Assembly (NCBI RefSeq): GCF_900102015.1 | Contig: NZ_FNAT01000002.1 | Span: 682,001-746,000, forward strand | DNA from: Limimaricola pyoseonensis | Lineage (GTDB): Bacteria; Pseudomonadota; Alphaproteobacteria; Rhodobacterales; Rhodobacteraceae | Direction: 5' to 3' | DNA: 64,000 nt | Shown: in pieces, positions 1 to 64,000 of the stretch | How positions within the stretch are numbered: the stretch's first letter is position 1 | How the letters are laid out: each line of letters starts with the position of its first letter | Program-made: the position numbers and the translations under genes | The notes under the pieces: model-generated | What the model saw: the letters and a program-made list of their open reading frames with translations, nothing else | Database searches by the model: none | What the model was told of the DNA's origin: nothing

Positions 1-61
1 CGGGGTTTACGCATGGCCGGTCCGCGCTTAGGGCAAGGCAGGGCGGCGAAGGGGCAGTGCG

Positions 62-682
62 ATGGACGATCTTGCGGTCGAGGTGATCGAGCGGGTGCGG
101 CTCTGGCCCACCCATGCGGCGCTGGACGGCCGCCTGATGCGGGTGAAATGGGGTGCCTGGGCCGTCTATGTCCCGGCGCGGCAGCTGAAGCTCCTGCACG
201 CGGTGGGCGGGTGCCAGCACTGCATCTCGCCGCGCGGGCCGAAGCGCGAGGCCGTGCTCGAGGGCCGCGAAACGGGTCCGAACGCGGAGGCCTGGGCCGC
301 GGCCTTCCGCCGGCCTGTGGTGCGGCGGGTGGCCGAGAACTGGGTGATGTTCGACCGGCTTCACCGGGCCGGGCTCGGCCCCGAGCCGCTCGGGCTCGTG
401 GTGGTGCGCGACTATCGCAGCTTCTTCTCGCGCGGGGTGGGGCCGGCGGCGGGGCTGCGGGTGGCGGACCTGAACACCTATCCCGAGAAGACCCCCGCCA
501 CCGAGGCCGAGCTGCGCGCCGCCGGGATCGTGCCGGACCGCACGCTCGCCTCGATCCGCGAGCAGATCCGCGGCTATGTGAGCGACCTCAACAACCTCTA
601 CGGGGCGATGCCGCTGGACGGAGAGGCCGAGGTGGAGCAGGTCGAGGCGAAGCTGCGGCGCGCGCTCGAGCAAGCCGGATGA
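62..682 (+). CDS. Unrecognised 206-residue protein
   Basis: I do not recognise this protein. The ATG at 62 follows a purine-rich AAGGGG seven bases upstream, and the frame keeps the strong third-position GC bias of its neighbours, which supports coding. It has no signal peptide or membrane segment. A CxxC pair (C51, C54) sits in the N-terminal third, and the C-terminal third is charged and probably helical. The next gene starts 87 bases downstream on the same strand. A longer overlapping frame starting at 13 is rich in Arg, Gly and Ala and looks like a shadow. The function is unknown. Confidence 0.6.
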   Translation: MDDLAVEVIERVRLWPTHAALDGRLMRVKWGAWAVYVPARQLKLLHAVGGCQHCISPRGPKREAVLEGRETGPNAEAWAAAFRRPVVRRVAENWVMFDRLHRAGLGPEPLGLVVVRDYRSFFSRGVGPAAGLRVADLNTYPEKTPATEAELRAAGIVPDRTLASIREQIRGYVSDLNNLYGAMPLDGEAEVEQVEAKLRRALEQAG

Positions 683-769
683 CAGCGCGGCGCTGACGGG
701 GCCGCATTGACGGGACGGCGGGGTGGCGTAGGGTTCGGGCCCGTACAACCCAGACGAGGCCCGCGCCCC

Positions 770-1948
770 ATGTCCCTCTCCCACGGCCGCCCCTACCTTG
801 CCATTCCCGGCCCCTCCGTGATGCCCGACCGGGTGCTGGCGGCGATGCACCGGCCGGCGCCCAACATCTACACCGGCGCGCTGCACGAGATGACCGAGAC
901 GCTGGTGCCCGACCTCAAGGCGGTGGCCGGCACGCGGCACGACGTCGCGATCTACATCGCCAACGGGCACGGCACATGGGAGGCGTCGCTGCTGAACGTG
1001 CTGTCGCGCGGCGACCGGGTGCTGGCGCTGGTCAGCGGCCGGTTCGGCGAGGGCTGGGCCGAGGTGGCGCGCGCGCTGGGCGCCGAGGTCGAGGTGATGG
1101 AGTTCGGCCTCGACCGCCCGGCCGACCCGGCCCGCATCGAGGCGCGGCTGCGCGAGGACCGCGAGGCCGCGATCAAGGCGGTGATGGTGGTGCATGCCGA
1201 CACCGCGACCGGGGTGCGCAGCGACGTCGCGGCGATCCGCGCGGCGATGGATGCCGCAGGCCACCCGGCGCTTCTGCTGGCCGATTGCATCGCCTCGATG
1301 GGCTGCGACCGCTTCGAGATGGACCGCTGGGGCGTGGATGTCGCGATCACCGCCAGTCAGAAGGGGCTGATGACCCCGCCCGGCCTCGGCTTCGTGTTCT
1401 TCTCAGAGCGCGCCGGGGCGGCGCGGGCGCGCGCCGACATGGTCACGCCCTACTGGGACTGGCGGCCGCGGGCGGCGCCCGAGCAGTACTACCAGTATTT
1501 CGGCGGCACCGCGCCGACCCACCACCTCTACGGGCTGCGCGCCGCGCTCGACATGATCGCCGAGGAGGGGCTCGAGCAGGTCTGGACGCGGCACGCCCGG
1601 CTGGCGGCGGCGGTCTGGGCGGCGGTCGAATGCTGGGGGCGCGACGGCACGATGCGGCTGAACGTCGCCGCACCGGAGGCGCGCAGCCACGCCGTGACCT
1701 CGATCGCGCTGGAGGCGCCCGATGCCGACCGGCTCAGGGCCTGGTGCGAGCAGGAGGCCGGGCTGACGCTCGGCATCGGCTTGGGGCGGATGCCGATGGA
1801 GGGCTGGTTCCGGATCGGCCACATGGGCCACGTCAACGCGCACATGGTTTTGGGCGCGCTGGGCGTGATCGAGGCGGGGCTGGCCGCGCTGTCCATCCCG
1901 CACGGCGCCGGGGGCGCGGCGGCCGCGGCGCGGGCGCTGGCCGGGTAG
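770..1948 (+). CDS. Class V aminotransferase (serine/alanine--glyoxylate aminotransferase family)
   Basis: Predicted cytosolic PLP-dependent aminotransferase of 392 residues, fold type I, class V. The PLP lysine is K198 in the motif TASQKGLMTPPGLGF, preceded by the conserved acidic pair region ADCIASMG near residues 171-178. The N-terminal segment IPGPSVMPDRVLAAM is the typical start of the alanine/serine-glyoxylate branch. The exact amino donor (serine, alanine or pyridoxamine) cannot be fixed from sequence. I chose ATG 770 because the protein then begins like family members; an in-frame start at 707 would add 21 unrelated residues. The gene is convergent with phaZ, with 30 bases between the stops. 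Confidence 0.85.
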   Translation: MSLSHGRPYLAIPGPSVMPDRVLAAMHRPAPNIYTGALHEMTETLVPDLKAVAGTRHDVAIYIANGHGTWEASLLNVLSRGDRVLALVSGRFGEGWAEVARALGAEVEVMEFGLDRPADPARIEARLREDREAAIKAVMVVHADTATGVRSDVAAIRAAMDAAGHPALLLADCIASMGCDRFEMDRWGVDVAITASQKGLMTPPGLGFVFFSERAGAARARADMVTPYWDWRPRAAPEQYYQYFGGTAPTHHLYGLRAALDMIAEEGLEQVWTRHARLAAAVWAAVECWGRDGTMRLNVAAPEARSHAVTSIALEAPDADRLRAWCEQEAGLTLGIGLGRMPMEGWFRIGHMGHVNAHMVLGALGVIEAGLAALSIPHGAGGAAAAARALAG

Positions 1949-1978
1949 GGCCGGGCGCCCGGGCCGCGGGCCGGGCGG

Positions 1979-3523
1979 TCAGCCCTTGGTGCGGCGCGTG
2001 GCCCGGCCGCCGCGCCCGCGGGCGCGGACGGCCGCGGGCCGGGCGACTTCGGGCTTGGCGGTTTCGGTCTTGGCGGCCTCGGGTTTGGAAGTCTCAGGTT
2101 TGGCAGCCTCGGGCCTGGCAGCCTTGGATTCGGCAACCTCGGGCTTGGTGGCCTCGGACTTGGTAGCTTCGGCTTTGGCAGCCTCGGGCTTTGCGACCTC
2201 GGATTCAGCAACCTCGGGCTTGGCGACCTCGGATTTGGCCGCTTCGGGCTTGGCGGCCGATTCGGGCGCGGCGTCGGTGGCCGTCTGGGCCGGGGCGGAA
2301 TTGGCGTCGATGAACTCGAGCACCAGCGGCCGGATGTTGTTGCGCCAGCTCGAACCGGCGAAGATGCCGTAATGGCCGGCGCCCGGCTCGAGATGCGCGG
2401 CCTTCTTGCTCTCGGGCAGGCCGGTCAGCAGCCCGAGCGCGGCGAGGCACTGGCCCGGCGCCGAGATGTCGTCCTTCTCGCCCTCGACCACCTTCACCGC
2501 GACCGAGGTGATCTTGCCGATGTCGATGGCGCGGCCGTCGACGGTGAAGGCGTTGCGCCCAATCTCGCGGGCCTTGAAGACCCGCTCCACGGTCGAGAGG
2601 TAGAACTCGGCCGTCATGTCCATGACCGCGAGGTACTCGTCGTAGAACTGGTTGTGCTTGTCGTGATCGGCCGAGAGGCCGTTGGCGGCGCGGAAGATCT
2701 GGTCGGTGAAGGCCTGCGCGTGGGTCGCGGCGTTCATCGCGATGAAGGAGGCCAGCTGCAGCAGGCCGGGATAGACCTCGCGGCCGACGCCCTTGTACTT
2801 GAAGCCGACGCGCTGGATCATCGAGTGCTCGAGCTGGCCCATCGTCACCCGGCTGCCGAAATCGGTGACGTCGGTCGCCGCCGCGTCCGGGTCGACCGGC
2901 CCGCCGATCAGCGTCAGCGAGCGCGGCTGCGCCTCGGGGTCGTCCTCGGCCAGCATGGCCGTGGCCGCCAGCGTCAGCGGCACCGGCTGGCAGACCGCGA
3001 TCACGTGCAGGTCCGGCCCGAGATGGCGCATGAACTCGACCACGTATTTCGTGTAGTCCTCGACGTCGAACTTGCCGGCGCTGACCGGGATGTCGCGGGC
3101 GTTGTGCCAGTCGGTCACATGCACGTCGCAATCGGGCAGCAGGCTGATCACCGTCTTGCGCAGGAGGGTGGCGTAGTGGCCGGACATCGGAGCGACCAGA
3201 AGCACCCGGCGCCCCGGCGAGGCCCGGCCGGGGGTGGTGAAGCGGATCAGGTCCCCGAAGGGCCGGCGCACCAGCGTCTCGACCTTGACGAGATGGTCCT
3301 TGCCATCCGGCCCGCTGACCGTGGGGATGCCCCAGTCCGGCTTGGCCACCATGCGCGCGAAGCTGCGCTCGGTGACCTCGCCCCAGGCCTTCAGCAGTTC
3401 CATGCCCGGATTGGCCAGCATGGCCATCGCCGGGTAGGCGCCCATCGCCCGCGCGGTCGCACCGAGCCACTGGTTCGTGTTCCGCGCGCTTTCCATCAGG
3501 TCGTAGGTCGGAATATACTTCAT
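1979..3523 (-). CDS. phaZ: Intracellular polyhydroxyalkanoate depolymerase PhaZ with a Lys/Pro/Glu/Ala tail
   Basis: Predicted to hydrolyse intracellular poly(3-hydroxyalkanoate) granules; 514 residues. It has the alpha/beta-hydrolase core of the PhaZ family with a cysteine nucleophile at C178 (HVIAVCQPVP), an acidic residue near D351-D352 (GEKDDISAPG) and the catalytic histidine H384 (GAGHYGIF). The start ATG at 3523 gives the usual family N terminus MKYIPTYDLMESARNTNQW; the open frame extends further but only as a shadow over phaC. Residues about 409-514 form a tail of short KPEAAKSEVAK-like units ending in an RGRGGRATRRTKG basic patch, unlike a plain depolymerase. It is divergent from phaC across 117 bases. 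Confidence 0.92.
   Translation of the reverse strand: MKYIPTYDLMESARNTNQWLGATARAMGAYPAMAMLANPGMELLKAWGEVTERSFARMVAKPDWGIPTVSGPDGKDHLVKVETLVRRPFGDLIRFTTPGRASPGRRVLLVAPMSGHYATLLRKTVISLLPDCDVHVTDWHNARDIPVSAGKFDVEDYTKYVVEFMRHLGPDLHVIAVCQPVPLTLAATAMLAEDDPEAQPRSLTLIGGPVDPDAAATDVTDFGSRVTMGQLEHSMIQRVGFKYKGVGREVYPGLLQLASFIAMNAATHAQAFTDQIFRAANGLSADHDKHNQFYDEYLAVMDMTAEFYLSTVERVFKAREIGRNAFTVDGRAIDIGKITSVAVKVVEGEKDDISAPGQCLAALGLLTGLPESKKAAHLEPGAGHYGIFAGSSWRNNIRPLVLEFIDANSAPAQTATDAAPESAAKPEAAKSEVAKPEVAESEVAKPEAAKAEATKSEATKPEVAESKAARPEAAKPETSKPEAAKTETAKPEVARPAAVRARGRGGRATRRTKG
2020..2260 (-). repeat. Short in-frame repeats encoding the PhaZ tail
   Basis: The DNA is built of imperfect 12- to 15-base units (plus-strand core gcctcgggcttggc and variants) that encode alternating (K/E)-(P/S)-E-(A/V)-(A/T)-K residues of the PhaZ C terminus. 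Unit sequences differ by point changes, so the tract is degenerate rather than freshly expanded. Confidence 0.8.
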
Positions 3524-3640
3524 GTCATCTGCTCCGGGCAGGGGGCGGGATCCAGCGGGGCGGTTCGGTCCCGCGTGCCGGCGGGAAGACGATCCGGCAG
3601 GCCTCTTGCTGCGGCTGCAAACTAGGACGGGGAGGCATTC

Positions 3641-5485
3641 ATGGCAACTCGAGACGCGAGGCAGGGGGGCGATGAGCCGTCGGGTGGTGACGCCACGGCC
3701 ACGCAAGCGAAGGCCCGGCTGGAGGCCAATCTGGCGCGGATCGAGGCGCTGACGCAGCGCCTGGTCGCGGCGATGGGCCAGGGCCGGCAGGTGCCGCCGG
3801 CGCTGCAAGGTCCGAGCCAGGAGCTCTACGCCAAGGCCGCCGGGGCCTACTGGGTCGAGATGATGCGCGACCCGGGCAAGCTGATGGAGCACCAGGTCGG
3901 CTACTGGAGCCGGACGCTGAAGCATTACGTCGAGGCCCAGCAGCAGATGATGCAGGCCCGCCCGGCCGCGGCCGAAAGCGACAAGCCGGCGGACCGGCGC
4001 TTTTCCAATCCGCTCTGGGACAGCCATCCCTGGTTCAACTTCATCAAGCAGCAGTACCAGACCAATGCCGAGGCGGTGCGGCAGGCGGTGAACGCGATCG
4101 AGGGGCTCGACCCGCGCGAGAAGCGGCGCCTCGACTACTTCGCGACGCAGATCGTCGACATGTTCAGCCCGACCAACTTCCTCGCCACCAATCCCGACGC
4201 GCTGGAGCGCGCGCTCGAGACCGAGGGGCAGAGCCTGATCGACGGGCTCGAGAACCTCGTGCGCGATCTCGAGACGAACGAGGGCGACCTCGTGGTGACG
4301 CTGGCCGACAAGGATGCCTTCACCGTGGGCGAGAACCTCGCCACCACGCCGGGCGAGGTGGTGTTTCGCAACCACCTGTTCGAGCTGATCCAGTACGCGC
4401 CGCAGACCGATGACGTGCGCGAGACGCCGATCGTGCTGTTCCCGCCCTGGATCAACAAGTTCTACATCCTCGACCTGAAGACGCAGAACAGCCTGATCAA
4501 CCACGTGGTCGAGCAGGGCCACACGCTCTTCGTGGTGAGCTGGATCGATCCCGACCCGTCCTATTCCGAGATCGGCATGACCGACTACGTCGAGGACGGC
4601 TACATCCGCGCCATCGAGACCGCCAAGGAGATCTGCGGCGTCAAGAAGGTGAACGCGGTGGGCTACTGCATCGCCGGCACGACGCTGGCGCTGACGCTGT
4701 CGGTGCTGAAGTCGCGCAAGGACCGCAGCGTCAACGCTGCCACCTTCTTCACCACGCTCACCGACTTCTCGGACCAGGGCGAGGTCGGCGTGTTCCTCGA
4801 CGACGATTTCGTCGATGGCATCGAGGCCGAGGCGCGCCGCGCCGGCATCCTCGACAAGTTCTACATGGCGCGGACCTTCTCTTTCCTGCGCGCCAACGAC
4901 CTGATCTGGCAGCCGGCGATCCGCAGCTACATGATGGGCCAGACGCCGCCGGCCTTCGACCTGCTCTACTGGAACGGCGACGGCACCAACCTGCCGGCGA
5001 AGATGGCGGTCGAGTACCTGCGCGGCCTGTGCCAGGAGGACCGCTTCGCCCGCGACGGCTTCGAGGTGGCCGGGGCCACGGCGCGGCTGGGCGACGTCGA
5101 CCTGCCGATCTTCGCCGTCGCCTGCGAGAGCGACCACATCGCCGCCTGGGACGCGAGCTGGCGCGGCATCGACAAGATGGGCTCGAAGGACAAGACCTTC
5201 GTGCTGTCGGGCTCGGGCCATATCGCCGGGATCGTGAACCCGCCGGCGAAGAAGAAATACGGCTACTGGACCAACGGCGCGGCGGCGTCGACGCCCGAGG
5301 ACTGGAAGGCGGGAGCCGAGAAGCACGAGGGCTCGTGGTGGCCGCACTGGATCGACTGGCTGTCGAGCCGCTCGGGCGAGCTGGTGCCCGCGCGGCAGCC
5401 CGGCAGCAAGGCGCATCCGCCGCTCGGTCCCGCCCCGGGGCGCTACGTCACCGGCGGCCGGCTGCAGGCGGATGCAGCCGAATAG
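3641..5485 (+). CDS. phaC: Class I polyhydroxyalkanoate synthase PhaC
   Basis: Predicted to polymerise (R)-3-hydroxyacyl-CoA into polyhydroxyalkanoate at the granule surface; 614 residues, a normal class I length. The lipase-box-like motif GYCIAGTT carries the nucleophile C343. An aspartate in the segment ACESDHIAAWDASW and the histidine in SGSGHIAGIVNPP complete the expected triad. The N-terminal PhaC domain (about residues 60-290) contains the conserved FSNPLWDSHPWFNFIKQQY stretch. The start ATG 3641 follows GGGGAGG at five-base spacing. It is transcribed away from phaZ and followed by phaP and phaR, the classical alphaproteobacterial order. Confidence 0.97.
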   Translation: MATRDARQGGDEPSGGDATATQAKARLEANLARIEALTQRLVAAMGQGRQVPPALQGPSQELYAKAAGAYWVEMMRDPGKLMEHQVGYWSRTLKHYVEAQQQMMQARPAAAESDKPADRRFSNPLWDSHPWFNFIKQQYQTNAEAVRQAVNAIEGLDPREKRRLDYFATQIVDMFSPTNFLATNPDALERALETEGQSLIDGLENLVRDLETNEGDLVVTLADKDAFTVGENLATTPGEVVFRNHLFELIQYAPQTDDVRETPIVLFPPWINKFYILDLKTQNSLINHVVEQGHTLFVVSWIDPDPSYSEIGMTDYVEDGYIRAIETAKEICGVKKVNAVGYCIAGTTLALTLSVLKSRKDRSVNAATFFTTLTDFSDQGEVGVFLDDDFVDGIEAEARRAGILDKFYMARTFSFLRANDLIWQPAIRSYMMGQTPPAFDLLYWNGDGTNLPAKMAVEYLRGLCQEDRFARDGFEVAGATARLGDVDLPIFAVACESDHIAAWDASWRGIDKMGSKDKTFVLSGSGHIAGIVNPPAKKKYGYWTNGAAASTPEDWKAGAEKHEGSWWPHWIDWLSSRSGELVPARQPGSKAHPPLGPAPGRYVTGGRLQADAAE

Positions 5486-5526
5486 ATTGATCTTCCAAGG
5501 CAAATTACCCTAGGGAAGTTTTTTTG

Positions 5527-5537
5527 CTGCACCGCAG
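5527..5537. promoter_or_regulatory. PhaR-type operator, site 1
   Basis: The sequence CTGCACCGCAG fits the CTGC-N3/4-GCAG pattern reported for PhaR binding in Paracoccus. It lies 97 bases before the phaP start inside a T/A-rich stretch, and its centre is 28 bases from that of site 2. The two sites are inverted copies of each other (GCTGCACCGCAG against CTGCGGTGCAGC). Confidence 0.72.
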
Positions 5538-5554
5538 AAAAAATCCTTGAAATG

Positions 5555-5565
5555 CTGCGGTGCAG
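5555..5565. promoter_or_regulatory. PhaR-type operator, site 2
   Basis: The sequence CTGCGGTGCAG inside the longer context AATGCTGCGGTGCAGC is a second CTGC-N3-GCAG palindrome, 69 bases before the phaP start. The paired arrangement with site 1 suggests that PhaR, encoded two genes downstream, represses phaP (and its own gene) until granules sequester it. The PhaR mechanism is family knowledge; binding here is inferred. Confidence 0.75.
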
Positions 5566-5633
5566 CGAGCATATTCCGGTCATCAGATGATCAGCGGGGC
5601 CGCGAGCTACCGCGCAATGCAAGAGGTAATCCG

Positions 5634-6083
5634 ATGGCCAACTCCCAGGACTTCACCGCGATCTTCAAGGACATGATGGGCGCGTTCCCGGTCGACACCA
5701 AGAACATGGAAGAGGTCTTCAAGACCCAGTCGACGCTGGCCGAGAAGCTCTCCGCCGCCAATCTCGAGGCGGCCCAGAAGTCGACCGAACTGTCGGCGAA
5801 ATGGACCCAGGACACGCTCGCCAAGTTCGGCGAAGTGACCCGTGCCAAGTCCGAGCCGGCCGACTACGCCAAGTCGATGGGCGATTTCGCCTCCGCCTCG
5901 GCCGAGAGCGCCGCCGAGCACATGGCCGCCTTCGCCGAGATCGCCAAGAAGCTGCAGACCGAGACGCTCGAGCTGATGCTCTCGGCCGGCAAGTCGATGA
6001 GCGACGACATGACCGCCGCTGCCAAGAAGGCCGGCGCCGACGCCCAGGCCGCCACCCGCAAGGCGACCGCCGCGGCGAAGTAA
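5634..6083 (+). CDS. phaP: Phasin PhaP (polyhydroxyalkanoate granule protein)
   Basis: Predicted granule-coating amphipathic protein of 149 residues, almost entirely helical, with the Phasin_2-like pattern and an Ala/Lys-rich end (AAKKAGADAQAATRKATAAAK spans the last 21 residues). There is no signal peptide or cysteine. ATG 5634 is preceded by AGAGG at a good distance. The gene follows two PhaR-type operators and is closed by a strong terminator before phaR, so it probably forms its own abundant short transcript, as phasin genes usually do. Confidence 0.93.
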   Translation: MANSQDFTAIFKDMMGAFPVDTKNMEEVFKTQSTLAEKLSAANLEAAQKSTELSAKWTQDTLAKFGEVTRAKSEPADYAKSMGDFASASAESAAEHMAAFAEIAKKLQTETLELMLSAGKSMSDDMTAAAKKAGADAQAATRKATAAAK

Positions 6084-6094
6084 GGGTCCTCCCC

Positions 6095-6157
6095 ACCGGT
6101 CGTTCGCGACCGGTTCCCCAAGGGCGGGCTGCCACGCGCAGCCCGCCCTTTCTTTTT
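6095..6157 (+). terminator. Tandem hairpins ending the phaP transcript
   Basis: The first stem-loop, 6095-6114, has an 8-bp stem (ACCGGTCG/CGACCGGT) closed by a TTCG tetraloop. The second, 6120-6150, has a perfect 12-bp stem with a 7-base loop, followed by TCTTTTT. The second has all features of an intrinsic terminator; the first probably protects the transcript 3' end. Confidence 0.9.
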
Positions 6158-6212
6158 GCGAAACGCGGGCCTAGGCTTTTTCTGCGCCGCATCATGCCGA
6201 GGGGGAACTGAC

Positions 6213-6749
6213 ATGGCCGAGACCGCGAAACCGCTTCTGATCAAGCGCTATGCCAGCCGCCGGCTCTACAACACCGAGACCAGCGACTACGTCACGCTCG
6301 AGGACATCGCCACCTTCATCCGGCAGGGCCGCGAGGTACAGATCGTCGATCTGAAATCCGGCGACGACCTGACCCGGCAATACCTGCTGCAGATCATCGC
6401 CGAGCATGAGAGCCGCGGCGAGAGCGTGCTGCCCGTGGACGTGCTGACCGACCTCGTGCGCAGCTACACCAGCCAGGCCAGCTCGGTGGTGCCGCAGTTC
6501 CTGGCCGCCTCCTTCGAGATGCTGCGCGACGGGCAGTCGAAGATGATGGAGAACATGACCAAGGTCTCGCCGATGGGCCAGATGCCCGGCTTCGAGGCGA
6601 TGCGCGCCCAGCAGCAGGCCTTCTTCAAGGCGATGACCGGCGGCATGATGGGCAGCTCCGGCCCCGAGCGGGAGGGCGGCGAGGATCTCGACGAGATCAA
6701 GCGCCAGCTCGCCGAGCTGCAGTCGAAGCTCGCCAAGATGGGCAAGTAG
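6213..6749 (+). CDS. phaR: Polyhydroxyalkanoate synthesis repressor PhaR
   Basis: DNA- and granule-binding regulator of PHA genes, 178 residues. The N-terminal DNA-binding/accumulation domain (residues about 8-70) begins with the family signature KRYASRRLYNTETSDYVTLE, followed by the second PHB-accumulation domain (LPVDVLTDLVRSYTSQAS, about 75-110) and a Met/Gln-rich, probably granule-binding C-terminal part ending in a short coiled segment. ATG 6213 follows a GAGGGGGA Shine-Dalgarno; an upstream in-frame ATG at 6156 would lie over the phaP terminator. It is expected to bind the CTGC-N3-GCAG sites upstream of phaP. Confidence 0.95.
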   Translation: MAETAKPLLIKRYASRRLYNTETSDYVTLEDIATFIRQGREVQIVDLKSGDDLTRQYLLQIIAEHESRGESVLPVDVLTDLVRSYTSQASSVVPQFLAASFEMLRDGQSKMMENMTKVSPMGQMPGFEAMRAQQQAFFKAMTGGMMGSSGPEREGGEDLDEIKRQLAELQSKLAKMGK

Positions 6750-6842
6750 CGCCGCCGGGCACGCGCCCCGATTCCGCCGGTCCGAAGTCGCGCGTTCCGT
6801 GCTAGACTGGTCTTCGGAACGAGTGCGGGGGAGTGTGGGGCC

Positions 6843-7634
6843 ATGGATGCAAGCGCGGCACGCCAGGGCGGCGAGGCCTACGAGATCTTCATGGGGCGCT
6901 GGAGCCGCCCCGTCGCCGACCGGTTCCTCGATTGGCTGCACGCCCCGGCCGGCGCGGACTGGATCGATGTCGGCTCGGGCACCGGTGTCCTGACCGCCTC
7001 GATCCTCGAGCGCTGCGCCCCGGCCTCGGTGGTGGCGGTCGACAGCTCCGAGACCTTCACCGATTACGCGCGCCACCGCTTCGACGATCGCCGCCTGTGC
7101 ATCGACACCGTCGACGCGACCTCGCTGCCGGTGGCCGATGGCAGCCGCGACGTGGCGGTGGCCGGCCTGTTCCTGAACTTCCTGCCCTCGATGGAAGAGG
7201 GCCTGCGCGAGATGCGCCGCGTGCTGCGGCCCGGCGGCATCCTGGGCTTCTACGTCTGGGACTACCCGGATGGCGGCATGGGCATGCTCGACGTCTTCTG
7301 GAGCGCGGCGGCGCAGCTGGACCCGGCGGCCGCGGCGCTGTCCGAGCGGGCGCGCTTCCCCGATTGCAGCCATGCCGGGCTGACCCGGCTGTGCCAGGCT
7401 GTCGGGATCGAGCCGGCGATCTCGACCATCGACACGATCAGCGAACACGAGGATTTCGAGGAGTACTGGCGCCCCTTCACGCTGGCGCAGAGCACGGCGC
7501 GGCGCTATCTCGACGGGCTCGACGACGAGGCGCGGGCCCGGCTCAGGGGCGCTCTGGCGCAGCGGCTCGACCATGGCGGGCCGATCCGGCTGCCGGCCCG
7601 GGCCTGGTGCGTGAAGGCCCAGATCCCCGATTGA
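6843..7634 (+). CDS. Class I SAM-dependent methyltransferase
   Basis: Cytosolic Rossmann-fold methyltransferase of 263 residues. Motif I is WIDVGSGTGVLTASIL (near residues 40-55), motif II includes VVAVDSSETF, and a Methyltransf_11-type segment LREMRRVLRPGGILGFYVWD follows around residue 125. No substrate can be assigned. It stands alone: phaR ends 93 bases upstream and the next gene is convergent. Confidence 0.82.
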   Translation: MDASAARQGGEAYEIFMGRWSRPVADRFLDWLHAPAGADWIDVGSGTGVLTASILERCAPASVVAVDSSETFTDYARHRFDDRRLCIDTVDATSLPVADGSRDVAVAGLFLNFLPSMEEGLREMRRVLRPGGILGFYVWDYPDGGMGMLDVFWSAAAQLDPAAAALSERARFPDCSHAGLTRLCQAVGIEPAISTIDTISEHEDFEEYWRPFTLAQSTARRYLDGLDDEARARLRGALAQRLDHGGPIRLPARAWCVKAQIPD

Positions 7635-7639
7635 GCACG

Positions 7640-7666
7640 AAAAAGGCCGGCGTCGCCGCCGGCCTT
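7640..7666 (-). terminator. Intrinsic terminator of the Bax-inhibitor-like gene
   Basis: A perfect 10-bp stem (AAGGCCGGCG/CGCCGGCCTT, 7643-7666) with a 4-base loop is followed on the minus strand by TTTTTCG. It lies 25 bases beyond the stop of the minus-strand gene and just beyond the stop of the convergent methyltransferase gene, so it may serve both. Confidence 0.8.
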
Positions 7667-7691
7667 GCCTGTCTTCCGCTTTCGGCGCCGC

Positions 7692-8468
7692 TTATTCGCG
7701 GTTGCCGAACAGCTGCAGCAGGAACATGAACATGTTGATGAAGTCGAGGTAGAGGCGCAGCGCGCCCATGATCGCCGACTTGCCGAGCCACTCGCTGTCG
7801 CCGTGCTGGGCATGGGCGACGTACTCGGTCTTGATCTGCTGCGTGTCGTAGGCGGTCAGGCCCGCGAAGATCAGCACGCCCAGCACCGAGATCGCGAAGG
7901 CGACCGCGGAGGAGGCGAGGAAGATGTTCACGATCGACGCCACGATCAGGCCGATCACGCCCATGATCAGGAAGGTGCCGAAGCCCGACAGATCCTTCTT
8001 GGTGGTGTAGCCGTAAAGCGACAGGCCCGCGAAGGCGATCGCCGTGATCAGGAAGACCTGCACGATCGACATGCCGGTGAACACCAGGAAGATCGAGCTG
8101 ATCGACAGGCCCATCACCGCCGCGAAGGCGTAGAACACGGTCTGCGCGGTCGCCGCCGACATGCGGTTGATCCCGGCCGAGAAGCCGAACACGAAGATCA
8201 GCGGCGCGAACATGATCAGCCAGCGCAGCGGCGAGGTGTAGATCGCGGCGCCGAAATTGGTCAGGTACTTGCCGGTGCCGATCTGCGCCGCGGCGAGCGC
8301 CGGGTCGGTCGTGGTCGCGAGACCCGAGATCGCCCAGGCGGCGGCAGCGGTGATCAGCATGCCCACGGACATCGTGCCGTAGACCTTGTTCATATGGGCG
8401 CGCAGCCCTTCGTCGATCCGAGCGGAACGGGCTCCGGCCGTTGCGCGGATCGTGTTGAATTCAGCCAT
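7692..8468 (-). CDS. Bax inhibitor-1/YccA family membrane protein
   Basis: Integral inner-membrane protein of 258 residues with about seven hydrophobic helices, typical of the BI-1 (TMBIM) family, whose members include pH-sensitive calcium leak channels and the FtsH modulator YccA. The conserved C-terminal region contains the paired aspartate/tyrosine segment LTAYDTQQIKTEY. The start ATG 8468 is preceded on the minus strand by GGGAGGTCTC; a longer frame lacks ribosome-binding features. The terminal segment FINMFMFLLQLFGNRE is standard for bacterial homologues. The physiological role here is unknown. Confidence 0.9.
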   Translation of the reverse strand: MAEFNTIRATAGARSARIDEGLRAHMNKVYGTMSVGMLITAAAAWAISGLATTTDPALAAAQIGTGKYLTNFGAAIYTSPLRWLIMFAPLIFVFGFSAGINRMSAATAQTVFYAFAAVMGLSISSIFLVFTGMSIVQVFLITAIAFAGLSLYGYTTKKDLSGFGTFLIMGVIGLIVASIVNIFLASSAVAFAISVLGVLIFAGLTAYDTQQIKTEYVAHAQHGDSEWLGKSAIMGALRLYLDFINMFMFLLQLFGNRE

Positions 8469-8535
8469 TGAGACCTCCCGATCGGAATAAGAACTGGTCG
8501 GTTCCGATATTGGCGATCGGAGGGGCGTTTTCAAG

Positions 8536-8560
8536 CCTGCCGCCGCGGTGCGGCGGCAGG
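8536..8560 (-). terminator. Hairpin downstream of the DUF1127 gene
   Basis: A perfect 11-bp stem (CCTGCCGCCGC/GCGGCGGCAGG) with a 3-base loop lies 16 bases past the stop of the minus-strand DUF1127 gene. There is no T-run after it, so it may stabilise a 3' end rather than terminate by itself. Confidence 0.55.
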
Positions 8561-8576
8561 TCGCGTGCGCGGTGGT

Positions 8577-8795
8577 TCAGCCGCGCCGCCAATGGCTTGG
8601 AACGTCCCATGCGGGGCGTTCGGCCTCCATCATCGCCTGATGGCGGGTCAGCCCGATATCGTTCAGCAGGTGGTCGTCGAGCCGGGCGAGATGATTGCGC
8701 TGCCGGCGCAGGGCCAGCAGGTCGCGCAGGCGCGGCCAGCGGCCCCGGCGGGGGGCGGCGGCATGGTGCGGTCCGGTCGCGGTGAACTGGGTCAT
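8577..8795 (-). CDS. Small DUF1127 protein
   Basis: Basic 72-residue protein with the DUF1127 core (residues about 25-58: LARLDDHLLNDIGLTRHQA), the short helical domain that binds RNA in some alphaproteobacterial members. The start ATG 8795 is preceded by AAGGAGTGCATC on the minus strand; longer upstream starts are not supported. The N terminus carries an Arg/Pro-rich extension. It is divergent from the LysR-type gene across 161 bases, a recurrent pairing, so LysR control is plausible. It is a paralogue of the smaller DUF1127 gene at 19880-20089. Confidence 0.85.
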   Translation of the reverse strand: MTQFTATGPHHAAAPRRGRWPRLRDLLALRRQRNHLARLDDHLLNDIGLTRHQAMMEAERPAWDVPSHWRRG

Positions 8796-8840
8796 GATGC
8801 ACTCCTTCGCGGCGTGGGGCGGGAGGGTCCCTTGCCGCTC

Positions 8841-8890
8841 GGGCCGGGATGGCCCCTTGCTGCTTGGGCCGGGATGGCCCCTTGCGACTT
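8841..8890. repeat. Two 25-base direct repeats in the DUF1127 leader
   Basis: Two adjacent 25-base units beginning GGGCCGGGATGGCCCCTTG differ only at their 3' ends (CTGCTT against CGACTT). A third degenerate half-copy lies immediately before them. On the minus strand they fall in the leader of the DUF1127 gene, and each unit contains a small GGCC-rich palindrome. Confidence 0.7.
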
Positions 8891-8912
8891 GCATCATGCG
8901 CCTAACGGAGCG

Positions 8913-8930
8913 ATCATGATAACGAATGAT
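8913..8930. promoter_or_regulatory. Candidate LysR-type operator
   Basis: The interrupted palindrome ATCAT-N8-ATGAT lies 27 bases before the LysR-type gene and about 120 bases before the divergent DUF1127 gene. Position and T-N11-A-like layout fit an autoregulatory LysR site. A second inverted pair, AACGAA at 8921 and TTCGTT ending at 8956, overlaps it. No binding data exist; this is inference from layout. Confidence 0.4.
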
Positions 8931-8956
8931 CTTGAGATGAAACATCAAGGTTCGTT

Positions 8957-9829
8957 ATGGCCAGAAATCTCGACATGACGGCGCTGCGGGCCTTCGTCAC
9001 GGTGGCCGAGACCGGGGGCGTCACCCGCGCCGCCGGCCTGCTGAACCTGACCCAGTCCGCGGTGTCGATGCAGCTCAAGCGGCTGGAGGAGTCGCTCGGG
9101 CTGTCTCTGCTGGACCGGAGCGGGCGCGGCGTGACGCTGACCCGCTCGGGCGAGCAGCTTCTGGGCTACGCGCAGGAGATGCTGGCGCTCAACGACGAGG
9201 CGCTGTCGCGGCTGTCGACGCATGCCTATGCGGGCCAGATCACGCTCGGGGTGCCGCATGACGTGGTCTACCCCGCGATCCCGCAGGTGCTGCGCCGGTT
9301 CGCCGCCTGCTGGCCGCAGGTAAAGCTGCAGCTGGTCTCCGAGTTCACCAGCGTGCTCAAGGCCCAGTTCGCGCGCGGCGAGCTGGACGTGATCCTGACC
9401 ACCGAGGCCGATCTCGACCCGGGCGGCGAGACACTGGCCCGGCGTCGGCTGGTCTGGGTCGGCGCGCCGGGCGGGCAGGCCTGGCGCCAGAGGCCGCTGC
9501 GGCTGGCGCATGAGACGGGCTGCATCTTTCGGCAGGCCGTGCAGCGCCGGCTCGACGCGGCCGGGATCCGCTGGGAGGACGTGGTCGAGAGCAGCTCGAG
9601 CCGCACGGTCGAGGCGACGGTCAGCGCCGATCTCGCGGTGCATTCCATGATCGAGGGCACCGAGCCGGAGATCTTCGAGCGCATCGCCCATGGCGGGGCG
9701 CTCCCCGATCTCGGCACGGTGCGGATCAACCTCTACCACAGCGACCCCGGCAAGGCGGAGCTGGTGCAGGCTCTCGTCGCGGAAATCAGGCGTGCGGTGG
9801 CGGAAATCGCGGCGCGCGAAGCGGCTTGA
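8957..9829 (+). CDS. LysR-type transcriptional regulator
   Basis: 290-residue regulator with an N-terminal winged helix-turn-helix (residues about 5-64; recognition segment GLLNLTQSAVSMQLKRLEES) and a LysR substrate-binding domain (about 90-285). The effector is unknown. It is transcribed divergently from the DUF1127 gene, which is its most likely target along with itself. The C-terminal domain contains the segment LTTEADLDPGGETLARRRLV typical of the two-lobed periplasmic-binding-like fold. Confidence 0.92.
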   Translation: MARNLDMTALRAFVTVAETGGVTRAAGLLNLTQSAVSMQLKRLEESLGLSLLDRSGRGVTLTRSGEQLLGYAQEMLALNDEALSRLSTHAYAGQITLGVPHDVVYPAIPQVLRRFAACWPQVKLQLVSEFTSVLKAQFARGELDVILTTEADLDPGGETLARRRLVWVGAPGGQAWRQRPLRLAHETGCIFRQAVQRRLDAAGIRWEDVVESSSSRTVEATVSADLAVHSMIEGTEPEIFERIAHGGALPDLGTVRINLYHSDPGKAELVQALVAEIRRAVAEIAAREAA

Positions 9830-10181
9830 CCTTGCGGAACATGGCGAGTTGTGCGCGAGTGGGGTACCGGGCGTCGTCGCGCGGTCGTGATCGATATCGG
9901 GGGCGCAAGATCATTTCGGCCGTTCACAGATATCTGATCCAGAACAGGAATTCTGGTCTTCTGGTCAGGTTGATGGGAGTTTGCAGCCGATCTTTGGCCT
10001 AAAAGGTATGATGACCCGTGCAACCAAAACGTGTCTTATTGACTGTGTAGGCAGGTCAAGATCCGTTTGGACTATGCGCGGGACCATGCGCCATGGCCGG
10101 ACGGGGTTGGCAGACACGTGAGGGCAGCGTCAGCGCGGGTGATGGGGCCATCATCCGCCAGCAACAAGAAGAGGACCGGAG
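9830..10181. other. Intergenic region without a gene
   Basis: These 352 bases have lower GC than the flanks and hold no convincing reading frame. They contain an inverted repeat CCAGAA/TTCTGG (9939-9956) running into a tandem duplication of TTCTGGTC (9951-9966). Both lie well upstream of the XRE-type gene and could be its operator. I see no clear terminator or promoter consensus. Confidence 0.5.
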
Positions 10182-10550
10182 ATGAAGCATCCCGTTGACG
10201 TCCATGTCGGCAAACGCATCCGCCACCGGCGGTGGATGAACGGCACCACGCAGCAGCAGCTGGCGGAGAAGGTCGGCATCAAGTTCCAGCAGATCCAGAA
10301 GTACGAAACCGGCATGAACCGCGTCAGCGCCTCCCGCCTGTGGGACATCGCCCACGCGCTGGGCGTGCCCGTGTCGTTCTTCTTCGAGGGCATGGAAGCC
10401 GCCGAGCCGACCGCCAAGACCGGCGACATGCCCGGCGACGTCATGGCCGACCGCGAGGCGCTGGAGCTGCTGCGCAGCTACTACGCGATCCCCGAGCAGC
10501 AGCGCCGCCGCCTGTTCGACCTCGCGCGCGTGCTGAGCGACGCCGCCTGA
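10182..10550 (+). CDS. XRE-family HTH regulator (PraR-like)
   Basis: 122-residue DNA-binding protein. An XRE/Cro helix-turn-helix occupies residues about 8-65 (QQQLAEKVGIKFQQIQKYET with the following NRVSASRLWDIAHALGVPVSFFFEG). This arrangement matches the alphaproteobacterial PraR-type regulators known in rhizobia to control quorum sensing and surface genes; that role is family knowledge and not shown here. The remainder is a charged tail with a second helical segment. It is preceded by a long leader with inverted repeats and followed by hisN 95 bases downstream. Confidence 0.88.
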   Translation: MKHPVDVHVGKRIRHRRWMNGTTQQQLAEKVGIKFQQIQKYETGMNRVSASRLWDIAHALGVPVSFFFEGMEAAEPTAKTGDMPGDVMADREALELLRSYYAIPEQQRRRLFDLARVLSDAA

Positions 10551-10645
10551 GCGCGGCAGGGCGGGGGCCTTGACCGGCCCGCGGCCGGCGCGCTACCGCC
10601 CCCCCGCAGAAGGCGGGGCTGGCCCGCCAGAATGGCAGGGGCGGA

Positions 10646-11464
10646 ATGGCGCGGCAATTTCCTTCGACAACCGATCTCCACGACCTGGTGGCGACGGCCC
10701 ACGCGATGGCCGACGCCGCGCGCCCCGAAACGCTGCGGCATTTCAGGGCCGATCTCGCCGCCGAGGACAAGACCGCGCCCGACGAGGCCGGCTTCGACCC
10801 GGTGACGGAGGCCGACCGGGCCGCCGAGCGGGCGATGCGGGCCGTGCTGGCCGAACGCCGCCCCGATGACGGCGTGGTCGGCGAGGAATACGGCGCGCAG
10901 GCCGGCCGCAGCGGCCTGACCTGGGTGCTCGACCCGATCGATGGCACGCGCGGCTATATCAGCGGCACCCCGACCTGGGGCGTGCTGATCGCGCTGTGCG
11001 ACGAGGACGGCCCGTTCTACGGCCTGATCGACCAACCCTATATCGAGGAACGCTTCGAGGGCGGCCTGGGCCAGGCCCGGCTGTCGGGCCCGCGGGGCGA
11101 GCGGGCCCTGACCACGCGCGCGCCCCGCGGCCTCGACGAGGCGGTGCTGATGAGCACCTTCCCCGAGGTCGGCAGCCCGGCCGAACGCGCCGGGTTCGAG
11201 GCGGTCGCGGCGCGGGCGCGCCTCACCCGGTTCGGCATGGATTGCTACGCCTATGCCCTGCTCGCCGCCGGGCAGATCGACCTCGTGATCGAGGCCGGTC
11301 TCAATGCCTACGACATCTGCGCCCCGATCGCGGTGATCGAGGCGGCGGGCGGCGTGGTCACCGACTGGCAGGGCGGCCCGGCCTATGCCGGCGGCCGCGT
11401 GCTCGCGGCGGCGAACCGCGCCATCCATGCCGAGGCGCTCGCCCTTCTGCGCGAGGTGGCCTGA
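10646..11464 (+). CDS. hisN: Inositol-monophosphatase-type histidinol-phosphatase HisN
   Basis: Metal-dependent phosphatase of 272 residues, probably dephosphorylating L-histidinol phosphate in histidine synthesis. The metal and phosphate ligands of the IMPase family are present: E in VVGEEYGAQ, the DPIDGTRGY motif, and D in NAYDICAPIAVIEAAGG. The opening FDPVTEADRAAERAM is characteristic of the HisN subgroup rather than of SuhB or CysQ. ATG 10646 is preceded by AGGGGCGGA. It is convergent with guaD. Confidence 0.85.
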   Translation: MARQFPSTTDLHDLVATAHAMADAARPETLRHFRADLAAEDKTAPDEAGFDPVTEADRAAERAMRAVLAERRPDDGVVGEEYGAQAGRSGLTWVLDPIDGTRGYISGTPTWGVLIALCDEDGPFYGLIDQPYIEERFEGGLGQARLSGPRGERALTTRAPRGLDEAVLMSTFPEVGSPAERAGFEAVAARARLTRFGMDCYAYALLAAGQIDLVIEAGLNAYDICAPIAVIEAAGGVVTDWQGGPAYAGGRVLAAANRAIHAEALALLREVA

Positions 11465-11467
11465 CGG

Positions 11468-11487
11468 ACCGCCTCGCGCGAGGCGGT
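11468..11487. terminator. Symmetrical hairpin between hisN and guaD
   Basis: A 20-base palindrome with 9-bp arms (ACCGCCTCG/CGAGGCGGT) and a 2-base centre lies between the convergent stops. There is no T-run on either side, so termination efficiency is uncertain. Confidence 0.5.
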
Positions 11488-12782
11488 CAGCGACCGGCGG
11501 TCATCTCGCGGCCGGCCACGTAGACGCGGCTGATGGCGCGGTCGTCGCCCATCATGATCGTCGGGAAGAGCGCCTCCCAGATGTCGGATGCCAGCGCCGA
11601 GCGCTGGGCGATGCCGGGGGTCGAGGCGAGGTCGAGCACAATCATGTCGGCCATCGCGCCCGGCGCCAGCCGCCCGATCTCGCCCTCGGAATGCAGCACC
11701 TTGGCCGAGCCTTCGGTCGCGAGCCACAGAAGCTCGGCCGGGTGGATCGGGTTGCGCTTCAGCTGGCCGATCTCGTAGGCCGCGCCCATCACCCGCAGCA
11801 TCGAGAAGGACGAGCCGCCGCCGGTGTCGGAGGCGAGCCCGATCCGCTGCCCCTGGGCCACGCGTGCGGCCATGTCGAACAGGCCCGAGCCGATGAAGGT
11901 GTTCGAGGTCGGGCAGTGCACGAGGCCCGCGCCGACCTCGCGCAGTCGGTCGGCCTCGCGCGGCTCGAGATGGATCGCGTGGCCGTAGAGCCCGCGCTCG
12001 CCCAGCAGGCCATGCGCCTCGTAGGTGTCGAGATAGTCGCGCGCCTGCGGGTAGAGCCCCTTGACCCATTCGATCTCGTCGACCTGCTCCGACAGGTGCG
12101 TCTGCATCAGGCAGGAGGGGTTTGCGGCCCAGAGCGCGCCCAGCGCCTCGAGCTGTTCGGGCGTCGAGGTGGGCGAGAAGCGCGGCGTGATGACGTAGCG
12201 CGCGCGGCCCTTGTCGTGCCAGCGCCCGATCAGCGCGGCGCTGTCGTCATGCGCGCTTTGCGCGGTGTCGCTGAGATAGTCGGGCGCGTTGCGGTCCATG
12301 CAGGTCTTGCCGGCGAAGGCCGCCATGCCGCGCGTCTCGGCGGCCTCGAAGAAGGCGTCGACGCTGCCCGGATGGATCGTGCAGAAGCTCGTCAGCGTCG
12401 TGGTGCCGTTCGCCAGCGCCAGGTCGAGCGTGCGGCCCGCGATCTCGTCGGCATAGGCGCGGTCGGCGAACTTGCCTTCCTCGGGGAAGGTGTAGCTGTT
12501 CAGCCAGTCGATCAGCCGCTTGCCCCAGCTCGCGATCATCGCGGTCTGCGGGTAGTGCATGTGGGCGTCGACGAAGCCGGGCAGGATCAGCCCGTCGCCG
12601 TGATCGACGACCTCCGCCTGCGGATTCGCGGCGCGCAGCGCGTCGGCCTCGCCGGTGGCGGCGACGCGGCCGTCCTCGACCAGCACCGCGCCGCGGCTCG
12701 AATGGGTGGCGGCGGACGGCCCCTCGCGGAAGGGGTCGCCGGTGAAATGCAGGGTCTGGCCCAGATGCAGCGTCTTCGTCAT
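11487..12782 (-). CDS. guaD: Guanine deaminase
   Basis: Amidohydrolase of 431 residues predicted to deaminate guanine to xanthine. The metal-binding set is intact: PGFVDAHMHYPQ (HxH, near residue 70), QTHLSEQVDEIEWV, the histidine in LYGHAIHL, and the aspartate in GLASDTGGGSSFSMLRVMG. The segments TFPEEGKFAD and FCTIHPGS are typical of GuaD. The start ATG 12782 gives the normal N terminus; the upstream open frame lies over the divergent mgtE start. It belongs to purine salvage and nitrogen recovery, with no other purine gene nearby. Confidence 0.93.
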   Translation of the reverse strand: MTKTLHLGQTLHFTGDPFREGPSAATHSSRGAVLVEDGRVAATGEADALRAANPQAEVVDHGDGLILPGFVDAHMHYPQTAMIASWGKRLIDWLNSYTFPEEGKFADRAYADEIAGRTLDLALANGTTTLTSFCTIHPGSVDAFFEAAETRGMAAFAGKTCMDRNAPDYLSDTAQSAHDDSAALIGRWHDKGRARYVITPRFSPTSTPEQLEALGALWAANPSCLMQTHLSEQVDEIEWVKGLYPQARDYLDTYEAHGLLGERGLYGHAIHLEPREADRLREVGAGLVHCPTSNTFIGSGLFDMAARVAQGQRIGLASDTGGGSSFSMLRVMGAAYEIGQLKRNPIHPAELLWLATEGSAKVLHSEGEIGRLAPGAMADMIVLDLASTPGIAQRSALASDIWEALFPTIMMGDDRAISRVYVAGREMTAGR

Positions 12783-12895
12783 GGCCGCGACAATATGAGG
12801 GGCGGGGGAAGAGGTAAATCGCCCGCGCGCGGCCGCGCTCCGGTTGCCGTTCGCCGCGCATCCACTATGGTCCGCGACAGAAGAAGAGGGCCGCC

Positions 12896-14281
12896 ATGGA
12901 CGACCAGACCGAGATCGACACGCCCGAGGACGAGGACGATTTCGGCCTGCCGGCGCGGCTGTTCGACGAGGTGCTCGACGCGGTCGAGGCGGGCGACGCC
13001 GAGCGGCTCGACGCGCTTCTCGACCCACTGCACCCGGGCGACATCGCCGACCTGCTCGAACAGATCGACGCCCGCGACCGCCGCGCGCTGCTGGCGCTGT
13101 GGAAGGGCGGGATGGACGGCGAGATCCTGTCCGAGCTCGACGACAACCTGCGCGAGGAGGTGATCCAGAGCCTCGCGCCGACCGAGCTGGCCGACGCGGT
13201 GCGCGAGCTCGAATCCGACGACGTGGTCGATCTCGTCGAGTATCTCGACGAGGACCAGCAGGCCGCGGTGCTCGACGCGCTGGCCGCGACCGACCGGATC
13301 GCGGTCGAGAAGGCGCTGGCCTATCCGGAGGAATCCGCGGGCCGCTTGATGCAGGTCGAGGTGGTGCGCGTCCCCGAGCATTGGAGCGTCGGCGAGGCGA
13401 TCGACTTCCTGCGCCGCTCCGACCGGCTGCCAGACCAGTTCTACCACGTGGTGCTGGTCGACCCGCGGATGAAGCCGGTGGGCTACGTGCAGATCGGGCG
13501 GCTGCTGTCGAAGCCGCGCGCCACCAAGCTGCGCGACATCACCGAGGACAGCTTCCGGACCTTCCACGTCGAGGACGACGAGGGCGCGGTGGCCTATGCC
13601 TTCAACCAGTACCACCTGATCTCGGCCCCGGTGGTGGATGACGACGACCGGCTGGTCGGCGTGATCACCATCGACGACGCGATGAACGTGCTCGACGAGG
13701 AGCACGAGGAGGACATCCTGCGCCTCGCCGGCGTCGGCGTCGAATCCGAGCTGTCGGACTCGGTGCGCGAGACCACCAAGCAGCGGCTGCCCTGGCTGGC
13801 CGTGAACCTCGGCACCGCGATCATCGCCTCGCTGGTGATCTCGATCTTCGAGGAGACCATCGCCGGGCTGGTGGCGCTGGCGGTGCTGATGCCGATCGTC
13901 GCCTCGATGGGCGGCAATGCCGGCACCCAGTCGCTCACCGTCGCGGTGCGCGCCATCGCCACGCGCGACCTGACCACCGCCAACGTCTGGCGGGTGATCC
14001 GGCGCGAGGCGGCGGTGGGGCTGATCAACGGCATCGCCTTCGCCGTCGTCATGGGCGTCGTCGGGCTCATATGGTTCGGCTCGCCCATGCTGGGCGTGGT
14101 GATCGCCGCGGCGATGATCATCAACCTCGTGATCGCCGGGCTCTCGGGCGTGGTGATCCCGGTGGTGCTCGACCGCTTCGGCATCGATCCGGCGCTGGCC
14201 TCGGGCACCTTCGTGACGACGGTGACCGACGTGGTGGGCTTCTTCGCCTTCCTCGGCCTTGCCTCCGTGGTGCTGCTGTGA
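12896..14281 (+). CDS. mgtE: Magnesium transporter MgtE
   Basis: Inner-membrane Mg2+ channel of 461 residues. It has an acidic N-terminal helical domain (residues about 30-130), two CBS domains (about 135-255; HLISAPVVDDDDRLVGVITIDD) and a C-terminal five-helix pore (about 295-461) with the family signature MPIVASMGGNAGTQSLTVAVR. High cytosolic Mg2+ is known to close MgtE through the N and CBS domains. The stop overlaps the GTG start of the next gene, so the two are probably co-translated. Confidence 0.95.
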   Translation: MDDQTEIDTPEDEDDFGLPARLFDEVLDAVEAGDAERLDALLDPLHPGDIADLLEQIDARDRRALLALWKGGMDGEILSELDDNLREEVIQSLAPTELADAVRELESDDVVDLVEYLDEDQQAAVLDALAATDRIAVEKALAYPEESAGRLMQVEVVRVPEHWSVGEAIDFLRRSDRLPDQFYHVVLVDPRMKPVGYVQIGRLLSKPRATKLRDITEDSFRTFHVEDDEGAVAYAFNQYHLISAPVVDDDDRLVGVITIDDAMNVLDEEHEEDILRLAGVGVESELSDSVRETTKQRLPWLAVNLGTAIIASLVISIFEETIAGLVALAVLMPIVASMGGNAGTQSLTVAVRAIATRDLTTANVWRVIRREAAVGLINGIAFAVVMGVVGLIWFGSPMLGVVIAAAMIINLVIAGLSGVVIPVVLDRFGIDPALASGTFVTTVTDVVGFFAFLGLASVVLL

Positions 14282-14844
14282 GCCTCGCGACGGGGCTCGC
14301 GGCGCGCAAGAAGGCGGCGCGCGAGGCGGCCTTCCTGCGCCGCGAGCTGGCGCATCGCTCTGCGGGCGCGCAGGCGATCCACCTGACCCGCTGGCTGGCC
14401 GAACGGCCGGGCGTGCCGGTGGCAGGCTACATGCCGATGCGCACCGAGATCGACCCGCTGCCCGCCATGGAGGCCGCGGCCCGGCATTCCCGGGTTGGCG
14501 TGCCGGTGATCGACGGGGCGGGCCAGCCGCTGCGGTTCCGCGAATGGCGGCCTGGCTGCACCACCGAGCGCGGCCATTTCGGCGCGCATGTGCCGGTGGA
14601 CGGCGACTGGATGGTGCCCGAGATCGTGGTCGTGCCGCTCGTGGCCTTCGACCGTCGGGGCCACAGGCTGGGCTATGGCGGCGGGTTCTACGACCGCACG
14701 CTGGAAGGGCTGCGCGCCGCCGGGCCGGTGATCGCGGTGGGCTTCGCCTTCGCCGCGCAGGAGGCCGAGGAGATCCCGGTCGAGGGCACCGACCAGCGGC
14801 TCGACCTGATCGTCACCGAGGCCGGGATCATCCGGCCGGACTGA
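14278..14844 (+). CDS. 5-formyltetrahydrofolate cyclo-ligase
   Basis: 188-residue enzyme converting 5-formyl-THF to 5,10-methenyl-THF with ATP. The family signatures are present: the N-terminal basic helix ARKKAAREAAFLRRE, the YMPMRTEIDP strand, and the C-terminal nucleotide/folate motif RRGHRLGYGGGFYDRTL. I chose the GTG at 14278, which overlaps the mgtE stop (GTGA), because the protein then begins at the expected point; there is no ATG. It is followed by a YmdB-type phosphodiesterase gene, the usual alphaproteobacterial neighbour. Confidence 0.9.
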   Translation: MSLATGLAARKKAAREAAFLRRELAHRSAGAQAIHLTRWLAERPGVPVAGYMPMRTEIDPLPAMEAAARHSRVGVPVIDGAGQPLRFREWRPGCTTERGHFGAHVPVDGDWMVPEIVVVPLVAFDRRGHRLGYGGGFYDRTLEGLRAAGPVIAVGFAFAAQEAEEIPVEGTDQRLDLIVTEAGIIRPD

Positions 14845-14967
14845 GGACGGCATCGGGCGGCCCGACTGCCCGATTCCGATGCGGACCGGTGTCTCGCGGG
14901 GGCCGGTGGCCCACGTGCCGCAACGCATCGCTTGCCCTCGCGGGACGTGGGCCCTATCCCCGGTGGC

Positions 14968-15783
14968 ATGAGAATACTGTTCCTTGGTGACGTGATGGGC
15001 CGCGGCGGCCGGCAGGCGGTGGCCGAACGGCTGCCGGGCCTGCGCCGCGACTGGCGGCTCGATTTCGTGGTGGTCAATGCCGAGAACGCGACCGGCGGGC
15101 GGGGGCTGTCGACCGAGCACGCCAAGGGGATCCTCGAGGCCGGGGCGGATGTCATCACGCTGGGCGACCATGCCTTCGACCAAAAGGACATGATGCAGTA
15201 TTGCGAGGCCGAGCCGCGCATCATCCGGCCGCTGAACTACTCGAAATCCGCGCCCGGCAGCGGCGCGCGGGTGTTCGAGGCGACGCAGGGTCGCAAGGTG
15301 CTGGTGACGCAGGTGCTGGGCCAGGTCTTCATGAGCCGGCCCTATGACGACCCGTTCTCTGCGCTCGAGCCGGTGCTCAAGTCGCATCCGCCGGGCGGGC
15401 TGGTCTCCGCGAGCCTCGTCGACATCCATTGTGAGGCCACCTCCGAGAAGATGGGGCTCGGCCATTTCTGCGACGGCCGCGCCAGCGTGGCGGTTGGCAC
15501 GCACACCCATGTGCCCACCGCCGACGCGACGATCCTGCCGCGCGGCACGGCGTTCCAGTCCGATGCCGGCATGTGCGGCGACTATGACAGCGTCATCGGC
15601 ATGCAGAAGGAAGAGCCGATGCGGCGCTTCATCACCGGCCTGCCGGGCGGGCGTTTCACGCCGGCGATGCAGGAGATCACGCTGTGCGGTCTCTATGTCG
15701 AGACCGACGACCGCACGGGCCTTGCCAAACGGGTCGAGATGGTCCGCCAGGGCGGACGCCTGTCGTCCGCCGGGCCGGTCTGA
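14968..15783 (+). CDS. YmdB-type metallophosphoesterase (TIGR00282 family)
   Basis: 271-residue binuclear-metal phosphoesterase. Ligands are visible in MRILFLGDVMGRGGRQA (D8), VVVNAENATGGRG (the NxEN motif), TLGDHAFDQKD, IHCEATSEK and VAVGTHTHVPTAD. The Bacillus homologue YmdB hydrolyses 2',3'-cyclic nucleotides and affects RNA turnover and biofilm fate; that function is borrowed. ATG 14968 starts directly at the conserved MRILFLGD. Confidence 0.9.
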   Translation: MRILFLGDVMGRGGRQAVAERLPGLRRDWRLDFVVVNAENATGGRGLSTEHAKGILEAGADVITLGDHAFDQKDMMQYCEAEPRIIRPLNYSKSAPGSGARVFEATQGRKVLVTQVLGQVFMSRPYDDPFSALEPVLKSHPPGGLVSASLVDIHCEATSEKMGLGHFCDGRASVAVGTHTHVPTADATILPRGTAFQSDAGMCGDYDSVIGMQKEEPMRRFITGLPGGRFTPAMQEITLCGLYVETDDRTGLAKRVEMVRQGGRLSSAGPV

Positions 15784-15814
15784 GCGGCGCTGCCGGAAAA
15801 GGAGTGGGCGTGCG

Positions 15815-17593
15815 ATGTTCGGTCTGACGCTGACTCCCGACTACCAGGCGATCGCCGCCATGGTGATCGTGGCCGGCATGTTCCTGGCCTTCCTGCGCGA
15901 GGTCTACCCGGTCGAGGTGGTGGCGATCACCGGCGCGCTGGTGATGCTGATCCTCGGCATCCTGCCCGAGCAGGACGCCATCTCGATCTTCGCCAACCCC
16001 GCGCCCTGGACCATCGCGGCGCTGTTCGTGGTGGTCGGCGCGCTGGTGCGCACCGGCGGTCTGGACTGGCTCTCGGCGCAGGCGGCGCGGCATGTCGAGA
16101 AGCGGCCGCGCACGACGCTGATCACGCTCACCTTCACCGTGCTCGCCATGTCGGCGGTGATCAACAACACGCCGATCGTCGTGGTGATGATCCCGATCTT
16201 CGTGAAGCTCTCGGCGCAGATGGGCCACCAGCCCTCGAAGCTGCTGATCCCGCTGAGCTACTTCGCGATCTTCGGCGGCATGCTGACGCTGATCGGTACC
16301 TCGACCAACCTGCTGGTGGACGGCGTGGTGCAGGCCTCGGGCATGCAGCCCTTCGGCATCTTCGAGATCACCGGCGCCGGCCTCGTGCTCGCCGCCGTGG
16401 CGGTGACCTATCTCGGGCTGATCGGCCGGCACCTGCTGCCCGACCGCGATTCGATGGCCGGGCTGCTGAACCAGAAGTCGAAGATGCGCTTCTTCACCGA
16501 GGCGGTGATCCCGCCCGAGAGCAACCTCGTCGGCCGGGACGTGACCGACGTGCAGCTGTTCAAGCGCGACGGCGTGCGTCTGGTCGACGTGATCCGCGGC
16601 GACGCCTCGCTGCGGCGCAACCTGCAGGGCGTGCAGCTGCAGGTCGGCGATCGCGTGGTGCTGCGCACCGCGATGACCGAGCTTCTGTCGCTGCAGGCCA
16701 ACAAGAGCCTGCGCCGCGTCGATCAGGTCTCGGCGGTCGAGACCACCACCGTCGAGGTGCTGATCACGCCGGACTGCAAGATGATCGGCCGCCGTCTCGG
16801 CGATCTGCGCCTGCGCCGCCGCTACGGGGTCTATACCCTTGCCGTGCACCGCCGCGACCGCAACATCGGCCGGCAGATCGACGAGTTGGTCGTCCGGATC
16901 GGCGACACGCTGCTGCTCGAGGGCGCGATGGCCGACATCCAGCGCCTCGCGGCCGACATGAACCTCGTCAACGTCGCACAGCCCTCCGAGCGGGCCTATC
17001 GCCGCGGCCACGCGCCGATCGTGATCGGCGTGCTCCTGGCGATCGTCGGGCTCTCGGCGCTGGGCGTCGCCAACATCGCGGTGATGAGCTTCCTCGGGGT
17101 CGGCGTCGTGCTGCTCACGCGCTGCATCGACGCCGACGAGGCCTTCGCCTTCATCGACGGGCGGCTGCTGGCGCTGATCTTCGGGATGCTCGCGGTCGGG
17201 GCGGGGCTCGACCGCTCCGGCGCGGTCGAGCTGCTGGTGGGCTGGCTCACGCCGTTCCTGATGGATCTGCCCTCCTGGGCGCTGGTGCTGGTGGTCTACG
17301 CGCTGGCCTCGACGCTGACCGAGATCGTCTCGAACAACGCCGTGGCGGTGATCCTGACGCCGGTGGCGATCGGTCTCGCGCAGTCGCTCGGCGTCGATCC
17401 GCGGCCCTTGGTGGTGGCGGTGATGTTCGGCGCCTCGGCGGCCTTCGCCACGCCGATCGGCTACCAGACCAACACGCTGGTCTACGGCCCCGGCGGCTAC
17501 CGCTTCTCGGACTTCCTCAAGATCGGCGTGCCGCTCAACGCGCTCACCGCCCTGACTGCGGCGCTGGTCATCCCGGTGTTCTTCCCGCTCTGA
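15815..17593 (+). CDS. SLC13-type anion permease with two TrkA-C domains
   Basis: Inner-membrane transporter of 592 residues. Two blocks of hydrophobic helices (about residues 10-210 and 400-590) flank a cytosolic insert with two RCK_C/TrkA-C-like domains (about 220-385). The motif VINNTPIVVVMIPI and its pseudo-repeat IVSNNAVAVILTPVAIGLA are the paired SNT-type signatures of the divalent anion:sodium symporter superfamily. The substrate is not assignable; sulfate, dicarboxylate or similar anions are possible. ATG 15815 is used; an upstream overlapping frame is a shadow of the preceding gene. Confidence 0.87.
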   Translation: MFGLTLTPDYQAIAAMVIVAGMFLAFLREVYPVEVVAITGALVMLILGILPEQDAISIFANPAPWTIAALFVVVGALVRTGGLDWLSAQAARHVEKRPRTTLITLTFTVLAMSAVINNTPIVVVMIPIFVKLSAQMGHQPSKLLIPLSYFAIFGGMLTLIGTSTNLLVDGVVQASGMQPFGIFEITGAGLVLAAVAVTYLGLIGRHLLPDRDSMAGLLNQKSKMRFFTEAVIPPESNLVGRDVTDVQLFKRDGVRLVDVIRGDASLRRNLQGVQLQVGDRVVLRTAMTELLSLQANKSLRRVDQVSAVETTTVEVLITPDCKMIGRRLGDLRLRRRYGVYTLAVHRRDRNIGRQIDELVVRIGDTLLLEGAMADIQRLAADMNLVNVAQPSERAYRRGHAPIVIGVLLAIVGLSALGVANIAVMSFLGVGVVLLTRCIDADEAFAFIDGRLLALIFGMLAVGAGLDRSGAVELLVGWLTPFLMDLPSWALVLVVYALASTLTEIVSNNAVAVILTPVAIGLAQSLGVDPRPLVVAVMFGASAAFATPIGYQTNTLVYGPGGYRFSDFLKIGVPLNALTALTAALVIPVFFPL

Positions 17594-17665
17594 CCGGCTT
17601 GCTCCCCTCACGGGGGCTGGCATATAGATGCGCGGATCGACGCTTTTCACGACAGGAGCCCCGCC

Positions 17666-18415
17666 ATGGCCGGCCATTCCAAATGGGCGAATATTCAGCA
17701 CCGCAAGGGGCGCCAGGACGCCGCGCGCTCCAAGCTGTTCTCCAAGCTCTCCAAGGAGATCACCGTGGCCGCCAAGATGGGCGACCCCGACCCCGAGAAG
17801 AACCCGCGCCTGCGCATGGCCGTGAAGGAGGCCAAGTCGCAATCCGTCCCCAAGGACGTGATCGAGCGCGCCATCAAGAAGAGCCAGGGCGGCGACGCCG
17901 AGAGCTATGACGAGATCCGCTACGAGGGCTACGGCCCGAACGGCGTGGCGGTGATCGTCGAGGCGATGACCGACAACCGCAACCGCACCGCCTCGAACGT
18001 GCGCTCGACCTTCGGCAAGCATGGCGGCAATCTCGGCGAGACCGGCTCGGTGTCGTTCATGTTCGATCGCAAGGGCGAGATCTTCTACCCGGCGAGCGCG
18101 GGCGACGCCGACACCGTCATGATGGCGGCGATCGAGGCCGGGGCCGAGGATGTCGAGAGCGACGAGGACGGCCACTGGATCTACTGCGCCGACACCGATC
18201 TCAACGAGGTGTCGACCGCGCTCGAGGAAGCGCTCGGCGAAAGCGAGACCGCCAAGCTGATCTGGAAGCCGCAGACCCGCACGCCGCTCGAGCTCGAGGA
18301 GTTCCAGAAGCTGATGAAGCTGGTGGAGACGCTCGAGGACGACGACGACGTGCAGAACGTCACTACCAATGTCGACGCCTCCGACGAGGTCATGCAGGCC
18401 TTCGCCGAAAGCTGA
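17666..18415 (+). CDS. yebC: YebC/PmpR family regulatory protein
   Basis: 249-residue cytosolic protein of the YebC/TACO1 family, beginning with the invariant [19 protein letters not shown]. Family members act as DNA-binding regulators and, as shown recently for some, as translation factors that relieve ribosome stalling. All three domains are complete to the terminal [16 protein letters not shown]. It stands alone with its own terminator, and its ATG 17666 follows a GGAG-like sequence. Confidence 0.95.
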
Positions 18416-18443
18416 TCCTGCCGATCGGATGGGGAAACTGGAG

Positions 18444-18474
18444 CGCCGGGGCATCGCCCCGGCGTTTCGCGTTT
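18444..18474 (+). terminator. Terminator of yebC
   Basis: A perfect 9-bp stem (CGCCGGGGC/GCCCCGGCG) with an ATC loop, 18444-18464, is followed by TTTCGCGTTTC. The T-rich tail is on the plus strand, so it serves yebC, and it may also block the convergent lysE-type transcript. Confidence 0.75.
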
Positions 18475-19079
18475 CAGAGCGCGTTCAGGATCGGCCAGAG
18501 CGTGGCCACCAGCAGCGCCGCCATCGTCCAGTTGAAGGCCCTGAGCCGCCACGGCGCCGAAAGCAGCCGCCGCAGCCCCTGGCCCAGCACCGTCCAGAGC
18601 CCGGCCGAGAGCGTGCCCATCACCGCGAAGACCGTCACCACCAGCGCCACGCCCCACAGCCCCTGATGCGCCGCGTAGGCGCTGGTCGCGGTCACCGCCA
18701 TCGCCCAGGCCTTGGGGTTCACCCACTGGAACGCCGCCGCCTGCAGGAAGGTGAGCGGCCGGCCCTCGGTCTCGGGGGCGTCGGCCGCCTTCGGCGCGGC
18801 GGTCGCGATCTTGTAGGCGAGCCAGAGCAGGAAGGCGACGCTGGCGAATCGCAGCACCTGCGTCAGCAGCGGCCAGATCTCGAACACCCGCGCGAGGCCC
18901 AGACCCACCAGGCCCGCCATGCCGGCGAAGCCCAGCGCCACGCCGGCCATGTGCGGCACGCTGCGGCGCAGGCCGAAATTGGCGCCCGAGGCCATCAGCA
19001 TCAGGTTGTTCGGCCCCGGCGTGAACAGGGTGACGAGGGCAAAGCCCATGAGCGCGGGAAGGATGGCGAGCGTGGTCAT
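18474..19079 (-). CDS. LysE/RhtB family amino-acid exporter
   Basis: Inner-membrane exporter of 201 residues with six hydrophobic segments. The N-terminal signature ALVTLFTPGPNNLMLMASG (residues about 14-32) is diagnostic for the LysE/RhtB/CadD superfamily, and AFQWVNPKAWAMAVTA is the second conserved motif. The substrate is unknown. The start ATG 19079 is preceded by a 55-base gap to the last hairpin of the small-RNA array on the same strand. Unless that hairpin terminates transcription, the exporter gene is the distal part of the array transcript. Confidence 0.9.
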   Translation of the reverse strand: MTTLAILPALMGFALVTLFTPGPNNLMLMASGANFGLRRSVPHMAGVALGFAGMAGLVGLGLARVFEIWPLLTQVLRFASVAFLLWLAYKIATAAPKAADAPETEGRPLTFLQAAAFQWVNPKAWAMAVTATSAYAAHQGLWGVALVVTVFAVMGTLSAGLWTVLGQGLRRLLSAPWRLRAFNWTMAALLVATLWPILNAL

Positions 19080-19133
19080 GGGCCGCACTCTGCACCGATC
19101 GGTGGCGAAGGGAAGACCCCTGAGACGAGAAAC

Positions 19134-19164
19134 GGCGACGCCCGGGGAGGAGGAGGGCGCCGCC
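19134..19164 (-). terminator. Last array hairpin, possible weak terminator
   Basis: The final stem is 10 bp and GC-rich (GGCGACGCCC with GGGCGCCGCC on the plus strand) and is followed on the minus strand by GTTTCTCGTCTC. The U-content is modest, so read-through into the lysE-type gene 55 bases further on is likely at some level. Confidence 0.4.
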
Positions 19165-19866
19165 GTCTGTCCGGTCTGCGGCCCCAAGGGAGGAGGAAGG
19201 ACCGCATCCGTCTCGGACGAGCGACCGGGCAGGGAGGAGGAAGCCCGGCCGCTCTATGCAACGAATGCCCCGAGGGAGGAGGAGGGACATCCGTGTCTGG
19301 ATCGACCGGCGGGGCCAGGGAGGAGGAGGGCCCCGCCGGTCTGGTCCGTGCGCCCCAAGGGAGGAGGAGAGGCGCGCGACCTTGAAACTGTAAGCGGCGG
19401 GACCGGGGAGGAGGTGGTCCCGCCGCTGCGATTCCCGGCCCGCCAGGGAGGAGGAGGGCGGCCCGAGTCTCGGTCGACCGGCAGGCCCAAGGAGGAGGAG
19501 AGCCTTGCCGGTCCGATCTACGCGCCGCCCAGGGAGGAGGAGGGGCGGCCCGTATCCCGTGAAACTGTGAGCGGCGGGGCAGGGAGGAGGAGAGCCCCGC
19601 CGCTATCGATCCGCTCGGGCCCCAGGGAGGAGGAGGGGGCCTCGGCGTCTCGTGCGACCGGCAGCGTCAGGGAGGAGGAGGACCCTGCCGGTCTGATCTA
19701 CGCGTCGCCCAAGGGAGGAGGATGGACGACCCGTATCTCGGTATCTGGCAAAGCGACGGCATCAGGGAGGAGGAGATGCCGTCGCCTTGGTGCGGACCGC
19801 TCCAGGGAGGAGGAGGGAGCGGGACCGCGGCTCGCGACCGGTTCAGGGAGGAGGAGGAACCGGCCG
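19134..19866 (-). ncRNA. Array of 17 cuckoo (CcsR-like) stem-loops with CCUCCUCCC loops
   Basis: Read on the minus strand, 17 consecutive hairpins each expose CUCCUCCUCCCU (or a close variant) in an 11-14 base loop. In transcription order they occupy 19866-19835, 19822-19797, 19785-19753, 19730-19704, 19693-19656, 19641-19618, 19604-19570, 19549-19524, 19513-19476, 19461-19440, 19427-19393, 19375-19350, 19341-19304, 19292-19263, 19250-19223, 19206-19177 and 19164-19134. Stems are 5-13 bp, all different in sequence but compensated. Loop spacing averages 44 bases. The loop mimics the 16S rRNA anti-Shine-Dalgarno. Location behind a DUF1127 gene and loop sequence match the CcsR/cuckoo RNAs of Rhodobacter sphaeroides, where four copies are known. 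The ninth loop in order carries UCCUCCUU, one base off. Likely products are individual processed sRNAs of about 40-75 nt. Confidence 0.9.
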
Positions 19867-19879
19867 GGAAGCGGAAAAC

Positions 19880-20089
19880 TCAGCGGGCCTGGGCGGCCTC
19901 GATCGCGATGCCCTTGATCGCCGAGCGGCTGATGCCGAGATCGGCGAGATCGCGGTCGGTCAGGCTCTGCAGCTCGTTGTAGGTGCTGCGATAGATCTTC
20001 TGGCGGGCGATCCGGTCAGCCAGGCTGGCGCGGAACTCGGCGATGCGCTGGCCGAAGCCGGTGGCGCGGGTGTCGGTCGTGTATGCCAT
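19880..20089 (-). CDS. ccaF1: Small DUF1127 protein, CcaF1-like
   Basis: 69-residue basic protein, starting MAYTTDTRATGFGQRIAEF and carrying the DUF1127 core ELQSLTDRDLADLGISRSA in its C-terminal half. In R. sphaeroides the DUF1127 protein CcaF1, encoded directly upstream of CcsR1-4, binds RNA and promotes maturation of these sRNAs; the identical arrangement here supports the same role. ATG 20089 follows AAAGAGG at eight-base spacing on the minus strand. The first hairpin of the array begins 13 bases after the stop, so gene and array must share a transcript. Confidence 0.9.
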   Translation of the reverse strand: MAYTTDTRATGFGQRIAEFRASLADRIARQKIYRSTYNELQSLTDRDLADLGISRSAIKGIAIEAAQAR

Positions 20090-20193
20090 GATGCATACCT
20101 CTTTCATTCGGGGCCCCGTCGGGGGGCCGGTCTCTTGCTCTGGGTCCCCAGATCGCGGGACCGGTCGTCACGAAGCGCCGTATTGCGTCTTCG
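20090..20193 (-). promoter_or_regulatory. Structured leader of the DUF1127/array transcript
   Basis: About 100 bases separate the proposed start point from the DUF1127 gene. On the minus strand the leader can form GGTCCC-N8-GGGACC (20137-20156) and a GC-rich stem GGCCCC-N5-GGGGCC (about 20112-20128), the latter ending shortly before the AAAGAGG ribosome-binding site. Neither is a recognised riboswitch. Confidence 0.4.
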
Positions 20194-20199
20194 AGATCC

Positions 20200-20228
20200 A
20201 AAATAGGCTCGTGCTGCGGATGCACAAT
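20200..20228 (-). promoter_or_regulatory. Candidate RpoH-type promoter for the DUF1127/array operon
   Basis: On the minus strand ATTG is followed after 17 bases by CCTATTTT. This fits the alphaproteobacterial heat-shock sigma pattern CTTG-N16-18-CYTATNT except for the first base of the -35 box. In R. sphaeroides the homologous operon is driven by RpoHI/RpoHII. The fit is by eye. Confidence 0.5.
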
Positions 20229-20245
20229 CCCGTCCGTCGGCAATG

Positions 20246-20256
20246 CTGCTATGCAG
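20246..20256. promoter_or_regulatory. PhaR-type palindrome upstream of the DUF1127/array operon
   Basis: CTGCTATGCAG within TGCTGCTATGCAGCA is a perfect CTGC-N3-GCAG palindrome. Its context AATGCTGC-N2-TGCAGC also matches phaP operator site 2 at the flanking A and T positions. It is 18 bases upstream of the candidate -35 box on the minus strand and about 150 bases upstream of mrp on the other strand. PhaR binding is inferred. Confidence 0.45.
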
Positions 20257-20407
20257 CAAACGCATGGTGAAAGTTCTGTGAATACGGGAGCTTACCTAGG
20301 GTGATTTCGCGCGTATGCCGGCTGCTTGCGCTTTGTGCGGCAAAGGTAGAGGCTTGCGCGCAAATCGAGCGGCGCACGCATGACGCGCCCGGTGAGACGG
20401 AGTTTCC

Positions 20408-21511
<1,104 letters not shown>

Positions 21512-21537
21512 TCGGGGCACGGCCCCACCACCATCTT

Positions 21538-21574
21538 TGGGACCGCATGGGAGCGGTCATGGGATTGCATGGGA
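21538..21574 (+). promoter_or_regulatory. Cluster of four TGGGA boxes, candidate MraZ operator
   Basis: TGGGA occurs at 21538, 21548, 21560 and 21570, giving steps of 10, 12 and 10 bases. E. coli MraZ is known to bind TGGGN repeats separated by five bases in its own promoter; two TGGGA-N5-TGGGA pairs here fit exactly. The cluster begins 27 bases after the mrp stop. Confidence 0.6.
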
Positions 21575-21599
21575 CCGCCTCGCCGCGGTCGCGTGTGAG

Positions 21600-21634
21600 C
21601 GCCTTTTCCGGCGGGTCGTTTCGCCGGAAAGGCG
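21600..21634. other. Imperfect long hairpin between mrp and the dcw leader
   Basis: CGCC-TTTT-CCGGCG (21600-21613) pairs with CGCCGG-AAA-GGCG (21622-21634), a 13-bp stem with one bulged T and an 8-base loop. There is no T-run after it. It could attenuate read-through from mrp into the dcw leader. Confidence 0.5.
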
Positions 21635-21664
21635 AATCCCCGATCACGATTCGTCGGCCTGTCT

Positions 21665-21702
21665 GTGGATATCTTCAGTTTTATCCACAATCTGTGGATC
21701 TT
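21665..21702. promoter_or_regulatory. DnaA-box-like cluster
   Basis: A perfect TTATCCACA lies at 21682-21690, flanked by the inverted near-matches TGTGGATAT (21665-21673, one mismatch) and TGTGGATCT (21694-21702, two mismatches). A further TTCTCCACA is at 21832-21840. This spacing suggests DnaA binding and possible replication-linked control of the cell-division genes. No dnaA, gidA or parAB gene is present to suggest an origin. Confidence 0.5.
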
Positions 21703-22207
21703 TTCGTGCATCCGTGGGTTAATTGCGGCAAGAAAGTGGCAGAGCGTCACAGGGCCCGCGAAACACGGACTTGGAAGCGCAGTATTTCGGCCACAGCCAT
21801 GGCAGCCCAATATATGGGTCGTGCTGGGCGCTTCTCCACATCACCTTGTATCTGATCCTCCTGGGGTTGCCGATTCAGGCATCTGGAGTCGCCCCGCGCG
21901 CAAGCGCCGTCGCTGCTTCAGGCATGAAACATGTTGCCTCCCATGAATTCCCATGGCATCCCTTTGGCCAAGGAAGCGGCGGTAATGACGGACAGGGGCG
22001 CCAAAGACCCCATCGGCAGAACTAGAGCAGGTTCATACAGGCAACCCGCTGTTTTCTAACAAGAGATCCGGCGCGCGAGCGAGCAGACATCCCCCCAGGT
22101 GGCGCGCGCGATCGGACTTCCCGGCAACGGGACGATGCGGCGGATCGAGCAGTGGCAGCAGCTCGGTCCGCCGTTTTCGGTTCATGGGGTCTTCGACCTG
22201 GGAGGGC

Positions 22208-22726
22208 ATGGGAAAGGGTCTCGGGAACCTCGTGCTGGGCTTCACCGGAGAGTATCCGCAGAAGATCGACGGGAAAGGGCGCATGTCCATCCCGGCCGAT
22301 TTCCGCCGTGTGCTCGAGGCCGGCGACCCGGACTGGACCGAAGGGCTTTCTCCCAGGCTTTACCTGCAGTTCGGCGACCATCTTAAAGACAATCTCAGGG
22401 TCTATTCGGTCGAGGAATTCGACCGCATCGCCGCCCAGATCCGGGCCATGCCCGCCGGCTCCAAGCAGAAGCTGATGGTCAGCCGGCTCTATCTCGGCCA
22501 GTCGATGAAGCTCGAGGTGGACCGCGATGGCCGGATCGTCATGCCGATCCGCCAGCGTCGCAAGCTCGGCCTCGAGCAGGGCGAGGTGCTGTTCCTCGGC
22601 GTCGGCGACTATTTCGAGATCTGGAAGGCCGATACCTTCGAAAGCACCGTCGGCCAGGAAGTCAGCGACTGGCTCGACGACCAGCCCGAGGGCTTCGACC
22701 CGCTCAGCCTCGTGGAAGGCCTCTGA
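22208..22726 (+). CDS. mraZ: Transcriptional regulator MraZ
   Basis: First gene of the dcw cluster; 172 residues. Two SpoVT/AbrB-like domains are visible: the N-terminal GEYPQKIDGKGRMSIPADFRR and the second with VDRDGRIVMPIRQRRKLGL. Family members form ring-shaped oligomers that repress the dcw operon. I used ATG 22208 because GGGAGG lies just upstream; an in-frame ATG at 22184 adds eight residues and a GTG at 22232 would shorten it. Two TGGGA boxes overlap the chosen start. Confidence 0.92.
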   Translation: MGKGLGNLVLGFTGEYPQKIDGKGRMSIPADFRRVLEAGDPDWTEGLSPRLYLQFGDHLKDNLRVYSVEEFDRIAAQIRAMPAGSKQKLMVSRLYLGQSMKLEVDRDGRIVMPIRQRRKLGLEQGEVLFLGVGDYFEIWKADTFESTVGQEVSDWLDDQPEGFDPLSLVEGL

Positions 22727-22729
22727 TCC

Positions 22730-23710
22730 ATGTCCAATTCCGAAGAGCCGCATGTCTCCGTCCTGCTGCGCCCGCTGATCGCGGCGCTGGCGCCGGTGCG
22801 CGGCACCTGGCTCGACGGCACCTTCGGCGCCGGCGGCTACAGCCGCGCGCTGCTCGAGGCCGGGGCCGACAAGGTGATCGGCGTCGATCGCGACCCCAGC
22901 GTGTTCGAGATGGCCAAGCCCTGGGCGCCCGACTACGGGGCGCGGCTGGTCCTGCGCGAGGGCCGGTTCTCCCGCCTCGACGAGCTGGCCGGAGAGCCGC
23001 TCGACGGCGTGGTGCTCGACCTCGGCGTCTCCTCGATGCAGATCGACCAGCCCGAGCGGGGCTTTTCCTTCCAGAAGGACGGGCCGCTCGACATGCGGAT
23101 GGGCAAGACCGGCCCCTCGGCCGCCGATCTGGTGAACGAGGCCGACGAGGCGCATCTCGCGCGCATCCTGTTCCTCTACGGCGAGGAGCGGCAGAGCCGC
23201 CGCATCGCCCGCGCCATCGTCGCGGCGCGCCCCGTCACCACCACGCTGCAGCTGGCCGAGATCGTGAAATCCTGCCTGCCGCGCCAAAAGCCCGGCCAGA
23301 GCCACCCCGCCACCCGCAGCTTCCAGGCGCTGCGCATCGCGGTGAACGAGGAATACGACGAGCTCTACGAGGGGCTCGCCGCCGCCGAGCGGGCGCTGAA
23401 GCCCGGCGGGCTCCTGGGCGTCGTGACCTTCCACTCGGTCGAGGACCGGATGGTCAAGCGCTTCATGCAGCTGCGCGCCGGCGCGACCGGCGGCGCCAAC
23501 CGCTTCGCACCCGAGATCGAGGGGCCGCCGCCGGCCTTCGAGCTGGTCGGCCGCAAGGCCGTCGCCGCCGACGAGGCCGAGCTTGCGGCCAACCCGCGGG
23601 CGCGGTCGGCCCGGCTCAGGCTGGCGCGGCGCACCGATGCTCCGGCCGGGCGGGCCGACCCGGCGGCGCTCGGGATGCCGGTACTGGACAAGAGGGAGAA
23701 ACGCGGATGA
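22730..23710 (+). CDS. rsmH: 16S rRNA m4C1402 methyltransferase RsmH
   Basis: 326-residue SAM-dependent methyltransferase modifying N4 of C1402 in 16S rRNA. It opens [13 protein letters not shown] and has the SAM motif [17 protein letters not shown] (residues about 26-42), [19 protein letters not shown] and the C-terminal [14 protein letters not shown]. It starts three bases after the mraZ stop and its stop overlaps the ftsL start (ATGA), so the three genes are tightly coupled. Confidence 0.96.
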
Positions 23711-24066
23711 GGGGCGTGATCTACGTGCTGGTGGCGCTCGGCGTCGTCGGGCTCGGCTTCTGGGCCTACCAAGAGAACTACCGCACCCAGCAAAGCCTGC
23801 GCGACGTGCGCAAGCTCTACTCCCAGATCGGCGCCGCGCATGCCCGGCTCGGCATGCTCAACGCCGAATGGGCCTATCTCAACCGTCCCGACCGCCTGCG
23901 CGACCTCGCCGACCTGAACTTCGACCGGCTCGCGCTCCTGCCGATGACCCCCGAGGCCTTCGGCCATGTCGGGCAGGTCGGCTTCCCGCCCGAGATGCTG
24001 CCGCCGATCATGAACCCGGTCGAGGTCTCGACCGCGATGATGAACACCGACGAGGAGCCGCTGTGA
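23707..24066 (+). CDS. ftsL: Cell-division protein FtsL
   Basis: 119-residue bitopic division protein. A single N-terminal membrane helix ([20 protein letters not shown], residues 3-22) is followed by a predicted periplasmic coiled coil and the [20 protein letters not shown] motif that contacts FtsB/FtsQ. It overlaps rsmH by four bases and the GTG start of ftsI by four bases. Position between rsmH and ftsI confirms the call for this poorly conserved family. Confidence 0.92.
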
Positions 24067-25847
24067 TCCGCCGCCCTCTGCGCCCGCTGGCGCGCATCCT
24101 CAAGGCCCGTGAACGCGGCGAGAACCCCGACGCGATCGAGCGCGAGAACCTGCGCCTGCGCCACGAGGAGGCGCGGGACCGCTCGCGTTCGCGCGCCGAG
24201 GGGCGTCTGCTGGTGCTCGGCGCGGCCTTCGCGCTGGTCTTCGGCACGGTCGGTCTGCGCATGGCCGCGATGGCGGGCGCCCCGGCCGAGGAGCCGCGCG
24301 CCACGGCCGGCGGCAACCCGATCATCGCCCAGCGGGCCGACATCACCGACCGCAAGGGGCGGGTGCTGGCCACCAATCTCGACACCTACGCGCTCTACGC
24401 CCAGCCGCCGCAGATGGTCGACCCGGTGCGCTCGGCGCGCGAGCTCGCGGCGATCTTCCCCGAGCTCGACGAGGAGGAGCTGCTCGAGGACTTCACCGGC
24501 CCGCGCAAGTTCCTGTGGATCCGCAAGCAGATCAGCCCCGAGCAGCGCCAGGCGGTGCATGACATCGGCGATCCGGGCCTCTTGTTCGGCCCGCGCGAGA
24601 TGCGGATCTACCCCAACGGCCCGGTCGCGGCGCATATCCTCGGCGGCGCGAGCTACGGCCGCGAAGGCGTGTCCTCGGCCGAGGTGATCGGCGTGGCCGG
24701 GGTCGAGCGGCGATTCGACGCCTATCTGCGCGACCCGGCCAACGAGGGCGCGCCGCTGCAGCTGTCGCTCGATCTCAGCGTGCAGGCGGCGGTCGAGGAG
24801 GTGCTGGCGGGCGGCATGAACCTGCTCAACGCGCGCGGAGCGGCCGCCGTGCTGATGGAGGCCGACAGCGGCGAGATCGTCGCCATGGCGAGCCTGCCCG
24901 ACTTCGACCCCAACAACCGCCCGCGCCCGCTGACGCAGGGCTCGCCCGCCGACAGCCCGCTCTTCAACCGCATGGTGCAGGGCGTCTACGAGCTGGGCTC
25001 GGTGTTCAAGATCTTCACCGTGGCGCAGGGGCTCGAGATGGGTCTCGTCAAGCCCTCGACCATGATCGACACCAAGGGCCCGATGACCTGGGGCCGGTTC
25101 CGGATCCGCGACTTCCACGATTACGGGCCCGAGCTGTCGGTCACCGACGTGATCGTCGAAAGCTCCAACATCGGCACCTCGCGCATCGCGCTGATGTTCG
25201 GCGCCGAGAAGCAGCGCGAATTCCTCGACAAGCTCGGCATGCTCGAGCCGACCGAGGTCGAGATGGTCGAGGCCCCGACCGGCAAGCCGCTGCTGCCGGC
25301 GCAATGGTCCGAGATCTCGACCATGACCATCTCCTACGGCCACGGTCTCTCGGTCTCGCCGCTGCATCTGGCCGCCGGCTACGCCACGCTCGCCAATGGC
25401 GGGCTGAAGGTGACGCCGACGCTGCTGCACGACGCGGCGCGCGGCCCCGGCGAGCGCGTGGTCAGCGAGGAGACCGCCGCCGCCAGCCGCGCCATGCTGC
25501 GCGCCGTGGTCAGCCGCGGCACCGCCAGCCTCGGCGATGTCGAGGGCTACGAGGTGGGCGGCAAGACCGGCACCGCCGACAAGCCGAGGGAAAACGGCGG
25601 CGGCTATTACGACGACAAGGTGATCGCCACGTTCGCAGGCATGTTCCCGGCGCTCGACCCGAAATACGTCTTCGTCGTGACCTTCGACGAACCGGTCGAG
25701 ACCACCGGCTCGATCCCGCGCCGCACCGCCGGCTGGACCGCCGTGCCGGTCGCGGCCGAGATGATCCGGCGCACCGCGCCGCTGCTGGGTCTCAGGCCGC
25801 AGGTTGAAGGCGCGCCCGAGCAGGGTATATCGCTCGCTGCGAACTGA
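24063..25847 (+). CDS. ftsI: Septal peptidoglycan transpeptidase FtsI (PBP3)
   Basis: 594-residue penicillin-binding protein of the divisome. A basic cytoplasmic N terminus, a single membrane helix (about residues 49-68), the pedestal domain and the transpeptidase domain are in order. The catalytic set is S313-x-x-K316 (ELGSVFKIF), SSN (VESSNIGTS) and KTGTA (VGGKTGTADK). The GTG at 24063 overlapping the ftsL stop is chosen; the frame is open further upstream only as a shadow of rsmH and ftsL. Confidence 0.96.
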   Translation: MIRRPLRPLARILKARERGENPDAIERENLRLRHEEARDRSRSRAEGRLLVLGAAFALVFGTVGLRMAAMAGAPAEEPRATAGGNPIIAQRADITDRKGRVLATNLDTYALYAQPPQMVDPVRSARELAAIFPELDEEELLEDFTGPRKFLWIRKQISPEQRQAVHDIGDPGLLFGPREMRIYPNGPVAAHILGGASYGREGVSSAEVIGVAGVERRFDAYLRDPANEGAPLQLSLDLSVQAAVEEVLAGGMNLLNARGAAAVLMEADSGEIVAMASLPDFDPNNRPRPLTQGSPADSPLFNRMVQGVYELGSVFKIFTVAQGLEMGLVKPSTMIDTKGPMTWGRFRIRDFHDYGPELSVTDVIVESSNIGTSRIALMFGAEKQREFLDKLGMLEPTEVEMVEAPTGKPLLPAQWSEISTMTISYGHGLSVSPLHLAAGYATLANGGLKVTPTLLHDAARGPGERVVSEETAAASRAMLRAVVSRGTASLGDVEGYEVGGKTGTADKPRENGGGYYDDKVIATFAGMFPALDPKYVFVVTFDEPVETTGSIPRRTAGWTAVPVAAEMIRRTAPLLGLRPQVEGAPEQGISLAAN

Positions 25848-25861
25848 TCCGCGGGGACGAC

Positions 25862-27364
25862 ATGAACGGCAAGAGGGCCTCACTGGCCGATCTGGGGCTG
25901 ACGGCGCAAGGCGGCCGCGAGGCGCGGCTGAGCGGGCTGTCGGTCGACAGCCGCGAGGTGCGCGAGGGCCATCTCTTCGCGGCGCTGCCCGGCAGCACGG
26001 CGCATGGCGCGGGATTCGTCGCCATGGCGATCGAGAAGGGCGCGGCGGCGATCCTGACCGATGCCGAGGGCGCGCGCATCGCCGCCACGGCGCTCGACGG
26101 CGCATCGGTCGCGCTGGTGCTCTCCGAGGAGCCACGGCAGGCGCTGGCCCGCGCGGCCGCGCTGTGGTTCGGGCCGCAGCCCGAGACGGTGATCGCCGTG
26201 ACCGGCACCAACGGCAAGACCTCGGTCTCGACCTTCGCGCGCCAGATCTGGGTGGCGCTGGGTCGCCGCGCCGTCAATCTCGGCACCACCGGCATCGAGG
26301 GCGCCTGGACCCACCCGCTCAAGCACACCACGCCCGAGCCGATCACGCTGCACCGGGCGCTGGCCGAGGCCACGCGCGCCGGCGTCACCCATGTCGCGAT
26401 GGAGGCGTCGAGCCACGGGCTCGACCAGCACCGGCTCGACGGGGTGCTTCTGGCGGCGGCGGGCTTCACCAACTTCACCCAGGACCATCTCGACTACCAC
26501 GGCAGCTTCGAGGCCTATTTCGAGGCCAAGATGGCGCTGTTCGACCGGGTGCTGCCCGACGAGCGCGCGGCGGCCGTCAATCTCGACGATGCCAAGGGCC
26601 GCGAGGTCGCGGCGCGCTGCGCCCGGCGTGGCCAGGAGGTGATCGGCGTCGGCCGGCACGAGGACGCGCGTCTGCGGCTGCTGAACCAGCGCTTCGATGC
26701 CACCGGCCAGGAGCTGCGCTTTTCCTGGCAGGGCGCGGCGCGGATGACCCGGCTCGACCTCGTCGGCGGCTTCCAGGCCGAGAACGTGCTTCTCGCGGCG
26801 GCCATGGTGATCGCGGCGGGCGAGGATCCGGACATGGTGTTCCGGGCATTGCCGGAGCTCACCACCGTCCGCGGCCGGATGCAGCTCGCCGCGCAGCGCG
26901 AGAACGGCGCGACCGTCTTCGTCGACTACGCCCACACCCCCGACGCGGTCGAGACCGCGCTCAAGGCACTGCGCCCGCATGTGATGGGGCGCATCGTCGC
27001 CATCGTCGGCGCCGGCGGCGACCGTGATCGCACCAAGCGGCCGCTGATGGGCGCGGCCGCCGCGCATCACGCCGACGCGGTGATCGTCACCGACGACAAC
27101 CCGCGCAGCGAGGACCCCGCCGCCATCCGCGCCGCGGTGATGGACGGCGCGCGCGGCGTGGTCGGCGGCGCCGAGAGCGTCACCGAGACCGGCGATCGCG
27201 CCGAGGCGATCCTGCGCGGCGTCGATGCGCTGGGGCCGGGCGACGCGCTGCTGATCTGCGGCAAGGGCCACGAGACCGGGCAGATCGTCCGCGACGCGGT
27301 GCTGCCCTTCGACGACGCCGAGCAGGCCTCGGTCGCCGTCGCAGCGCTGGAGGGTCGGGCATGA
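25862..27364 (+). CDS. murE: UDP-MurNAc-tripeptide synthetase MurE (meso-diaminopimelate adding)
   Basis: 500-residue cytosolic Mur ligase adding the third peptide residue. The P-loop is VTGTNGKTSVSTFA (near residue 115), the central domain has FTQDHLDYHGSFEAYF, and the DNPR motif in VTDDNPRSEDPAA specifies meso-diaminopimelate rather than lysine. It starts 14 bases after ftsI and overlaps murF by four bases. Confidence 0.97.
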   Translation: MNGKRASLADLGLTAQGGREARLSGLSVDSREVREGHLFAALPGSTAHGAGFVAMAIEKGAAAILTDAEGARIAATALDGASVALVLSEEPRQALARAAALWFGPQPETVIAVTGTNGKTSVSTFARQIWVALGRRAVNLGTTGIEGAWTHPLKHTTPEPITLHRALAEATRAGVTHVAMEASSHGLDQHRLDGVLLAAAGFTNFTQDHLDYHGSFEAYFEAKMALFDRVLPDERAAAVNLDDAKGREVAARCARRGQEVIGVGRHEDARLRLLNQRFDATGQELRFSWQGAARMTRLDLVGGFQAENVLLAAAMVIAAGEDPDMVFRALPELTTVRGRMQLAAQRENGATVFVDYAHTPDAVETALKALRPHVMGRIVAIVGAGGDRDRTKRPLMGAAAAHHADAVIVTDDNPRSEDPAAIRAAVMDGARGVVGGAESVTETGDRAEAILRGVDALGPGDALLICGKGHETGQIVRDAVLPFDDAEQASVAVAALEGRA

Positions 27365-28803
27365 GCCTCTGGACCGCCTCTGACGCTGCCTCCGCGACCG
27401 GCGGCCGCGCCACCCGCGACTGGCAGGCCGACGGCGTCTCGATCGACACCCGCACGCTCAGGCCCGGCGATCTCTTCGTGGCGCTGCAGGCGGCGCGCGA
27501 CGGCCACAACTTCGTCGCGCAGGCGCTGGAGAAGGGCGCGGCTGCAGCACTTGTCAGCCGCATTCCCGAAGACGTTCCCGAAGACGCGCCGCTTCTGCTC
27601 GTCGACGAGGTGCTGCCGGCGCTGGAGCGGCTCGGCATCGCCGGGCGCGCGCGCACCGAGGCGCGGGTTGTTGCGATCACCGGCTCGGTCGGCAAGACCT
27701 CGACCAAGGAGATGATGCGCGCCGCGCTCGAGGGGCAGGGCCGCGTTCACGCCGCCGAGGCCAGCTACAACAACCACTGGGGCGTGCCGCTGACGCTGGC
27801 GCGGATGCCGGCCGACACCGAGTTCGCGGTGATCGAGATCGGCATGAACCACCCCGGCGAGATCGCGCCGCTGGCGCGCATGGCGCGCCCGCATGTGGCG
27901 ATGATCACGACCGTCGCGGCGGTGCATCTCGAGGCCTTCGAGAACGTCGAGGGCATCGCGCGTGAGAAGGCCTCGATCTTCGAGGGGCTCGAGCCCGGCG
28001 GCTGCGCGGTGATCAACGGCGATCTGGCGGTCAGCCCGATCCTGCGCGCCGCCGCGCGCGCCCGCGAGGCGCGGATCATCGGCTTCGGCGCCGGGGTCAG
28101 CAACCACCACCGGCTGCGCGAGGCGCATGTACGCGAGGGCGCGACGGTCGGCAAGGCCCGGCTGTGGCGCACCGAGATCGCGCTGAAGATCGCGACGGAG
28201 GGCCGGCATTTCCTGCTCAACGCGCTCGGCGTGATCGCCGCGGCGCAGGCCATGGGCGCCGACCGCGCCCGGGTGATCTGCAACCTCGCCAGCTGGGCGC
28301 CGCCCTCCGGCCGCGGCACCCGCGAGACCGTGGTGATCGACCCCGCCCGCGAGGGCGAGACGCTCGAGCTGATCGACGACGCCTTCAACGCCAACCCGAC
28401 CTCGGTGTCGGCGGCGCTGGCCGTGCTGGCCGCCGGGCAGCCCTGCGACGGCGTCGGCCGGGTGCATCGCGGCCGCCGCATCGCCATCCTCGGCGACATG
28501 CTGGAGCTGGGCCCGCGCGAGCACGAGCTGCACGCCGCGCTGGCCGAGGACGCAGCGATGGCGGCGCTGCGCACCGTCCATTGCGTCGGCCCGCGCATGC
28601 GGGCGCTGCACGAGGCGCTGCCGCCCGAACGGCGCGGGCGCTGGGTCGAAACCGTCGAGGAGCTGGTCCCGCAGATCGACCGGCTGGTCGATTCCGGCGA
28701 CATCGTGCTGGTCAAGGGCTCCAAGGGCAGCCGGGTCAGCCGCGCCGTTGACGCGATCCGCAAACTGGGGCAACGGACCCGCTCCGGCGAAAAGGAGGCC
28801 TGA
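27361..28803 (+). CDS. murF: UDP-MurNAc-pentapeptide synthetase MurF
   Basis: 480-residue cytosolic ligase attaching D-Ala-D-Ala to UDP-MurNAc-tripeptide. The ATP-binding loop is [18 protein letters not shown] and the Mur middle domain includes [18 protein letters not shown] and [19 protein letters not shown]. Ligand-binding residues continue in [17 protein letters not shown]. It overlaps murE and is separated from mraY by five bases. Confidence 0.97.
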
Positions 28804-28808
28804 GGCCC

Positions 28809-29891
28809 ATGCTCTATCTGCTGACGCTGCTGTCCGACGGCGGCGACCTGTTCAACCTGTTCCGCTACATCACGTTCCGTGCGGGCGGGGCCTTCCTGAC
28901 GTCGCTGCTCTTCGCCTTCGCCTTCGGGCGGCCGCTGATCGACGTGCTCAGGCGCACCCAGGGCAAGGGCCAGCCGATCCGGATCGACGGGCCGGCGGGC
29001 CACATGGCCAAGGCCGGCACGCCAACCATGGGCGGGCTTTTGATCGTTGGCGCGGTGCTGACCTCGACCCTGCTCTGGGCCCGGCTCGACAACGCCTACG
29101 TGCTGATGGTGCTGTTCGTGACGCTGGGCTTCGCGCTGATCGGCTTCGCCGACGACTACGCCAAGGTGCGCAAGCAGAACACGGCCGGCGTCTCCGGCAA
29201 GGTCCGCCTCGCGATCGGCTTCACCATCGCCGGCCTCGCCAGCTGGTGGGCGGCGATGCACCATCCCGAGGCGCTGACCAACCAGCTCGCCTTCCCGGTC
29301 TTCAACGAGCTGTTGCTCAATCTCGGTATCCTCTTCGTGCCCTTCGCGATGATCGTGATCGTCGGCGCCGCCAACGCGGTCAACCTGACCGACGGCCTCG
29401 ACGGCCTCGCCATCATGCCGGTGATGATCGCCGCCGGCGCCTTCGGCGTGATCGCCTACGCGGTGGGCCGCACCGACTTCACCGAGTATCTGGGCGTGCA
29501 CTACGTGCCCGACACCGGCGAGATCCTCGTCTTCACCATGGGGCTGATCGGCGGCGGGCTGGGCTTCCTGTGGTACAACGCGCCGCCGGCGGCGGTCTTC
29601 ATGGGCGACACCGGCAGCCTCGCGCTGGGCGGTGGCCTCGGCGCCATCGCGGTGGCCACCAAGCATGAGATCGTGCTGTCGATAGTCGGCGGCCTCTTCG
29701 TGGTCGAGGCGCTGTCGGTGATCATCCAGGTGTTCTACTTCAAGCGCACGGGGCGCCGGGTCTTCCTGATGGCGCCGGTGCACCACCATTACGAAAAGAA
29801 GGGCTGGTCGGAGCCGCAGATCGTGATCCGCTTCTGGATCATCTCGCTGATCCTCGCGATGATCGGCCTCGCCACGCTGAAGCTGCGCTGA
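28809..29891 (+). CDS. mraY: Phospho-MurNAc-pentapeptide translocase MraY
   Basis: 360-residue inner-membrane enzyme making lipid I from undecaprenyl phosphate and UDP-MurNAc-pentapeptide. About ten membrane helices are evident. The catalytic aspartates lie in [11 protein letters not shown] and [11 protein letters not shown], and the HHH motif in [12 protein letters not shown]. All belong to the polyprenyl-phosphate N-acetylhexosamine-1-phosphate transferase family. Confidence 0.97.
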
Positions 29892-29910
29892 GTTTTCACG
29901 GAGAACGACC

Positions 29911-31308
29911 ATGATCCCGGTGCGTGGACATGAGGGACAGACCATCGCCGTTCTGGGCCTCGGCCGGTCGGGCCGGGCCACGGCGGCGGCGCTGAAGGCG
30001 GGCGGCGCGGATGTCGTCGCCTGGGATGACGGCCCCTCGGGGCGCGAGGCCGCCGAGGCCGAGGGGATCGAGCTGCGCGACCTGACCCGCGCCTCGGCCT
30101 ACGAGGGCGTCTCGCTGCTCGTCACCTCGCCGGGCATCGCGCATCTCTACCCCGCGCCGCATGCCGCCATACAGGCCGCCTGGGAGGCGGGGGTGCCGGT
30201 CGACAACGATATCGGCCTGTTCTTCCGCAGCTTCGCGGCCGAGGGCTTCGAGGAGTTCGACACGCTGCCGCGCGTTGTCGCCGTGACCGGCTCGAACGGC
30301 AAGTCGACCACCTCGGCGCTGATCCACCACATCCTCGTCGAGAACGGTCGGCCGGCGCAGCTTGCCGGCAATATCGGCCGCGGCGTGCTCGACCTCGATC
30401 CGCCGCAGGACGGCGAGGTGGTCGTGCTCGAGCTGTCGAGCTACCAGACCGAGCTTGCGCGCGCGCTCACGCCCGACGTCGCGGTGCTGACCAACCTCTC
30501 GCCCGACCATCTCGACCGCCATGCCGGGCCGGGCGGCTATTTCGCCGCGAAACGTAGGCTCTTCGCCGAGGGCGGGCCCGACCGCGCGGTGATCGGCGTC
30601 GACGAGAACGAGGGCCGCTTCCTCGCCAACCAGCTCGCCACGGCCGCCGCGGACGACCGGGTGATCGCGATCTCCTCGGGGCGCAAGCTGCAGGGGCCGG
30701 GCTGGAACGTCTTCGCCCGCAAGGGCTTCCTGAGCGAATGGCGCAAGGGCCGGCAGGTCGCCTCGGTTGACCTGCGCGACGTGCCCGGCCTGCCGGGCGC
30801 GCACAATCACCAGAACGCCTGCGCCGCATGGGCGGTGGCGCGCAGCCTCGGCCTCGGCCCACGTGGCATCGAGGCGGCGCTGCGCTCCTATCCGGGCCTG
30901 CCGCACCGCTCGCAGCGCGTGGCCGAGAAGGATGGCGTGGCCTTCGTCAACGACTCCAAGGCCACCAATGTCGATAGCGCCGCCAAGGCGCTCGCCGCCT
31001 TCCCGCGCATCCGCTGGATCTGCGGCGGGCTGGAGAAGGAGGGCGGGCTCGCGAGCCTCGCACCGCAGCTTTCCCACGTTGCCAAGGCCTACGTGATCGG
31101 CCGCGAGGCCGAGGCTTTCGCGCTCAAGCTGCCGGGTGTCGAGGCCGAGATCTGCGGCGCCATGGCCGTCGCGGTCGCGCGCGCCATGGAAGAGGCCGAG
31201 CCGGGCGACACGGTGCTGCTCGCGCCTGCGGCGGCGAGCTTCGACCAGTACGACAACTTCGAGAAGCGCGGCGAGGATTTCGTGGCCGAGGTGCGCGCCC
31301 GGCTCTGA
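29911..31308 (+). CDS. murD: UDP-MurNAc-L-alanine--D-glutamate ligase MurD
   Basis: 465-residue cytosolic Mur ligase. The N-terminal Rossmann domain starts [18 protein letters not shown], the P-loop is [15 protein letters not shown], and the middle and C-terminal domains contain [14 protein letters not shown] and [16 protein letters not shown]. The start ATG 29911 follows CGGAGAACGACC. Downstream, the division gene order is interrupted by two non-dcw genes before ftsW. Confidence 0.96.
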
Positions 31309-31389
31309 GCGTCACCACGCCCTTCGATTGATCGGGCGAACCCCGGCCGCGTGCTAGGCTGGCCTCCGTTGCGGTGCAGGAGGTGAGTG

Positions 31390-31767
31390 ATGTTTCGAAG
31401 ATCGATGGTGGCGGCCGCTCTGGCTGCGGTGACGCTGGCCGCGCCGGCGGCCGCGCAGCAGTGCCAGATGCTGCGGTTTCCCGCGGGCTACACGGTGGGG
31501 CACGTGAAGGGGCAGGCCTCGGGCGACGAGGTGGCCTGCTACCTGCTCGACATCCCGGTGCAGCAGAACTTCTCGGTCGTGGTGGTCGAGGGACGCGGCA
31601 TGATCACCGCCGCCCCCGGCGGCTGGGACGCCACCGATCAGCGGATGTATGTCGGCTGGGGCGAAGACCGGGTCCGGCCGTTCCGCCTGCATGTCGGGCC
31701 GCTGATGCGCGCGCCGATGTCGCCCTTCACGCTCGAGATCCGCTTCGAGGCCCCGGGCAACGGCTAG
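31390..31767 (+). CDS. Small secreted protein, unrecognised
   Basis: 125-residue protein with a clear signal peptide: basic MFRRSM, hydrophobic AAALAAVTLAAP and an AAAQ-type cleavage site near residue 22. The mature part has two cysteines (C25 and about C50), a proline/valine-rich sequence and no known motif, and is probably periplasmic. I prefer ATG 31390, seven bases after AGGAGG, over the adjacent GTG. It lies inside the dcw cluster after murD, and its stop overlaps the stop of the opposite-strand flavoprotein gene by the four bases CTAG. The function is unknown. Confidence 0.75.
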   Translation: MFRRSMVAAALAAVTLAAPAAAQQCQMLRFPAGYTVGHVKGQASGDEVACYLLDIPVQQNFSVVVVEGRGMITAAPGGWDATDQRMYVGWGEDRVRPFRLHVGPLMRAPMSPFTLEIRFEAPGNG

Positions 31768-32954
31768 CGCGCGCCGGCGATCGCGGTCCCGGCGGCGAAA
31801 CCCGAAGCCCAGGCCCATTGGAAGTTGTAGCCGCCGAGCCAGCCGGTCACGTCCACGCATTCGCCGATGAAATGCAGACCCGGCACCGCCTTGGCCTCCA
31901 TCGTCTTCGACGACAGCGCGTCGGTCGACACCCCGCCCAGCGTCACCTCCGCCGTGCGGTAGCCCTCGGTGCCCGCCGGCGTCATCCGCCAGTTCCGCAG
32001 GCTGTCACAGAGCGCGTCGATGGCGCGGTCGGACTGGTCGGCGATGTTGCCGGACAGCGCGTGCTCGGTGGCGAGGTGATCGACCAGTCGCGCCGGCAGC
32101 TGCTGCGCCAGCACGGTCTTGAGCGCCTTGCGGCCCTCGCGGCGCTTGGCGTCCTTCAGAGCCTGCGCCAGCGTCCCCGAGGGGGCGAGATCGACGGCGA
32201 TCTCCTCGCCCTCGTGCCAGTAGGAAGAGACCTGCAGCATCGCCGGGCCGGACAGGCCGCGATGGGTGAACAGCATCGCCTCGTCGAAGCTCGCGCCGCC
32301 GGCGGTCGCGCGCACAGGCAGCGAGACCCCGGAAAGGGGCGCGAAGCGGTCGGGGAAGGTGAAGGGCACGAGGCCCGGGCGCGTCTCGGTCACCGGCAGG
32401 CCGAACTGCGCCGCGATGCGGTAGGCGAGGCCGGTCGCGCCCATCTTCGGGATCGACTTGCCGCCGGTCGCGACCACGACGCGCCGCGCCCGCAGCTCCT
32501 GCCGCCGGCCCTCGGTCTCGATCACCGCCCGGAACCCCGATTCGTCTCGCGCGATCTCGACCAGCTCGGTGCGCAGCCGGACCTCGGCGCCGGCGCGCTC
32601 GGCCTCGGCCATCAGCATCGCGACGATCTGCGTCGCCCGGCCGTCGCAGAACAGCTGGCCCAGCGTCTTCTCATGCCAGGCGATGCCGTGCCGCCCGACG
32701 AGGTCGAGAAAGTCCCACGGCGTGTAGCGCGAGAGGGCGGATTTGTGGAAATGCGGGTTGGCGCCCAGGAAATTTCCCGGCGCGGTCCGCAGGTTGGTGA
32801 AGTTGCACCGGCCGCCGCCCGAGATCCGGATCTTCTCGCCCGGGGCCTTGGCGTGGTCGATCACCACCGTGTCGCCGCCCGCATGGGCGGCGGCGAAGAG
32901 CCCCGCCGCGCCGGCGCCGAGGATCAGCGTTTCGATGGTCGTGGTCCTGTCCAT
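31764..32954 (-). CDS. HI0933/YhiN-type FAD-dependent oxidoreductase
   Basis: 396-residue flavoprotein of the HI0933 family. The dinucleotide-binding motif is LILGAGAAGLFAAAHAGG (residues about 9-26), followed by ISGGGRCNFTNL, the family signature, and VVATGGKSIPKMGATG. The C terminus carries CVDVTGWLGGYNFQWAWASGFAAG, which completes the FAD site. The reaction is unknown. It is encoded on the opposite strand inside the dcw cluster, between murD and ftsW, so ftsW onward must be expressed from a promoter within or downstream of this gene or by antisense-direction read-through. Confidence 0.9.
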   Translation of the reverse strand: MDRTTTIETLILGAGAAGLFAAAHAGGDTVVIDHAKAPGEKIRISGGGRCNFTNLRTAPGNFLGANPHFHKSALSRYTPWDFLDLVGRHGIAWHEKTLGQLFCDGRATQIVAMLMAEAERAGAEVRLRTELVEIARDESGFRAVIETEGRRQELRARRVVVATGGKSIPKMGATGLAYRIAAQFGLPVTETRPGLVPFTFPDRFAPLSGVSLPVRATAGGASFDEAMLFTHRGLSGPAMLQVSSYWHEGEEIAVDLAPSGTLAQALKDAKRREGRKALKTVLAQQLPARLVDHLATEHALSGNIADQSDRAIDALCDSLRNWRMTPAGTEGYRTAEVTLGGVSTDALSSKTMEAKAVPGLHFIGECVDVTGWLGGYNFQWAWASGFAAGTAIAGAR

Positions 32955-33107
32955 CCCCGCGACCTGCCGCGTTTTCGGCCCGGGCTCAAGCCGATCCGGC
33001 GTCGGACCAACGCGTCATTCCTGTGGCAAAGCGTCACCTTTCGCGCTAGGGTATCGCGACGAGACCCGCACAAGCGGGCAAGGCAGAGGCAATCAGGCAG
33101 CAGTTTC

Positions 33108-34274
33108 ATGACCGAAATGGTGCATGGGGCGGTCCCCGTTCGGACCGTTGACCCGATTCTTCCGCGCTGGTGGCGCACGATCGACGTCTGGAGCATGTCC
33201 TGCATTCTCCTGCTGTTCGCGATCGGTCTGCTGCTGGGGCTGGCCGCCTCGCCGCCGCTGGCCGCCCGCAACGGCCTCGACCCCTTCTACTATGTCAGCC
33301 GGCAGGCCTTCTTCGGGATCCTGTCGCTGGGCGTGATGTTCGGCGTCTCGATGATGACGCCGCAGCTGGTGCGCCGGCTCGCTGTGCTCGGTTTCCTCGG
33401 CGCCTTCGTGGCGCTGGCGCTGCTGCCGGTCTTCGGCACCGATTTCGGCAAGGGCGCGGTGCGCTGGTACTCGTTCGGCTTCGCCTCGGTGCAGCCGTCC
33501 GAGTTCCTCAAGCCCGGCTTCGTGGTGGTCGCGGCCTGGTTCATGGCGGCGGGGCTCGAGCCCTCCGGCCCGCCGGGGCGGCTGTGGTCCTTCGCGCTGG
33601 CGGTGACCATCGTGCTGTTCCTCGCGCTGCAGCCCGATTTCGGGCAGGCGGCGCTGGTGCTGTTCTCCTGGGGGGTGATGTATTTCGTCGGCGGCGCGCC
33701 GATGTTCCTGCTGCTGGGCCTCGCCGGGGCGGTCGCCGCGGCCGGCACGCTGGCCTACAACAGCTCCGAGCACTTCGCCCGCCGCATCGACGGCTTCCTG
33801 TCGGCCGAGGTCGACCCCACCACCCAGCTCGGCTACGCCACCAACGCCATCCGCGAGGGCGGTTTCTTCGGCGTCGGCGTCGGCGAGGGGCAGGTGAAGT
33901 GGTCGCTGCCCGACGCGCATACCGACTTCATCATCGCCGTGGCGGCCGAGGAATACGGGCTGGTCTGCGTGCTGGTGATCATCATGCTCTACGCCACCAT
34001 CACCGTGCGCTCGCTGATGCGGCTGATGAAGGAGCGCGACATCTTCATCCGCCTCGCCGGCACCGGCCTCGCCTGTGCCTTCGGCGTGCAGGCGATCATC
34101 AACATGGGCGTGGCGGTGCGGCTCCTGCCGGCCAAGGGCATGACGCTGCCCTTCGTCAGCTATGGCGGCTCTTCGGTGATCGCGAGCGGCATCGCGCTGG
34201 GCATGCTGCTGGCCTTTACCCGCACCCGCCCGCAGGGCGGCATCGGCGACATCCTGCTGCGGCGGGGCCGCTGA
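33108..34274 (+). CDS. ftsW: Septal peptidoglycan polymerase FtsW
   Basis: 388-residue SEDS-family glycosyltransferase with about ten membrane helices; partner of FtsI. Signature segments include [30 protein letters not shown] and the C-terminal [19 protein letters not shown]. The start ATG 33108 (MTEMVHG) is used; nine bases further on is a second ATG. The frame extends far upstream only as a shadow of the flavoprotein gene. Its stop overlaps murG (TGATG). Confidence 0.96.
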
Positions 34275-35383
34275 TGGCGGAGGGGCGCCTTCTCGTCATC
34301 GCCGCCGGCGGCACCGGCGGGCACATGTTCCCGGCGCAGGCGCTGGCCGAGCTGATGCTGACCCGCGGCTGGCGGGTCAAGCTCTCCACCGATGCGCGCG
34401 GCGCGCGCTACACGCAGGGCTTCCCGCGCGAGGTCGAGATCGAGCAGGTCGGCGCCGGCACTTTCGCCCGCGGCGGGCTCACCGACAAGGCGCTGGCGCC
34501 GCTGCGGATCGGCGGCGGCGTGACCGCGGCGCTGGCACGGATGCTGCGCGACCGGCCGGCGGCGGTGGTGGGCTTCGGCGGCTACCCCTCGATCCCGGCG
34601 CTGGCGGCGGCGACGCTGCTGGGCCTGCCGCGGATGCTGCACGAACAGAACGGCGTGCTGGGCCGGGTCAACGCGCTGTTCGCCAAGCGCGTCGACGCCG
34701 TGGCCTGCGGCACCTGGCCGACCGAGCTGCCCGCGGGCGTCGAGGCGGTGCACACCGGCAACCCGGTGCGCCGCGCCGTGCTCGACCGCGCCGGCGCCGC
34801 CTACATCCCGCCCGGCGACTACCCGATGTCGGTGCTGGTGATCGGCGGCAGCCAGGGTGCGCGGATCCTGTCGGACGTGGTGCCGCCCGCCATCGCCAAC
34901 TTGCCGCCCGAGCTGCGCCGCCTGGTGCGGGTCAGCCATCAGGCGCGCGAGGAGGACGTGCAGCGGGTCTCGACCTACTACGCGGACGAGGGCATCGACG
35001 CCGAGGTGCAGACCTTCTTCACCGACCTGCCGACGCGGATGAGCGAGGCGCAGCTGGTGATCGCCCGCTCCGGCGCCTCGACCGTGGCCGATCTGAGCGT
35101 GATCGGCCGGCCCTCGATCCTGGTGCCGCTGGCGATCGCGATCCGCGACGAGCAGACCGCGAACGCGCGGGGGCTTGTCGAAGCCGGCGCGGCGATCATG
35201 TTCCCTGAAAGACGATTCCACGTCGACGCGCTGTCCGAGAAGATCGCCCTCGTGCTGGGCAACGGGCAGGGCGCGATGCAGATGGCGCAGGCGGCCCGCC
35301 GCACCGGGATTCCCGACGCGGCGGAGCGGCTGGCCGGCCTGGTGGAGCAACTGGCGGACGGACAAAAGGAACAACCAAGCTGA
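34274..35383 (+). CDS. murG: UDP-GlcNAc:lipid I transferase MurG
   Basis: 369-residue peripheral membrane GT-B glycosyltransferase making lipid II. The N-terminal motif [17 protein letters not shown], the membrane-facing segment [14 protein letters not shown], the HEQN motif in [14 protein letters not shown] and the C-terminal [11 protein letters not shown] and [11 protein letters not shown] regions are all present. It is coupled to ftsW by a one-base TGATG overlap. Confidence 0.97.
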
Positions 35384-35400
35384 TGGACGGGACCGGGGCC

Positions 35401-36804
35401 ATGAACGCAGCGACCAAACTGCCGCTCGATGTCGGGCCGATCCACTTCGTGGGGATCGGCGGTATCGGCATGTCGGGGATCGCCGAGGTGCTTCTGAACC
35501 AGGGCTACACGGTCCAGGGTTCGGATCTGAAGGCCTCGAAGATCACCAAGCGGCTCGAACAGCTCGGCGCGCGGGTGTTCGTCGGGCAGAGCGGCGAGAA
35601 CCTCGACGGCGCCGCGGTGGTGGTGATCTCCTCGGCGATCAAGCCGGGCAACCCCGAGCTCGACGAGGCGCGCAGGCGCGGCCTGCCGGTGGTGCGCCGG
35701 GCCGAGATGCTGGCCGAGCTGATGCGGCTGCGCTCCAACGTCGCCGTCGGCGGCACCCACGGCAAGACCACCACCACCACCATGGTCGCGACGCTGCTCG
35801 ACGCCGGCCGCTTCGACCCGACCGTGGTCAATGGCGGCATCATCCACGCCTATGGCTCGAACGCCCGGATGGGGCAGGGCGAGTGGATGGTGGTCGAGGC
35901 CGACGAGAGCGACGGCACCTTCAACCGCCTGCCCGCGACCATCGCCATCGTCACCAACATCGACCCCGAGCACATGGATCACTGGGGCTCGATCGAGGGG
36001 CTGCGGCAGGGCTTCCTCGACTTCGTGTCGAACATCCCCTTCTACGGCCTCGCCGTGTGCTGCACCGACCACCCGGAGGTGCAGGCGCTGGTCGGCCGGA
36101 TCACCGACCGCCGGGTCGTGACCTTCGGCTTCAACGCCCAGGCCGACGTGCGGGCCGCGAACCTGCACTACAAGGCGGGCGTGGCGCATTTCGACATCGT
36201 GCTCAGGGCCGAGGACGCGGTGATCGAGGGCTGCAGCCTGCCGATGCCGGGCGACCACAACGTGTCGAACGCGCTCGCCGCGGTGGCGGTGGCCCGCCAT
36301 CTGGGCATGAAGCGCGACGAGATCCGCGCCGCGCTGGCCGCCTTCGGCGGCGTGAACCGCCGCTTCACCAAGGTGGGCGAATGGAACGGCGTCCCGGTGA
36401 TCGACGATTACGGCCACCACCCGGTCGAGATCGCCGCCGTGCTGCGCGCCGCGCGCCAGGCCAGCGAGGGGCGGGTGATCGCGGTGCACCAGCCGCACCG
36501 CTATTCGCGGCTGTCCTCGCTGTTCGAGGATTTCTGCACCTGCTTCAACGACGCCGACGTGGTCGGCATCGCCGATGTCTACGCCGCGGGCGAGGCGCCG
36601 ATCGAGGGGGCCTCGCGCGACGATCTCGTCGCCGGGCTGATCCGGCACGGCCACCGCCAGGCCCATGCCATCGGCTCCGAGGAGGCACTGGCCCGGCTGG
36701 TGCGCGAAGAGGCCCGGCCCGGCGACATCGTGGTCTGCCTCGGCGCCGGCACGATCAGCACCTGGGCGCAGGCGCTGCCGGCCAACCTGGAGGCCGGGGC
36801 GTGA
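35401..36804 (+). CDS. murC: UDP-MurNAc--L-alanine ligase MurC
   Basis: 467-residue cytosolic Mur ligase for the first peptide residue. Motifs: [19 protein letters not shown] (N-terminal nucleotide domain), [18 protein letters not shown] (P-loop), [14 protein letters not shown] and [15 protein letters not shown] chose ATG 35401 because homologues begin MNAATKLP; an upstream ATG at 35383 that overlaps the murG stop would add six residues and could be the coupled start. It overlaps the next gene by four bases. Confidence 0.95.
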
Positions 36805-37061
36805 GCGGCGTCGACGTGCTGCCGCTGGCCGCGGCCTGCCTTTGGCTGATCGCGGCGAACCTCGCCGCGATGCTGCCGGCGCGCGGCCGCTGCAGCCTGC
36901 GCTGCGTGGCGCTGATGTTCACCGGCGTGCCGCTGCTGGGGTGGGCGACCTTCTCGCTCGGCCCGGTCGCCGGCGTGCTGCTGCTGGCGGCGGGCGCCAC
37001 CTTGCTGCGCGAGCAGCTGGTCCGGGCGGCGCAGCCCTTCGACGACCGGTCCCCGGAGTGA
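36801..37061 (+). CDS. Small membrane protein, DUF2484-like
   Basis: 86-residue protein with two or three hydrophobic helices (about residues 5-25, 32-52 and 54-70). It begins at a GTG overlapping the murC stop and ends four bases before murB. A small membrane protein at exactly this place is characteristic of Rhodobacterales dcw clusters, where it is usually annotated DUF2484. The function is unknown; the position suggests a role in cell envelope synthesis. Confidence 0.8.
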
Positions 37062-37065
37062 CGCG

Positions 37066-37998
37066 ATGACGGATCTGGCCTTGCCCGAGGTGCGCGGCCG
37101 CCTGATGCGGGACAAGCCGCTGGCAGACCTGACCTGGCTCAGGGTCGGCGGGCCGGCCGACTGGCTGTTCCAGCCCGCCGACCGCGAGGATCTCGCGAGC
37201 TTCCTGCGCGATCTCGACCCGGCCGTGCCGGTCTTCCCGATGGGCGTCGGCTCGAACCTGATCGTGCGCGACGGCGGCGTGCGCGGCGTGGTGATCCGGC
37301 TCGGCCGCGGCTTCAACGGCATCGAGATCGGCGCTGACGGCACGGTCACGGCCGGCGCCGCGGCGCTCGACGCGCATGTCGCGCGCAAGGCGGCGCAGGC
37401 CGGGCGCGACCTCACTTTCCTGCGCACCATTCCCGGCGCCATCGGCGGGGCGGTGCGGATGAACGCCGGCTGCTACGGGACATATGTGGCCGACGCGCTG
37501 CGCGAGATCACCGTGATCCATCGCGACGGCCGCACCGAGACGCTGCCCGCCGCCGCGCTGGAGCTGGCCTACCGCTCGAGCCGCCTGCCCGAGGGCGCGG
37601 TGATCGTCGAGGCGGTGTTCGACGCGCCCGAAGGCGAGGCGGCAGCGCTCGAGGCGCGCATGGCCGACCAGATCGCCCGGCGCGACGACAGCCAGCCGAC
37701 CAAGGACCGCACCGCCGGCTCCACCTTCCGCAACCCGGCGGGATTCTCCTCCACCGGGCAGTCGGACGACACGCATGAGTTGAAGGCGTGGAAGGTGATC
37801 GAGGATGCCGGCCTGCGCGGTGCACGTTTCGGCGGCGCGGTGATGAACGAGAAGCACCCGAATTTCCTCACCAATTCCGGAAATGCCACCGCCGCCGAGC
37901 TGGAAGAGCTGGGCGAGCGGGTCCGGAAAAGGGTTTACGAGCATTCGGGGCTGACGCTAGAGTGGGAAATCATGCGGGTCGGCGCGCCGTCCGCCTGA
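37066..37998 (+). CDS. murB: UDP-N-acetylenolpyruvoylglucosamine reductase MurB
   Basis: 310-residue FAD enzyme reducing UDP-GlcNAc-enolpyruvate to UDP-MurNAc. The FAD-binding segments are [20 protein letters not shown] and [18 protein letters not shown], with the catalytic serine in [14 protein letters not shown]. The C-terminal [19 protein letters not shown] is conserved. The start ATG 37066 lies four bases after the preceding stop. Confidence 0.96.
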
Positions 37999-38094
37999 CA
38001 AGCGAACAAGACGATCCCCGATAACGGGGGTGGCCCGAAGGGCCGAAGCAATATGACGCGCCGACACGCGGCGCGCGAATGGGGCAGTCTGGGA

Positions 38095-39009
38095 ATGTCG
38101 AGCGGGACACATCCCAAGGTCGTCGTGTTGATGGGCGGACCCTCGGCGGAGCGCGAGGTCTCGCTGTCCTCCGGGCGCGAATGCGCGGCGGCCTTGCGGC
38201 AGGCGGGATACGAAGTGATCGAGGTCGATGCCGGCCTCGACCTGACCGCGCAACTCCAGGCCCATGCCCCCGACGTCGTCTTCAACGCCCTGCATGGCCG
38301 GCGCGGCGAGGATGGCTGCGTGCAGGGCCTGCTCGAATGGCTGCGCATCCCCTACACCCATTCCGGCGTGCTGGCCTCGGCGCTCGCCATGGACAAGGAG
38401 GCCTCGAAGGCCGTGTTCCGCGCCGCCGGCCTGCCGGTGGCCGAGAGCCGGCTGGCCTCGAAGGCCGAGGTGATGGCCGCGCATGTCATGGCGCCGCCCT
38501 ATGTGGTGAAGCCCAACAACGAGGGCTCGAGCGTCGGCATCTACATCGTGCCCGAGGGCGCGAACCAGCCGCCGCAGCTGTCTCAGGACATGCCCGAGAC
38601 CGTGATGGTCGAAAGCTACCTGCCGGGGCGCGAGCTCACCACCACGGTGATGGGCGACCGCGCCCTGACCGTGACCGACATCGTCACCGACGGCTGGTAC
38701 GACTACGACGCCAAGTACAAGGCGGGCGGCTCGCGCCACGTGGTGCCCGCCGACCTGCCGGCCGAGGTCTTCGAGGCCTGCCTCGACTACGCGCTGCGCG
38801 CGCACCGCGCGCTGGGCTGCCGCGGCCTCAGCCGCACCGATTTCCGCTGGGACGAGAACAAGGGCGCGGCCGGTCTGGTGCTGCTCGAGACCAACACCCA
38901 GCCCGGCATGACGCCCACCTCGCTCGCGCCCGAGCAGGCGGCGAGCCTCGGCATCGACTTCCCGGCGCTGTGCCGCTGGCTGGTGGAGGACGCGTCATGC
39001 GATCGCTGA
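38095..39009 (+). CDS. ddl: D-alanine--D-alanine ligase
   Basis: 304-residue ATP-grasp ligase. The N-terminal [20 protein letters not shown], the ATP loop region [14 protein letters not shown] and the metal/substrate motif [20 protein letters not shown] identify Ddl type B. The start is ambiguous: ATG 38095 gives the usual N terminus, and an in-frame ATG at 38053 would add 14 residues. Its end overlaps ftsQ by 13 bases. Confidence 0.95.
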
Positions 39010-39887
39010 CCGGCCTCTTCCGGCGCGAGCCGCAATACGGCATGCGCCGCGATCCCGCGCCGACGCGCTGGGGCTATCGCTACCAGCGCCTGATGCTCAC
39101 GCCGCTGTTCCGCATCGGGGTCCGCTTCGGCCTGCCGGTGCTGCTGGTGGCCGGCGGGCTCGGCCTGTGGTTCGTGCAGGAGGACAACCGCAAGGCCTTC
39201 GCCGCGCAGTACGAGCGGCTGCGCGGCATGATCGAGCAGCGCCCCGAATTCATGGTCGGCGCGGTTGAGATCGAGGGCGCCGACCCGGCGCTCGCCGCCG
39301 CGATCCAGCGCTTCCTGCCCGAGCGGATGCCGATCTCCTCCTTCGATCTCGACCTGGTCGAGATCCGGGCGCGCATCCGCGAGCTGACCGCCGTGGCCGA
39401 TGCCACGGTGCGGGTCCGGCCGGGCGGGGTGCTCGACATCGCCGTCACGCAGCGGGTGCCGGTGGCGGTCTGGCGTCATGTCGACGGGCTGCGGCTGGTG
39501 GATGCCGAGGGGGTGATGACCGGGATGATCCCGCAGCGCTCGGCCCGGGCCGAGCTGCCGCTGATCGCCGGCGACGGCGCGCGCGAGAAGATCGGCGAGG
39601 CGCTGGCGCTGTTCGCCGCGGCCGAGCCGGTCTCCGACCGGCTGCGCGGGCTGGTGCGGATGGGCGAGCGGCGCTGGGACCTGGTGCTCGACCGCGGCCA
39701 GCGCATCCTGCTGCCGGCCGAGAACCCGGTGGCGGCGCTGGAGCGCGTCATGGCGCTCGACGCCGCGCAGGACATGCTGGCCCGCGACATCGTCGCGGTG
39801 GATGTGAGGAACGAGGATCGGCCGACCATAAGGCTGACCGAGCAGGCCCTGATGCGTCTTCGGCGCGTCAGCGAGAACAACAACTAG
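38997..39887 (+). CDS. ftsQ: Cell-division protein FtsQ
   Basis: 296-residue bitopic divisome protein. A basic cytoplasmic N terminus (to about residue 38), a membrane helix (about 39-60, [17 protein letters not shown]), a periplasmic POTRA domain starting [19 protein letters not shown] and a beta domain ending [14 protein letters not shown] are seen. It overlaps ddl and is 22 bases upstream of ftsA. Confidence 0.94.
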
Positions 39888-39909
39888 GGACAGTGTAGCG
39901 GGGACGAAG

Positions 39910-41238
39910 ATGGGGCAGCTCTACCAGACCCAGCGCGCGATGCGGAACATGCGCAAGGCGGCCATGCAGCGCGGGGTGATCGCGATCCTCGATGTCGGCA
40001 CGTCCAAGATCGCCTGTCTGGTGCTGCGCTTCGACGGCGACATGCCGGCGCCCGAGGGCATCGGCTCGATGGCCGGCCAGTCCTCCTTCCGGATCATCGG
40101 CGCCGCCACCACCCGCTCGCGCGGGGTCTCCTTCGGCGAGGTCTCGGCCATGGCCGAGACCGAGCGCGCGATCCGCACCGCGGTGCAGGCGGCGCAGAAG
40201 ATGGCCGGGGTCCGGGTCGACCACGTGATCGCCACGCTCTCGGGCGCGCGGCCGCGCAGCTACGGGCTCGACGGCGAGGTCGAGGTCGAGGCCGGGCAGG
40301 TGACCGACGGCGACATCGGTCGGGTGCTCGCGGCCTGCGAGGTGCCCGATTACGGCGATGGCCGCGAGGTGCTGCACGCCCAGCCGGTGAACTTCGCGCT
40401 CGACCATCGCTCCGGCCTCGCCGATCCGCGCGGCCAGATCGGCCAGCGGCTGACCACCGACATGCACCTGCTGACGGTCGATGCCACGGCGATCGAGAAC
40501 CTGCTCTACTGCATCAAGCGCTGCGACCTCGAGGTCGCGGGGCTGGCGTCCTCGGCCTATGTCTCGGGCATCTCCTCGCTGGTCGAGGACGAGCAGGAGC
40601 TGGGCGCCGCCTGCATCGACATGGGCGGCGGCTCGACCGGCATCTCGGTCTTCATCCGCAAGCACATGATCTATGCCGATTCGGTGCGCATGGGCGGCGA
40701 TCACGTCACCTCCGACATCTCGATGGGCCTGCAGGTGCCGATGGCCACCGCCGAGCGGATCAAGACCTTCTACGGCGGCGTCGTCGCCACCGGCATGGAC
40801 GACCGCGAGATGATCGAGATCGGCGGCGACACTGGCGACTGGGAGCATGACCGCCGCACCGTCAGCCGGGCCGAGCTGATCGGCATCATGCGCCCGCGGG
40901 TCGAGGAGATCCTCGAGGAGGTGCGCCAGCGGCTCGACGCGGCCGGCTTCGAGCACCTGCCGAGCCAGCAGATCGTGCTGACCGGCGGCGGCAGCCAGAT
41001 CCCCGGCCTCGACGGTCTGGCCACGCGCATCCTCGGCCAGCAGGTGCGGCTGGGCCGCCCGCTCAGGGTGCAGGGCCTGCCGCAGGCCGCGACGGGGCCG
41101 GCCTTCGCCGGCGCCGTGGGGCTGTGCCTCTTCGCCGCCCATCCGCAGGACGAGTGGTGGGACTTCGACGTGCCGGCCGAACGCTACCCGGCGCGGTCGC
41201 TCAAACGGGCCATAAAATGGCTCAAGGACAACTGGTGA
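39910..41238 (+). CDS. ftsA: Cell-division protein FtsA
   Basis: 442-residue actin-like membrane tether for FtsZ. Nucleotide-binding motifs are AILDVGTSKIACLVL and ACIDMGGGSTGISVFI, with the C-terminal TGGGSQIPGLDGLA. The last residues SLKRAIKWLKDNW form the membrane-targeting amphipathic helix. The N-terminal extension of about 20 basic residues is usual for this order. Confidence 0.96.
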   Translation: MGQLYQTQRAMRNMRKAAMQRGVIAILDVGTSKIACLVLRFDGDMPAPEGIGSMAGQSSFRIIGAATTRSRGVSFGEVSAMAETERAIRTAVQAAQKMAGVRVDHVIATLSGARPRSYGLDGEVEVEAGQVTDGDIGRVLAACEVPDYGDGREVLHAQPVNFALDHRSGLADPRGQIGQRLTTDMHLLTVDATAIENLLYCIKRCDLEVAGLASSAYVSGISSLVEDEQELGAACIDMGGGSTGISVFIRKHMIYADSVRMGGDHVTSDISMGLQVPMATAERIKTFYGGVVATGMDDREMIEIGGDTGDWEHDRRTVSRAELIGIMRPRVEEILEEVRQRLDAAGFEHLPSQQIVLTGGGSQIPGLDGLATRILGQQVRLGRPLRVQGLPQAATGPAFAGAVGLCLFAAHPQDEWWDFDVPAERYPARSLKRAIKWLKDNW

Positions 41239-41413
41239 TACGCGGGAACCTGCCGAACGCCACGGCAGCCGCGGATTCTCGGTCGAAAACGCGGCGAAAA
41301 TAAGTAGAAACCCCCGAGTTTCCCCGTGACGATGCGCCGGCGCGCAGATAGTTTGGCCGGACAGTGGCAGACAAGCCCGGCGGGACGGGCCAGATTCAGG
41401 ACAGGCGGACAGC

Positions 41414-43132
41414 ATGGCACTCAACCTCTCTCTGCCGGGGCATGAAGACCTCAAGCCCCGGATCACGGTCTTCGGCGTCGGCGGCGCTGGCGGAAACGCG
41501 GTCAACAACATGATCGAGAAGGAACTCGACGGGGTCGAGTTCGTGGTCGCCAACACCGACGCGCAGGCGCTGCAGCAGTCGCGCGCGCAGGCGAAGATCC
41601 AGATGGGGGTGAAGGTCACCGAGGGTCTCGGCGCGGGCGCCCGCGCCACCGTCGGCGCCGCCGCGGCCGAGGAATCGATCGAGGAGATCGTCGATCACCT
41701 CGCCGGCGCGCACATGTGCTTCATCACCGCCGGCATGGGCGGCGGCACCGGCACCGGCGCCGCGCCGATCATCGCCCAGGCCGCGCGCGAGCTCGGCGTG
41801 CTGACCGTCGGCGTCGTCACCAAGCCCTTCCAGTTCGAGGGCGCCAAGCGGATGAAGCAGGCCGAGGCCGGCGTCGAGGCGCTGCAGAAGGTGGTCGACA
41901 CGCTGATCATCATCCCCAACCAGAACCTGTTCCGGCTGGCCAACGAGAACACCACCTTCACCGAGGCCTTCGCGCTGGCCGACGACGTGCTCTACCAGGG
42001 CGTCAAGGGCGTGACCGACCTGATGGTGCGGCCGGGCCTGATCAACCTCGACTTCGCCGACGTGCGCGCGGTGATGGACGAGATGGGCAAGGCGATGATG
42101 GGCACCGGCGAGGCCGATGGTGAGGATCGCGCCGTGCAGGCGGCCGAGAAGGCGATAGCGAACCCGCTTCTCGACGAGATCAGCCTCGAGGGCGCGCGCG
42201 GCGTGCTCATCAACATCACCGGCGGCTACGACCTCACCCTGTTCGAGCTGGACGAGGCGGCGAACAAGATCCGCGAGAAGGTCGACCCGGAAGCCAACAT
42301 CATCGTCGGCTCGACCCTCGACACCGGCATGGAAGGCCGGATGCGCGTCTCCGTCGTCGCCACCGGCATCGACGCGCTGGTCAAGCAGGAGGACACCCCG
42401 CTGCCGCGCCGTTCGATGAGCGAGCCGCTGCGCGAGCGCACCTCGATCGAGGAGCACAAGCCCGCGCCGCAGCAGCAGCGCCCGGCGCCGACCCAGCAGC
42501 CCGCCGCCCGCGCGCCCTCGCGCGAGGCGCCGCGCCAGCAGCAGCCGGCGCAGCGCGCGCCCGAGCCGCAGGCCTACGAGGAAGAGGACGAGTTCCGCCA
42601 GGGCTTCGACACCCGCCGCACCCCGCGCGAGGAGCCGGTCCAGCAGCGCAGCGACGACCTGCCGCCGCCGGCCTACACCCCGCGCCGCGAGCCGCAGCAG
42701 GAGGAAGCCGCGCCCGAGAGCTTCGTCGCCCCGCGTGGCCAGGCCGGCCAGTCGGGCCAGTCGGGCAGCAGCAACCCCGAGGCGCTGGCGCGCCTGCGCG
42801 CCGCGGCCCAGGCCCAGAACCGCGCTGCCGAGCGTCAGGAAGCGCCGCGCGCGCCGGCCGCCCCGGCCCGCGGTCAGGCCGCCTCCGAGGCCGAGCGCCA
42901 GCCGCGCTTCGGCATCAACTCGCTGATCAACCGCATGACCGGGCAGGGCGAGGCGCCGCAGGGCGGCCAGCGGGCCCAGTCGCCGCAGCCGGCGCAACAG
43001 CCGGCGCCGCGGCCGCAGCCGCAGCAGCAGCCCGTGCAGCGCCAGGCGCCGAGCTGGCAGGATGACGGCGAGACCGATCCCGAGCAGGAGCGCATCGAGA
43101 TCCCGGCCTTCCTGCGCCGCCAGGCGAACTGA
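41414..43132 (+). CDS. ftsZ: Cell-division GTPase FtsZ with a long disordered linker
   Basis: 572-residue tubulin homologue forming the Z ring. The GTPase domain (about residues 15-320) has the tubulin signature [19 protein letters not shown] and the T7 loop [16 protein letters not shown]. Residues about 330-550 are a Gln/Pro/Arg/Ala-rich linker. The conserved C-terminal peptide [14 protein letters not shown], which binds FtsA, is intact. The linker makes the protein about 190 residues longer than the E. coli one, common in alphaproteobacteria. It is preceded by a 175-base gap with room for its own promoter. Confidence 0.97.
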
Positions 43133-43154
43133 TCCCGCGACGTCGGGACGCGAC

Positions 43155-43178
43155 GGGGCCGCCCTTCGGGGCGGCCCC
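43155..43178 (+). terminator. Hairpin after ftsZ
   Basis: A perfect 10-bp GC stem (GGGGCCGCCC/GGGCGGCCCC) is closed by a TTCG tetraloop, 22 bases past the ftsZ stop. There is no T-run directly after it; a second small stem GGGCG-N9-CGCCC follows at about 43189-43207. It probably marks the end of the dcw transcript. Confidence 0.65.
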
Positions 43179-43321
43179 TCGTCGTTCGGGGCGGCGAAAA
43201 ATCGCCCATGCGGAGCCCGCGCCACATGTTACATGCTGTCGCAAAGAGTGAATTGTGACCGACTGACCAAGCGCTTAGGTCAGGCTCCAAGAAATCCGGA
43301 ACGGATAACGGACTCGGGCAC

Positions 43322-44248
43322 GTGCAGACCACGCTACTCAGACAGGTCGGGTTTACCGGCACAGGGCTCCATTCGGGGCGGCCGGTGCGCATGACCGTGA
43401 AACCGGCGCCGGCCGGGCATGGCGTCGTGTTCCGCCGCGGCGACGTGATCGGCCTCGACCCGGTCGTGCCGGCGCTGTGGGACCATGTCCGCGTCTCGCC
43501 GCTCAACACCCGTCTCGTCAACGCCGACGGCGTCACCGTCTCGACCATCGAGCATCTGATGGCGGCGCTGGCGGGCTGCGGCATCCACAACGCGCGGGTC
43601 GAGATCGACGGCCCCGAAGTGCCGATCCTCGACGGCAGCTCGGCCGGCTTCGCACGGGCGCTGCTCGAGGCGGGGCTGCGCCGGCTCGACGCGCCGCTCT
43701 ACGCGATCGAGGTGCTGCGCCCGGTCGAGGCGGTCGAGGGCGCCGCCGCGGCGCGGCTGCTGCCGCGCGAGGCGGGCGGGCTCGAGATCGATTTCGAGAT
43801 CGACTTCCCCGACGCCGCGATCGGCCATCAGCGCCGCGTGCTCGACATGGCCAACGGCGCTTTCCTGCGCGAGCTGTGCGACAGCCGGACCTTCTGCCGG
43901 CTTTCCGACGTCGAGGCGATGCAGTCGCAGGGGCTGGCGCTGGGCGGCACCTACGAGAACGCCGTCGTCGTCGACGGGGCGCAGGTGCTCAGCCCGGGCG
44001 GGCTGCGCCATGCCGACGAGGCGGTGCGCCACAAGATGCTCGACGCGGTGGGCGACCTCGCCACCGCCGGCGCGCCGATCATCGGCCGCTACGAGGGGCG
44101 CCGCGCGGGCCATGCCATGACCAACCACCTGCTCCGGGCGCTGTTCGCCGCGCCGGAGGCCTGGCGTTGGGTCGAGGTCGATGCCGACCTCGCCACCACT
44201 CTGCCGGGCAGCCGGCTGAAGCCGGCCGACCTCGCCGCGGTGGCCTGA
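43322..44248 (+). CDS. lpxC: UDP-3-O-acyl-GlcNAc deacetylase LpxC
   Basis: 308-residue zinc deacetylase committing the cell to lipid A synthesis. Zinc ligands and catalytic residues lie in STIEHLMAALAGCGI and in the histidine/aspartate segment AVRHKMLDAVGDLATAG, with GRRAGHAMTNHLLRALF at the end. GTG 43322 is the start; the protein then opens MQTTLLRQVGFTGTGLHSG as expected. It follows ftsZ in the usual order. Confidence 0.96.
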   Translation: MQTTLLRQVGFTGTGLHSGRPVRMTVKPAPAGHGVVFRRGDVIGLDPVVPALWDHVRVSPLNTRLVNADGVTVSTIEHLMAALAGCGIHNARVEIDGPEVPILDGSSAGFARALLEAGLRRLDAPLYAIEVLRPVEAVEGAAAARLLPREAGGLEIDFEIDFPDAAIGHQRRVLDMANGAFLRELCDSRTFCRLSDVEAMQSQGLALGGTYENAVVVDGAQVLSPGGLRHADEAVRHKMLDAVGDLATAGAPIIGRYEGRRAGHAMTNHLLRALFAAPEAWRWVEVDADLATTLPGSRLKPADLAAVA

Positions 44249-44369
44249 CGCCGCGCCCGGGCCGGACGGGAAAAGCCGTTTTGCCCCCGATTTTTTCGTG
44301 CTAGACCCGGTGCCGGACGGTCCCCCTGACGGGGGGTGGATAACGGGGCGGCGATCCCGGGATGGGCAG

Positions 44370-45239
44370 ATGACCGACAGGATTCAGGGCGGGCGCATGG
44401 CAGGCAGCGGAACACGGGTCGGGCTGGGGCTGGTCCTTGCCTTGGGTCTTCTGGCGGGCTGCGGCGGCGGCACCACCCGGCTCGAGCCCGGCGCGCTCGA
44501 GGGGCTCTCGGCGGTCGAGATCTTCCAGCAGGGCGAAAAGCGCCTGGCCGACGACCAGCCCGACGACGCGGCGCTCTATTTCGGCGAGATCGAGCGGCTC
44601 TACCCCTATTCCGAATGGGCCAAGCGCGGGCTGATCATGCAGGCCTTCGCCTACCACAAGGACCGCGACTACCCCAACAGCCGGGCCAGCGCGCAGCGCT
44701 ATCTCGACTTCTACCCGGCCGACGAGGACGCGGCCTATGCCCAGTACCTGCTGGCGCTGAGCTATTACGACCAGATCGACGACGTCGGCCGCGACCAGGG
44801 GCTGACCTTCCAGGCGCTGCAGGCGCTGCGCGGCGTGATCGAGGGCTACCCCGAGAGCGAATATGCCGGCCAGGCCAAGCTGAAGTTCGACCTCGCCTTC
44901 GACCATCTCGCCGGCAAGGAGATGGAGATCGGGCGCTACTACCTCAAGCGTGGCCATTACGCCGCCGCGGCGCGCCGGTTCCGGGTCGTGGTCGAGGAAT
45001 TCCAGACCACCACACACACGCCCGAGGCGCTGCACCGGCTGGTCGAGGCCTACCTGTCGCTCGGCCTGACCGCCGAGGCGCAGACCGCCGGCGCGATCCT
45101 GGGCTACAACTACCGCGGCACCGACTGGTACCAGGACAGCTACGCGCTCTTGACCGGCGAGGGGCTGGAGGCGCGCGAGACCGGCGACAACTGGCTGGCC
45201 GCGATCTACCGCCAGATGGTGCGGGGCGAATGGATCTGA
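44370..45239 (+). CDS. bamD: Outer-membrane assembly lipoprotein BamD
   Basis: 289-residue lipoprotein of the BAM complex. The signal peptide ends in the lipobox LLAGC, and TPR repeats fill the rest (for example AALYFGEIERLYPYSEWAKR and the segment RYLDFYPADEDAAYAQYL). It is essential for beta-barrel insertion in known species. Two starts are possible: ATG 44370, used here, and ATG 44397, which gives a shorter signal peptide. It is followed by recN after 38 bases. Confidence 0.94.
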   Translation: MTDRIQGGRMAGSGTRVGLGLVLALGLLAGCGGGTTRLEPGALEGLSAVEIFQQGEKRLADDQPDDAALYFGEIERLYPYSEWAKRGLIMQAFAYHKDRDYPNSRASAQRYLDFYPADEDAAYAQYLLALSYYDQIDDVGRDQGLTFQALQALRGVIEGYPESEYAGQAKLKFDLAFDHLAGKEMEIGRYYLKRGHYAAAARRFRVVVEEFQTTTHTPEALHRLVEAYLSLGLTAEAQTAGAILGYNYRGTDWYQDSYALLTGEGLEARETGDNWLAAIYRQMVRGEWI

Positions 45240-45277
45240 GCGCGGAGGCATGACGTTCCGCCACGAGGGGGATTGAT

Positions 45278-46951
45278 ATGCTGCGCGCGCTCGACATCCG
45301 GGACATGCTGATCATCGACCGGCTGGAGCTCGACTTCCAGCCCGGGCTGAACGTGCTCACCGGCGAGACCGGGGCCGGCAAGTCGATCCTGCTCGACAGC
45401 CTCGGCTTCGTGCTGGGCTGGCGCGGCCGGGCCGAGCTGGTCCGCCAGGGCGCCGATCAGGGCGAGGTGACGGCGGTGTTCGACCTGCCGAAGGACCACG
45501 CCGCGCGCACCGTCCTGGCCGAGGCCGGGATCGAGGCGGGCGACGAGCTGATCCTGCGCCGCGTCAACACCGTCTCGGGCCGCAAGACCGCATGGGTCAA
45601 CGACCGCCGGGTGTCGGGCGAGGTGCTGCGCGCGCTATCGGACGTCCTGGTCGAACTGCACGGCCAGCACGACGATCGCGGCCTTCTGGACCCCAAGGGC
45701 CACCGGACGATGCTCGACGCCTTCGCCGGGGCCGAGGCCGCCATCGCCGCGACCCGGCAGGCCTGGGCCGGCCGGCGCGAGGCGCGCAAGATGCTGGCCC
45801 GCGCGCAGGAGCAGATCGCCGGCCTCAGGGCCGAGGAGGAATACCTGCGCCACGCCGTGGCCGAGCTCGACACGCTCGACCCGCAGCCCGGCGAGGAGGC
45901 CGAGCTCGACGCGCTGCGCCGCCGGATGCAGGGCGCCGAGCGGGTGCGCGGCGACATCGCCCGCGCCCATCAGGTGATCGCGGGCGAGGGCGCCGAGGGG
46001 CTGGTGGCCGACGCGATGCGCTGGCTCGACGGCGCGGTGGAGGCGGCCGAGGGCCGGCTCGACGGCCCGATCGAGGCGCTCACCCGCGCGCTCGATGCGC
46101 TGGGCGAGGCCGAGACCGGAATCCGCGACGCGCTCGACGGCATGGAGTTCGACCCGCGCTCGCTCGAGGCGGCCGAGGAGCGGCTCTTCGCGATCCGCGG
46201 GCTGGCGCGCAAGCACGAGGTCATGCCCGACGAGCTGGCGGAGTTCGCCGACGGGCTGCGGCAGCGGCTCAAGGCGCTCGATGCCTCCGAGGGCGACATG
46301 GCCGATCTCGAGGCCGCGGTGGCCCGGGCGGATGCCGACTACGATGCCGCGGCCGGCGCGTTGCGCGCGCTGCGCATCGAGGCGGGCGAGCGGCTGTCGC
46401 TGGCGATGGCGCGCGAACTGGCGCCGTTGAAGCTCGAGCGGGCGGTGTTCGAGGTCGATCTCGCCGCGGCCGAGCCGGGTCCGGAGGGGCATGACGAGGT
46501 CACCTTCCGCGTCGCGACCAACCCCGGCGCGCCGGCCGGCCCGCTGTCGCGCATCGCTTCGGGCGGTGAGCTGTCGCGCTTCCTTCTGGCGCTCAAGGTC
46601 TGCCTGACCGGCGACAGCGCCGGCCTGACGCTGATCTTCGACGAGATCGATCGCGGCCTCGGCGGGGCGACCGCCAATGCCGTCGGTCGCCGGCTGGCGC
46701 GGCTGGCGGACGGTGCGCAGGTGCTGGTCGTCACCCATTCGCCGCAGGTCGCGGCGCTGGGCGGCCATCACTGGCGGGTCGAGAAGGCGGTGAGCCGGCG
46801 CGACGAGGGCGAGGTCACCATTTCGCGCGTCGTGCCGCTCGACACGGCCGCGCGGATCGACGAGATCGCGCGCATGCTGGCGGGCGACACCGTGACCGAT
46901 GCGGCGCGCGGCGCCGCCAAGGTGCTGCTCGAGGGGGCCGACGCCGCCTGA
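45278..46951 (+). CDS. recN: DNA repair protein RecN
   Basis: 557-residue SMC-like ATPase for double-strand break repair. Walker A is LTGETGAGKSILLDSLG at the N terminus, and the signature SGGELSRFLLALK and Walker B LIFDEIDRGLGG lie near residues 428-465. Between them is a coiled-coil arm. The start ATG 45278 follows GAGGGGGATTGAT. I see no LexA box upstream. Confidence 0.96.
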   Translation: MLRALDIRDMLIIDRLELDFQPGLNVLTGETGAGKSILLDSLGFVLGWRGRAELVRQGADQGEVTAVFDLPKDHAARTVLAEAGIEAGDELILRRVNTVSGRKTAWVNDRRVSGEVLRALSDVLVELHGQHDDRGLLDPKGHRTMLDAFAGAEAAIAATRQAWAGRREARKMLARAQEQIAGLRAEEEYLRHAVAELDTLDPQPGEEAELDALRRRMQGAERVRGDIARAHQVIAGEGAEGLVADAMRWLDGAVEAAEGRLDGPIEALTRALDALGEAETGIRDALDGMEFDPRSLEAAEERLFAIRGLARKHEVMPDELAEFADGLRQRLKALDASEGDMADLEAAVARADADYDAAAGALRALRIEAGERLSLAMARELAPLKLERAVFEVDLAAAEPGPEGHDEVTFRVATNPGAPAGPLSRIASGGELSRFLLALKVCLTGDSAGLTLIFDEIDRGLGGATANAVGRRLARLADGAQVLVVTHSPQVAALGGHHWRVEKAVSRRDEGEVTISRVVPLDTAARIDEIARMLAGDTVTDAARGAAKVLLEGADAA

Positions 46952-47324
46952 CGGCCCGCCACGCGGCCGTATCTCAAGCCGGAACCTTTCCGTAACGTCA
47001 TGTGTTTGCTAGGGAGAACGCGGCGCCTTTTGGCCGCCGCTCGCCGCCGTGACGGTCGTCGTCGCGGCGCAGGGCCCGATTAGCCGAGGCAAAAAAAATG
47101 GCGACGAGTGCAGAACAAGCGAATGCCATCGCTTCGTCGCACGCGTCGCCAAGATGCCGGATCAGCCTCCGGTAGGCGAAATAGTGTTGCACCAGGCGGC
47201 CACTCACCTCCGCCCGATGCCAATCTCTCCGCTCCGCCGCCCGAGGGCGGGGACAATGTGTCGTATCAATGTCATTTACCTAACCCCATCGCCGGGGGGC
47301 GTCATACCCCAATTAAGGTAAGGT
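46952..47324. other. Intergenic region between recN and the LuxR-type gene
   Basis: 373 bases between convergent genes with lower GC than the neighbours. No frame is convincing. It contains a small GGCC stem just after recN (ACGGCC-N8-GGCCGT) and a strong minus-strand terminator (47091-47140). The stretch 47141-47324 would be the 3' untranslated region of the LuxR-type gene or an independent small RNA. Confidence 0.5.
47091..47140 (-). terminator. Strong minus-strand terminator in the recN/LuxR intergenic region
   Basis: On the minus strand a compound stem (GCGACGA...TCGTCGC, 47101-47107 with 47134-47140, and inside it AGCGA/TCGCT) is followed by CATTTTTTTT (eight T). It lies 185 bases beyond the stop of the LuxR-type gene. 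Confidence 0.75.
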
Positions 47325-49088
47325 CTACGATTTTATCGCGCGGGCGTGTTTCTCCAGTTCGGGCAGCACGTCGCGCCATTTCAGGAAGAACAGAAGCTGC
47401 CCGGCATCGGGGAAGATGCGCCAGTCGATCCACGGGTGATCGTCGCGGAACTCCTCGAGGGTCGCGATCGGCACCTGCGGATCCTGAAGGCCGTTGAGCA
47501 TCTGCACCGGCACCCGTCGCAGCGCGGCGAGGGCGGGCTCCCAGTCATGGCTCTCATGCGCCACGATTTCGCGTGCGAAGGCGTCCTGCGCGGCATGGTG
47601 GTCGTTCACCGTGACTTCCGAGCCGAGCAGCATCGCCTCCCGCACTTCCGGGATCTCGAAGGTGCGGATGTCGGCGGCGCTGCGGCCGTAGACCGCCTGG
47701 ACGAAGCCGGGCTTGCCGAGCCGGCGGACCATCGCGAAGCCGGCCTTGACCATGAAGGGCAGAAGCTGCGGCGTGTAGCGCGCCGAGGCCAGGATGAAGC
47801 GATGCCATTTGTGCATCCGCTCGTACTGCTCGGGCCGATGCAGCGGCAGCACGCCCGCGCAGGCGATCAGCGCTGTCATTCGGCCCGGGTGCCGGGCGTT
47901 GAAGGCCATGGCCAGCAGGCTGTCGTCGCCGATGCTGAGCACCGGCAGCGGGCCGCAGCCCAGATGGTCGAGCAGCCGCACGAGATCGTCGCACAGGGTG
48001 TCGAGATAGGGCACGCCGGCCGGCAGCACGGTCGAGTGGCCGTAGCCCGCGCGCACCGGAACGATGATCCTGAGGCCGCGGCGGCGCGCCTCGGCCTCCG
48101 CCGGCGCGGGCCAGAGCACCAGCCCGAGATTGAGCGGCAGGTACAGGCAGTCGCGCCCCGCCGGGTCGCCGAGGATCAGGTAGTCGAGGCGCCGCCCGTC
48201 GGGCAGTTTCAGCGTCTGGAAGGGCTGCGCGACGGGATCGCGCTCCGCCGGCCGCTTGGCGAGGCCGGGTTGCGCCATCTCCATGCTCGACAGGGTCAGC
48301 CGCACCAGCTCGGTCTGGCTGCGGGTCTCGGTCTTGCTCAGGATCGCCTTGAGCTGGGCGCGCACGGTGGCGAGGCTGCGGCCGCGCCCGTCGGCGATCT
48401 CGGGCAGGCTGAGCCCCTCGGCGAGCCCCCGCAGGATCTGGCTTTCGGCATGGGTCAGGCCGAAGGCCTCGCGCAGCAGCGCCGAGAACCCCTCGGGCCA
48501 GCCCAGCTCGGAGGTGACCGCCAGCACATAGGCCTCGCCGTCGCGCGGCCGGATCAGCCGCAGGTGGAACATGATCAGCCGGTCGCTGTGCCGCGCGCGG
48601 TTGCGCAGCACCACCGGATCGCCCGCCGGCCCCGCCATGAGCTGTTCGACGCAGCGCGACAGCGACACGGTGTCGGCCTCGGCCAGCGCGAGGTCGCCGA
48701 TCCGGGCGTCGGGCGTGATGCCGAAGGCGCGCGTCGCGGCCGGGTTGCAATGGCTGACCGTGAGACGGGGCGTGACGGCGAAGGCGGCGGCATGGCCCAG
48801 CCGGCCGAGCATCGCCTCGGGCGTGTCGGCGCCTTCGCCGGCCAGCGCGCGTTCCAGCACCTGGTCGGCGCGCTGCACATGGCCGTCGAACTGGCCCAGC
48901 CCGGTGCCGGCCCGGCGCAGGGGGCCCATCACCGCCTCCCAGTGGTCGAGCATCTCCTCGAAGCGCGTGGGATCCATCGCGACCTCGTAGATGCGGTCGA
49001 TCACGGTCAGCGGGTCGGATGCCGGAAAGCCGTGCCGCTCTTGTGCCCGATGCTGCGCCAGGCGACGCGCCGCCATTTCCGTCATCAT
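47325..49088 (-). CDS. LuxR-type HTH regulator fused to an alpha/beta-hydrolase domain
   Basis: 587-residue, apparently three-part protein. An N-terminal PAS-like sensor region (about residues 15-205) is followed by a LuxR/GerE helix-turn-helix (about 210-265; FGLTHAESQILRGLAEGLSLPEIADG lies within it) and a C-terminal alpha/beta-hydrolase fold (about 300-585). At the nucleophile elbow the sequence is SIGDDSLLAM, with Asp where Ser is usual, and the position of the catalytic His reads DAGQLLFFLKW. The hydrolase is therefore probably a ligand sensor rather than an esterase. The start is ATG 49088 or one codon later. It is divergent from the ClC gene. Confidence 0.82.
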   Translation of the reverse strand: MMTEMAARRLAQHRAQERHGFPASDPLTVIDRIYEVAMDPTRFEEMLDHWEAVMGPLRRAGTGLGQFDGHVQRADQVLERALAGEGADTPEAMLGRLGHAAAFAVTPRLTVSHCNPAATRAFGITPDARIGDLALAEADTVSLSRCVEQLMAGPAGDPVVLRNRARHSDRLIMFHLRLIRPRDGEAYVLAVTSELGWPEGFSALLREAFGLTHAESQILRGLAEGLSLPEIADGRGRSLATVRAQLKAILSKTETRSQTELVRLTLSSMEMAQPGLAKRPAERDPVAQPFQTLKLPDGRRLDYLILGDPAGRDCLYLPLNLGLVLWPAPAEAEARRRGLRIIVPVRAGYGHSTVLPAGVPYLDTLCDDLVRLLDHLGCGPLPVLSIGDDSLLAMAFNARHPGRMTALIACAGVLPLHRPEQYERMHKWHRFILASARYTPQLLPFMVKAGFAMVRRLGKPGFVQAVYGRSAADIRTFEIPEVREAMLLGSEVTVNDHHAAQDAFAREIVAHESHDWEPALAALRRVPVQMLNGLQDPQVPIATLEEFRDDHPWIDWRIFPDAGQLLFFLKWRDVLPELEKHARAIKS

Positions 49089-49212
49089 TGTCCCGCATTT
49101 GCACGACCCGCCGGTTGCGGGTCTGACCTTATCCTGCCCGCTTGGCGGCGGCGCTTCAACCGGCGGCCGAACTGTCCTAAACAGGCCGCGGAGAACCGGA
49201 GAGCGGAGAAGG

Positions 49213-50922
49213 ATGCTGTCAGGCGAGACGGACCCGGCGGAGCCTGCATCGCGGGAGAAGATCCCCGCACCGGCACGCTGGCGCGCGAAGTGTCGCAGCG
49301 CCTGGGCGCTGATCCGCAAGCAGGGCCCGAGCGAGATCCAGTTCTGGTTCATCGCCCTGATGCTGGGCGGGGCGGCCGGGCTGGCCGCGATCGCCTTCCG
49401 CGCCGGGATCGAATGGCTGCAGGCGATGCTCTACGACACCGACGACGTGGCGATGCTGCACAGCTTCGCGGCCTCGCTGCCATGGTACTGGCTGGTGGCG
49501 GTGCCGGCGCTGGGCGGGCTCACGGTCGGGCTGCTGCTCGACCGCTTCACCGAGGATGCGCGGGTGCGTTCGGTCGCCGAGGTGATCGAGGGCGCGGCGC
49601 TGCGCGAGGGGCGGGTCGAGCGCAAGCGCGGGCTCGTCTCGGCGCTGGCCTCGATGATCACCCTCTCGACCGGCGGCTCGACGGGCCGCGAAGGGCCGGT
49701 GGTGCATCTCGCCTCGGTCTTTGCCACCTATGTCTCGGGCTGGATCCGCGCCGACGGCATCACCGGGCGCGACCTGCTGGGCTGCGCCGTCGCGGCGGCC
49801 GTCTCGGCAAGCTTCAACGCGCCGATCGCCGGGGCGCTCTTCGCGCTCGAGGTGGTGCTGCGGCACTTCGCGGTGCACGCCTTCGCGCCGATCGTCATCG
49901 CCTCGGTCGCGGGCACCGTGCTCAGCCGGCTGATCTGGGGCGACGTGACCGAGTTCGTGCTGCCGCAGAAGAGCAACCTCGCCTTCTATGTCGAGCTGCC
50001 GGCCTTCCTGCTCCTGGGGCTTCTGTGCGGCCTCGTGGCGGTGGTGCTGATGCGCGCCATCTTCTGGTCCGACGATCTGGCCAACCGGGTGCAGGCGCGC
50101 CTCGGCTGGCCGCGCTGGATGCGCCCGACGGTGACGGGCCTGATGCTGGGCGTGATCGCCATCTGGTTCCCGCACATCATCGGCGTCGGTTACGAGACGA
50201 CCTCGGCGGCGCTGCAGGGCCGGATCGCCTTCGACCTCGCGGTGATCTTCGTCGTGGTCAAGGTGGCGGCGGTGGCGATCACCATGGCCGGGCGGATGGG
50301 CGGCGGCGTGTTCTCGCCCTCTCTGATGGTGGGCGCGCTGACCGGGCTCGCCTTCGGCACCATCGCCACCGGCCTCGCCCCGGAGTTCTCGGGCGAGGGC
50401 ACGCTCTACGCGCTGGCGGGCATGGGCGCGGTCGCCGCCGCCGTGCTCGGCGCGCCGATCTCGACCACGCTGATCGTGTTCGAGCTGACCGGGGACTGGC
50501 AGACCGGCCTCGCGGTGATGGTGGCGGTGTCGCTCGCCTCGGCGCTGGCCTCGCGGCTGGTGCACCGGTCGTTCTTCCTCACCCAGCTCGAGCGGCGCGG
50601 CGTGCATCTCGCCGCCGGGCCGCAGGCCTGGCTGCTCGGCACGATCCGGGCCGAGACGGTGATGCGCGCGATCGGCGCGCCGCGGGCCGCGCCCGAAGAG
50701 GCGCTGCGGCAGATGATGAAGGAGGGGGTGTTCCTGCAGTCCGGAGCGACGCTGGAAGACGCGATGCCGCTGTTCGAGGCGACCGGGGCCAGCTTCATCC
50801 CGGTGGTGCGCTTCGGGCGCGACGATGCCGAGCCGGAGCTGTGGGGGGCGCTGTTCCAGGTGGACGCGCTGCGGGCGATGAACCGGGCGCTGTCGCGGAT
50901 GGCGGCCGAGGAGCATTCCTAG
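49213..50922 (+). CDS. ClC-type chloride channel/antiporter
   Basis: 569-residue membrane protein with the ClC fold. The gating-glutamate motif is GGSTGREGPVVHLAS (GREGP), the second selectivity motif is GGGVFSPSLMVGALTG, and internal helices fit the usual 16-18 re-entrant topology. The C-terminal 75 residues resemble degenerate CBS repeats (VFLQSGATLEDAMPLFEATG). The first motif has GSTGR where the classical sequence is GSGIP, so anion selectivity may differ. ATG 49213 follows GGAGAAGG. It is divergent from the LuxR-hydrolase gene. Confidence 0.9.
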   Translation: MLSGETDPAEPASREKIPAPARWRAKCRSAWALIRKQGPSEIQFWFIALMLGGAAGLAAIAFRAGIEWLQAMLYDTDDVAMLHSFAASLPWYWLVAVPALGGLTVGLLLDRFTEDARVRSVAEVIEGAALREGRVERKRGLVSALASMITLSTGGSTGREGPVVHLASVFATYVSGWIRADGITGRDLLGCAVAAAVSASFNAPIAGALFALEVVLRHFAVHAFAPIVIASVAGTVLSRLIWGDVTEFVLPQKSNLAFYVELPAFLLLGLLCGLVAVVLMRAIFWSDDLANRVQARLGWPRWMRPTVTGLMLGVIAIWFPHIIGVGYETTSAALQGRIAFDLAVIFVVVKVAAVAITMAGRMGGGVFSPSLMVGALTGLAFGTIATGLAPEFSGEGTLYALAGMGAVAAAVLGAPISTTLIVFELTGDWQTGLAVMVAVSLASALASRLVHRSFFLTQLERRGVHLAAGPQAWLLGTIRAETVMRAIGAPRAAPEEALRQMMKEGVFLQSGATLEDAMPLFEATGASFIPVVRFGRDDAEPELWGALFQVDALRAMNRALSRMAAEEHS

Positions 50923-50948
50923 GCCGCCGTTCGGGATGGGGCAGGCGC

Positions 50949-51290
50949 TCAGACCTGCTCGATCGCGACCTTGTTCTTGTAGAAGGCGAGGCAGTCCTTG
51001 ATCTGCTCGACCCCGGCCTTCGGCGCCTCGTAGGACCAGACGGCGTCCTCGATCGCACCGCTCTTGGCGATGATGTTGAAGTAGTTCGCATCCCCCTTCC
51101 ACGGGCAGTGCGAGCGCGTGCTCGACGGCTCGAGGAAGGCCATCGCGATGTCCTCGCGCGGGAAGTAGATCACCGGCGGGTAGTCTCCTTCGATCAGCTC
51201 CAGCGCGCGGCTGCTCTCGCCGAGGACGGCGCCCCCGGCGCGCACCACCCAGGTCCCCTCGGCGGGGCGGATCGTGATGTGATCGCTCAT
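50949..51290 (-). CDS. DUF427 domain protein
   Basis: 113-residue cytosolic protein covering one complete DUF427 domain, with the typical HCPWKGDANYFNI and VWSYEAPK segments. The family is widespread with no established activity. ATG 51290 follows GGAG at ten-base spacing; a codon at 51317 upstream would overlap the aminopeptidase stop. It is the last gene of the cobS-cobT-pepP-like minus-strand run. Confidence 0.88.
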   Translation of the reverse strand: MSDHITIRPAEGTWVVRAGGAVLGESSRALELIEGDYPPVIYFPREDIAMAFLEPSSTRSHCPWKGDANYFNIIAKSGAIEDAVWSYEAPKAGVEQIKDCLAFYKNKVAIEQV

Positions 51291-51313
51291 GTTCTCGTTG
51301 CTCCCTAGGATGG

Positions 51314-53134
51314 TCACGCGCGCAGCGGGGCGCAGGCGGCCTCGAGCCAGTCCCGCGCCGCGCCGTCGAGACGCGGACCGATCTTGTCGAATGTAGCGGC
51401 GTGGTAGGCGTCGATCCAGTCCAGCTCGGCGCGCGACAGCATTTCCGTGACGACAAGCCGGCGGTCGATCGGCACCCAGGTCAGCGTCTCGAAATCGAGC
51501 ATCTCGCGGTCGTCGGCGCCGGGCAGGGCCGGGGCCTCGCGGGTGACGATCAGGTTCTCGATGCGGATGCCGAAGGCGCCCTCGCGGTAGTAGCCCGGCT
51601 CGTTCGACAGGATCATGCCCGGCTCGATCACCGTGCCCGCGCCCTTGGAGATGCGCTGCGGGCCTTCATGCACCGACAGGTAGGCGCCGACGCCGTGGCC
51701 GGTGCCGTGATCGTAGTCGAGCCCGGCCAGCCAGAGCGGGTAGCGCGCCAGCGCGTCGAGGTCGCGCCCGGCGAGCCCCTTGGGAAAGCGCGCCCGGCTG
51801 AGCGCGATCATGCCCTGCAGCACGCGGGTGTAGCATTCGCGCGCATCCGCGGGCGGCGTGCCGATCGCCATCGTGCGGGTGATGTCGGTCGTGCCGTCGA
51901 GATACTGGCCGCCCGAATCGACCAGCAGCAGCTCGCCCGGCTTCACTTCGCGGTCGCTGTCCTCGGTCACGCGGTAATGGGTGATCGCGCCGTTGGGGCC
52001 GGCGCCGGCGATGGTCTCGAAGCTGATGCCGCGCAGCTCGCCGGTTTCGCGCCGAAACCCTTCGAGCGCCTTCACCACGCCGATCTCGGTCAGCTTGTGG
52101 CCGCCCGAGGCCAGCTTCTCGGCCTCGTCGTCGAGCCAGTGCAGGAAGCGGCAGACGGCGGTGGCGTCGCGCAGATGGGCTGCGCGCGCGCCCGCGATCT
52201 CGGCCGCGTTCTTGCGCGCCTTGGGCAGCACGCAGGGGTCCTCGGCCTCGGCGATGGCGATGTCCCAGTCCTTCAGCGTCGTCTCGACGATCGCCGGCGC
52301 GGAGTTCGGGTCAACCCGGACCGGGCCGGGCAGCTGCCCCAGCGCGCCGAGGAAGGCGTCGATGTCGAGCACGTCGACCTCCGCGCCGAGATACTCGCGC
52401 AGCTCGTCCGCCTTGCCCTTCGGGCAGAACAGCTCGGTGCGGCCGGCGTCGTCGATGATCGCGAAGCTCAGCGGCACCGGGGTCGAGGGCACGTCGTCGC
52501 CGCGGATGTTGAGAAGCCATGCGATCGAGTCGGGCAGGGTGAGCACGGCGCAGCGCTGGCCGGCCTCGCGCAGCCTAGCGGCGATCTCGGCGCGCTTCTC
52601 GGCATGGCTCTTGCCGGCGAACTCGTCGGGCCAGGCGATGAAGGGCGCGGGCGGCGGGGCCGGGCGGTCCTCCCAGATGGCGTCCACGAGGTTGTCGCAG
52701 GGCTTGAGGCCGATCCCCTTGGGGTGCAGCTTGCCGTGCAGCTCGCGGATCTCCTCGGGGGTGTGCAGCCAGGCGTCGTAGCCCACCGTGCCGCCCTCGG
52801 GCAGGTTGGCCACCAACCAGTCGGCGAGCCGGGTGCCGGGCCAGTCCACCGCGGTGAACTCGGGCGCGACCTGGGCCTTGATCTGGATCTTGTAGCGGCC
52901 GTCGATGAAGACGCCCGCCTTGTCGGCGAGGATCGCGGCGAAGCCGGCCGAGCCGGTGAAGCCGGTGAGCCAGGCGAGCCGCTCGTCGCGGGCGCGGACG
53001 TTCTCGCCGCGCCAGGTGTCGCCGCGCGGCACGATCCAGCCGTCGAGCTGCTCCGTGGCCATGCGCTCGCGCAGCTTGGCCAGGCGGGGCGGCCCCTGTT
53101 CGGGGCGGGCGGTGGTGGCGAAGTTCTGGTACAT
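51314..53134 (-). CDS. Aminopeptidase P family metallopeptidase
   Basis: 606-residue Xaa-Pro aminopeptidase with two creatinase-like N-terminal domains (about residues 15-150 and 165-310) and a C-terminal pita-bread catalytic domain. Metal ligands are visible in LVDSGGQYLDGTTDITRTM (two Asp), DHGTGHGVGAYLSVHEGP (His), LSNEPGYYREG (Glu) and IRIENLIVT (Glu). The three-domain length matches the eukaryote-like XPNPEP1 branch. Its start overlaps the cobT stop by one base (TGATG). Confidence 0.93.
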   Translation of the reverse strand: MYQNFATTARPEQGPPRLAKLRERMATEQLDGWIVPRGDTWRGENVRARDERLAWLTGFTGSAGFAAILADKAGVFIDGRYKIQIKAQVAPEFTAVDWPGTRLADWLVANLPEGGTVGYDAWLHTPEEIRELHGKLHPKGIGLKPCDNLVDAIWEDRPAPPPAPFIAWPDEFAGKSHAEKRAEIAARLREAGQRCAVLTLPDSIAWLLNIRGDDVPSTPVPLSFAIIDDAGRTELFCPKGKADELREYLGAEVDVLDIDAFLGALGQLPGPVRVDPNSAPAIVETTLKDWDIAIAEAEDPCVLPKARKNAAEIAGARAAHLRDATAVCRFLHWLDDEAEKLASGGHKLTEIGVVKALEGFRRETGELRGISFETIAGAGPNGAITHYRVTEDSDREVKPGELLLVDSGGQYLDGTTDITRTMAIGTPPADARECYTRVLQGMIALSRARFPKGLAGRDLDALARYPLWLAGLDYDHGTGHGVGAYLSVHEGPQRISKGAGTVIEPGMILSNEPGYYREGAFGIRIENLIVTREAPALPGADDREMLDFETLTWVPIDRRLVVTEMLSRAELDWIDAYHAATFDKIGPRLDGAARDWLEAACAPLRA

Positions 53135-55005
53135 CAGGCGACCTTGTTCATTCCGAGGACGCGGGCCCGCTTGCGCGGGTCGGCGTCGAAGAGGGAGGCG
53201 AGTTGCTCGGTCATCGCGCCGGCCAGCTGGTCGACGTCGGTGATCGTCACCGCGCGGTCGTAGTAGCGCGTCACGTCGTGGCCGATGCCGATCGCGGTCA
53301 GCTCGACCGCCTTGCGCTTCTCGACCATGGCGATGACGTCGCGCAGGTGCTTCTCGAGGTAGTTGGCGGGGTTCACGCTGAGCGTGCTGTCATCCACGGG
53401 CGCGCCGTCGGAGATCACCATCAGGACCTTGCGCGCCTCGCGCCGCCCGAGCAGCCGGCGATGCGCCCATTCCAGCGCCTCGCCGTCGATGTTCTCCTTC
53501 AGCAGCCCCTCCTTCATCATCAGCCCGAGATTGTCGCGGGTGCGCCGCCAGGGCGCGTCGGCGCGCTTGTAGACGATGTGGCGCAGGTCGTTCAGGCGGC
53601 CCGGCATCGCCGGGCGGCCCGCCGCCAGCCAATCCTCGCGCGACTGCCCGCCCTTCCAGGCGCGGGTGGTGAAGCCGAGGATCTCGACCTTGACCTGGCA
53701 GCGCTCCAGCGTGCGGGCGAGCACGTCGGCGCAGATCGCGGCGATGGAGATCGGCCGGCCGCGCATCGAGCCGGAATTGTCCAGAAGCAGCGTCACCACC
53801 GTGTCGCGGAACTCGGTGTCCTTCTCGACTTTGAAGCTCAGCGGCGTGGTCGGGTTGGCGACGACGCGGGCGAGGCGGCCGGCATCAAGGATGCCCTCCT
53901 CGCGGTCGAACTCCCACGACCGGTTCTGCTGCGCCTGCAGGCGGCGCTGCAACTTGTTGGCCAGCCGCGACACCGCGCCCTTCAGCGGGTCGAGCTGCTG
54001 GTCGAGATAGGCGCGCAGCCGCTCCAGCTCGGCCGGGTCGGCCAGCTCCTCGGCGCCGATCTCCTCGTCGTGGCGGGTGTCGAACACGGCGTAGTTCGGG
54101 TCGGCGTCGGAATGGGCCGGGGGCGGCGGGTCCTGCGGGGCCTCGCCCTCGGGCATCTCCTGTTCCTCGGCCTCCTCGGACTGCTCCTGCTCCTCGGTCG
54201 AGACCTGCGCCTGCGACTGGTCCTGCTGCTGGTCCTGGCTCTCCTCGGGCGCGGCGTCGGTGTCGTCCTCGTCCTGCTCGTCCTCGCCGGTCGAATCCGG
54301 ATCCTGCTGTTCCTCCTCCTCGGCGGCCTCGTCCTCCTGGTCGGGGTCCTCCATGTCGGGGTCGTCGCCGAGCTGGTCGCCGTAGCCGAGATCGCGGATC
54401 AGCTCGCGCGCGAAGCGGGCGAAGCTCTTCTGGTCGTGCAGCGCCTCGGTCAGCCCCTCGAGCCGGTCGCCGCCCATCTCCTCGATGAAGCCGCGCCACA
54501 GATCCATGACGTTGTCGGCGCCGCGCGGCAGGTCGCGCCCCGTGGCGAGGTGGCGGATCAGGTAGCCCGCGGCCACCGCGAGCGGCGCGTCGGCCTTGTC
54601 GCGGATCTGCTCGTAGCCCTTGCGCCGCGCCTCAGAGCCGATCTTGGCGTCGATGTTCTTGGCGGTGCCAGGCATGTGCTTGGCGCCGACCGCCTCGACG
54701 CGGGCCGTCTCCATCGCGTCGTAGAGGTCGCGCGCGATCCCGGCCTCGGGCTGGTAGCGGCTGTTGACGGCGGCGTCGTGGTAGCGGTGGCGCAGCGCCA
54801 GCGCGTCGGCGGTGCCGCGCGCCAGCAGCACCTCGTCCGGCGTCATCCGGCGGCTGATCTGCGGCAGGCGCACCGAGTCGTGGCTCAGCCCCGGCGGGTC
54901 GACGCTGAAGCTGACATTCAGCTCGCGGTCGTCGGCCATGACCTTGGTGGCCTCGGTCAGGGCCTTCTTGAACGGATCGGCGGGGTTGTCTGACGTTGGG
55001 CTCAT
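53134..55005 (-). CDS. cobT: Cobaltochelatase subunit CobT
   Basis: 623-residue subunit of the aerobic cobalt chelatase for cobalamin. A N-terminal helical part (1-205) is followed by a very acidic Asp/Glu/Gln linker (about 210-325) and a C-terminal von Willebrand-type domain with the MIDAS motif [15 protein letters not shown] (near 410). CobT and CobS form the AAA-type assembly that works with CobN, which is not in this window. The start ATG 55005 excludes 12 upstream codons that lack a ribosome-binding site. Confidence 0.95.
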
Positions 55006-55088
55006 GGGCAGAGGTATTTCACCTGAGGTCGGGGGCGGCAAGGGTCGGGGCGGAGCATAGCACGCCCGGGCCGGGCGTCCGCGCCCCG

Positions 55089-55784
55089 TCAGGCGTCGAG
55101 CGGTCGCGCGCCGGAGGCGAGGTCGGCCAGCAGCGCCACATGCACGTCGAGCGCGTCGATCACCCGGTAGCCCGGCTCCTGGCCGTCGAAGGCGAGGTTG
55201 AGGTCCGTTCCGGCGAGGACGATCGCCTCGGCGCCCATCTCCTCGACCATGCGCCGCCCCGCGCCGATCAGGCGTTCGCGCGTCGCGTCGTCGCAGGCCC
55301 CGGCGACGGCGAGATCCTGGTAGAGCTGGCCCAGATCCTCGATCTCGTCGTCGAGCGCCACCGCCTCGGTGCGGGCGAGCTGGCCGTAGAGCCTCGTGCG
55401 CATCACCACGCGGGTGCCGAGCAGCCCGACGCGAGACAGCCCCTCGCGCGCGAAATGCGCGTCGAGCGGCTCGACCGCCGAGACGAGGGGCAGGGCGGAG
55501 ATCGCGCGTGTTTCCTCAAAGCAGAAATGCCCGCCGAGCGAGGTGATCGCGGCGCAGTCGGCGCCGGCGGCCTGCAGCCGCTCGATCAGCCGGGCGTAGA
55601 TCTCGGCCTGGTCCTGCCGCCGGTCGGCGAGGTTGTTGGCGATCAACTCGTGGATGTCGGCCTGCACCACCGTCAGATCCAGCCGCGCCCCGCGGGCGCG
55701 CATGGCGTCGCAGAGCCGCTGGTAGTAGACGATGGTGGCGGCCGGGCCGATGCCGCCGATCAGGCCGATATGCAGCCCGGCCAT
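55089..55784 (-). CDS. Asp/Glu racemase-fold protein lacking both catalytic cysteines
   Basis: 231-residue protein with the aspartate/glutamate racemase fold, opening [18 protein letters not shown]. The two catalytic cysteines of the family are missing: the first motif reads [10 protein letters not shown] instead of the CNT pattern, and the second [11 protein letters not shown] instead of GCTE. It may use other residues or be a binding protein. It sits between cobS (four bases from its stop) and cobT (83 bases), so it is likely co-transcribed with the cobalt chelatase genes. Confidence 0.75.
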
Positions 55785-55788
55785 CGGT

Positions 55789-56778
55789 TCAGCGGGCCGC
55801 CGCCGCGCTGACCGCGCTCTCGGGCAGCTCTTCGTCGAAGCAGCGCTGGTAGAACTCGGCCACGGTCTGGCGCTCGAGCTCGTCGCACTTGTTGAGGAAG
55901 CTCAGCCGGAAGGCGTAGCCCACGTCGCGGAAGATCTGGGCGTTCTGGGCCCAGTTGATCACGGTGCGCGGGCTCATCACGGTCGAGAGGTCGCCCGCCA
56001 TGAAGGCGGTGCGGGTGAGGTCGGCCACCGTGACCATCTGGCTCACGGTCTGGCGGCCCTCGGCGGTGTTGTAGTGCGGCGCCTTCGACAGCACGATCGC
56101 GGCCTCGGCGTCGTGGCTGAGATAGTTCAGCGTCGAGACCAGCGACCAGCGGTCCATCTGTGCCTGGTTGATCTGCTGGGTGCCGTGGTAGAGGCCGGTG
56201 GTGTCGCCCAGGCCGACCGTGTTCGCCGTGGCGAAGAGCCGGAAATAGGGGTTCGGCGTCAGCACCTGGTTCTGGTCCATCAGCGTCAGCTTGCCGTCGG
56301 TCTCGAGCACCCGCTGGATCACGAACATCACGTCGGCGCGGCCGGCGTCGTACTCGTCGAAGACGATGGCGCAGGGGTGGCGCAGCGCCCAGGGCAGGAT
56401 GCCTTCGGCGAACTCGGTGACCTGCTTGCCGTCCTTGAGCTTGATCGCGTCCTTGCCGATCAGGTCGATGCGGCTGATGTGGCTGTCGAGGTTGACGCGC
56501 ACGCAGGGCCAGTTCAGCCGGGCGGCGACCTGCTCGATATGGGTCGACTTGCCGGTGCCGTGGTAGCCCTGGATCATGACGCGGCGGTTGTAGCCGAAGC
56601 CGGCGAGGATCGCGAGCGTGGTGTCGGGGTCGAACTTGTAGGTCGGGTCGATCTCCGGCACCCGGTCCGAACGCTCGGCGAAGCCCTTGACCTTCATGTT
56701 GCTGTCGATGCCGAACACCTCGCGGACATCGATCTCCTCGGTCGGGCGGGCGTTCATCTCGGTGCTGGCGTCGGCCAT
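55789..56778 (-). CDS. cobS: Cobaltochelatase subunit CobS
   Basis: 329-residue AAA+ ATPase of the aerobic cobalt chelatase. Walker A is [19 protein letters not shown] (near residue 75), Walker [19 protein letters not shown], and sensor 1 [12 protein letters not shown]. The start ATG 56778 follows AAAGGATTTCC. It is the first gene of the minus-strand group ending in the DUF427 gene and is preceded by a J-domain protein gene, a common alphaproteobacterial arrangement. Confidence 0.95.
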
Positions 56779-56913
56779 GGAAATCCTTTCGCGTGCGACG
56801 GGCGCGGGCCCTCATTTGCGGTCGCGCAAGTGATGGAGCATCGGGCGGCGGGGTTCAAGGGCGGGCCGGGGCGGGCCGAAGGGCGCGCCGACCCCGCCCC
56901 CCGGCGCGGGCGG

Positions 56914-57549
56914 TCAGTTCTTGTCGGGGAAGGAGCGGCTGTCCTTGATCTGGTCCCAGGCCCAGACCACCTCGGCGAGCTGCTCTTCCTGGCTGCGGTC
57001 GCCGCCGTTCATGTCGGGATGCAGCACCTTGATCAGCGCCTTGTAGGACTTGCGGATCTCGGCCTTGGACCAGCTGTCCTTGGCGTCGAGGATGTCGAGG
57101 GCGCGGCGCTCGGTCGCGGGCAGCTTGCGGCCGGCCTTCTCGCGGCCCGGGTTGCGGGTCGCGTTGTCACCCAGCACCTGGTGGGGGTCGTCGACGCCGA
57201 GGCGGGCCCAGGCGCGCTGCTCTTCGCTGCGCTTGCCGAAGGGCTTGGTGGAGCGGCCCCAGACGCGGTCCTTGTCGACCTGGTCGCTGTACTCGGCCTC
57301 GGTGGTGCCTTCGAAGAAGTTCCACTTGAGGTTGTACTCGCGCACGTGATCCTTGCAGAACCAGTAGAAATCATCGAGCACGTCAGGCGATTTCGGGGCG
57401 CGGTACTTGCCGGCTTCCTCGCAGCCGGGGTGGTCGCAGACCCGCGTCGACGTATCGAAGGCGCCCGACATGCCGCGGCGTCCGCGCGGGTTCTTCTTCT
57501 TCGAGGCCGACACCGAGATGTCGAAGCCGAAGGGGTCGTTCTTTGCCAT
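56914..57549 (-). CDS. J-domain protein
   Basis: 211-residue DnaJ-like co-chaperone. The J domain is C-terminal (about residues 150-205) with the HPD motif in KVLHPDMNGGDRSQEEQL. The N-terminal half has paired cysteines/histidine (VCDHPGCEEAGKYRAP and WFCKDH) that could bind zinc. It likely stimulates an Hsp70; in this order it lies upstream of cobS, and the specific client is unknown. Its role in cobalt chelatase assembly is only a guess from position. Confidence 0.88.
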   Translation of the reverse strand: MAKNDPFGFDISVSASKKKNPRGRRGMSGAFDTSTRVCDHPGCEEAGKYRAPKSPDVLDDFYWFCKDHVREYNLKWNFFEGTTEAEYSDQVDKDRVWGRSTKPFGKRSEEQRAWARLGVDDPHQVLGDNATRNPGREKAGRKLPATERRALDILDAKDSWSKAEIRKSYKALIKVLHPDMNGGDRSQEEQLAEVVWAWDQIKDSRSFPDKN

Positions 57550-57663
57550 GAGCTCTGCCTCATCCTTTCGAGTCGGACGCGGCAGTTTAATCCAAGACGC
57601 CAGAGATTGAAGGGTTGCGGGGCAATTTTTACCACCCCGGCGGCCGACCGCCGGGGCGCGGGA

Positions 57664-58062
57664 TCACGCGTCGCCGTCGCCGCCGGCGGGGGAGGCGGGG
57701 CGGTCGGGGATGTCCTGCCGCGCCCGAGGGCCGGGGCCGGAGGGCGCGGCGGGGCGGGCGTCGCGGCTGGCGGTGAGCCCGCCGGGCGCCGGGGCGCCCA
57801 CCTCCTGCACCGTCGTCGCGGCCGCGCCGGGCAGGGGCCGGCGGAACACCAGCACGCTGTGATAGACCGTGCTGCTTCGGCCGAGGCCGCGCCGCTCCTC
57901 GCAGGGCAGGGTCTCGGCGCGCAGGTATTCCCAGCCCTTGGCGCCGTGCTCGGTGAGCGCGGCCTCGAGCGTGCGGGCGAAGCGATCCTCGGGCGTCTTC
58001 AGCCCGCGTTCCTTCTGGCCGCGGCGCGGGGCGGGGACGATCTTGTATTCGTAGGAGGTCAT
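57664..58062 (-). CDS. DUF4177-type protein
   Basis: 132-residue protein. Residues 1-76 fit the DUF4177 domain (TSYEYKIVPAP at the start and KGWEYLRAETLP in the middle); the remaining 55 residues are a Pro/Gly/Ala-rich disordered tail. It begins 19 bases after the gatB stop on the same strand and is probably co-transcribed. The function is unknown. Confidence 0.82.
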   Translation of the reverse strand: MTSYEYKIVPAPRRGQKERGLKTPEDRFARTLEAALTEHGAKGWEYLRAETLPCEERRGLGRSSTVYHSVLVFRRPLPGAAATTVQEVGAPAPGGLTASRDARPAAPSGPGPRARQDIPDRPASPAGGDGDA

Positions 58063-58081
58063 GGCGCGTTCCCCTCGCGGT

Positions 58082-59602
58082 TCAGAGGCCGAGCTTGCCG
58101 GTCACGATCTGGTTCACCGCCGCCGGGTTGGCCTTGCCGCCGGTGGCCTTCATCACCTGGCCCACGAACCAGCCCGCGAGCTTCGGGTTCTGCTTGGCCT
58201 TCTCGACCTGCGCGGGGTTGGCGGCGATGATCTCGTCCACCGCGGCCTCGATGGCGCCGGTGTCGGTGACCTGCTTCATGCCGCGCTCCTCGACGATCTT
58301 CGCCGGCTCGCCGCCCTCGGTGTAGACGATCTCGAACAGCTCCTTGGCGATCTTGCCCGAGATGTCGCCCTTCGAGATCAGCGCCACGACCTCGCCCAGC
58401 TGCGCCGGGCTCACCGGGCTCGCCTCGATGCCGAGGTCGTCCTTCTTGAGCCGGCCGAACAGCTCGTTGATCACCCAGTTCGCGGCGAGCTTGCCATCCT
58501 TGGCCTCGACGTGGTTGACCACCGCCTCGAAGTAGATCGCGTTGGCGAGCTCGGCCGTCAGCACGCCCGCATCGTAGTCCGACAGGCCGAAATCGGCCAT
58601 GAAGCGGGCCTTCTTCTGGTCCGGCAGCTCGGGCAGATGCGCCTTGATGTCGTCGACCCAGGCCTGCTCGATCTCCAAGGGCAGCAGGTCGGGATCGGGG
58701 AAGTAGCGGTAGTCATGCGCCTCTTCCTTGGAGCGCATCGACCGGGTCTCGCCCTTGTCGGGGTCGTAGAGGCGGGTTTCCTGCACGATGCTGCCGCCAT
58801 CCTCGAGGATCGCGATCTGGCGGCGCGCCTCGAACTCGATCGCCTGTTGGATGAAGCGCATCGAGTTCATGTTCTTGATCTCGCAGCGCGTGCCGAGATG
58901 GCCGAAATCCTGCGTCTCCTGGTACTTCTCGTAGTCGCCGGGGCGGCAGACCGAGACGTTGACGTCGGCGCGCAGGTTGCCGTTCTGCATGTTGCCGTCG
59001 CAGGTGCCGAGATAGCGCATGATCTGGCGCAGCTTGCCGACATAGGCGGCCGCTTCCTCGGGGCCGCGGATATCGGGGCGCGAGACGATCTCCATCAGCG
59101 CCACGCCGGTGCGGTTGAGATCGACGAAGGACATCGCCGGGTCCATGTCGTGGATCGACTTGCCGGCGTCCTGCTCGAGATGGATGCGCTCGATCCGGAC
59201 GCGGCGGGCGACGCCCGGCGCCATCTCGACGATCACTTCGCCCTCGCCGACGATCGGGTGGTAGAGCTGGCTGATCTGGTAGCCCTGCGGCAGGTCGGGG
59301 TAGAAGTAGTTCTTGCGGTCGAAGGCCGAGCGCAGGTTGATCTCGGCCTTGAGACCGAGCCCGGTGCGCACCGCCTGCGCCACGCAGCCCTCGTTGATCA
59401 CCGGCAGCATGCCGGGCATGCCCGCGTCGACGAAGGCGACGTTTGAGTTCGGCTCGGCGCCGAACTCGGTCGAGGCGCCGGAGAAGAGCTTGGCGCGGGT
59501 CGAGACCTGGGCATGCACCTCGAGGCCGATCACCAGCTCCCACTCCTCCTTGGCGCCCTGGATCACCTTGGGGGCGGGGGCCTCGAATGTCAGGTCCAGC
59601 AT
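58082..59602 (-). CDS. gatB: Aspartyl/glutamyl-tRNA amidotransferase subunit B
   Basis: 506-residue kinase-like subunit of GatCAB, which converts Glu-tRNA(Gln) or Asp-tRNA(Asn) to the amide form. The N-terminal [19 protein letters not shown], the [13 protein letters not shown] and [16 protein letters not shown] motifs, and the C-terminal YqeY-like tail domain (about 360-506) are all intact. ATG 59602 follows AAGGAGAGG on the minus strand. gatA and gatC are not in this window. Confidence 0.96.
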
Positions 59603-59834
59603 CTGAGCCTCTCCTTGCAACTGTCGGCGCCTGATTAGGCGCAGACGGCCCGGCCTTCAAGGGTGACGGGGCAGGGGCATGAGCGGGCGGAGGGCGGTTC
59701 GACCGGCGGATTTCCCGCAGGCGGCTGGGCGGGGTTCCGCCCAAATCAGGGGCTTGGCCATCGCGGACTCGACAGGCCCCCGCGCGGGCGCACAGATCGG
59801 CGCCAGTTGCTGCCACAACGAACCGAGACAAGAC

Positions 59835-60470
59835 ATGTTCCCCAAAACCGTGACCGCGCGTCTGCGCCGCCGAGTGCTGCCCTTCGTCGTGCTCGGTCTC
59901 GCCGCCGCCTGCGCCGAGATCCCCGAACCCGAAGCCGCCGTCACCGCCCCGCCGCCGCTGCCGGTCATGGCCTGGGACCACCGCCCCGAAAGCGCTGAAT
60001 GGACCGACGCCACGCTCAAGGCGCTGCGCTCGCACGGCGCGCCGCTGCTGACCGAGGTGCCAGTCGACATCGGCGACTGGTGCCCGGGCTACGCCGAAGC
60101 CAGCCAGGAAGAGCGCGCGGCCTTCTGGGCCGGGATGTTCTCGGCGCTGGCCAAGCACGAGAGCACCTGGAACCCCGCCGCGGTGGGCGGCGGCGGTCGC
60201 TGGTTCGGCCTCGTGCAGATCGCGCCGGCCACCGCGCGCAGCTATGGCTGCGCGGCCGGCAGCGGCTCGGCGCTGCAGGACGGCGTCGCCAACCTCTCCT
60301 GCGCGGTGCGGATCGCGGCGCGCACGGTGCTGCGCGACAACGCGGTTTCGGCCGGGATGCGCGGCCTCGCCGCCGATTGGGGCCCGTTCCACAGCTCGCG
60401 CAAGCGCGAGGAGATGCGGCAATGGACCCGCAGCCAGTCCTACTGCCAGCCCGGCGCGGCCGAGAGCTGA
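59835..60470 (+). CDS. Lytic transglycosylase-like lipoprotein
   Basis: 211-residue protein with a signal peptide ending in LGLAAAC (lipobox), so probably a lipoprotein. The SLT domain (about residues 70-205) has the catalytic glutamate in ALAKHESTWNPAAVGGGG and the following GLVQIAPATARSYGC. It is a paralogue of the gene four bases downstream, so the pair arose by duplication. The start ATG 59835 gives a proper signal peptide; an upstream in-frame ATG at 59679 does not. Confidence 0.85.
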   Translation: MFPKTVTARLRRRVLPFVVLGLAAACAEIPEPEAAVTAPPPLPVMAWDHRPESAEWTDATLKALRSHGAPLLTEVPVDIGDWCPGYAEASQEERAAFWAGMFSALAKHESTWNPAAVGGGGRWFGLVQIAPATARSYGCAAGSGSALQDGVANLSCAVRIAARTVLRDNAVSAGMRGLAADWGPFHSSRKREEMRQWTRSQSYCQPGAAES

Positions 60471-60581
60471 GACATGGCTGTCACGCGCGCGACACAGGCC
60501 GTGGCCCGGATGCGACGACCACGGGGCAGGCATGTCTTTTGGCGTTGCATCGTGTCCGGGGCACGGTGCAGGTATCGGCCC

Positions 60582-61352
60582 ATGCTCGTGGCATGGTTCC
60601 TGGGGGGTTCCGTCGCCGTGATGCCGGGTCTGGCGGTCTCTGCCGAGCCGCCGGGCCCGGCTGCAGTCCAAGTCACTGAAAGCTCTGACTTTTCCGATCG
60701 GTCGGCCATCAAGGTCGGGACGGTCGGGGACACCGCGCCTACGCGCGTGCCGCGCCCGCCGGCGCGCGACCCGTTCCTGCCCGAGGCGCGCTGGGACCAC
60801 CGACCCGGCGCGGGCATGTGGACGCGGGGGCTGCTGGCCGCGCTGAACGGCCCGGCCGCGCCGCTGGCCGAAACCTTGCCGCAGGACATCTCGGACTGGT
60901 GCCCGGCCTATGCCCAGAACCCGCCGAAGCTGCGCCGCGCCTTCTGGGTCGGCGTGATGTCGGCGCTGGCGCGGCACGAAAGCCGGCACCGCCCCGAGGC
61001 GGTGGGCGGCGGCGGGCTCTATCACGGTCTCTTGCAGATCCTGCCCGGCACCGCGCGCGGCTATGGCTGCATGGCCAAGGACGGCGCTTCGTTGCGCGAC
61101 CCGGTCCGCAACCTGTCCTGCGCGGCGCGGATCATGGCCCGCACGGTGACGCGCGACGGCGCCGTGGCGCTGAAGGACGGCCGCCGCGCCGGGATCGCCG
61201 CCGATTGGGGTCCGATGACCAAATCCTCGATGCGGGCCGAGATGGCCGCATGGACACGCGAGCAGAGCTACTGCGCGCTGGGCCCGGTGCTGGTCTCGCC
61301 GCGCCCCAAGGCGCGGCCCGAACGGGTGGTGGAGCGGATCGCCGCGCTCTAG
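60582..61352 (+). CDS. Second lytic transglycosylase-like protein
   Basis: 256-residue paralogue of the preceding gene. A signal peptide (MLVAWFLGGSVAVMPGLAVSA) is followed by a variable segment and the SLT domain with the catalytic Glu in ALARHESRHRPEAVGGGG and GLLQILPGTARGYGC. I used ATG 60582 because the 108 upstream bases have untypical third-position composition; an ATG at 60474 is in frame. It is probably periplasmic. Its stop overlaps the opposite-strand acyltransferase stop by CTAG. Confidence 0.8.
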   Translation: MLVAWFLGGSVAVMPGLAVSAEPPGPAAVQVTESSDFSDRSAIKVGTVGDTAPTRVPRPPARDPFLPEARWDHRPGAGMWTRGLLAALNGPAAPLAETLPQDISDWCPAYAQNPPKLRRAFWVGVMSALARHESRHRPEAVGGGGLYHGLLQILPGTARGYGCMAKDGASLRDPVRNLSCAARIMARTVTRDGAVALKDGRRAGIAADWGPMTKSSMRAEMAAWTREQSYCALGPVLVSPRPKARPERVVERIAAL

Positions 61353-62218
61353 GCGCGACTGCGCAGCAGCATCGGCCGGCGGGTCGAGCGCACGAGGCTC
61401 ACCGTCGGCGCGTCGCGCCCGCCCAGCGCCAGCGTCGCCTTCTTCAGCATCTCGATCCCGCCCTCCGACGAGGCGGGCAGCGAGGCGGGCGAGATCTCCT
61501 CGCCGATCGAGACCACGTAGGGCTGGCGATCCTTGTTCAGCATCTCGTGGAACAGGGTGATGTCGCGCAGCGTCGGGTGGATCAGGTCGAACAGGTAGAA
61601 CAGCGCCGAGTTGCGGGCGCGGATGTTCACCGGGATGACCGGCAGGTCGAACTTGCGCGCCAGCATCGCGGCCGAGGGCATCCAGGGCCGTTCGTGCAGC
61701 CGCAGCCCGCGGCGCTTGGCCAGCCGGCCCGAGGGGAAGATGACGCCGAGACGCCCGTCCTTCACCGCCTGCCGGGTCAGGTCCATCGTCATCTTGGTCT
61801 TGGCGTGGCTGCGCTTTTCCTTGCGCCACTCGACCGGGATGATCAGGTCCTCCATCTGCGGCAGCACCCGCAGGATGTCGCCATTGGCATAGATGAAGAG
61901 ATCCGGCCGGATCGACTTGAGCACGTGGTAGAGCATGATCCCGTCGGCGATGCCGGTCGGGTGGTTGGCCACGATCAGCGCCGGGCCGTGGCGCGGCACG
62001 TGGTCGAGCCCGGTCACGGTGAGATGCTTGGCCAGCATGTCGCCCATCTCGCCCATGATGCGGGCGGTCGGCTCGTCCTGCAGGCGCGTGCCGATCGACA
62101 CCGTGCGGTCATAGGAGAGGGCGAGGTGGAGAAGACCGCGCAGAGGGCGGATCAGGGGTGACTGCCGGAACATCCATGGCGCACGCTCGGCAATCAGCGG
62201 GTCTATGCGGTCTTTCAT
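61349..62218 (-). CDS. PlsC-type lysophospholipid acyltransferase
   Basis: 289-residue acyltransferase. The catalytic motif is VANHPTGIADGIMLYHVL (an NHPxGxxDG form of the NHx4D box), followed by IFPSGRLAKRRG (second substrate box) and PVIPVNIRARN. It may acylate lysophosphatidic or ornithine-type lipids; the exact acceptor is unknown. ATG 62218 is the start. It is convergent with the transglycosylase gene, with a four-base stop overlap. Confidence 0.87.
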   Translation of the reverse strand: MKDRIDPLIAERAPWMFRQSPLIRPLRGLLHLALSYDRTVSIGTRLQDEPTARIMGEMGDMLAKHLTVTGLDHVPRHGPALIVANHPTGIADGIMLYHVLKSIRPDLFIYANGDILRVLPQMEDLIIPVEWRKEKRSHAKTKMTMDLTRQAVKDGRLGVIFPSGRLAKRRGLRLHERPWMPSAAMLARKFDLPVIPVNIRARNSALFYLFDLIHPTLRDITLFHEMLNKDRQPYVVSIGEEISPASLPASSEGGIEMLKKATLALGGRDAPTVSLVRSTRRPMLLRSRA

Positions 62219-62337
62219 GAGATCTTAAGAACCATTCCCATGCGGCAGTTCCGTGACGTTTGCTCGATTGCCGCCGTTTTGGCAATGGTAGCGGCCCGAA
62301 GCGCCCGGCAAGGGCAAGACCCCGCCGGGTGCCGGGC

Positions 62338-62363
62338 GGGCGCGGCGCAGGTCCGCCGCGCCC
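62338..62363 (-). terminator. Hairpin downstream of the DJ-1/PfpI gene
   Basis: A perfect 10-bp stem (GGGCGCGGCG/CGCCGCGCCC) with a 6-base loop lies directly after the minus-strand gene. There is no T-run; it is a possible Rho-independent or processing structure. Confidence 0.5.
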
Positions 62364-62370
62364 CTGTCGG

Positions 62371-62931
62371 TCACGCGGCCTGGCGCGGATGCTTGCCCTC
62401 GCGCACCTCCTCGATGATCTTCGACACGAAGGCGTCGAGATCGTCGGGATTGCGGCTGGTGATGATGCCGTTGTCGATGGCGACCTGCTTGTCGACGACG
62501 TTCGCGCCGGCGTTCTTCAGGTCGGTGCGGATCGAGGGGTAGGAGGTCATCTCGCGCCCCCGCACCACGTCGGCCTCGATCAGCATCCACGGGCCATGGC
62601 AGATCGCGGCGACGATCTTGCCGGCCCGGGTGAACTCCTTCACGAGGCTGATCGCCTCGGTCTTGGTGCGCAGAATGTCGGGGTTGATCTGGCCGCCCGG
62701 CAGCACCAGCGCGTGGTAGTCGTCGAGCTTGGCGTCAGAGATCTTCAGGTCGACATCGGCCTTCGGGCCCCAGTCGGTCTCGTCCCAGCTCTTGATCGCG
62801 TCGCCGTCGGGGCTTGCGACATGCACGGTCGCGCCGGCCTCGCGCAGCTTGTCGCGCGGCACCTCGAGCTCGGACTTCTCGAAACCGTCGGTGGCGATGA
62901 TCAGGATCTTGGCGTCGGTGATGTCGGTCAT
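62371..62931 (-). CDS. DJ-1/PfpI family protein
   Basis: 186-residue class I glutamine-amidotransferase-like protein. The nucleophile elbow cysteine is in VAAICHGPWMLIEA, the conserved glutamate in TDGFEKSELEVP, and the rest matches PfpI/YhbO. Known members act as deglycases or stress proteases; the activity here is not proven. ATG 62931 follows AAGGAG. It is separate from its neighbours. Confidence 0.9.
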   Translation of the reverse strand: MTDITDAKILIIATDGFEKSELEVPRDKLREAGATVHVASPDGDAIKSWDETDWGPKADVDLKISDAKLDDYHALVLPGGQINPDILRTKTEAISLVKEFTRAGKIVAAICHGPWMLIEADVVRGREMTSYPSIRTDLKNAGANVVDKQVAIDNGIITSRNPDDLDAFVSKIIEEVREGKHPRQAA

Positions 62932-63015
62932 ATCCGTCTCCTTGCGGTTCGGGTGTTCGAGGCCCAAACCGCAAGGAGGGGGATGGCGTTCCGCGGCGGA
63001 GTGCCGCGGGGCCGG

Positions 63016-64000
63016 TCAGTCGGCCAGCATCCGCCCGACCATCTCCGAGGTGTCGCGGCTCAGCCCCTCGGTCCCGGCGATCCGCTCCAGCTCGGCGCGG
63101 ATCAGGCCCTGCCGGGTCTCGTCGTAGCGCTTCCAGGTCGAGAAGGCCTGCGTCATCCGGGCGGTGGTCTGCGGATTCAGCGGGTCGAGCTTCAAAAGCC
63201 AGTCCGCCAGCAGCCGGTAGCCCGCACCCGACGGGTGATGGAAGCCCGCCGCGTTGCCCGCAAGCGCCCCGAACACCGCGCGGAAGCGGTTGGGGTTCTT
63301 CCACTCGAAGGCCGAATGCCGGGTCAGCGCCTCTGCGGTCGCGGCCGCCCGCTCGGGCGTGGCGCGCGCTACCTGCAGGCCGAACCACTTGTTCATCACC
63401 AGCCGCTCGTGGCTCCACTGGTCCTCGAACGCCTTGAGTTCGGCCGCGCCCTCCTCGATCGACAGCAGCGCCGAGAGCGCGGCGATCTGCTGGGTCATGT
63501 TGTCGGCTGCGCGGAACTGCGCGCGCGCCCGGTCGCCGCCCTCGGTGAGCGACAGCAGCGACAGCGCGGCGTTGGTCAGCGCCCGGCGTCCGGCATCCTC
63601 GGCCTCGGGGCTGTAGGGGCCATCGATCTGATGCGTCTCGTAGAGCCGGCCCAGCACGTCGCCCAGCCGCTCGGCCACCGCCCGGCGCAGCGCCTCGCGC
63701 GCCTCGAAGATCGCGGTCGGGTCGGGCGCGCGGCCGGTCTCGAAGATCGCCTGCGCCAACTCGTCCTCGCCGGGCAGCGCGAGAAGTTGCGCCCGGAAGG
63801 CCGGGTCGAGCCCCTCGTCGGCGATGCCGCGGCCCAGCGCGTCGATGTAGTCGGCATCGGGCCCCGCGCCGTCGAGCACCATCGCCATCAGCCCGTCGCG
63901 GGCGAGGTCGCGGCCGGCCTCCCACTTGTTGAACGGGTCGGTGTCATGGGCGAGCAGGAAGGCGCGCTCCTCCTTCGACTGCTGCCGCTTGAGGATCACC
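63016..64000 (-). CDS. pepN: Aminopeptidase N, C-terminal part (cut by the window end)
   Basis: The last 327 residues of a PepN-type M1 aminopeptidase; the frame runs open past base 64000 with no start. Only the C-terminal helical (ARM-like, DUF3458) region is inside: FLLAHDTDPFNKWEAGRDLA, ALTNAALSLLSLTEGG and the end SAFEWKNPNRFRAVFGAL with NPQTTARMTQAFSTWKRY. The catalytic HExxH domain lies outside. Confidence 0.92.
   Translation of the reverse strand, partial: VILKRQQSKEERAFLLAHDTDPFNKWEAGRDLARDGLMAMVLDGAGPDADYIDALGRGIADEGLDPAFRAQLLALPGEDELAQAIFETGRAPDPTAIFEAREALRRAVAERLGDVLGRLYETHQIDGPYSPEAEDAGRRALTNAALSLLSLTEGGDRARAQFRAADNMTQQIAALSALLSIEEGAAELKAFEDQWSHERLVMNKWFGLQVARATPERAAATAEALTRHSAFEWKNPNRFRAVFGALAGNAAGFHHPSGAGYRLLADWLLKLDPLNPQTTARMTQAFSTWKRYDETRQGLIRAELERIAGTEGLSRDTSEMVGRMLAD

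What the first reader, a model, noticed from the sequence alone, without database searches (positions are those of the whole stretch)
19134..19866. Expanded array of 17 anti-Shine-Dalgarno hairpins behind a DUF1127 gene
Each of 17 consecutive stem-loops presents CUCCUCCUCCCU in its loop, with all stems different yet compensated. The loop and the DUF1127 neighbour match the cuckoo/CcsR RNAs, of which R. sphaeroides carries four in a row. Seventeen copies in one operon would be a very large sponge or multi-sRNA precursor able to pair with Shine-Dalgarno sequences (GGAGG). Copy number may tune the dose of the response.
Basis: partly seen in the sequence, partly recalled or inferred. Interest (0 to 1): 0.92.

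Follow-up and report, generated by a model that had tools for sequence, protein, structure and literature searches.

The report
Seventeen-hairpin anti-ribosome-site small-RNA array
A marine bacterium carries, behind a gene for a small RNA-binding-type protein, a run of seventeen RNA hairpins that all display the same short sequence able to cover the start signals of other genes' messages; it is an unusually long member of a known RNA family, probably used to turn down nutrient uptake.

Summary
On the minus strand, 19872-19130, 17 hairpins follow a DUF1127 gene. All 17 loops contain CCUCCUCC. Stems differ, but each 5' arm suits its own 3' arm (0 of 5000 permutations as good).

It is the Limimaricola copy of the cuckoo/CcsR (CIN1) locus; mrp lies divergently upstream in 37 of 38 full-length array loci. 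Seventeen is long but not unique: among 41 arrays of 3 or more hairpins the commonest size is 8, others reach 16-17, and two unnamed relatives have 20 and 26. The module is a CcsR-like hairpin pair, here repeated in blocks of four.

Most likely it is a multi-sRNA precursor whose redundant loops block Shine-Dalgarno sites. ORFs behind loop-complementary GGGAGGAG sites are enriched for ABC/TRAP transporter parts (16 of 37 versus 4 of 57 behind control sites), matching tested targets of the alphar14 sRNA NfeR1. "Sponge" is not supported.

New lead: a conserved promoter module with a PhaR-type operator and a RpoH-like core, suggesting control by PHB/carbon status as well as stress; phaC-phaP-phaR lie about 14 kb away. 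No expression, processing or binding data were available.

The parts
20244..20258 (-). Extended palindrome TGCTGCATAGCAGCA, a PhaR-type operator (CTGCNNNGCAG)
   Evidence: exact CTGCN3GCAG upstream of DUF1127 in 28 of 39 array loci incl. the window
20212..20228 (-). Second conserved element ATTGTGCATCCGCAGCA (resembles the mmgR PhaR site but with a 4-base centre; overlaps the putative -35)
   Evidence: mmgR site in PMC12542648
20222..20227 (-). Putative RpoH-like -35 TTGTGC
   Evidence: TTGT element 30-31 nt after the palindrome start in 36 of 40 loci
20200..20206 (-). Putative -10 CTATTTT, 15 nt spacer
   Evidence: my -10 pattern fits 14 of 36 loci at 15-16 nt; others read by eye (e.g. CCCATGTT); inference
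19880..20089 (-). DUF1127 gene (CcaF1-type), 69 aa
   Evidence: PF06568 E 2.3e-12
19130..19872 (-). Array of 17 anti-Shine-Dalgarno hairpins
19830..19872 (-). hairpin 1
19792..19828 (-). hairpin 2
19749..19789 (-). hairpin 3
19695..19739 (-). hairpin 4
19656..19693 (-). hairpin 5
19612..19647 (-). hairpin 6
19570..19604 (-). hairpin 7
19519..19554 (-). hairpin 8
19476..19513 (-). hairpin 9
19430..19471 (-). hairpin 10
19393..19427 (-). hairpin 11
19343..19381 (-). hairpin 12
19304..19341 (-). hairpin 13
19261..19294 (-). hairpin 14
19219..19254 (-). hairpin 15
19170..19217 (-). hairpin 16
19130..19168 (-). hairpin 17; possibly also a weak terminator, followed by TTTCTCGTCT
   Evidence: not found by the terminator scan, whose loops end at 8 nt
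20408..21511 (+). mrp/ApbC-type ATPase gene, divergent neighbour that marks the conserved locus
   Evidence: PF10609; upstream and divergent in 37 of 38 array loci
18477..19079 (-). LysE-type exporter gene, about 50 nt downstream (read-through possible)
   Evidence: PF01810; downstream in 9 of 38 array loci
6213..6749 (+). phaR, the candidate regulator
   Evidence: PF07879, PF05233
5527..5565 (.). Two CTGCN3GCAG sites (5527-5537, 5555-5565) upstream of phaP
   Evidence: phaP is PF09361

Best explanation
This is the Limimaricola copy of the alphaproteobacterial cuckoo/CcsR (CIN1) locus: one transcript carrying a DUF1127 RNA-binding-type protein and, in its 3' region, 17 redundant anti-Shine-Dalgarno hairpins. 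By analogy with CcsR1-4 the precursor is cut by RNase E, with the DUF1127 protein taking part, mostly into two-hairpin sRNAs of about 87 nt. Each loop (CUCCUCCUCCCU type) then pairs with extended GGGAGGAG-type Shine-Dalgarno sequences and blocks translation of a limited mRNA set, chiefly substrate-binding proteins of ABC and TRAP importers. Because the loops are nearly equivalent, hairpin number sets dose per transcript, and it changes by tandem duplication of blocks (four hairpins here, two or three in relatives). The promoter looks RpoH-like with a PhaR-type operator, so I infer induction by stress and release from PhaR when PHB accumulates, turning nutrient uptake down. Shown here: structure, locus conservation, modular growth, conserved promoter module, enrichment of transporter genes among loop-complementary starts. 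Inferred: transcription, processing, target repression, PhaR control.
For: 17 of 17 loops carry the core; arm-swap test 0 of 5000. The R1 covariance model finds the same 17. Rfam ar14 and CcsR1 sub-threshold hits tile the array; CcsR1 is itself two hairpins. Two-hairpin periodicity: mean arm identity 0.43, 0.53, 0.45, 0.53 at lags 1-4 in 27 arrays of 8 or more; about ten arrays alternate short (about 40) and long (about 65-80 nt) spacings. A 4-hairpin block of the window is absent from L. cinnabarinus and L. hongkongensis, which have 13 motifs. mrp divergent in 37 of 38 loci. Target test: GGGAGGAG-N3-10-ATG occurs 40 times against 3 for the reversed pattern; 16 of 37 downstream ORFs are ABC/TRAP parts (12 substrate-binding proteins) versus 4 of 57 (1) behind AAGGAGA starts, Fisher 5e-5 and 3.6e-5 (collapsed 8e-5). 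Literature (passages): NfeR1 (alphar14) has three redundant aSD loops and silences SBP mRNAs (PMC8844928, PMC7143759, PMC10746234); CcsR1-4 are co-transcribed with ccaF1, RpoHI/HII-driven and RNase E-processed (PMC10253847, PMC7866481, PMC8307010).
Against: No transcript, cleavage or target data for this organism. The array does not reach the Rfam gathering scores. GGGAGGAG starts may simply be the strong SD type favoured by transporter genes; the association does not prove repression. The control starts were not drawn at random. Two of the 37 target ORFs are probably not genes (L192, L014) and two look like internal starts (L204, counted as ABC; L206). The R. sphaeroides targets in the passages read are FlhR, glutathione pool and pyruvate dehydrogenase, not transporters. 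The bare CTGCNNNGCAG occurs 104 times in the genome, 79 for the reversed pattern, and stands before 11 of 32 DUF1127 loci without an array. Seven of 16 linkers are only 1-2 nt, leaving little room for RNase E there.
Confidence: 0.72

Rival explanations
1. The array acts whole, as a 3'UTR scaffold or decoy: it binds and titrates a protein (the DUF1127 protein itself or Hfq), with little trans-acting base pairing.
For: Array and DUF1127 gene keep together across genera (the loci were fetched by DUF1127, so arrays elsewhere were not sampled by that scan); CcaF1 is an RNA-binding protein that affects CcsR levels (PMC10253847); 7 of 16 linkers are 1-2 nt.
Against: The loop sequence is far more conserved than structure alone needs (8 invariant positions); CcsR1-4 and NfeR1 act as sRNAs on mRNAs; ORFs with extended SDs matching the loop are enriched in one functional class.
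Confidence: 0.12
2. The array regulates its own operon or the downstream lysE gene in cis (attenuation or terminator array).
For: At least 5 T in the 12 bases around the end of the last hairpin in 25 of 41 arrays (3 in the window); lysE starts about 50 nt downstream in the window.
Against: lysE is downstream in only 9 of 38 array loci; one terminator does not need 17 like loops.
Confidence: 0.06
3. Plus-strand RNA presents GGA in the loops and works as a CsrA/RsmE-type sponge.
For: The complement puts AGGGAGGAGGAG in hairpin loops, as CsrA sites are (recalled). By single units the plus strand folds better in 6 of 17.
Against: No CsrA (PF02599) in the genome, while the same search rings in 3 of 14 control genomes; mean folds are better on the minus strand (-22.9 versus -20.2; G-U pairs 15 versus 9; a weak sign); DUF1127 gene and promoter module lie on the minus strand.
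Confidence: 0.01
4. It is a repetitive protein-coding region.
For: One plus-strand frame is open across the array; a frame is open in 4 of the 8 arrays checked (window, L015, L016, L025).
Against: No Pfam match; hairpin spacings are not multiples of three throughout; no frame is open in the other 4 of 8, among them L. variabilis; arm-swap test.
Confidence: 0.01
5. Neutral tandem-repeat expansion: the locus works as CcsR elsewhere, but the extra hairpins are mere duplication products without effect on dose.
For: Copy number differs between near species in blocks; an unnamed relative has 6.5 copies of a 140-bp unit at 97%; L. variabilis has a stem whose loop lost the motif (by eye).
Against: Loop cores stay invariant while neighbouring arms are only about 46% alike yet remain paired, so old copies appear to be under selection.
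Confidence: 0.15

Closest known systems
CcaF1-CcsR1-4 operon of Rhodobacter sphaeroides (RF02791; CIN1/cuckoo locus)
   Same: DUF1127 gene followed by co-directional hairpins with CCUCCUCC in the loops; two-hairpin module; RpoH-like promoter
   Different: Four sRNAs, hence about eight hairpins (inferred), against 17 here; pitch here 40-52 nt without the 60-80 nt gaps of relatives such as L028 or L070 (R. sphaeroides itself was not examined); a PhaR-type operator is not mentioned in the CcsR passages read
alphar14 sRNAs / NfeR1 of Sinorhizobium meliloti (RF02344)
   Same: Same aSD motif in every loop, hypervariable stems, redundant loops, SBP/transporter targets
   Different: Free-standing three-hairpin gene with sigma70 promoter, six copies in the genome; no DUF1127 partner mentioned in the passages read
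AbcR1/AbcR2 (alphar15)
   Same: CUCCUCCC aSD in a loop; ABC-transporter mRNAs as targets
   Different: Different fold, one such loop per RNA plus a second unlike aSD, no array
MmgR (alphar8)
   Same: PhaR-repressed sRNA whose promoter carries CAATTGTGCACCGCAGCATTA; an aSD motif in its first loop
   Different: Single 77-nt sRNA of another family

Membership tests
cuckoo RNA / CIN1 (CcsR-type) | Adjacent hairpins each with the CCUCCUCCC-type motif in the loop | tested here: met
   17 of 17 carry CCUCCUCC in the loop
cuckoo RNA / CIN1 (CcsR-type) | Stems of variable sequence but conserved pairing | tested here: met
cuckoo RNA / CIN1 (CcsR-type) | Directly behind a short DUF1127 gene, same strand | tested here: met
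cuckoo RNA / CIN1 (CcsR-type) | 2 to 4 hairpins per RNA (recalled from the 2015 abstract; paper not held) | tested here: inconclusive
   17 in one array; depends on processing, which is unknown
CcsR1 (Rfam RF02791) | Score at or above gathering (65.3 bits) | tested here: not met
   best 38.7 bits, E 2.3e-7
ar14 (Rfam RF02344) | Score at or above gathering (58.8 bits) | tested here: not met
   best 53.2 bits, E 2.6e-8
CcsR-type | Co-transcription with the DUF1127 gene and RNase E processing | not testable with these tools
   known for R. sphaeroides
CcsR-type | RpoHI/RpoHII-dependent promoter | tested here: inconclusive
   TTGTGC-N15-CTATTTT; TTGT element in 36 of 40 loci, -10 pattern in 14 of 36; no expression data
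PhaR regulon | CTGCNNNGCAG operator in the promoter (R. sphaeroides PhaR, PMC12542648) | tested here: met
   20246-20256, conserved; but the bare 11-mer is common in the genome (104 against 79)
PhaR regulon | PhaR binding and PHB-dependent derepression | not testable with these tools
   needs EMSA or reporter fusion
CsrB-type sponge | CsrA present in the genome | tested here: not met

The most novel reading that the evidence does not exclude
A carbon-overflow brake: the PHB-sensing repressor PhaR directly controls the DUF1127-cuckoo operon across Rhodobacteraceae, so that when PHB granules sequester PhaR (or stress activates RpoH) a large, lineage-tuned dose of anti-Shine-Dalgarno hairpins shuts translation of ABC/TRAP substrate-binding proteins whose start sites carry matching GGGAGGAG, with tandem duplication of hairpin blocks as the evolutionary dose dial.
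Probability: 0.3. Interest if true: 0.75.

Novelty: new variant of a known kind. Interest (0 to 1): 0.55.

Why it matters
It offers a natural copy-number series (3 to 26 like effector loops behind one DUF1127 gene) in which sRNA dose can be studied as an evolving trait. If the promoter reading is right, it also links carbon storage (PhaR/PHB) and heat/oxidative stress (RpoH) to translation of nutrient importers in a major marine bacterial family. That would make the Rhodobacteraceae locus a counterpart of AbcR/NfeR1/MmgR control in rhizobia.

Tried and rejected
Rfam at gathering scores gave nothing in the window or in six further loci, so membership rests on sub-threshold hits plus locus features. 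One sub-threshold 6C RNA match (E 0.14) I take as chance.

Reversed sequence as a null for the hairpin matcher is not a null, because the motif and the hairpins are mirror-symmetric; I used the other strand and the arm-swap test instead. The same weakness affects the tool's reversed-pattern control for CTCCTCCTCCC (27 reversed against 14), which I do not use.

Covariation count on alignment A3 supports pairing (56.9% of cells versus 46.6% shuffled, 0 of 500), but the alignment is imperfect: loop registers differ by one base, and a slide of -1 scores almost as high (54.3%). Its hairpins had also been picked by a matcher that requires stems. I rely.

The family survey scores only 22 candidates per genome and finds 13 of the window's 17; its counts are lower bounds. 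Twelve genomes were rescored and nine stretches of six of them were read. My matcher also misses some hairpins (12 of 13 motifs in L015, 15 of 16 in L021).

Whether the extra block of the window and that of L. variabilis are one or two duplication events is undecided: window hairpins 8-10 and L. variabilis 7-8 resemble their own array at least as much, window 11 and L. variabilis 9-10 resemble the other species more.

Across-genome test: the ratio of GGGAGGAG to AAGGAGA starts is 0.34 in 21 array-rich genomes and 0.15 in 20 genomes without a model match (p 2e-5). I do not use it as proof: G+C, genome size and relatedness are not controlled, per-Mb AAGGAGA also differs (p 0.015), and only 20 of the 57 genomes without a match were listed and used.

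In one search the third Fisher test used wrong totals (32 and 44); the right ones (33 and 46) are, p 1.3e-4. An earlier notebook line says the control ORFs came from 50 places; they came from 61 loci.

The promoter/terminator scan found no sigma70-type promoter and no terminator at the array end.

A solo hairpin at G000:C18:29516 first looked like the best target (11-nt complementary SD); it is itself a cuckoo-like hairpin with a long stem.

Full report
WHAT IS THERE. Read on the minus strand, a 69-aa DUF1127 gene (20089-19880; PF06568, 2.3e-12) is followed 7 nt later by 17 hairpins ending at 19130. Folded unit by unit, all 17 present the CCUCCUCC core in the loop; mean pitch is 43.8 nt. TCCTCCTCC occurs 18 times in the array and once elsewhere in the window, against 0.69 expected from shuffles. 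My matcher finds one cluster of 17 on the minus strand, 7 single hits elsewhere on it, and 4 single hits on the plus strand. The covariance model R1, built from 72 hairpins of many species including three from the window, recovers exactly these 17 at E below 0.01; the next matches have E 0.12 and 0.53.

STRUCTURE IS SELECTED. For every motif occurrence inside the array bounds, folded or not, I compared the energy of the own 5' and 3' arms with that of arms swapped between hairpins. Window: -22.1 against -11.9 kcal/mol, 0 of 5000 permutations as good, own arm the single best partner in 12 of 17. The 16 arrays I chose (of 41) all gave 0 of 5000. The eight core loop positions are identical in 17 of 17, while stem positions range from 7 to 15 of 17. 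On average the minus strand folds better than the plus strand and has more G-U pairs (15 against 9), although by unit the plus strand is better in 6 of 17 and equal in 1; a weak sign for the direction of the DUF1127 gene.

HOW THE ARRAY IS BUILT. Alternate hairpins resemble each other. Mean arm identity in 27 arrays with 8 or more hairpins is 0.43, 0.53, 0.45 and 0.53 at lags 1 to 4. About ten of the arrays show spacings alternating between about 40 and 65-80 nt: a two-hairpin unit, which is the architecture of the Rfam CcsR1 model. In the window the gaps have shrunk, but from hairpin 3 on linkers average 8.1 nt after odd-numbered and 3.3 nt after even-numbered hairpins, and the dominant long period is 172-180 bp, that is four hairpins. 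L. cinnabarinus and L. hongkongensis lack one such block and have 13 motifs. L. variabilis has 16, plus, by eye, one stem whose loop has lost the motif. Whether the extra blocks of the window and of L. variabilis share one origin is undecided.

HOW UNUSUAL IS 17. Of 81 loci examined (80 DUF1127 relatives from one scan, plus the window), 41 have an array of 3 or more hairpins by my matcher. Sizes run from 3 to 17, the mode is 8 (13 of 41), and two have 17: the window and Wenxinia marina. A survey of 296 genomes of the family found model matches in 239, with incomplete scoring. Reading the best candidates gave 26 hairpins in G146 and 20 in G267. So the array is at the long end of a distribution, not outside it. 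The genome itself is a Limimaricola: G098, placed in the same genus, has a contig of 669053 bases, as does L. cinnabarinus XM1 in the named collection.

SAME LOCUS. The Mrp/ApbC gene is upstream and divergent in 37 of 38 full-length array loci. LysE follows in only 9 of 38, so it is not a fixed part of the system. The genome has seven DUF1127 genes. Another of them (L100) is followed by two hairpins, the last with CCCUCCUCCC in the loop and a T-run.

LIKELY MECHANISM. The literature on relatives gives the mechanism. NfeR1 (alphar14) has three hairpins with the identical aSD motif in hypervariable stems; the loops are redundant and silence mRNAs of substrate-binding proteins, two of which were tested (PMC7143759, PMC10746234 and PMC8844928; passages read). 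NfeR1 is Hfq-independent, whereas CcsR1-4 are called Hfq-dependent. CcsR1-4 are co-transcribed with the DUF1127 gene ccaF1, cut by RNase E, RpoHI/HII-driven, and target flhR (PMC10253847, PMC7866481, PMC8307010; passages read). The primary papers on cuckoo RNAs, CcsR and CcaF1 are not held.

TARGET TEST. GGGAGGAG, the 8-nt complement of CUCCUCCC, stands 3-10 nt before ATG 40 times in the genome, against 3 for the reversed pattern. From these 40 places I took 37 ORFs of 60 aa or more; 12 are substrate-binding proteins and 4 more are ABC or TRAP components. Two of the 37 are probably not genes (the array's own complement, L192, and the solo hairpin, L014), and L204 and L206 look like internal starts. 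Of 57 ORFs behind AAGGAGA starts, taken from 61 loci out of 103 sites (the first 30 listed and 31 that I picked), 1 is a substrate-binding protein and 3 are other ABC components; an ammonium transporter is not counted. Fisher p is 3.6e-5 and 5e-5; removing the array itself, the solo hairpin and one member of a shared operon gives 8e-5. Calculated duplexes of the loop with the GGGAGGAG starts average -19.5 kcal/mol, stronger than the 16S tail at -15.0; for the control starts the order is reversed, -9.6 against -11.2 (partly true by the choice of pattern). This agrees with NfeR1/AbcR-like control of uptake, but it is an association.

PROMOTER. The region before the DUF1127 gene is strongly conserved. 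In 39 of 40 loci (38 relatives, the window, G146) a site within 3 mismatches of TGCTGCAT-N-GC(A/G)GCAT is found. In 36 a TTGT element follows 30-31 nt from its start, usually with GCAGCA shortly after. My -10 pattern fits only 14 of these 36, at 15-16 nt; by eye others read CCCATGTT or similar. The hits in L047 and L048 lack the second element and are doubtful. The published R. sphaeroides PhaR site is CTGCNNNGCAG, and the S. meliloti mmgR site, bound by PhaR, is CAATTGTGCACCGCAGCATTA (PMC12542648, passages). The second element here resembles the mmgR site but has a 4-base instead of a 3-base centre. The exact CTGCN3GCAG is present in 28 of 39 upstream regions including the window, although only 38 such sites occur in 244 kb of these loci. 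Without the window it is 27 of 38, against 11 of 32 DUF1127 loci without an array; 10 shorter loci were left out. Against this stands that the bare 11-mer is common in the own genome, 104 sites against 79 for the reversed pattern, so the argument rests on conservation and on the extended palindrome TGCTGCANNGCAGCA, which occurs twice in the genome. The phaC, phaP and phaR genes are in the same window, with two CTGCN3GCAG sites before phaP. None of the six other DUF1127 loci of this genome shows the site in the 3-kb stretches read. I found one paper holding both PhaR and DUF1127 as whole words, a taxonomic one known to me only from the search listing, whose lists are capped at 20 and 12, showed no abstract making this link.

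ODDS. On checking this report I lowered the novel reading from 0.35 to 0.3, because the commonness of the bare operator and the partial fit of the -10 had been left out.

WHAT IS NOT SHOWN. There is no evidence here on transcription, processing, Hfq or DUF1127-protein binding, target repression or PhaR binding.

Noticed in passing
20265-20200 (minus): Conserved promoter module with a PhaR-type palindrome and a mmgR-like second site in nearly all array loci read; suggests PHB/carbon control of the cuckoo operon.
   Followed up: partly
L100 1410-1321 minus (G000:C8, behind another DUF1127 gene): A second DUF1127 paralogue is followed by two hairpins, the last with CCCUCCUCCC in the loop and a TTTTT tail: a mini-cuckoo locus.
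   Followed up: partly
L014 1523-1487 minus (G000:C18:29516): Solo hairpin with a long stem and CCUCCUCCC loop, 3' of an ORF that looks by eye like a D-alanyl-D-alanine carboxypeptidase; perhaps a terminator carrying the aSD loop.
   Followed up: partly
L181-L184 (genome G197): Dispersed two-hairpin units with different stems and flanks, several with a T-run behind, read at five places: alphar14-like genes rather than one array. Whether DUF1127 genes are near was not tested.
   Followed up: partly
L177 938-1847 (genome G146): Largest array seen: 26 hairpins in all, with 6.5 nearly identical copies of a 140-bp three-hairpin unit, that is, very recent expansion.
   Followed up: partly
L017 array, hairpin 7 region: A stem that has kept pairing but lost the loop motif (short UCCCU loop), seen by eye in the alignment.
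   Followed up: no
last hairpin of arrays: In 25 of 41 arrays at least 5 of 12 bases around the end of the last hairpin are T, so a terminator with a long aSD loop may double as an effector hairpin; the window has 3.
   Followed up: partly
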